From a virus: a stretch of 20,040 bases of DNA. Shown here piece after piece: positions 1 to 20,040 of this stretch; the stretch's first letter is position 1, and the number at the start of each line of letters is the position of its first letter. The translations under genes and the position numbers were made by a program. The DNA lies in IMG/VR virus record IMGVR_UViG_3300012984_000041, positions 1 through 20,040 of that record; one strand, 5' to 3'. The notes beneath the pieces are model-generated. The model made no database searches. It was given only the letters and a program-made list of their open reading frames with translations, and had not been told where the DNA came from.

Positions 1-951
1 GCCATTACCGCCGAGATACATGGTCCCGCTGTTGGTGCTGTTGGTAGCCATAAAATTACCGGCGCGAAGAGTGCCGTCAGCATGGCGCAGTGCGACAGTG
101 CCAGCAGTGCCGTTTGCATCAGGAACAAAGCCACGTAGAAGATCAGCATTCAAGCCAGAACCAGAACCCATATTGCCTGCGGTCCAAATCCCATAGCCGT
201 TGACTGTTGGTATCGCGCCCGTGAAGCCGAAGTAATAGCCGGTTTCGGCAGTCAAATTGATTGCCCCCGGAGTATTTGAAGCGCCCATGTACCCGGAGCG
301 AGCACCTGCTGCGTTTCTGAATTCCACATACCCCGAAGCACTTGCACTACCCGGAATTAGCGAGACATAACCGATCCCACTACCCGGCGTACCTGCGTTC
401 ACACTCGCGAATGACGTGCTGTTCATCACCGCAGGCAGCAGGTTTTTATTCACCGTGCCAGTCGTCAGGTTGGAAGCGTCATTCGTGCCGAGTGCGGCGC
501 GCGCACCTGCGGCAGTCGTAGCGCCGGTACCGCCATCCTCGATAGGCAGCATGGTGATGGCACCAAAGGTATTCAGTGCATCGCACATCACCACGCGGGC
601 CGCACCGGCAGCGATGGTTGCCGCCGTACCGGATGCCGTCTTGACGGTGATCGCAAACCCGCCAGTGGTGGAGTTGCGAATGAAGTAAAGCTTCTGGACG
701 GTGGGGATGGTGACAGTACGGGAGGCCGTCAATGCGCCGGTAAATTCCAGCATCATGTTACGGCTTTGGTCGGTCGCCGCATCCAATGCCGTCAGGGTGA
801 CGTTGGCGTCAGCCATCGCAATAGACTGGAAACCAGCAATAGCCTGTTCGATCAGGGTAAAGTCATTATTGGCCTTGATACCCCATGTCGAACGGTTCTC
901 GCCAGTCGCCTGAAGCTCAAGACGAAGACGAGTGCTGAATGTACTTGGCAT
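1..951 (-). CDS. Tail fibre / receptor-binding protein, N-terminal 317 residues (partial)
   Basis: I translated this frame from the ATG at 951. It stays open through base 1, so the gene continues outside the window. The start has a clear AGGAG eight bases upstream and follows directly on the stop of the preceding gene. The N-terminus (MPSTFSTRLRLELQATGENR, then TWG) is the typical attachment end of podovirus tail fibres. A beta-rich region follows with TVTIP and FAITVKTASG segments, then the GGTGATTAAGARAALG collagen-like linker motif common in phage fibres, around residues 138-153. Downstream it is rich in Gly, Ala, Ser and Thr, as fibre shafts are. Role: binds the tail at its N-terminus and the host surface at the missing C-terminus. 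The family assignment is firm; receptor and specificity cannot be read here. Confidence 0.88.
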   Translation of the reverse strand, partial: MPSTFSTRLRLELQATGENRSTWGIKANNDFTLIEQAIAGFQSIAMADANVTLTALDAATDQSRNMMLEFTGALTASRTVTIPTVQKLYFIRNSTTGGFAITVKTASGTAATIAAGAARVVMCDALNTFGAITMLPIEDGGTGATTAAGARAALGTNDASNLTTGTVNKNLLPAVMNSTSFASVNAGTPGSGIGYVSLIPGSASASGYVEFRNAAGARSGYMGASNTPGAINLTAETGYYFGFTGAIPTVNGYGIWTAGNMGSGSGLNADLLRGFVPDANGTAGTVALRHADGTLRAGNFMATNSTNSGTMYLGGNG

Positions 952-1716
952 TTATTCCACTCCTGTGATGACAGGGTTCCAGTTGTTCTGACCGCGCGTC
1001 ACGCGCGTCCATGTGTTTTCGTTCGTATCGACTGGCGTCCAGTTGCTCGTGTCGCGTGGAACGGGTGTCCACGTGTTGTCGCCGGGATTGACGGGCGTCC
1101 AGTCGTTGACGCCGCCATCCTCTTTCTTCCAAGCCCTGACATAAACGAGGCCATCGAATGTCTGCATCTCCATGCCATCGACCATGACGGTGGAAGCGCC
1201 AGTGACTTCAGGATCACCGATGAGAAGATCGGCTTGCAGCCCGACAACAAAGATGCGCTGGGTCAGAAGGATGGTGACGGTGCCAACATCACCGAGTAGT
1301 TCTTCGCCGGTCTGGACGAGAACCTGATCGGTGATGAAATCCACGATACCGTCATCGGTAACCAGCATCTCACCAGTGATGGTGGGTGCCACACTGATCT
1401 TGACGGTGACCGAGTTGATCTGCGTTACGCCGACGAGACCGGTGACCGTGACATTGCTGTCAGCAATGACCGTAACGGTGCCGGTTGCGGTGGTCGCCAC
1501 TTCACCGACTGGCGAAACTCTCGCCTTGCCGATGACACTGACGGTTCCCATTGCAGTGGAAAGCTGATTGCCGGTGACCGCAACATTGGCCTTGGCAACC
1601 ACAGTGACGGTACCGGTCTCGGTGATGAGAGCGGTATCGTAATTATCGACACCCCAATCGCCGCCGCCCCAATCGGGCCAGCCCCAGCCCTCAAGGTAAA
1701 CGGCTACGTCTGCCAT
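952..1716 (-). CDS. Virion protein made of beta repeats (22-aa x6) and WTPV repeats (10-aa x5)
   Basis: 254 residues; ATG preceded by GGAG. The N-terminus is rich in Trp and Gly (residues 11-22). Residues 35-166 divide into six units of 22 residues with consensus GTVTVxxxxxVxVTG, suggesting stacked beta strands. Residues 206-254 divide into five 10-residue units starting WTPV or a variant (WTPV, WTPV, WTPV, WTRV, WNPV). The gene lies between a small virion protein and the tail fibre, so a structural role in tail, neck or capsid surface is likely. Similar 'VxVTG' repeat proteins occur in structural modules of podoviruses, without a settled function. Exposed Trp in the C-terminal repeats might bind carbohydrate, but that is a guess. 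Confidence is high for a gene and low for exact function. Confidence 0.82.
   Translation of the reverse strand: MADVAVYLEGWGWPDWGGGDWGVDNYDTALITETGTVTVVAKANVAVTGNQLSTAMGTVSVIGKARVSPVGEVATTATGTVTVIADSNVTVTGLVGVTQINSVTVKISVAPTITGEMLVTDDGIVDFITDQVLVQTGEELLGDVGTVTILLTQRIFVVGLQADLLIGDPEVTGASTVMVDGMEMQTFDGLVYVRAWKKEDGGVNDWTPVNPGDNTWTPVPRDTSNWTPVDTNENTWTRVTRGQNNWNPVITGVE
955..1101 (-). repeat. Five 10-residue WTPV repeats (30-bp unit)
   Basis: The C-terminus of the 952-1716 protein contains WTPVNPGDNT, WTPVPRDTSN, WTPVDTNENT, WTRVTRGQNN and the shortened WNPVITGVE. The period is exactly 30 bp, and on the + strand a recurring 'GGCGTCCAGT/GGTGTCCACG' type segment is visible. Copy number could vary between relatives. 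Confidence 0.85.
1219..1614 (-). repeat. Six 22-residue beta repeats within the 952-1716 gene
   Basis: Six units in register cover residues 35-166 of the encoded protein. Most begin G-[TI]-V-[TSD] and most carry V-x-[VP]-[TV]-G near the middle. The last three units are more divergent (one begins NSVTV, one GIVDF). The DNA has diverged more than the protein, so this is an old repeat kept by selection on structure, not a recent slippage product. Confidence 0.8.
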
Positions 1717-1728
1717 GCCTGTCTCCTG

Positions 1729-2157
1729 TTAGGAGATGCGGATGATCGCGTTGGAGCTATCCGGCGTCGGGAAGATGATCGCGAAGTCACCAGCGGTCGA
1801 TGTCTTGTCCGAACCGAAGTCCAGAACCAGCACGGCCTTGTCTGCCTTGGACGAATTGTAGATCAGGGCACCACGGGCGGTGATCGAAGCCGTCGTCCAT
1901 GTCACATCGTTAAAGTCACAGATGGCAACGCTACCGGACAGGACCGGCGTGACAGAGGTCAAGGTCATGCCACCAGCGGTATAACCGGCACCGACAACTT
2001 CACTCGTCGCGCTGTAGGCCGTGGTCGATGCGCCCAGCGTGGCCGCTGACGTGTAGAGCGCAATCTTGAACGTGTCGCCCGTCGATGCCGTGAAGTTGTG
2101 GGTCCCGACCAGCAGTTCCTGTTTGAAGCTCGACGCCAGAGCTTGGGTGATCGCCAT
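1729..2157 (-). CDS. Conserved small phage virion protein
   Basis: 142 residues; ATG preceded by GGAG nine bases upstream. It begins MAITQALASSFKQELLVGTH, then a Thr/Ser/Ala-rich beta-type sequence (FKIALYTSAATLGASTTAYS) and ends FAIIFPTPDSSNAIIRIS. This N-terminal pattern recurs in small proteins of head-tail modules in podoviruses and siphoviruses and in their relatives in alphaproteobacteria. No enzymatic motif is seen. It lies between the adaptor and the repeat protein, so a structural or fibre-associated role is probable. I recognise the family type but not a proven function. Confidence 0.8.
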   Translation of the reverse strand: MAITQALASSFKQELLVGTHNFTASTGDTFKIALYTSAATLGASTTAYSATSEVVGAGYTAGGMTLTSVTPVLSGSVAICDFNDVTWTTASITARGALIYNSSKADKAVLVLDFGSDKTSTAGDFAIIFPTPDSSNAIIRIS

Positions 2158-2211
2158 GTGTATTGTCTCCGTTATTGGTCACGACCATGACTGAACCGAT
2201 CACCACCGTCG

Positions 2212-2850
2212 TCATACCGACATCCTCTTGTCAGAACGGCGATAGCTATCCTTGCGGTTGCGGCCTTCAGCGATGATCTTCAGTGTGGCGATGGCTTGGG
2301 TATATTGCTCTTGGTACTGCTTCATCACATCCTGATCGCCCTTCAGGTAGATGTAGCCCTGCACGACGGTGCCAAACAGAATGGCGCTTTCACCGTTGAC
2401 AGATAGCCATGTTTCGTCGCTGTCATCTCCGGCTGAAAGGCTGGCCGGTTCATAGAAATAGTTCATCTCGACTTGGTAATCGATGTCAGGTGTCGGCCCC
2501 AGAACCAGCGTCTTTTCATCGAAGAAAGCATAGAAGCGCGGCACACCACGGAAGGTGATGCTCGGATAGGCTTCCTTGATGAAGGAGTGATCCTTCGATG
2601 TCAGGTACTGAACCTCGTCACCGACCAGTACCGACAGGGAATACGCCGACAGGAAGTCATCCGGCAGCCCAAGGAAAGGACTGTCAGGCACCACATTCGA
2701 CGTTGCCGTTTCCATCAGGTCCTGTAGCTGCACCTGACGGTAGATATCGTCCTCGCACAACCGGACAAATTGTCCGATGTTGTCGTTAAAGGTCGTCTCA
2801 TCTACTTCCAGATACTGCTTTACCAGTGTCTTCAGTTCACCGTAATTCAC
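2212..2850 (-). CDS. SU10-type phage adaptor (head-tail connector)
   Basis: 212 residues. The start is GTG at 2850, overlapping the TGA of the upstream zinc-ribbon gene as GTGA, so translation is probably coupled. The N-terminus MNYGELKTLVKQYLEVDETT followed by FNDNIGQFVRLCEDDIYRQV is characteristic of the adaptor family described for podovirus SU10. A 'LPDDFLSAYSLSV' segment and 'IKEAYPSITFRGVPRFYA' follow, and the family's long C-terminal helix (about residues 165-200) is present. Such proteins form the dodecameric ring below the portal. This is the best single marker that the virion has podovirus build. Length is normal for the family. Confidence 0.85.
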   Translation of the reverse strand: MNYGELKTLVKQYLEVDETTFNDNIGQFVRLCEDDIYRQVQLQDLMETATSNVVPDSPFLGLPDDFLSAYSLSVLVGDEVQYLTSKDHSFIKEAYPSITFRGVPRFYAFFDEKTLVLGPTPDIDYQVEMNYFYEPASLSAGDDSDETWLSVNGESAILFGTVVQGYIYLKGDQDVMKQYQEQYTQAIATLKIIAEGRNRKDSYRRSDKRMSV

Positions 2851-3161
2851 GTGACCTCCACTCTAACGCGACCTGTCTCGGTGAAGGCCGTGCTTGTCAG
2901 GGGTGTGCCGACCGGGTCGAATGCGAACATGGCGCGTTCTTCCTTCAGCTCGGGGATGTCGCTTCTCATATCCGGCACAGACTGTTTGTCGTCGGTGCGG
3001 ACATTGCGCGTATCAAGTTGTGGGTGGGAAGGATCGAGGCAGGATCGGCAAACGCGAGAGCCCGTATTACGCCCAAGGAGGTATTCGAACCTCAAGTCCT
3101 TGAGCTTGTATCTTAGACCGCATCTATCGCAGATGCCCGGGACAGGCTTCATGTAAGCCAT
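2847..3161 (-). CDS. Zinc-ribbon (paired CxxC) phage protein
   Basis: 104 residues; ATG with an excellent AAGGAG seven bases upstream. Two CxxC pairs are visible, CDRCG at residues 11-15 and CRSCLD near residue 38, spaced as in a zinc ribbon. The remainder is polar and less structured. The stop overlaps the GTG of the adaptor gene. Similar small CxxC proteins are common beside neck genes in phages of alphaproteobacteria, but I know of no proven function. It may be a small structural or assembly protein. Confidence 0.8.
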   Translation of the reverse strand: MAYMKPVPGICDRCGLRYKLKDLRFEYLLGRNTGSRVCRSCLDPSHPQLDTRNVRTDDKQSVPDMRSDIPELKEERAMFAFDPVGTPLTSTAFTETGRVRVEVT

Positions 3162-3170
3162 GATCGCTCC

Positions 3171-3851
3171 TTAATAACGAGAGCGAGAGAAGTCCGGTAC
3201 AAGGCGGAAGGGAGCCTTTTCCCGGTCCTCTTCCGCAGCCAACTGGAATTGACGGTCATATTCCGTCTTGAGCAGCACCACGCGGTCACCAGCTGCCGGG
3301 TTCTTCAGGGCCAGATAAAAGGCCAGACCGGAGGTCAGGGCAGGCAGGAAGCGTGGCGGGATATCCATGGTGTTGCCATAGGAACCCACATCCTGAATGG
3401 AGCGGATATTGTAATAACCGAACTCACCAGCCACAGCAGTGACAGGCCAAATCTCCACTTCGACAGGATGGGTCCGGTGAACCCAATACTGCGTCGGAAG
3501 ACCGGGCTGGTTCTTGTTGGCGGTCTGAGCCCAATCGACAACATCAATCCGGGTCATCACCCGGTCATTCTGGTTGAGACCGGTACCCTGACGCCAGAAG
3601 GCGTCAAGGATATCGATCACATCATTCGGGAGCGTAATCTTGTCAACGCCGACATCAACAGGGACAATGCTTTCCCTGATCGTCCAGAAGTTGATCCCCT
3701 TGTTTCCCCATTCCCGCATCAACAGGTTCAGGGAGCGACGGGCCGTACGCATGTCATAGCCCGAGCGCATTTCTGTCCCGACCATCTCCCATGCTTCTTC
3801 AATGATATCGGTGATATCAAGTTCGAATGAGGTCGTGCCGGAAGTCGCCAT
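3171..3851 (-). CDS. Putative neck / head-tail joining protein
   Basis: 226 residues. The start overlaps the stop of the preceding gene by one base (TGATG), and the Shine-Dalgarno is weak, so translational coupling is likely. The N-terminus after MATSGTTSFELDITDIIEEA continues WEMVGTEMRSGYDMRTARRS, a helix pattern recurrent in podovirus proteins next to portal and adaptor genes. 'LPNDVIDILDAFWR' and a C-terminal helical part (LALKNPAAGDRVVLLKTEYD) follow. The layout resembles tail tubular / adaptor-like proteins. Together with the 2212-2850 gene it probably forms the neck or tail tube. The exact ring cannot be assigned from sequence alone. Confidence 0.78.
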   Translation of the reverse strand: MATSGTTSFELDITDIIEEAWEMVGTEMRSGYDMRTARRSLNLLMREWGNKGINFWTIRESIVPVDVGVDKITLPNDVIDILDAFWRQGTGLNQNDRVMTRIDVVDWAQTANKNQPGLPTQYWVHRTHPVEVEIWPVTAVAGEFGYYNIRSIQDVGSYGNTMDIPPRFLPALTSGLAFYLALKNPAAGDRVVLLKTEYDRQFQLAAEEDREKAPFRLVPDFSRSRY

Positions 3852-4096
3852 CAGTACAGCAATACCATGAAAGTTGCAGTGGAACCGGCAAGAACTTTCT
3901 TCGGGCTGATCGGCAAGAACGTTCCAACCGGAACAGCCGTGAAAACAGTTGTTACGCCATCGCGATCAACGACAGAAACGTTACCGGCACCACCGACATA
4001 AAGGCCAAGGGCACCAGCAGGGACATCACTCGTACCCGGCGTTACCGCGAGGAATTTCTCCGCAAGACCCGATAGGCCGTGACGTGAAAGCGCCAT
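3851..4096 (-). CDS. Small conserved virion-module protein
   Basis: 81 residues; ATG preceded by GGGAG. The sequence is short, beta-rich and apolar (GALGLYVGGAGNVSVVDRDG, then VTTVFTAVPVGTFLPISPKK), and has no catalytic motif. It resembles tiny spike- or decoration-type proteins found near capsid and neck genes in many phages, where 'GNVTVV..DG..VTF..V..G..LP..V..V' is a recurrent pattern. It overlaps the next gene by one base. Function is inferred from context only. Confidence 0.75.
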   Translation of the reverse strand: MALSRHGLSGLAEKFLAVTPGTSDVPAGALGLYVGGAGNVSVVDRDGVTTVFTAVPVGTFLPISPKKVLAGSTATFMVLLY

Positions 4097-4107
4097 TGAA
4101 CTCTCCC

Positions 4108-4380
4108 TTAATCGAGCGAGCCGATGAGCGCGTTCAGCTTTGCTGCCAGAGTGGCAACATCGTTTTTGACAGCGGTGATGGCTGCATTGGTAGACGCGAG
4201 GGAAGCGGCAGTCGTGTCAGTCGTGGCGGCAGTGGCTGCGGGAATAGCAGCAACGGTGTTGCCACCAGAGGTGCCGCCTGAGCTGTCAGTAAGGACAGTG
4301 ATCCCGGTGACTGCGCCCGAGATAGGGCCGACAAACCCACCCGGAGAGACCACCGGGCCGGTAAAATGTGTAGCTGCCAT
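4108..4380 (-). CDS. Small head/fibre-type protein (MAATHFTGPV family)
   Basis: 90 residues from the ATG at 4380; an in-frame ATG at 4386 is also possible, but AAAGG is better spaced for 4380. It begins MAATHFTGPVVSPGGFVGPI, an N-terminal signature common to small phage structural proteins encoded just downstream of the capsid gene. A Thr/Ala-rich linker follows, with a final predicted helix (AAITAVKNDVATLAAKLNAL, about residues 66-86) that could form a coiled coil. Head fibre or capsid decoration is a reasonable inference. Confidence 0.75.
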   Translation of the reverse strand: MAATHFTGPVVSPGGFVGPISGAVTGITVLTDSSGGTSGGNTVAAIPAATAATTDTTAASLASTNAAITAVKNDVATLAAKLNALIGSLD

Positions 4381-4432
4381 GATCATTCACCTTTCAGGAT
4401 TTTACCGCGCGTGACGGCGATCAGTGGAAAAG

Positions 4433-4456
4433 AAAAAAGGGCCGGTTTCCCGGCCC
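4433..4456 (-). terminator. Intrinsic terminator after the capsid/endonuclease genes
   Basis: On the minus strand a perfect 7-bp stem GGGCCGG / CCGGCCC with a GAAA loop is followed by TTTTTTCTTTT. It begins two bases after the stop of the 4458-4808 gene. This is a textbook rho-independent terminator. The neck/tail genes beyond it have no obvious promoter of their own, so read-through or antitermination may supply them. Confidence 0.9.
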
Positions 4457-4457
4457 C

Positions 4458-4808
4458 TTACGTTTCGAGATAAGCGATAGCTTTCTCAAATAGAGCCTTA
4501 CTATGTCGCAAGCCTCCGATTGCTCGATTGCATTGCATACAAAGCAGTCCACGAATACGGTTTGTGCCGTGACAATGATCGACAGCCAGAGCGAGAGTTC
4601 TACCTCGGATAGCTGCGGTCTCTGGCAATTCACAGATTGCGCAAACGTAATTTTGCTTCTCAAGCAAGGCGATGTATTCCGCCTCGTCCATTCCGTAATG
4701 CCTCCGGAGATCAATTTTTTTCATGATCTCCGGATTTAGTTTCCGGTATTCCCGCATGTAAGCAGCCCATTCTTCTGGGTGCGTTTTCCTACGAGAATTA
4801 ATAGACAT
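4458..4808 (-). CDS. Endonuclease VII-type HNH endonuclease
   Basis: 116 residues from the ATG at 4808, which overlaps the capsid stop as TGATG; a TTG one codon upstream is less likely. 'LRRHYGMDEAEYIALLEKQN' at residues 34-53 is the recognisable lead-in of the recombination endonuclease VII family. It is followed by CAIC (56-59), the DHCH active-site motif (77-80), RIRGLLC and CMQCN (residues 85-94), giving the two CxxC zinc pairs and the metal-binding His/Asn. The family includes T4 gp49 (junction resolvase) and many free-standing homing-type nucleases. Placement between the major capsid gene and its small partner, where no nuclease is needed for assembly, favours a mobile homing gene; a resolvase role in packaging remains possible. 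Confidence 0.88.
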   Translation of the reverse strand: MSINSRRKTHPEEWAAYMREYRKLNPEIMKKIDLRRHYGMDEAEYIALLEKQNYVCAICELPETAAIRGRTLALAVDHCHGTNRIRGLLCMQCNRAIGGLRHSKALFEKAIAYLET

Positions 4809-5716
4809 CAAGCGCCAGCAGAGCCGTAAATGCCGAGCGGATCGGACCAGCCAAACGAGTAGCGTTCGCGCGCCTTGTAGCGGGCGTTGCCGGTCTCGAA
4901 GTCAGTGTCCATACCCGTCTTCAGCGGTGCGCGCTGGAACATCTTCAGGCCGTTCGGAACGTCGGTCGTCAGGAACCATGCGTCGGTATCGGTCAGGTAG
5001 TGGTTGATCCGGTACCCCTGCGGGATTGCGCCATTGTTCTTCAGGGCGTTGATGTCGTTGTCAGCCGTCGATACGCGCTGCGCTGTTTCCAGAATGCGGG
5101 TAGCTTCGAACTGAAGGGACGGCGGGATGATCAGCTTGACCGGGCGAGCCGCGATCAGAAGACCACGTTCATCCGTCCATGCTGCAATATCGATAACCGC
5201 ATTTTCAAGTGCGGTCTCGTTGAGGTCAGACGCCACAGTCGGGATGTTGCGGTTGGTGCCGCCGCCGACGAGAGGGTGGGCGTTGCTGAACAGTGCGACA
5301 CCGTCACCACCGGTAAAGGAACCGGAGAAGCCGTTGTTGAGCACCGATGCAGCCTTGACCTGCTTGGTATAGGCCATACCGCGAGCGAGAGCCTTGGTAT
5401 AACGAGCCGACAGCTGATCGTAGAGATTGTCTTCGATTGCTTCTTCGGTGATCGCAAAGCCCATCGCAATCGTCTCGTGGACGTAGCGGGCGGTCCATGC
5501 TTCCTGCGCCGTGTCATAGCTGATGGCCTGACCTTCGAGCTTTACAGGAGCAGCACCGAAACCGGAGAGCTTCTGTTCTTCTTCGAAGGAGCGGTCCGAC
5601 GTTTCCGTGGTGAAGATTTCACCGTGTTCTTCGTCGTAACGCTTGTATTCAAGCCCGAACAACTTGTTCAGACCCGGCAGAAGCTCTTTAAAGAGTTGCG
5701 CGCGTGAAATAGGCAT
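4808..5716 (-). CDS. Major capsid protein (HK97-fold)
   Basis: 302 residues; ATG with AAGGAG seven bases upstream, the strongest ribosome site in the region, fitting high expression. The sequence shows the pattern of Mu gpT-like / HK97-fold capsid proteins. It has an N-terminal arm starting MPISRAQLFKELLPGLNKLF, an extended loop with 'YKRYDEEHGEIFTTETSDRS', a long helix with 'ARYTKALARGMAYTKQVKAA', a 'LFSNAHPLVGGGTNRN' segment (about residues 141-156), 'LIIPPSLQFEATRILETAQR', and a C-terminal 'ARERYSFGWSDPLGIYGSAG'. It follows the GroES-like, scaffold and head genes, the normal order in such phages. No protease gene or cleavage site is evident. Confidence 0.9.
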   Translation of the reverse strand: MPISRAQLFKELLPGLNKLFGLEYKRYDEEHGEIFTTETSDRSFEEEQKLSGFGAAPVKLEGQAISYDTAQEAWTARYVHETIAMGFAITEEAIEDNLYDQLSARYTKALARGMAYTKQVKAASVLNNGFSGSFTGGDGVALFSNAHPLVGGGTNRNIPTVASDLNETALENAVIDIAAWTDERGLLIAARPVKLIIPPSLQFEATRILETAQRVSTADNDINALKNNGAIPQGYRINHYLTDTDAWFLTTDVPNGLKMFQRAPLKTGMDTDFETGNARYKARERYSFGWSDPLGIYGSAGA

Positions 5717-5727
5717 CGTTCAACTCC

Positions 5728-6312
5728 TTACGCAGGTGCGTTGCCAGTGGCGGTGCGGTTGAAGTGAGTGTTCACACGAACAATGCAGTCCGTATAAGCA
5801 TCACCCGGCGTGCTGAAACCCGGAATGCGGATCAGGTCCATGATGCGCAGCGGCAGGGTAGCCGTCAGTGCAATGGAGCCAGCATTCAGGGAAACACCCG
5901 AGATACCCAGCGTCACGTTACCCGTACCCTGAACGAGAGCGGCGTTGGTGCCGACCGAGTTCTGGGAGAGAGTGCCGTTTGCCTGTATCTGGAACAGAGC
6001 GTCAGGGTCTTCGCAGACATAGGCCATGGCATCGGGAGCGACCGTGCCGGAAAGCCATTGCTGCTTCTGAACCCAATACTTCATGTTCGGGTCGGTGTAG
6101 GAAACGCCCATAAAGACGCCAATCGGGAGCGCGGCAGTGGTGCCGGTCTCCTTCTGGATGGTACCGCCGATGGCCAGCTTCACGAGGTCGCCCGTCTTCA
6201 GATCGGCTGCATAGCCGGAAGCAATCGGGTATTGCGTGAAAGCATGGCTCTGGTTGGTATCACCAAGGCGCTTAACAAGGCGGAGGCCATATGGCGTTGC
6301 AGTAGTAGCCAT
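5728..6312 (-). CDS. Putative capsid decoration / head protein
   Basis: 194 residues; ATG with GGAG seven bases upstream. The sequence begins MATTATPYGLRLVKRLGDTN, has a beta-rich middle (YAADLKTGDLVKLAIGGTIQ, then LPIGVFMGVSYTDP) and a Gly/Asn/Thr-rich second half (GNVTLGISGVSLNAGSIALT). It lies immediately before the major capsid gene with an 11-bp gap. This position and composition match putative head-decoration or minor-capsid proteins of related podoviruses. No enzymatic motif is present. Its stoichiometry and exact place on the capsid cannot be read from sequence. Confidence 0.8.
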   Translation of the reverse strand: MATTATPYGLRLVKRLGDTNQSHAFTQYPIASGYAADLKTGDLVKLAIGGTIQKETGTTAALPIGVFMGVSYTDPNMKYWVQKQQWLSGTVAPDAMAYVCEDPDALFQIQANGTLSQNSVGTNAALVQGTGNVTLGISGVSLNAGSIALTATLPLRIMDLIRIPGFSTPGDAYTDCIVRVNTHFNRTATGNAPA

Positions 6313-6344
6313 TTCTGTTCTCCAAAAGAGGTTTCAAATAGGTG

Positions 6345-6800
6345 CTATTCTTCCGAAGCACCCTTGCCAAAGGTGGTGCGTGACCGGCGCTCGGGCTTCA
6401 ACATCGGCATCCGAGGATCGCTTTCACGAAGGTAATTGTTGTCAACAGATGTCATCTGCTGCTGGGCACGGTCAGCGTAGTACTCGTTGCGAGCCTTCAC
6501 ATTTTCCGTGGAGTTCTTGCAGAGCAACAATCCGCCGACTTCTACACCAGCTTCGAACTGAGAGTTACGGTCAGACACAATCTGCAATTCAGGGTGGTCT
6601 TTCGCATTGACAGGGACCCAGCCTTCACGGAACCGGGCCGAAACATTCTTGTTATCGGACTGGCCACGGGACCCGACACGCACCCAACGGAAGGAAACAC
6701 CTTCCTGCGGATCGGGAGAGGGAAGCAAAGACGGCGGGGTCCAAGAGGTCTTCCGTGCCTTGGCCGAACGGGTTTCGGTTTCGCGCGTAGAATTAGCCAT
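6345..6800 (-). CDS. Conserved virion-module protein, unknown function
   Basis: 151 residues. The ATG at 6800 overlaps the end of the scaffold gene by eight bases. The N-terminus is basic and polar; the core has 'VSFRWVRVGSRGQSDNKNVS' and 'RFREGWVPVNAKDHPEL', then 'GVEVGGLLLCKNSTENVKAR' and a helical tail 'NEYYADRAQQQMTSVDNNYL'. Proteins of this type are recurrent between scaffold and capsid genes in podoviruses that also carry a GroES-like gene, but I know of no described function. An assembly factor or minor head component is a fair guess. The stop is followed by a 32-bp gap to the next gene. Confidence 0.8.
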   Translation of the reverse strand: MANSTRETETRSAKARKTSWTPPSLLPSPDPQEGVSFRWVRVGSRGQSDNKNVSARFREGWVPVNAKDHPELQIVSDRNSQFEAGVEVGGLLLCKNSTENVKARNEYYADRAQQQMTSVDNNYLRESDPRMPMLKPERRSRTTFGKGASEE

Positions 6801-7791
6801 GGGTCCATTCCTTCTTGCCGCTCTCGGCGGTCAACTGTTCTGCATATTGCTCAAGCGTCAGACCAAGACGCCGAGCGAGGTGCGCTTGACTTTGTGTCAG
6901 CGTTACTTTTCGCGTTGCTTTCGACTGTGAACGCACAGCCCCGGCTACAACGGTTTCCGTCCGACGTGGCGTGGTGGTCTGCTGGAAACGCTCTGGGAAG
7001 CGCTTGTGCATTTCACCATCGATACGACGGTAGTATTCATCCCCATCGGAGGGGAGAATGCCTTCGCGGTTGACCAGCTGTTGATGAACCCCCAGCGCAA
7101 AGGCTGTCATGGCTTCATCGCGGCCAAACCACTTGTTCTTGCCCTGCCATTCGACGGCAGCTGCTTCAGGCTCTGCCTGCTGCTGCGGCGCTGGCTGGGT
7201 GAAACGACCGAACTCCCGCTCATCCATCCGCTGCAATGGCTGCGGGCGATGGGTCGAAAGCCTGTCCTTTTCAGCGACCAGCTTGGCGAGGTTTTCCTGT
7301 GCGGCGATTTCGCCGTTGATATCCCCCGCATCGCGCGCTTCACGAAGCTGCATCTTTGCGGCGTTGATCTGACCGGCAAGACGGCCTTGGCTCTCAGTCA
7401 TGAGAACCTTTTCGCCGTTTTCGATCAGCCCCTTCAGGGCATTATTCTCAGCAAGGATACGCTTGGACAGCTCGGCCAATTCGGTCAGCTGACGTTCGCG
7501 GTCTTCCTTGGCGCGGCGTTCGGCGTGAACCTTGGCCGTTTCCTTGGCGATGCGATCCTTGACGCGCTTCGAATACGCGGCCTGTTCGTCATCACCCTCG
7601 TCAGTGGACTTTTCGTCCGCCGACCATTTGCCCCGGTCTGCCTCCGGAGTATCGTCAACGATAGAGACCTCGACCTGATCGTCGTCCGACTTGTCTTCCT
7701 TTTGGGAAGACTTGTCGTCACGAAAGACCGGGAGATCATCCTTGACTTCGAATTCATCGAATTCCTGATCCAGCATATTCTTGCCAGCCAT
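6793..7791 (-). CDS. Capsid scaffolding protein
   Basis: 332 residues. The start overlaps the GroES-like stop by one base (TGATG). The composition is typical for a scaffold. The first ~75 residues are strongly acidic (FDEFEVKDDLPVFRDDKSSQ and more Asp/Glu runs). Residues ~77-190 are a predicted long coiled coil rich in Ala, Glu, Lys and Arg (IAKETAKVHAERRAKEDRER). A Pro/Gln-rich linker (QPAPQQQAEPEAAAVEWQGK) follows, and the C-terminal part is basic, with a helix ending LEQYAEQLTAESGKKEWTHG. In the P22/T7 model a basic C-terminal helix contacts the capsid protein. Position two genes before the decoration/capsid pair supports the call. Identification rests on composition and order, as scaffolds share little sequence. 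Confidence 0.85.
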   Translation of the reverse strand: MAGKNMLDQEFDEFEVKDDLPVFRDDKSSQKEDKSDDDQVEVSIVDDTPEADRGKWSADEKSTDEGDDEQAAYSKRVKDRIAKETAKVHAERRAKEDRERQLTELAELSKRILAENNALKGLIENGEKVLMTESQGRLAGQINAAKMQLREARDAGDINGEIAAQENLAKLVAEKDRLSTHRPQPLQRMDEREFGRFTQPAPQQQAEPEAAAVEWQGKNKWFGRDEAMTAFALGVHQQLVNREGILPSDGDEYYRRIDGEMHKRFPERFQQTTTPRRTETVVAGAVRSQSKATRKVTLTQSQAHLARRLGLTLEQYAEQLTAESGKKEWTHG

Positions 7792-8150
7792 CAGTATGCC
7801 CTTTCAATGATGCGTGGATCGTCAACCACGGCCTCGACAGTATCGTCATTGATCAAGCGGTACTCGACACCTTGGACCTTCATCCGGGTACCAGAGTAAG
7901 ACTTGAAGATGACCCAATCGCCTACTTGGCACCACGGGCCAGACGGAAACTTGTCCGGATCGGAATAGGCTTCCGCGCCCATATCGATCACGCATCCATA
8001 GATGCTGGCAGTTTCTTCGGCTTTGCGTAGCGCTTCAGGGATGATGACGCTGCCGATCTTCTCATCCTTTTTGGGGATGGCGATCATAACTTTATAGCCC
8101 TTGGGCTGCGGCAAGCTGATCCCTTCTGGGACCTCTACCGGGAGAGACAT
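7791..8150 (-). CDS. GroES-like co-chaperonin
   Basis: 119 residues; ATG with GGAG eight bases upstream. The protein aligns by eye with GroES over its whole length. 'KGYKVMIAIPKKDEKIGSVI' (18-37) covers the first beta strand and the mobile loop, with IGSVIIP (32-38) at the place of the chaperonin-contacting hydrophobic triad. 'YGCVIDMGAEAYSDPDKFPS' lies at the roof region, 'CQVGDWVIFKSYSGTRMKVQ' (74-93) corresponds to the VGD-V-F--Y-GT-V--DG core, and 'YRLINDDTVEAVVD' ends the fold. It would replace host GroES on GroEL to fold the capsid protein, as T4 gp31 does. It leads the scaffold/capsid operon, which fits. The N-terminal 17 residues are an extension relative to GroES. Confidence 0.9.
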   Translation of the reverse strand: MSLPVEVPEGISLPQPKGYKVMIAIPKKDEKIGSVIIPEALRKAEETASIYGCVIDMGAEAYSDPDKFPSGPWCQVGDWVIFKSYSGTRMKVQGVEYRLINDDTVEAVVDDPRIIERAY

Positions 8151-8151
8151 G

Positions 8152-8165
8152 CGTGGAACTCCACG
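8152..8165 (-). promoter_or_regulatory. Inverted repeat covering the groES ribosome-binding site
   Basis: Read on the minus strand, CGTGG-AGTT-CCACG forms a small 5-bp hairpin (or a 14-bp near-palindrome CGTGGAGTTCCACG) just upstream of the ATG at 8150. The GG of the GGAG Shine-Dalgarno lies in the stem. It could lower or tune initiation at the co-chaperonin gene. It may also be chance, as it is short. Confidence 0.4.
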
Positions 8166-8182
8166 TTACTGTTGGGGGAAAT

Positions 8183-8213
8183 AAAAAACCCCTCTCGGGC
8201 CGGGAGGAGGGGT
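8183..8213 (-). terminator. Intrinsic terminator in the leader of the groES/capsid operon
   Basis: On the minus strand ACCCCTC pairs with GAGGGGT across a 12-base GC-rich loop and is followed by TTTTTTATTT. It lies downstream of the promoter at 8256-8285 and about 33 bases before the groES ATG. It would stop transcripts coming from the terminase/portal operon and also those starting at the local promoter, unless these are antiterminated. Confidence 0.85.
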
Positions 8214-8255
8214 GCGAGAAGGGCTTTTATAGGTCCTGCGAAAGGTACCGATTGT

Positions 8256-8285
8256 AATATACAGATACGCTTGACAGTTCGTCAA
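8256..8285 (-). promoter_or_regulatory. Sigma70-like promoter with inverted repeat over the -35
   Basis: Minus-strand TTGACG (8280-8285), an 18-base spacer and TATATT (8256-8261), preceded by CTG. The -35 is the left arm of TTGAC-GAACT-GTCAA (8271-8285). The predicted start of transcription is near 8249; no ORF lies between it and the terminator at 8213-8183. The same inverted repeat sits at the other candidate promoter at 13650-13678. Confidence 0.6.
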
Positions 8286-8312
8286 CGGTAATACTTGCGT
8301 AGACTTTTGTTC

Positions 8313-8507
8313 TCAGTCTTCGTCCTCGGCACCGATAAGATATTCGGTAACCATCTCCTCGATTATCTCGATCAGCTCGACCTGATCACACAAGGACTTG
8401 TACTGCTCTATGCTACTCGCCAGACCCCGAAGGAGTTGGTTTCTTCGAGCTTGCTTTAACTCGTTCAAGTGATAGAGAATGCTCTCGTTCTTTTTCGTTC
8501 TCTGCAC
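8313..8507 (-). CDS. Small acidic helical protein after the portal gene
   Basis: 64 residues from a GTG at 8507, overlapping the portal 3' end by 95 bases in another frame. The first 30 residues are basic (MQRTKKNESILYHLNELKQA), the rest is a predicted amphipathic helix with a very acidic tail (VELIEIIEEMVTEYLIGAED). Small coiled-coil proteins directly after the portal are usual in related phages. The GTG lacks a strong Shine-Dalgarno, so the true start could lie further in. No clear ATG gives an alternative before 'EEM'. Function unknown. Confidence 0.5.
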   Translation of the reverse strand: MQRTKKNESILYHLNELKQARRNQLLRGLASSIEQYKSLCDQVELIEIIEEMVTEYLIGAEDED

Positions 8508-10959
8508 GTTGGTGATCCAGTTCGTTGACGCGAATGCGGCTGTCGTTCACCATCTGGGTGAATTCCTTGGCATCATTATTGATGACACCGAGAACTTCCT
8601 TGGCAAGATCGATACCCTGCTTGCGTTCCTCTGCCTTGAGTTGTGCACCGAATGTAACGAGGTCTGCGCCGATCTTGGCGCTGGCCCGGGCTTCTTCGCT
8701 CTCGATACGACGGATATCGATAGCTTCCTTCGAACCGGCCTTCGCCATGTCGAGCATGTCGGCGGCAGCGTCCTTCTTGATCTGGTGATCCAGTTCTTTT
8801 TCCTTGAGCGCCACTTCGCGTTCGCGTAGCTGGAAGACCGGATCGTCCGCGATGGCCTTGGCTTCTGCCTGCTTGGCCTGAGCTTCGTGCTGTGCCTTGA
8901 GACGGGTAGCTGCCTGCGCCACCATGCGCGAGACCGCGTTCTCGATCTCCGGTGGAAGCTCCTCGCCCATCGGCGGGAGTTCGATCCCCAAGGTCTTCTG
9001 GATTTCCTGACGGTATTGATGCGCCAGATGTTCGGCCACGTGGGCTTCCATCTGAGCCTGAAGCTTCATGGCATTCGGTGACTGGCCGATCATCTGCGTG
9101 ATCATCGGGTCCATTATCGCGGCCATGTGTGCAGTAATATGCGCCTGATGATCCTGATCGGGGTAGACCTTGACCGGCTGTCCCGTGAGAACTGACATGT
9201 TCTCCTGCACGGGGTCCATGCGCGGCGGGTCCTTGTCGACCGGGAGGATGCGATCATCGTTCTTGATGCCAATAGCCTGAAGGCCCGCGCGATGCAGTTC
9301 CTTCATGTTGTAGAGTTCCGGAGCCTGCATGGCCAGCTGCATGACAGCCTGCATCTGGACAATACGTTGCGCCTGTGTGGCAGCGTTCGGGTCAGAGACC
9401 GGAATGATATCGACGCGACCATCGAAGTCCTTCGACCGGTCGAACTGTCCTGTTTCATCCCAATCGTATTTCGGCGGCATATACTCAGCGATCACCTTGG
9501 CGATCAGCTTCAGTTCTTTCTTCAGGCTTGCATGCAGGCGCGCGTGAACCGCCGACATGACCTTCAGCGACCGTTCCATCAGGGCGAGTGTGGTACCAAC
9601 AGGAGCATTCTCGCTGCCCGATCCGATATCCACATCGGCAATCGAACCGATCCTGCGGCCTTCTTCAATCAGGTTCTGGAGCAGAGCCGCCAAGACAGCA
9701 CTTGGCTCCTTGTAGGGAAGCGGCATGATATTGTCTTTGAGCGCACCGGCTGGCACATCCACATCGCGCCATTCACCGGGGGCAATCGGGTCTTCGCCTC
9801 CCTTGGCCCGAAGGCCTCTGGTCTTCAGACCACCGGGCAGGTTGGAAAGCGTACCGGCATCGATCAGCTGGCGAAGGATGGATGTCGCGCCCTTGGCAAT
9901 GGCACCCATGAGATGGATGAGACCAATGCCGTAGAAGCCGAGACCGGGCATATAGAAGTAATGCGTGAAGTAGCATTCCGCCTTGCGGGCCGGATCGTCT
10001 TCCGCCCAATTGCGGCGAATGCCGAGAACGGTAGCGGACGATTTGTCCACTGTGATGATGTACGGATCAGCCACGTCATCCGGGTCTTCGAAGATACCCG
10101 GCAGGTTATAGTTCACATGGAATTCGAGGATCGTGTACCGTTCGTCCTTGTAGGACGACATATCCTCGGTACCCTTCAGTTCGTCTTCCTTCTGCTTGCC
10201 ATCCGAGAAATACGCAGTCGGGGTAGGAAGATCGACTTGCCGGTACAGACCGGCGCGCTTCATCTTGGCGACCTTGTTCTTCGACAGCCGCATGATTTGG
10301 GTGACACGTTCCGCATGGTCGAGATGCGAGGCCCCATACGGAACCACCAAATCTTCCGCAGGGACCATCGATGAACACGGCTTGCCGTTCATCGGATCGA
10401 AATAGGTCTTCTTGAATACCGACCCTGACAGCGGCAGACGGAACAGCAACTGTTCTGTCTCGGCACGGAAGTCAGTCATGTTCTCGGTCAACTGGTAGTT
10501 GAGTTCTTCCTTGACGCGAGTGGCCTGCTGGTATTTCTCGGTCGTGTAGTCGCCCAGCATCTTGGTCAGAACCGGGCCGGAAGCCGGGAAGATTTCCATG
10601 ATCGCATTGGACTGGAAGCGAACCACCGCTTCGGTCAGGACAGGGTGATAGATACCGCTGGCCCCCTTGAACGGGAAGTCCCGTTCTTCTGCCGCAAACC
10701 CCAGATAATCAAGGCCATCGACATATTGCTGAAGCCATTCCGCGCGCGAGTTCTCGTCTTCCTCGAAAGACTGGATCAGCTCATTGGCAATTGCCTTCAG
10801 CTCGTTCTCATCAAGCAGATCGGCCAGATTGTCGCGATGATTGATGGCCATGTCTTCATCTGGAACGACTTCGACATTGCTCTCGTCACCGATCTCGACT
10901 TCCAATGGCAGGTTGTCGTTGCTCTCATCGAGCGGTGCCATATTTCTGGCGATTGCCAT
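8413..10959 (-). CDS. Portal protein (large, P22-like podovirus type)
   Basis: 848 residues; ATG overlaps the previous stop as TAATG. The N-terminal ~70 residues are acidic and variable. 'EEDENSRAEWLQQYVDGLDY' introduces the conserved portal body, with 'FPFKGASGIYHPVLTEAVVR' around residue 100, 'PASGPVLTKMLGD', and 'LPLSGSVFKKTYFDPMNGKP' (about 174-193). The central 'LRQLIDAGTLSNLPGGLKTR' and 'GSGSENAPVGTTLALMERSL' are typical of the large portals of podoviruses. The last ~200 residues are a long helical, Ala/Lys/Glu-rich segment that probably forms the barrel inside the capsid. Portals form the dodecameric DNA gate and bind terminase. Neighbours are terminase upstream and the head genes downstream. 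Length is at the high end of the P22-like group. Confidence 0.92.
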   Translation of the reverse strand: MAIARNMAPLDESNDNLPLEVEIGDESNVEVVPDEDMAINHRDNLADLLDENELKAIANELIQSFEEDENSRAEWLQQYVDGLDYLGFAAEERDFPFKGASGIYHPVLTEAVVRFQSNAIMEIFPASGPVLTKMLGDYTTEKYQQATRVKEELNYQLTENMTDFRAETEQLLFRLPLSGSVFKKTYFDPMNGKPCSSMVPAEDLVVPYGASHLDHAERVTQIMRLSKNKVAKMKRAGLYRQVDLPTPTAYFSDGKQKEDELKGTEDMSSYKDERYTILEFHVNYNLPGIFEDPDDVADPYIITVDKSSATVLGIRRNWAEDDPARKAECYFTHYFYMPGLGFYGIGLIHLMGAIAKGATSILRQLIDAGTLSNLPGGLKTRGLRAKGGEDPIAPGEWRDVDVPAGALKDNIMPLPYKEPSAVLAALLQNLIEEGRRIGSIADVDIGSGSENAPVGTTLALMERSLKVMSAVHARLHASLKKELKLIAKVIAEYMPPKYDWDETGQFDRSKDFDGRVDIIPVSDPNAATQAQRIVQMQAVMQLAMQAPELYNMKELHRAGLQAIGIKNDDRILPVDKDPPRMDPVQENMSVLTGQPVKVYPDQDHQAHITAHMAAIMDPMITQMIGQSPNAMKLQAQMEAHVAEHLAHQYRQEIQKTLGIELPPMGEELPPEIENAVSRMVAQAATRLKAQHEAQAKQAEAKAIADDPVFQLREREVALKEKELDHQIKKDAAADMLDMAKAGSKEAIDIRRIESEEARASAKIGADLVTFGAQLKAEERKQGIDLAKEVLGVINNDAKEFTQMVNDSRIRVNELDHQRAENEKEREHSLSLERVKASSKKPTPSGSGE

Positions 10960-11090
10960 TACTTGCTCTCTTCCTGAGACTTCTCGGCTTCGGTCGGCTG
11001 GTCTTCCGGCTTGCGGACCCGGAAGCGCTTTTTACGCTGTTCCTGTTCGGCTGGCGGCGACAGGGTATAATCAAACTGGTGCATGGCCAT
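10959..11090 (-). CDS. 43-residue protein between terminase and portal
   Basis: The ATG at 11090 lies two bases after the terminase stop, with AAAGG 10 bases upstream; the stop overlaps the portal ATG as TAATG. The sequence is MAMHQFDYTLSPPAEQEQRK followed by a basic 'KRFRVRKPEDQ' and an acidic tail. It has no recognisable domain. Minute polar proteins in this slot occur in related phages and may be assembly factors, but I cannot assign a function. It is kept as a gene because of the tight spacing on both sides. Confidence 0.6.
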   Translation of the reverse strand: MAMHQFDYTLSPPAEQEQRKKRFRVRKPEDQPTEAEKSQEESK

Positions 11091-11091
11091 A

Positions 11092-13590
11092 TCAGTAATA
11101 CCTTTTTCTGGGACGGTATTGTTCGTCACGCCACTCGTCGTTTTCATTGATGAGCCAGCCACCCTGACGGAACCGATACATTGCCATAGTGACTGTATCC
11201 ACGTAGTCATCATGTTCGCCTGCTGGGAATGCTGCGCATTCCTCGATCACTTCTTCTGCCCACCGCTTGCTCATCGGCGCATAGACATTACCAGATGCGA
11301 AGATGTCTGTAACAGAATTGATGCGACTGATTTTGTCATTCCCCTGACCAATGGCACCCCGACCAACCGTGACTTCCTGTATCGGAATGCCCATGGCGCG
11401 GAGTTCGTAGATCAATGGCTGGCCGGTTGCGCGACCTTCAATCAGGCAGATATCTGGTTCATGCTGCTGGTAGAGTTCCAGCGCCTTGCGCTTCAGCTGC
11501 GGGAATTCCCACTTGCCGCGTTCTGCATCCAGAAGGATGATATTGTTCCGGCCTGTCTCTTCATTCTTGAAGATGCCCCATGTGGTGCAGGCGGAATAGT
11601 CTGATCTGGTACCAGTGGTAAACGCAGTATCCCAAGACTGCACAATCACGTCGCACTTCGGCGGCTTGGTTGACTTCCAGTCCTGCCACATGGCCCGCTT
11701 GATCAGTGCGCCCTCTTCCGAGGTCGGTTGCTGCTGATACTGAGCGTTCCACTTCGAGACCGCCATGGAATTCTTGGTGCGAAGGAGTTCTTCCATCTTC
11801 CAGAATTCGGGCCAGAGCGGACGTTCAGCCAGTCCCTTCTCTTCATTGGCGGGCATGATGGCCGGAAGCTCGATCACTTCCCATTCGTCGGAGCCGGGTG
11901 TGTTGATCTGTTTCTTGATCAGCTGGCCGGTCAGGTCTCTCAGCGACCAGCGGGTCATCACCACGATAATCGCGGCACCCGGTTGAAGGCGCTGGCGAGG
12001 CCCCTGCTCATACCAGTCCATCACCTTGGTGTAGATTTCCGGGTTGTATTCGCCTTGGATAGCGTCTTGTTCGGAATTATGGGTTACGACATAGCCTTCC
12101 CCGGCGAGGAAAAGACCATCTTCGCGGTCCACCGTGATGCATTGCACGGAACCGTATGTTCCGGTCTTCTGGACGGTGATACTGCGGCAGCGCTTGTCTG
12201 TCGGGGTGTAGGTGTATTGGTTCTTGCGCGGCATGAGCGCCGCCTTATGCATCCTGAACATCACGCGGTAGACGCGCTTGGCGCTGCCCCACCGGCTTCT
12301 CTTGTCGTCGGCCCAGCGCATCGTTGCCTTGACGCCGAGAGAATGAAGAAGCTGGACGACTGCCTCGACCAAAGCCTTGTTCGTATTATAGAACCCGCAC
12401 TGGCCGTTTTTCAGGACAGTACCGTCTGTGTCCATCATCCCCTGAAGAAGGGCGGTGCGCTGGTCTATCGATCCCCGCAAGTACAATTCCGGCACATGCT
12501 TGTTATTCAACAGGCCTGCGTCGATAAGTTGCCGACGAAGACCCCTAACGCCAAAGCTGTATTCGTCCGCGAGATCGGTCACCTCGTATCCGCGTCTTGT
12601 AAATTCACCGACCATGTAGGCCCGGTCATCGGGATGGCATGTCATCCTTCCCAGAGATGAAGTTCCATCACCAAGCCATGCCCCAAGAACCCAAGGATCG
12701 ATGGGAAGCTCTGCGTCAGGGTATGCGACAGGGAAATGGCGCGGCAGGCAGGGCTTGGACGACTTGTTCCATTCAGACAGTTGTTCGGTTGTGAATGTCG
12801 CATCGTTTGCAGAAAGCTTTGTGTCGGATCGCACCGTCCACAAATGCTTGCTGTCGCAGAGGATTTCCTGACCATCATCGGTCAGTACCGAGTAAAGCTC
12901 CCGATCATGCCAGATATCGGACTTGGCAATGATCTTGGTCGTCTCTCCGTCCGGACCGAAAACCTCGTCACCAACCCTCAAATCCTTGATCGCCACAAAT
13001 CCTGACGGCGTCGGGATGGGAGTACCGACCTCCAAGGCGTGTGGGTCATCGATGATGAACAGGTCAGCGCCCTTACCGGCGACGGCACCGTTGACGCCGA
13101 CAGCGAAATATTCGCCACCGCGATTGGTGGCCCAACGGCCTGCGGCCTTATTGTCCGCTGACAGTCTGACGCCGGGGAACAGTTCCTGAAAATCCTTGCG
13201 GTCGATCAGGCCTCTGACCTTACGACCGAAACCCACCGCAAGTTCTGCGGTGTGCGAGGCCATCATCACCTTTTTCTCAGGGGCTCGCCCCAAGAAGTAT
13301 GCGGGCAGGTGGATGGAGGCAAACTCGGATTTGGTATGCCGTGGCGGCATGTTTATGATGACGCGCTTCTTCTTGCCAGCGATCACCTCATCGAAGAGGT
13401 TGGCCATCTTCTTATGATGTGCGCCGTCGATGAAGCTCGGCCACATGTAATGGATGAAGGGCAGGAAGTTCTGGGTGGCTTCCTGCTTCGCCTTGGCGGT
13501 GTCCAGCTTCTGCATCAATGTGAGCAGAGCTTTCTGTTCGCTCGGGGGCAGGAGCGCGATCTGCGGCAGGTATTTTGCTAGATCGTCCAT
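11092..13590 (-). CDS. terL: Terminase large subunit with in-frame class 3 intein
   Basis: 832 residues; removal of the intein (185-505) leaves a 511-residue terminase, a normal length. N-terminal ATPase: 'INMPPRHTKSEF' (79-90) is the Walker A-type motif of this terminase family, 'LFIIDDPH' (177-184) is Walker B, and 'VVMTRWS' (543-549) is the coupling motif. The C-terminal RNase H-like nuclease shows D654 in 'SWDTAF', E718 in 'LIEGRATGQP' and the D794-D795-x-x-D798 cluster in 'EHDDYVDT'. The protein cuts concatemers and drives DNA into the prohead through the portal. The intein sits right after Walker B, so unspliced protein would be inactive. Start codon ATG at 13590 has a poor Shine-Dalgarno. 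No small subunit gene is recognisable in the window. Confidence 0.95.
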   Translation of the reverse strand: MDDLAKYLPQIALLPPSEQKALLTLMQKLDTAKAKQEATQNFLPFIHYMWPSFIDGAHHKKMANLFDEVIAGKKKRVIINMPPRHTKSEFASIHLPAYFLGRAPEKKVMMASHTAELAVGFGRKVRGLIDRKDFQELFPGVRLSADNKAAGRWATNRGGEYFAVGVNGAVAGKGADLFIIDDPHALEVGTPIPTPSGFVAIKDLRVGDEVFGPDGETTKIIAKSDIWHDRELYSVLTDDGQEILCDSKHLWTVRSDTKLSANDATFTTEQLSEWNKSSKPCLPRHFPVAYPDAELPIDPWVLGAWLGDGTSSLGRMTCHPDDRAYMVGEFTRRGYEVTDLADEYSFGVRGLRRQLIDAGLLNNKHVPELYLRGSIDQRTALLQGMMDTDGTVLKNGQCGFYNTNKALVEAVVQLLHSLGVKATMRWADDKRSRWGSAKRVYRVMFRMHKAALMPRKNQYTYTPTDKRCRSITVQKTGTYGSVQCITVDREDGLFLAGEGYVVTHNSEQDAIQGEYNPEIYTKVMDWYEQGPRQRLQPGAAIIVVMTRWSLRDLTGQLIKKQINTPGSDEWEVIELPAIMPANEEKGLAERPLWPEFWKMEELLRTKNSMAVSKWNAQYQQQPTSEEGALIKRAMWQDWKSTKPPKCDVIVQSWDTAFTTGTRSDYSACTTWGIFKNEETGRNNIILLDAERGKWEFPQLKRKALELYQQHEPDICLIEGRATGQPLIYELRAMGIPIQEVTVGRGAIGQGNDKISRINSVTDIFASGNVYAPMSKRWAEEVIEECAAFPAGEHDDYVDTVTMAMYRFRQGGWLINENDEWRDEQYRPRKRYY
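12076..13038 (-). mobile_element. Class 3 intein with LAGLIDADG homing endonuclease in terL
   Basis: A 321-residue insert between H184 and S506 of the host protein. It starts A-LEVGTPIPTPSGFVAIKDL, so residue 1 is Ala, not Cys or Ser, and it ends VVTHN before Ser+1. The class 3 triplet is visible: Trp251 in block B (SKHLWTV), Cys484 in block F (SVQCITVD) and Thr503 in block G (VVTHN). In class 3 inteins the block F Cys makes the first nucleophilic attack. Two LAGLIDADG motifs, 'VLGAWLGDG' (301-309) and 'LLQGMMDTDG' (381-390), keep the Asp residues expected of an active nuclease. The reading frame is intact and the catalytic residues are present, so splicing and homing both look possible. Confidence 0.93.
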
Positions 13591-13599
13591 GTCTCAGAC

Positions 13600-13628
13600 A
13601 AAAATAAAGCCGCCCATGAAGGCGGCTT
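13600..13628 (-). terminator. Intrinsic terminator in front of terL
   Basis: Minus-strand stem AAGCCGCC / GGCGGCTT (8 bp, positions 13607-13614 and 13621-13628) with a six-base loop and a following TATTTTTG. It ends the small-gene operon and lies only about 15 bases after the predicted start of the promoter at 13650-13678, ten bases before the terL ATG. Confidence 0.88.
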
Positions 13629-13649
13629 GTTAATCTTGTGGTAGCCTAA

Positions 13650-13678
13650 AAACTACAGGAGGTTGACTTTACTGTCAA
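13650..13678 (-). promoter_or_regulatory. Candidate late promoter of terL with inverted repeat over the -35
   Basis: Minus-strand TTGACA (13673-13678), a 17-base spacer and TAGTTT (13650-13655). The -35 is perfect and the -10 weak, as expected for an activated promoter. TTGACA starts the inverted repeat GTTGAC...GTCAAC (arms 13674-13678 and 13663-13667 plus flanking base, six-base centre). The stop codon of the 13675-13968 gene lies in the upstream arm. This arrangement is shared with 8256-8285. Confidence 0.5.
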
Positions 13679-13968
13679 CTTTCCCATTCATGATCTTCAA
13701 TCATGCGCCTGCGCAAAGCATCCGCAACGAAGGCCGGAAGCAAGGTACGGCCAATATAGCTGTCCTTGTCTATCCGGTACCCCAAAGAAGACATGCCGTC
13801 CTGATCCCAGCCGAACACGACATAGCCATGCAGGATGGGTGTATACTCGGATACCATACGCGCCGCGCGCATGATGCCCGCGTGAGCTTCATCCTTTTCC
13901 AGCACCGGAAGGCGATGCAGGATTGCACCGCCTTTCAGCTTGATCTTACCAATCCGGCAACCGCTCAC
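13675..13968 (-). CDS. Conserved small phage protein, unknown function
   Basis: 97 residues from a GTG at 13968, just after the preceding stop and with AAGGA nine bases before the GTG. The open frame extends further upstream, but into the preceding gene. 'LHRLPVLEKDEAHAGIMRAA' is followed by 'LHGYVVFGWDQDGMSSLGYR' and 'IGRTLLPAFVADALRRRMIE'. The G[FY]V-x-[IV]-GW-DG pattern followed by -GRTLLPAFV- is recurrent in short proteins of alphaproteobacterial phages and prophages. No function is known to me. It is the last gene before the terminator. Confidence 0.78.
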   Translation of the reverse strand: MSGCRIGKIKLKGGAILHRLPVLEKDEAHAGIMRAARMVSEYTPILHGYVVFGWDQDGMSSLGYRIDKDSYIGRTLLPAFVADALRRRMIEDHEWES

Positions 13969-13972
13969 TGCC

Positions 13973-14161
13973 CTATTCCTTGAACAGGACCGAGCGTACA
14001 GCACAGTCCTTGGCTTCCAGAAGCTTGCGCAGAGCGGTGGTCTGCTCCGGGTTGTTCGGCAGGGTATCGCTGATCTGCCTTGCCAGTTCACCGAAAGGCT
14101 TGCTGATCTCCTGAAGATGCGGAGGCAGATGTTCGTATGCGAAGAATTGCAGAAGGTACAT
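13973..14161 (-). CDS. Small helical-hairpin protein, possibly Acb2/Tad1-like (anti-CBASS/anti-Thoeris fold)
   Basis: 62 residues; the ATG overlaps the previous stop as TAATG. Sequence pattern: 'FFAYEHLPPHLQEISKPFGE', then 'LARQISDTLPNNPEQTTALR' and 'KLLEAKDCAVRSVLF'. It reads as two helices joined by a Pro/Asn turn. The order F-x-Y-x-x-LP ... LA..I...LP...E.T.AL.KL.EA.D.AVR resembles the hairpin of the widespread phage Acb2/Tad1-type proteins, which have F-x-YH.P ... LA..I...CP..RE.SLAL.KLEEA..WAN. Acb2 and Tad1 soak up cyclic-nucleotide signals of CBASS and Thoeris. The similarity is by eye and the assignment is inference. The gene itself is secure: this family is common in phages of Proteobacteria and Actinobacteria. 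Confidence 0.7.
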   Translation of the reverse strand: MYLLQFFAYEHLPPHLQEISKPFGELARQISDTLPNNPEQTTALRKLLEAKDCAVRSVLFKE

Positions 14162-14385
14162 TACTGCCTCACCGGGGTTTTGTTGATCGACTTGACATCC
14201 GCAGAGTTCAGACGGTTGAACCAGTTGCGAACATCTTCTTCGAACTTCGGATCACTGTTGCGACGTGTCAGGCAGGCAAGGATAAACATCTTGATGTCGA
14301 TCACATGCTCGCTGTCATCGTCGCCGGGGGGTGTGATCCTGACGTAGTCGTCGTCAAGAAATATTGCGAGGGTGGGGTCTGGCAT
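14161..14385 (-). CDS. Hypothetical protein, acidic N-terminus
   Basis: 74 residues; ATG at 14385 with AAGGA eight bases upstream. The N-terminal half is acidic (PDPTLAIFLDDDYVRITPPG, then DDDSEHVIDIK), the rest is helical (MFILACLTRRNSDPKFEEDV, then RNWFNRLN). No domain recognised. Its first 85 bases overlap the 3' end of the HNH gene at 14301-14876 in another frame. The sequence of this frame looks the more protein-like in the overlap. The next gene starts at its stop codon (TAATG). Confidence 0.68.
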   Translation of the reverse strand: MPDPTLAIFLDDDYVRITPPGDDDSEHVIDIKMFILACLTRRNSDPKFEEDVRNWFNRLNSADVKSINKTPVRQ

Positions 14386-14876
14386 TCCATCATTCCTTCT
14401 TCGGACAAGTAAATTGCCCTGATTTCTTTCGGGATTGAGAGAACAATGGGAGCGATCTTATTCCGGATGCCCCGCAAGTAAGGACGCCTTGGATGAACCC
14501 GCTCCTGCATTGTCTCGAATTGTGGTGGTGCGACATAATGTTGACGGAACATCTCATGCCGGATCACGTCGTAAACAGACCTGCCCCTCTCGTATTCCTC
14601 CCGGGTCAGGGACTTGAAGACTTCCCTGATCGGGCGGCTGTTGCCATGCATCCCGATATACGCCTTGAAGGTGTCATACGGGATTGAGCCACGCATATTG
14701 TTGCATAGGTGGCAGGCACCAACAAGATTGTCATACAGGTCCTTCCCGCCCTTCGACTTTGGCAAGATGTGGTCTTCGGTTGCGTGATACTTCCCCCCGA
14801 GGGAACGGGTCATCTGCACGTCGCAATAATGGCACCTCCCTTTCTGTTTCTTCATGAGGTATAGCCGTGTCGTCAA
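14301..14876 (-). CDS. HNH endonuclease (free-standing, homing type)
   Basis: 191 residues from a TTG at 14876, chosen because AGGAG lies nine bases upstream; an ATG seven codons later lacks such a site. 'KKQKGRCHYCDVQM' holds the first zinc pair (C15, C18), 'ATEDHILPKSKGGKDLYDN' carries D35-H36 and N50, and 'LVGACHLCNNMRG' the second pair (C55, C58) and N60. This is the classic HNH order D-H...P.S.GG...N...C..CN...G. Beyond residue ~70 a helical region follows. The last ~28 residues overlap the next gene. It also overlaps the upstream gene by 146 bases, which suggests insertion into a compact operon. Probable double-strand or nicking homing nuclease. Confidence 0.85.
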   Translation of the reverse strand: MTTRLYLMKKQKGRCHYCDVQMTRSLGGKYHATEDHILPKSKGGKDLYDNLVGACHLCNNMRGSIPYDTFKAYIGMHGNSRPIREVFKSLTREEYERGRSVYDVIRHEMFRQHYVAPPQFETMQERVHPRRPYLRGIRNKIAPIVLSIPKEIRAIYLSEEGMMECQTPPSQYFLTTTTSGSHPPATMTASM

Positions 14877-15069
14877 TCAGGTTTACTCCTATCCTCGCCA
14901 TCCACTGTTTCGCCCTCCGGTAGTCGAGGCATCCTATCTTCGGGCGACGGAATGAATAGATCAGATAATACCGGTTCAGGGCTTCTCTGCCATCCCCATC
15001 GGAGAAGCCGCCGAAGAAAAATCTGAACCGGTATCTGGTCTTGCCTGCCGTCCAGCGGGCTGTTTTCAT
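14731..15069 (-). CDS. Small basic aromatic-rich protein, 3' end overlapped by the HNH gene
   Basis: 112 residues; ATG overlaps the previous stop as ATGA. The first ~65 residues look like a real protein (ARWTAGKTRYRFRFFFGGFS, then LNRYYLIYSFRRPKIGCLDY and RRAKQWMARIG) and share the Arg/Tyr/Phe-rich style of the paralogue array at 15740-18782. The last ~48 residues lie in the HNH gene in another frame and look like an out-of-frame shadow. The original C-terminus may thus have been replaced when the HNH gene came in. A competing ORF at 14873-15103 ends nearer the HNH start but has a poor composition. Function unknown. Confidence 0.55.
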   Translation of the reverse strand: MKTARWTAGKTRYRFRFFFGGFSDGDGREALNRYYLIYSFRRPKIGCLDYRRAKQWMARIGVNLIDDTAIPHEETEREVPLLRRADDPFPRGEVSRNRRPHLAKVEGREGPV

Positions 15070-15311
15070 GAGATTTCGGTGGCCAGCGCCTCCGCTGCCA
15101 CACGGTCCACTTCTGCCTGAGTAGGCATGGGTTCGATCACCGGACGCAGGGTGCGGATCGAACGTTCCAGCGCCAAGATAACCCGGTTGGTATCTTCGAC
15201 CTGTTCATCGATAATCAACTGTTGGTTGCGCAATTCATCCCGCCGCTTAAGGGCGTCATTGATCTGGGCACGCAGCTGATTGTAGACTTCATTTGTCATC
15301 ACGTTCGGCAT
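15066..15311 (-). CDS. Coiled-coil hypothetical protein
   Basis: 81 residues; ATG at 15311 has AGGAG about seven bases upstream and overlaps the preceding gene by 23 bases. The region 'LRAQINDALKRRDELRNQQL' to 'NRVILALERSIRTLRPVIEP' (about residues 13-60) shows a heptad pattern, so a dimeric coiled coil is likely. A short Pro-containing break and a second acidic helix follow. No catalytic motif and no known family. The stop overlaps the next ATG. Confidence 0.72.
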   Translation of the reverse strand: MPNVMTNEVYNQLRAQINDALKRRDELRNQQLIIDEQVEDTNRVILALERSIRTLRPVIEPMPTQAEVDRVAAEALATEIS

Positions 15312-15753
15312 TTTTCATCTCCTTGTATGCGTGAACATAAAAAGCAAAGTTCACGTGTTTTCTGATTTTGCGTTGAATATAAAGTTCGTCCATGAGCACG
15401 GACAAGCCGCACTCGGGACCACCATACGACCTCTGCCAGTACGCGCTGAACGGGTAGCCATCCAACTCTATCTTGAAGAGGGTATCCCCCACTTGTTCAG
15501 ATAGTGGTAGACCCGTAATTTCGACCAGCGCGGCCTGCCAATGGGCGAGCGCCTCTTCGGGAACCTCCCTTCCTTTTCGAGAAACCTGATCCTCGAAGGT
15601 GACAGCTTCACCAGCTTCGACACCTCCGTCAAGGTCAAGGTGACGACCTTCCGAGACCTTTTTACTTTCAAAGTATGCAGCTCCTCTCCATGGAAACTTA
15701 ACTTCCGGTCTTCTCTCTGATCTTAGATTTATACTTCTTTTATACCTGCTCAT
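15289..15753 (-). CDS. Hypothetical protein, member of the small-protein array, with an ORF nested in another frame
   Basis: 154 residues from the ATG at 15753, which has AGGA six bases upstream and overlaps the previous stop. N-terminus 'MSRYKRSINLRSERRPEVKF' is basic; the C-terminal third 'IELDGYPFSAYWQRSYGGPE' and 'YIQRKIRKHVNFAFYVHAYK' has the aromatic/basic style of the neighbouring paralogues. The middle (roughly residues 32-90, Gly/Glu/Val-rich) coincides with the AlpA-like ORF 15468-15671 in another frame and looks like its shadow. Possible readings: one long gene with a nested gene; or a start at the GTG 15492 for the C-terminal part only; or an indel. I cannot decide from one sequence. 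Confidence 0.55.
   Translation of the reverse strand: MSRYKRSINLRSERRPEVKFPWRGAAYFESKKVSEGRHLDLDGGVEAGEAVTFEDQVSRKGREVPEEALAHWQAALVEITGLPLSEQVGDTLFKIELDGYPFSAYWQRSYGGPECGLSVLMDELYIQRKIRKHVNFAFYVHAYKEMKNAERDDK
15468..15671 (-). CDS. AlpA/excisionase-like helix-turn-helix protein (nested ORF)
   Basis: 67 residues from a TTG at 15671 with GAGGAG nine bases upstream. The match to the AlpA/MerR-type winged helix is clear by eye. 'LTLTEVSKLVKLSPSRIRFL' is the HTH, 'EKEGRFPKR' carries the conserved E-G-[RK]-FP, and 'GRPRWSKLRVYHYLNKWG' gives the G-R-x-RW....V..YL..W wing and end. Such proteins regulate or direct excision in mobile elements. It is wholly contained in another frame of 15289-15753. 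Its fit to a known fold makes it likely that this frame is the translated one in the overlap. Function in this phage is unknown; transcription control of the operon is plausible. Confidence 0.6.
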   Translation of the reverse strand: MKVKRSRKVVTLTLTEVSKLVKLSPSRIRFLEKEGRFPKRRSPIGRPRWSKLRVYHYLNKWGIPSSR

Positions 15754-16030
15754 TGGATTTCCTAGCTGACTGCGCGTCGGGGTGGTGCCATTCTCCGTTC
15801 GCCAGTCTGATATGTCTCTCCCATCGGTATCTGCCGCCAGCATCCTGCTTCGATGGGGGTCTGTGGAAGTAGAATTTTGAGTACCAATTGGGGTAATAAT
15901 AGGTGATGACATAGTCGGGCGAGAAGCCCATCGCCATGATGATTGGCACCAGACTGGTGTTCCACTTCATCGGCTTGCGGCGGCGAGCCAGCGAATAGAA
16001 CCTGTCCCTGTCCAAAGCGCTAAGCTTCAT
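15740..16030 (-). CDS. Small paralogue-array protein (RKPMK ... WY ... GEW)
   Basis: 96 residues; ATG overlaps the previous stop as ATGA. It has 'RFYSLARRRKPMKWNTSLVP' near the N-terminus, 'DYVITYYYPNWYSKFYFHRP' in the middle and 'GRYRWERHIRLANGEWHHPD' at the C-terminus. These match in order the RK-x-x-K, WY and R..R...-[AL]xG-x-W blocks of the genes at 16027, 16834 and 17085. Composition is basic and rich in Tyr, Trp and Phe. No known domain, no signal peptide, no membrane segment. Function unknown. Confidence 0.72.
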   Translation of the reverse strand: MKLSALDRDRFYSLARRRKPMKWNTSLVPIIMAMGFSPDYVITYYYPNWYSKFYFHRPPSKQDAGGRYRWERHIRLANGEWHHPDAQSARKSNEQV

Positions 16031-16287
16031 TCCTCCATTTCCTTCACGTCCGGTTTAATCCAAGCGCCATATGCATAAGAATAGGTGCGCCGCCCCCGGG
16101 TTATGGTCGCTCCCTTGAACCGCTCATGTTTGAACTCGATATACCATCTCAGCTCATCCGGCACGTCGGCGGGATAGAGCCGGATGAACACCTTCGTGTG
16201 GATCACGCAATGCAGGTACATCAGGCGGGCCCCGGTGTTCTTGAGAGGCTTTCTGTGGGCGATCATTTGAAGCATCCGGGTGATCAT
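16027..16287 (-). CDS. Small paralogue-array protein (RKPLK ... WY ... YAYGAW)
   Basis: 86 residues from the ATG at 16287, chosen because it overlaps the preceding stop as ATGA; the frame is open further upstream. 'MITRMLQMIAHRKPLKNTGA' holds the RKPLK motif, 'LYPADVPDELRWYIEFKHER' the WY block, and 'RGRRTYSYAYGAW' the C-terminal signature. It is the clearest representative of the family together with 16834-17088. It ends with a short acidic tail. Unknown function; probably cytoplasmic and basic, so nucleic-acid or protein binding is conceivable. Confidence 0.75.
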   Translation of the reverse strand: MITRMLQMIAHRKPLKNTGARLMYLHCVIHTKVFIRLYPADVPDELRWYIEFKHERFKGATITRGRRTYSYAYGAWIKPDVKEMEE

Positions 16288-16589
16288 GTTTCCGTCTCTT
16301 TCGTGTCCAAAGAGGTTATCCTCTCGCCCCAAAGTATTTCGAGATGACGGGAGGCATAGTGCCGGGAACATCTGGGAAGCCGGACATGCTTAAACAGCCG
16401 GTACCAGTTAAACCCATGGTGATACATATAATCAAACCAGTTCAGCCGCTTGAACGGACGGAAGTCAGCGGCCAGTTCCCATGCTTCATGCTTGCGGCGT
16501 TTCAACTTCTTACGGTAGCACAACAGACCGAAATGCTGCCTTTCTGCGTTCTTGCGCATCAGCTTTAGCCTCATATCATCTCTGGCCAT
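16284..16589 (-). CDS. Small paralogue-array protein (divergent member)
   Basis: 101 residues from the ATG at 16589, which has GGAGG eight bases upstream; the ATG at 16574 would give the ATGA overlap seen in neighbours. Very basic: 'LCYRKKLKRRKHEAWELAAD', then 'RPFKRLNWFDYMYHHGFNWY' and 'RHYASRHLEILWGER'. It keeps the R-K...K, WY and Y..R...-WG-x pattern but is more divergent, with a longer N-terminus. No known domain. Confidence 0.7.
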   Translation of the reverse strand: MARDDMRLKLMRKNAERQHFGLLCYRKKLKRRKHEAWELAADFRPFKRLNWFDYMYHHGFNWYRLFKHVRLPRCSRHYASRHLEILWGERITSLDTKETET

Positions 16590-16837
16590 GTCCCCTGCCT
16601 CCATCCATAAATCAGCGCGATCTTGCGTCTGATTTGCATATTCCTGCCGCGCAGGACCCTGACGGTGATCATCCGCTCATGCCAGAGACGATCCTTCCGC
16701 TGCATCGAGTAGTAATTAGACGACAGGTCATCCATCGAGGACGCGCATTTGCTATCGCCCTTATGGGCCAGTTCGTAAGACCGAAAGCAGTCAACCTTTA
16801 GTCGCTTCCTGTCCCGGATGAAGAAATTTTGTCTCAT
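16571..16837 (-). CDS. Small paralogue-array protein (RDRKRLK ... YGWRQGTW)
   Basis: 88 residues; ATG at 16837 overlaps the previous stop as ATGA and has GGGAG seven bases upstream. It reads 'MRQNFFIRDRKRLKVDCFRS', 'DDLSSNYYSMQRKDRLWHER' and 'RNMQIRRKIALIYGWRQGTW'. The N-terminal RK-x-LK and C-terminal Y-G-W-x-x-G-x-W match the array consensus. Two Cys are present (residues 17 and 34), with no metal-binding pattern. Function unknown. Confidence 0.72.
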   Translation of the reverse strand: MRQNFFIRDRKRLKVDCFRSYELAHKGDSKCASSMDDLSSNYYSMQRKDRLWHERMITVRVLRGRNMQIRRKIALIYGWRQGTWPEMI

Positions 16838-17088
16838 ATCGATGCTCCCATGCGCCATTCCCCATAAGCATGCTGGTAAGTCCGGGTTGCCCGACTGCCT
16901 CTGGCGATAGGCGTGTGAAACCGCCATTGCTTCAGGCCTTGGTACCAGCCAAAGACATCAACGTCCATGTCCACCTTCAGCTCCAGACGCAGCTGCATCA
17001 CTCGTCTGGAGACACCGCGATCCATCTTCTTTGGCTTCCGGTTGTGATAAAGAAGGCCGGTCAGGAAGCGTTCTTCATAATTCCTCAC
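16834..17088 (-). CDS. Small paralogue-array protein (RKPKK ... WY ... YQHAYGEW)
   Basis: 84 residues from a GTG at 17088 that overlaps the previous stop as GTGA and has GGGGGA seven bases upstream; an ATG at 17103 gives five more residues but has no ribosome site. It reads 'YEERFLTGLLYHNRKPKKMD', 'MQLRLELKVDMDVDVFGWYQ' and 'RATRTYQHAYGEW'. The three family blocks are all clear. Start uncertain, gene secure within the array. Confidence 0.72.
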   Translation of the reverse strand: MRNYEERFLTGLLYHNRKPKKMDRGVSRRVMQLRLELKVDMDVDVFGWYQGLKQWRFHTPIARGSRATRTYQHAYGEWRMGASI

Positions 17089-17342
17089 AGCCACGTCCCC
17101 CATGCATACCGAATACAGTTCATCGCCCTTGCTCTGCCATGACCATGGAAGCGCCTCTGCTTGTTCATAAGGTACCAGTCGATAACATCACACGGAACAT
17201 CTTGGAGGTCGCACGTCCTGATTTCGCGATCCATCAGATTGAAGCTCTGGCGGATATTCAATACCTTCATCTTGCGGGCCTTCTTGATGGCGTAATAACG
17301 GAAGTAGGTGGGGAATTGCTGTACTTTTTGATCGTACATCAC
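17085..17342 (-). CDS. Small paralogue-array protein (ARKMK ... WY ... RYAWGTW)
   Basis: 85 residues from the GTG at 17342 (GTGA overlap with the previous stop, GGAGG seven bases upstream); the next codon is an ATG and could serve instead. It reads 'FPTYFRYYAIKKARKMKVLN', 'LQDVPCDVIDWYLMNKQRRF' and 'RARAMNCIRYAWGTW'. 'DVP..-[LV]..WY' is shared with 16027-16287, and 'RRFHG' resembles 'ERFKG' there. Function unknown. Confidence 0.72.
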   Translation of the reverse strand: MMYDQKVQQFPTYFRYYAIKKARKMKVLNIRQSFNLMDREIRTCDLQDVPCDVIDWYLMNKQRRFHGHGRARAMNCIRYAWGTWL

Positions 17343-17761
17343 TTCTCTTCCTCCGTGAGGCCATACCCAACCTGCCTGACGACATATTGGACATAGGAAT
17401 ATGTCAATATTTTCAGGGGCTTGCGTTCGGTCAGGACATCACCCAACCGGACATTGAAGCGACCATGCTTGGCACCAAAACCAGCTATCTCGGTGAACTC
17501 CTTGATGGCAAACGGGAAGCTATAGAGGGCAACGTCATCCCCATCCCCGTTATAGGTCAATATGTCCGTAGGCTGGAATTCCTCTCTTTCGCCATAGATG
17601 ATCCGCACCGCAGGCTGGGTGTAGACCTTCAGATATTTACGGGAGTGAAGAACCTTATCATACCCATAACCATAGGCCATCTGGTCCACCGAGGGTTCCT
17701 TGAGCAGATCAAACGCATATCCGATCTGGGCAGGCATGCTTACGTGATTAAATTGCAGCAT
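17339..17761 (-). CDS. Larger member of the small-protein array
   Basis: 140 residues; ATG with GGA nine bases upstream, after a 25-bp gap. It contains two RK-x-[LK]-K motifs: 'DKVLHSRKYLKVYTQPAVRI' (about 35-54) and 'RLGDVLTERKPLKILTYSYV' (about 104-123), ending 'QYVVRQVGYGLTEEEK'. Between them is a Tyr- and Asp-rich stretch (EFQPTDILTYNGDGDDVALY). It may thus combine two family-like halves. No known domain. Stop overlaps the next start. Confidence 0.68.
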   Translation of the reverse strand: MLQFNHVSMPAQIGYAFDLLKEPSVDQMAYGYGYDKVLHSRKYLKVYTQPAVRIIYGEREEFQPTDILTYNGDGDDVALYSFPFAIKEFTEIAGFGAKHGRFNVRLGDVLTERKPLKILTYSYVQYVVRQVGYGLTEEEK

Positions 17762-17786
17762 ATCTATTTTCCACTTTAGCGGACGG

Positions 17787-17996
17787 CTAACTTGCCCACC
17801 TCACCCAGACAGTGAACCACGAGATATTCAACATCAGCGAAACCAGACCGGCGATGACAATCACCAGTATCCCGCTATCGCCCTGTACATGGGACTTAGC
17901 GAGGGAAATAATCTTCAAGTTCGCTAGAACGATCCCTGCCATAATTACGGAGACCAAGAGAATAGAATAGATGAGTTGCGAGAGTTCTTGTGACAT
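17787..17996 (-). CDS. Small two-helix membrane protein
   Basis: 69 residues; ATG with an AAGGAAG-rich leader. Two strongly hydrophobic segments are visible: 'LIYSILLVSVIMAGIVLANL' (about 8-27) and 'GILVIVIAGLVSLMLNISWF' (about 42-61), joined by a short polar loop (KSHVQGDS). This is a clean two-transmembrane layout. It is the only membrane protein in the array. It overlaps the 17896-18339 gene by 101 bases in another frame. Holin-like or an inner-membrane effector are both possible; no lysin gene is nearby to favour a holin. Confidence 0.6.
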   Translation of the reverse strand: MSQELSQLIYSILLVSVIMAGIVLANLKIISLAKSHVQGDSGILVIVIAGLVSLMLNISWFTVWVRWAS

Positions 17997-18339
17997 TCTT
18001 CCTTACCTTCCTTGCCTGATAGAGTTCATCATAAGATTTGAACGGGTTGCTTCTTCTGTATTCAACCCGCATTGCCAGTGACCGGGACTGGAACGTCTTG
18101 TCGCCCGCTTTGTCATAGTCATAGAAGTAGATCGGGGGATAGTTCTCTGGCACCCGAAAGAAGTGCATGACAAACTCTTCCCGGTAAACCTTCTTGCCTT
18201 TCCGGTGCGTGTAAAGCCCATCGAGACGTTCCAGAAGTGCAAACTGTAAAGCATCCTCATCATACACCATGAGCGGCAGATGCTGATTGAAGGCACAACA
18301 AACCCGGGGTCTATGACAAAATCTTATCTTTCCCGTCAT
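17896..18339 (-). CDS. Small paralogue-array protein (HRKGKK ... YFYDYD)
   Basis: 147 residues from the ATG at 18339 (ATGA overlap; the frame is open further upstream but would run into the previous gene). 'LDGLYTHRKGKKVYREEFVM' with 'HFFRVPENYPPIYFYDYDKA' parallels 'LISRRKVLKRYHLKFVRHYF' and 'ETRGEVEFDYLEP' of the 18336-18782 protein, and 'DELYQARKVRKNVTRTLATH' parallels 'SVYHVRKRHKVITKKWIGN' there. The two are therefore likely paralogues of each other. The last 33 codons overlap the membrane-protein gene. Function unknown. Confidence 0.68.
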   Translation of the reverse strand: MTGKIRFCHRPRVCCAFNQHLPLMVYDEDALQFALLERLDGLYTHRKGKKVYREEFVMHFFRVPENYPPIYFYDYDKAGDKTFQSRSLAMRVEYRRSNPFKSYDELYQARKVRKNVTRTLATHLFYSLGLRNYGRDRSSELEDYFPR

Positions 18340-18782
18340 TTCGTCCGCCCCTTTCGCTTGGGAAGTTCGGGGCGCATAACCCCCCTTATCAGGTTGCCTA
18401 TCCATTTCTTCGTGATCACCTTATGCCTCTTCCGTACATGATAAACAGAAGCGGCCCGATACATATACCTGCTGGGGACCCCCGTATTCTCACCGATCCG
18501 AGACGACAGGGAGAAGTTCTCTACCGATGCGGCCGATCTGATGACGGGAGGTTCCAAGTAGTCAAACTCCACCTCACCCCTCGTCTCGAAATAATGTCTG
18601 ACGAACTTCAGATGGTATCTCTTCAGGACCTTGCGGCGGGATATGAGGAAGTCCGCATAATCCAGAAGGCGATATTCAGCGGTATTGGGCGGGAGGTCAT
18701 AGACATCCTCCATATGCACATCATCAGCACGGGTCTTGCCGATGCGATGTGGAAAGGGGGTGTATTTGTCGAGTGGGTTCAT
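18336..18782 (-). CDS. Small paralogue-array protein (RRKVLK ... FDYLEP)
   Basis: 148 residues from the ATG at 18782. No Shine-Dalgarno precedes it; instead a 7-bp stem hairpin (18785-18816) abuts the start, so translation may be weak or controlled, or the true start lies inside. It reads 'LLDYADFLISRRKVLKRYHL', 'KFVRHYFETRGEVEFDYLEP', then 'YMYRAASVYHVRKRHKVITK'. Similar to the next gene (17896-18339), which suggests duplication. First gene of the array. Very basic C-terminus (PKRKGRTK). Confidence 0.68.
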   Translation of the reverse strand: MNPLDKYTPFPHRIGKTRADDVHMEDVYDLPPNTAEYRLLDYADFLISRRKVLKRYHLKFVRHYFETRGEVEFDYLEPPVIRSAASVENFSLSSRIGENTGVPSRYMYRAASVYHVRKRHKVITKKWIGNLIRGVMRPELPKRKGRTK

Positions 18783-18784
18783 TG

Positions 18785-18816
18785 GGCGGCTCTTGGGTCA
18801 AAGGGCTGAAGCCGCC
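18785..18816 (-). other. Hairpin abutting a start codon
   Basis: Minus-strand GGCGGCT and AGCCGCC form a perfect 7-bp stem around an 18-base loop, ending two bases before the ATG at 18782. No U-run follows, so it is not a typical terminator. It replaces the ribosome-binding site expected there. Confidence 0.5.
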
Positions 18817-18856
18817 GATGATGGGGGGAGGGTCTGGCCATGTCAAACCCGGGGGG

Positions 18857-19303
18857 CTATGTCACCTCCTGATATGTCTTACCTGCAAATATGGCGCTTA
18901 TAGAGCCTTGATGGACGCCAAGCTCTTTGGCTATTTCTGTATGATTTTTGAAGCCAAACATAGAGCGCACATAACGCACTTGTTCATCCGTCAAAAGACG
19001 CTGCCTACGGTGCTGCGTCCCATGAATAATACGATCACCTTGGTTCTCTTCCGGAGTGGCCCATCTGACGTGAGCATGGTTAATGCAGGAAGGGTTCCCG
19101 CATCTATGTGCCGCCTGATGAGTATCGGAAGGAGCTTCCCCGTGGACAAGATAACAGACAAGACGATGCGCTGGCCAAACGAAGTCCATATATAAAACGC
19201 GCCCATATCCACGAGCTTTTGCATACGGCCATATGATGCATTCGTCTGTGATCGCCTCAAGGTGAGACATCAAAAACTTTAAAGCCTCCCCACGAGCAGC
19301 CAT
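18857..19303 (-). CDS. HNH homing endonuclease (HNH_3 type) with C-terminal helix-turn-helix
   Basis: 148 residues; the ATG overlaps the previous stop as TAATG. 'FVWPAHRLVCYLVHGEAPSD' (41-60), 'AAHRCGNPSCINHAHVRWAT' (64-83) and 'PEENQGDRIIHGT' (84-96) form the HNH_3 fold: H46, H66, C68/C73, N75-H76 and N87 are the usual residues. A second domain, 'LLTDEQVRYVRSM' to 'HTEIAKELGVHQGSISAIFA' (about 103-140), is a DNA-binding helix-turn-helix typical of such intron- or intergenic nucleases. It sits between the regulator and the small-gene array, a typical place for a selfish nuclease. A 74-bp gap follows. Confidence 0.9.
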   Translation of the reverse strand: MAARGEALKFLMSHLEAITDECIIWPYAKARGYGRVLYMDFVWPAHRLVCYLVHGEAPSDTHQAAHRCGNPSCINHAHVRWATPEENQGDRIIHGTQHRRQRLLTDEQVRYVRSMFGFKNHTEIAKELGVHQGSISAIFAGKTYQEVT

Positions 19304-19572
19304 TATTTGTTCGCCTCCATGTGTACGCGCAGAACATCCTGCATCCGCACCTGCCAGCCGGGGCCGGTCGAACGGAACCAGTCCAGCACATCGTCATCCA
19401 AGCGGATATTCGTGCGGGCCTTCGTTTTCGCTTTCCGTTTGGTCGTCCCGAAGAACTCGTCAGCCCTCTGGCTTTTTATGTCGAGCGCCTTCACTGCGAT
19501 CTCCCGTTTTTCGCTCGGTGTCTCAACGGGCTTTTTGACCGGTGTCTGGGGGGAACGATATTCGATTGCCAT
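19303..19572 (-). CDS. BrnA-like antitoxin / ribbon-helix-helix regulator (no BrnT partner seen)
   Basis: 89 residues from the ATG at 19572, chosen for its GGAG; an upstream in-frame ATG at 19632 lacks one. The C-terminal part 'TNIRLDDDVLDWFRSTGPGW' and 'QVRMQDVLRVHMEANK' (54-89) matches the BrnA antitoxin signature [IT]-x-[IL]RLD-DVL-WF...G.G[WY]Q.R...VLR..M. The N-terminal half is polar and Lys-rich. BrnA neutralises the BrnT RNase toxin and represses its own promoter. No BrnT-like ORF is found in the bases upstream or in the next gene. An orphan antitoxin could protect the phage against a host toxin-antitoxin system, or simply regulate this operon. Confidence 0.78.
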   Translation of the reverse strand: MAIEYRSPQTPVKKPVETPSEKREIAVKALDIKSQRADEFFGTTKRKAKTKARTNIRLDDDVLDWFRSTGPGWQVRMQDVLRVHMEANK

Positions 19573-19585
19573 AATATGTCTCCGT

Positions 19586-19605
19586 GTGTGCCTTAAGGGG
19601 CATAC
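19586..19605 (-). promoter_or_regulatory. Candidate operator of the BrnA-like gene
   Basis: Inverted repeat on the + strand: GTGTGCC, a six-base centre TTAAGG, and GGCATAC, with one mismatch between the arms. It abuts the candidate -10 and covers the expected transcription start, 14 bases before the ATG. This suits autorepression by a ribbon-helix-helix protein. Confidence 0.5.
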
Positions 19606-19632
19606 TACAAGGCATCCGGATTTGAAATGCAA
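19604..19632 (-). promoter_or_regulatory. Candidate promoter of the small-gene operon
   Basis: Minus-strand TTGCAT (19627-19632), 17-base spacer, TGTAGT (19604-19609). Each box has four of six consensus bases. The upstream stretch is A/T-rich with several A and T runs (about 19633-19675), like an UP element. No other candidate is as well placed for the operon that begins at 19572. Confidence 0.45.
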
Positions 19633-20040
19633 AATTGGAAAATTTTTGAAAGCGGATTTTCGTTTTCAGGGAATGGATTTTTGGGTGGTCGAGTGGGTGG
19701 GTTAGTATGTGTTACGGGCGAGGGCGGGGGCCTGCGCGCGGGGGTGGGGGCGGGTGGGGGCGCGCGTGACGCCTACCAGATGTAGGGGTAGGTACTTGCC
19801 TGACCCACTACATGTAGTGCCCATGCGCTGGCAGTGACACAGCCTGTGTTGAAGAACATCAATGATATCATACACTTACATCATACGGTTTAGACACTGA
19901 GATTGTTTCGTTTCCGTAACGATACGCGCGCGTTGTGTGATGGCACCATAAACATATCAATACAATCACACATACAATCCCCCTCTTAATCCCCATAATC
20001 ATATCAATTCAACCAGTCGCATAACCTATCAGGTAATCGC
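19633..20040. other. Non-coding region with palindromes, short repeats and a G-rich tract
   Basis: No ORF of protein-like quality on either strand. Contents: an A/T-rich stretch next to the promoter; a G-rich tract on the + strand (19740-19760); a perfect 14-bp palindrome CACTACATGTAGTG at 19806-19819; palindrome ATGATATCAT at 19862-19871 with ATCATAC repeated at 19867-19873 and 19880-19886; an inverted repeat GTTTCGTT-N5-AACGATAC at 19905-19925 (one mismatch); and an A/T-rich end with CATATCAAT[A/T]CAA at 19953-19965 and 20000-20012. It could be a regulatory hub or replication start; I see no dnaA-like cluster that would prove an origin. Confidence 0.55.
19740..19760 (+). other. G-quadruplex-forming motif
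   Basis: Four G-runs (5, 5, 3 and 5 bases) separated by single bases T, C and T on the + strand, with more G-runs just upstream (around 19716-19730). Single-base loops predict a very stable quadruplex. The region upstream of the operon is otherwise not repetitive in this way. Confidence 0.75.

Follow-up and report, generated by a model that had tools for sequence, protein, structure and literature searches.

A palindrome-bearing promoter and a proximal terminator before the groES-capsid operon of an uncultured phage clade: a candidate control leader for late genes

When a promoter is followed directly by a terminator and only then by the capsid operon, either read-through of the terminator is controlled or the short RNA is itself the product. 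This arrangement is found in an uncultured phage. The window analysed is the 20,040-base IMG/VR virus record IMGVR_UViG_3300012984_000041, itself a fragment, whose late genes all lie on the minus strand in the order terL, portal, a 64-aa gene, groES, a scaffold-position gene, two small genes and the major capsid gene (Table 1). An earlier note on this DNA had placed the first head gene directly after the terminator; that place belongs to groES, and the scaffold-position, small and capsid genes come behind it. By portal, the nearest isolates (33-46% identity) are 50-65 kb phages of Pelagibacter, Roseobacter, Caulobacter, cyanobacteria and others, and in the isolate phages inspected with groES near the portal gene, groES sits close behind a small gene without the promoter-terminator leader of the window.

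On the minus strand the region reads TTGACGAACTGTCAAGCGTATCTGTATATTACAATCGGTACC..., then GCCCTTCTCG(loop)CGAGAGGGGTTTTTT, and then the groES start codon. The promoter consists of TTGACG, an 18-nt spacer and TATATT, and the coordinates bear out the arrangement that had been described earlier, in which TTGAC-GAACT-GTCAA lies over the -35 hexamer and a six-T terminator precedes the operon. The earlier count of TTGAC-N5/6-GTCAA, at just two points in 20 kb, also holds, as the window has exactly two such sites, before groES and before terL, versus 0.03 expected, and two sites occurred in no shuffle. A generic promoter score is uninformative alone (12 sites in the window versus 12.2 expected), and the weight of the promoter call therefore lies on conservation and not on that score. 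A CTGTA supposedly shared at the -10 was rejected as a conserved element, since the relatives show GAGATATATT, TGGCTATATT and CAACTATATT there.

Table 1. Positions of the features discussed (window coordinates unless a contig is named)
Feature	Position	Strand	Remarks
-35 hexamer TTGACG	8280..8285	(-)	doubles as left arm of the palindrome; invariant in four independent relatives
Inverted repeat TTGAC-GAACT-GTCAA, putative regulator-binding element	8271..8285	(-)	over -35 and proximal spacer; arms identical in 4/4
-10 hexamer TATATT (8261-8256) plus AC	8254..8261	(-)	invariant TATATTAC
Predicted terminated leader RNA, 67 nt	8183..8249	(-)	no ATG inside; start 8249 inferred from -10
Intrinsic terminator, GCCCTTCTCG...CGAGAGGGG hairpin and six T	8183..8224	(-)	hairpin 8224-8189, T 8188-8183
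Small hairpin CGTGGAGTTCCACG	8152..8165	(-)	folds; holds GGAG ribosome-binding site; directly before groES start codon
groES co-chaperonin	7791..8150	(-)	PHROG 3188, E = 2.6e-11; first gene of capsid operon; ATG at 8150
Scaffold-position gene	6793..7791	(-)	phrog_28737, unknown function; second in operon; precedes capsid gene
Major capsid protein	4808..5716	(-)	phrog_371, E = 3.8e-21
64-aa gene between portal and leader	8313..8507	(-)	counterpart in L004 and L110
Second palindrome copy TTGACAGTAAAGTCAA, upstream of terL	13663..13678	(-)	arms extend to GTTGAC/GTCAAC; consensus -35; poor -10
Intrinsic terminator between second copy and terL	13607..13628	(-)	9 pairs, 6 GC, then TATTTTTG
67-aa helix-turn-helix protein (MerR/excisionase type)	15468..15671	(-)	Pfam MerR E = 7e-6, just under cut-off
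Pseudoknot RNA loci	L111:9883-9950, L113:2669-2736, L176:5737-5804, L306:3949-4016, L326:3713-3780, L340:7884-7951		
Pseudoknot RNA locus in L323	upstream of groES		

Relatives were sought by protein searches of IMG/VR with the portal, capsid, groES and terminase proteins. The subclade comprises L003 (identical), L004/L109 (groES 79%, capsid 90%), L110 (67%, 89%), L269 (64%, 83%) and L188 (capsid 88%), and the contig of L188 stops short of the leader and is not counted below. Four independent members have the region, namely the window with L003, L004 (equal to L109), L110 and L269 (groES 64-100%), and these were found through portal or groES searches; L269 surfaced first through the DNA pattern and then by groES similarity too (as L272), making its inclusion independent of the motif. 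Searches with terminase, portal and scaffold proteins gave no further close relatives beyond L003 and L004, and none in bacterial genomes. The composite TTGACG-N4-GTCAA-N9-TATATTAC is present in all four members, 117-136 nt before groES, where it reads TTGACGAACTGTCAAGCGTATCTGTATATTAC, TTGACGTCAAGTCAATTACAGAGATATATTAC, TTGACGTGAAGTCAACTGCATGGCTATATTAC and TTGACGGATAGTCAATAGGCCAACTATATTAC. Over the 18 positions of TTGAC, GTCAA and TATATTAC the mean pairwise identity among the four leaders is 1.00; it is 0.40 in the central five, 0.24 in the nine before the -10, 0.27 upstream and 0.28 downstream, so that the flanks and the distal spacer are at chance level. The probability of an invariant GTCAA at fixed spacing in four otherwise random spacers is about 1e-8, ignoring shared descent. 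In L004 the small gene on the portal side is separated from the leader by an inserted 531-aa gene that is absent from the window (L004:4043-5638), and the leader remains with groES.

An exact match to the composite is found in four IMG/VR stretches, each of them this locus, and in none of 84,980 bacterial and archaeal genomes (257 Gb), where about two would be expected by chance. The element was found neither in the 181 other family members nor in about 160 mostly more distant loci from capsid-protein searches. A looser pattern, TTGAC-N5/6-GTCAA-N7-10-TATATTACA, is found in 19 stretches of IMG/VR, most of them at unrelated AT-rich phage promoters before tRNA genes and small early genes, and these are consensus promoters and not the same system. 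Exact palindromes in L075, L083, the L121 group and L126 lie inside genes and were treated as chance, and near-matches elsewhere in the subclade contigs are in coding sequence. The earlier note would have given up its reading if the motif lay at many unrelated sites or was missing from the same position in close relatives; for the groES copy neither was found. GTCAA stays invariant where the rest of the spacer is randomised, and the composite is confined to this locus; together these strongly suggest that the capsid operon has a DNA-binding regulator dedicated to it.

The terminator is also kept in all four leaders, in a different way. Those of L004/L109, L110 and L269 lie in the same place as that of the window and are unrelated to it in sequence; each of the four independent leaders has its own GC hairpin (-15.1 to -17.6 kcal/mol) followed by four to six T, and the transcript is predicted to end at nt 63-73 after the inferred start in every one. 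The family comparison covered 185 non-redundant loci that extend 200 nt or more upstream of groES; a terminator-like hairpin is present in the last 150 nt before groES in five, namely the four and L316, which is to say in 4/4 loci with the element versus 1/181 family loci without it. Fisher's test gives 1e-7 for this association, a value that overstates independence, as the four are one clade. Outside the element the four leader loci have diverged to chance level. On this comparison the terminator is conserved as a function and not as a sequence, and selection appears to act on the DNA element and the terminator and not on the leader RNA sequence, because both are kept while the flanks, the spacer and the leader RNA are at chance identity.

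The combination of a promoter with an embedded element, a terminator and then a late operon resembles several known systems. Three DNA-loaded antiterminators, 21Q, AlpA and GafZ, have their element between the -35 and the -10, with a terminator downstream (PMC6606751, PMC9371919, PMC11150451). As at PR' of phage 21, lambda and 82, where Q acts, the window has a late promoter with an embedded regulator element and a promoter-proximal intrinsic terminator before a late operon, and no ORF between (PMC6606751). In the phage 21 element (QBE), TGAGCA is repeated directly inside the spacer, with the terminator downstream (PMC6606751); the repeat in the window is inverted, and the -35 itself forms its left arm. 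The window leader, of about 65 nt, differs from the Q systems also in that a pause element is not clear and the regulator is putative, and in that it would control groES and the capsid genes instead of the entire late region beginning with lysis. In Pseudomonas aeruginosa, AlpA at PalpB likewise uses an element between -35 and -10, followed by a terminator, and is DNA-loaded (PMC9371919, PMC7969949); its ABE, unlike the palindrome here, is a single GGGACG half-site, and no AlpA-like protein was seen in the window. GafZ of Caulobacter, a protein with a sigma-like HTH, acts at the gene-transfer-agent promoter through a near-palindrome in the spacer and bypasses a terminator in a capsid-type cluster (PMC11150451). 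The near-palindromic promoter element and the capsid-type genes are shared with the window; however, the GafZ palindrome GCGCCCG-CTGGCGC falls entirely within the spacer, the terminator comes after the first gene, and the Caulobacter system also needs IHF and GafY (PMC11150451).

We consider that the leader is a control leader of the capsid operon, most likely by DNA-loaded antitermination of the Q/AlpA/GafZ type, an explanation to which we give about an even chance. A conserved DNA word in the promoter is the signature of these antiterminators, and in all four leaders a sigma-70 promoter carries the embedded element between or over the -35 and -10 and an intrinsic terminator stands close to the promoter, before the first gene. 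Host RNA polymerase would start at TTGACG-N18-TATATT, and if unmodified would stop about 65 nt on at the terminator, so that groES and the capsid genes would remain silent. A later-made phage protein could then bind TTGAC-N5-GTCAA and load onto polymerase still near the promoter, and the loaded polymerase would travel past this terminator and later ones. The element, its place in the promoter, the terminator and the joint conservation and uniqueness of these are shown by the comparison; activity of the promoter, binding of the element by a phage protein and an effect through antitermination rather than control of initiation are what we infer. Hexamers of the A2/T6 type, -10-like, are found in the initial transcribed region (+1 to +11), starting at +3, +6, +3 and +1; they are weak and have no fixed position (chance 0.012, post hoc), and a sigma-dependent pause element is weakly indicated. 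One point against antitermination is the overlap of the palindrome's left arm with the -35 itself, a layout seen more typically in repressor operators than in a QBE of the lambda type. The genes examined in the 20-kb fragment yielded no protein resembling Q, AlpA or GafZ, the genomes of relatives being 50-65 kb.

If the short RNA were instead the product, the leader would be a gene for an RNA of about 65 nt acting in trans on host or phage mRNAs, as the earlier note had allowed. Its statement that no ORF lies between promoter and terminator was correct: no ATG stands between the predicted start and the terminator in any of the four leaders. A terminated transcript of the proposed size is likewise predicted in each of them, the RNA from the inferred start in the window folds at -26.5 kcal/mol (z = -3.25 versus shuffles), and in lambdoid phages late transcripts that terminate early can function as sRNAs. 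However, neither a conserved RNA seed nor a conserved structure was found among the relatives; leader RNA similarity is mostly at the level of shuffled sequences (five of six pairs at z of 0.0-1.4, one at 3.1), the four share no 5' structure or hairpin, an Rfam search matched no family, and the conserved part is a DNA word in the promoter. A small-RNA gene is therefore improbable in our view, a base-pairing function is unsupported, and a sequence-specific sRNA appears unlikely. Since the four leaders hold neither an ATG nor a conserved RNA sequence and match no Rfam family, antitermination read from RNA (nut, put), a riboswitch and a leader peptide are disfavoured as well on the sequence comparison; ahead of the terminator none of the four has an ORF or a conserved RNA element, and on testing the small-RNA, riboswitch and leader-peptide readings were unsupported.

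The main rival is control of initiation, in which TTGAC-N5-GTCAA would be the operator of a dimeric repressor (or activator) and the terminator would be partial, or would mainly block read-through from the portal operon, enough polymerase passing for the capsid genes. The palindrome spans the -35 and the proximal spacer, the classical repressor position, its conserved arms with a free centre are typical of dimer operators, and CI/Cro-type phage operators are similarly dimeric inverted repeats covering -35 and spacer; a conserved inverted repeat overlapping the promoter, found here, does not alone discriminate between an operator and antitermination. A MerR/excisionase-type HTH gene is present in the window, with GAGGAG upstream of its TTG start, and its 67-aa product is the only candidate DNA-binding regulator seen there, any tie to the palindrome being speculative. 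Yet the terminator downstream of the promoter is kept in 4/4 leaders despite sequence turnover, which makes little sense for an on/off promoter, a terminator for the preceding operon should stand ahead of the promoter, and the simple CI/Cro-type design has no terminator directly downstream of the controlled promoter. We regard an operator with a leaky terminator as a serious possibility, if on balance a somewhat unlikely one. Far less probable is an ordinary strong sigma-70 promoter with a spacer palindromic by chance and an unrelated terminator adjoining it. In its favour, the -35 consensus TTGAC already supplies one half of the palindrome, a generic promoter score does no better than chance, and the looser motif with TATATTACA is also met at unrelated phage promoters, such as those before tRNA genes; the invariance of GTCAA at its fixed spacing and the absence of the full composite elsewhere already contradict this reading.

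Returning to DNA-loaded antitermination, we propose tentatively, as a rather doubtful extension, a new antiterminator family unrelated to Q, AlpA and GafZ, which would recognise a palindrome of the -35 word and gate the groES-capsid operon, and possibly the terminase-portal operon, in an uncultured podovirus-like clade. TTGACG-N4-GTCAA-N9-TATATTAC with its terminator is a testable cis-element for late-gene control in a large environmental phage group. If antitermination is true, the element could be used as bait for a new antiterminator, and a mechanism so far described in few model systems would gain a palindromic example.

The terL side repeats this design in part. The palindrome and a terminator are both present upstream of terL, whose ATG is at 13590; a clear promoter is missing, however, as the only -10 is TAGTTT at N17, and the same promoter design at both sites, as had been claimed, is thus half borne out. 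The contigs of all close relatives begin inside or after terL, so the share of the terL operon in the proposed common regulator rests on one genome, while the capsid-operon half of that proposal is the strongly suggested one. Of 89 terL upstream regions, L178 and L185/L186 alone gave a further exact palindrome (N7), and the promoter geometry there is different. Upstream of terL in these two distant relatives (L178:2204 and L186:4545) there is a conserved GTTGAC-N7-GTCAAGTC...GCTAACAT block followed by a GC-rich hairpin, which is possibly another late leader.

Much of the wider family has a different RNA in front of groES. The 5'UTR there is compact and in most loci forms a hairpin (CGTGGA..TCCACG) and then an H-type pseudoknot, in which the loop GTGA of an AGGC/GCCT stem pairs with a downstream TCAC; variants are AGCG/CGCT with CTGGA/TCCAG, GGGT/ACCC with GTGGC/GCCAC, and ACCG/CGGT with GAGGG/CCCTC. 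Across an alignment of 19 sequences, 100% of cells in the pseudoknot helix are paired and three of its four pairs show changes on both sides; the whole hairpin-pseudoknot structure pairs in 88% of cells versus at most 77% for slid partners. An Rfam search gave no match, nor did a search of an isolate-phage collection with one pseudoknot sequence, and the RNA is possibly a new cis-regulatory element of capsid and chaperonin expression. The small hairpin before the groES start codon in the window has likenesses in L109 (CGTGG-AGCG-CCACG) and L110 (CGTG-GAGA-CACG), not clear in L269, and it may, as speculation, be a remnant of the first stem of this family RNA. In L111, near where the capsid gene is expected, positions 13421-13471 match the Rfam Mu-gpT-DE RNA (RF03012, E = 1e-10).

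Other observations concern the remainder of the window. A BrnA-type antitoxin (Pfam PF14384, E = 1.5e-15) is encoded at 19303-19632 (-), and no BrnT toxin was noticed within the fragment. TerL (11092-13590, minus strand) contains an intein-like insert at about residues 183-507, which starts ALEVGTPIPTPSG, ends VVTHN/S and includes a LAGLIDADG-like LGAWLGDGT motif; this insert is absent from the TerL of L004. Positions 15740-18782 (-) hold an array of small proteins, mostly unannotated, several of which are detectably paralogous: 16027-16371, 16834-17103 and 17085-17342 with one another (E about 1e-5), and 17896-18405 with 18336-18782 (E = 5e-4).
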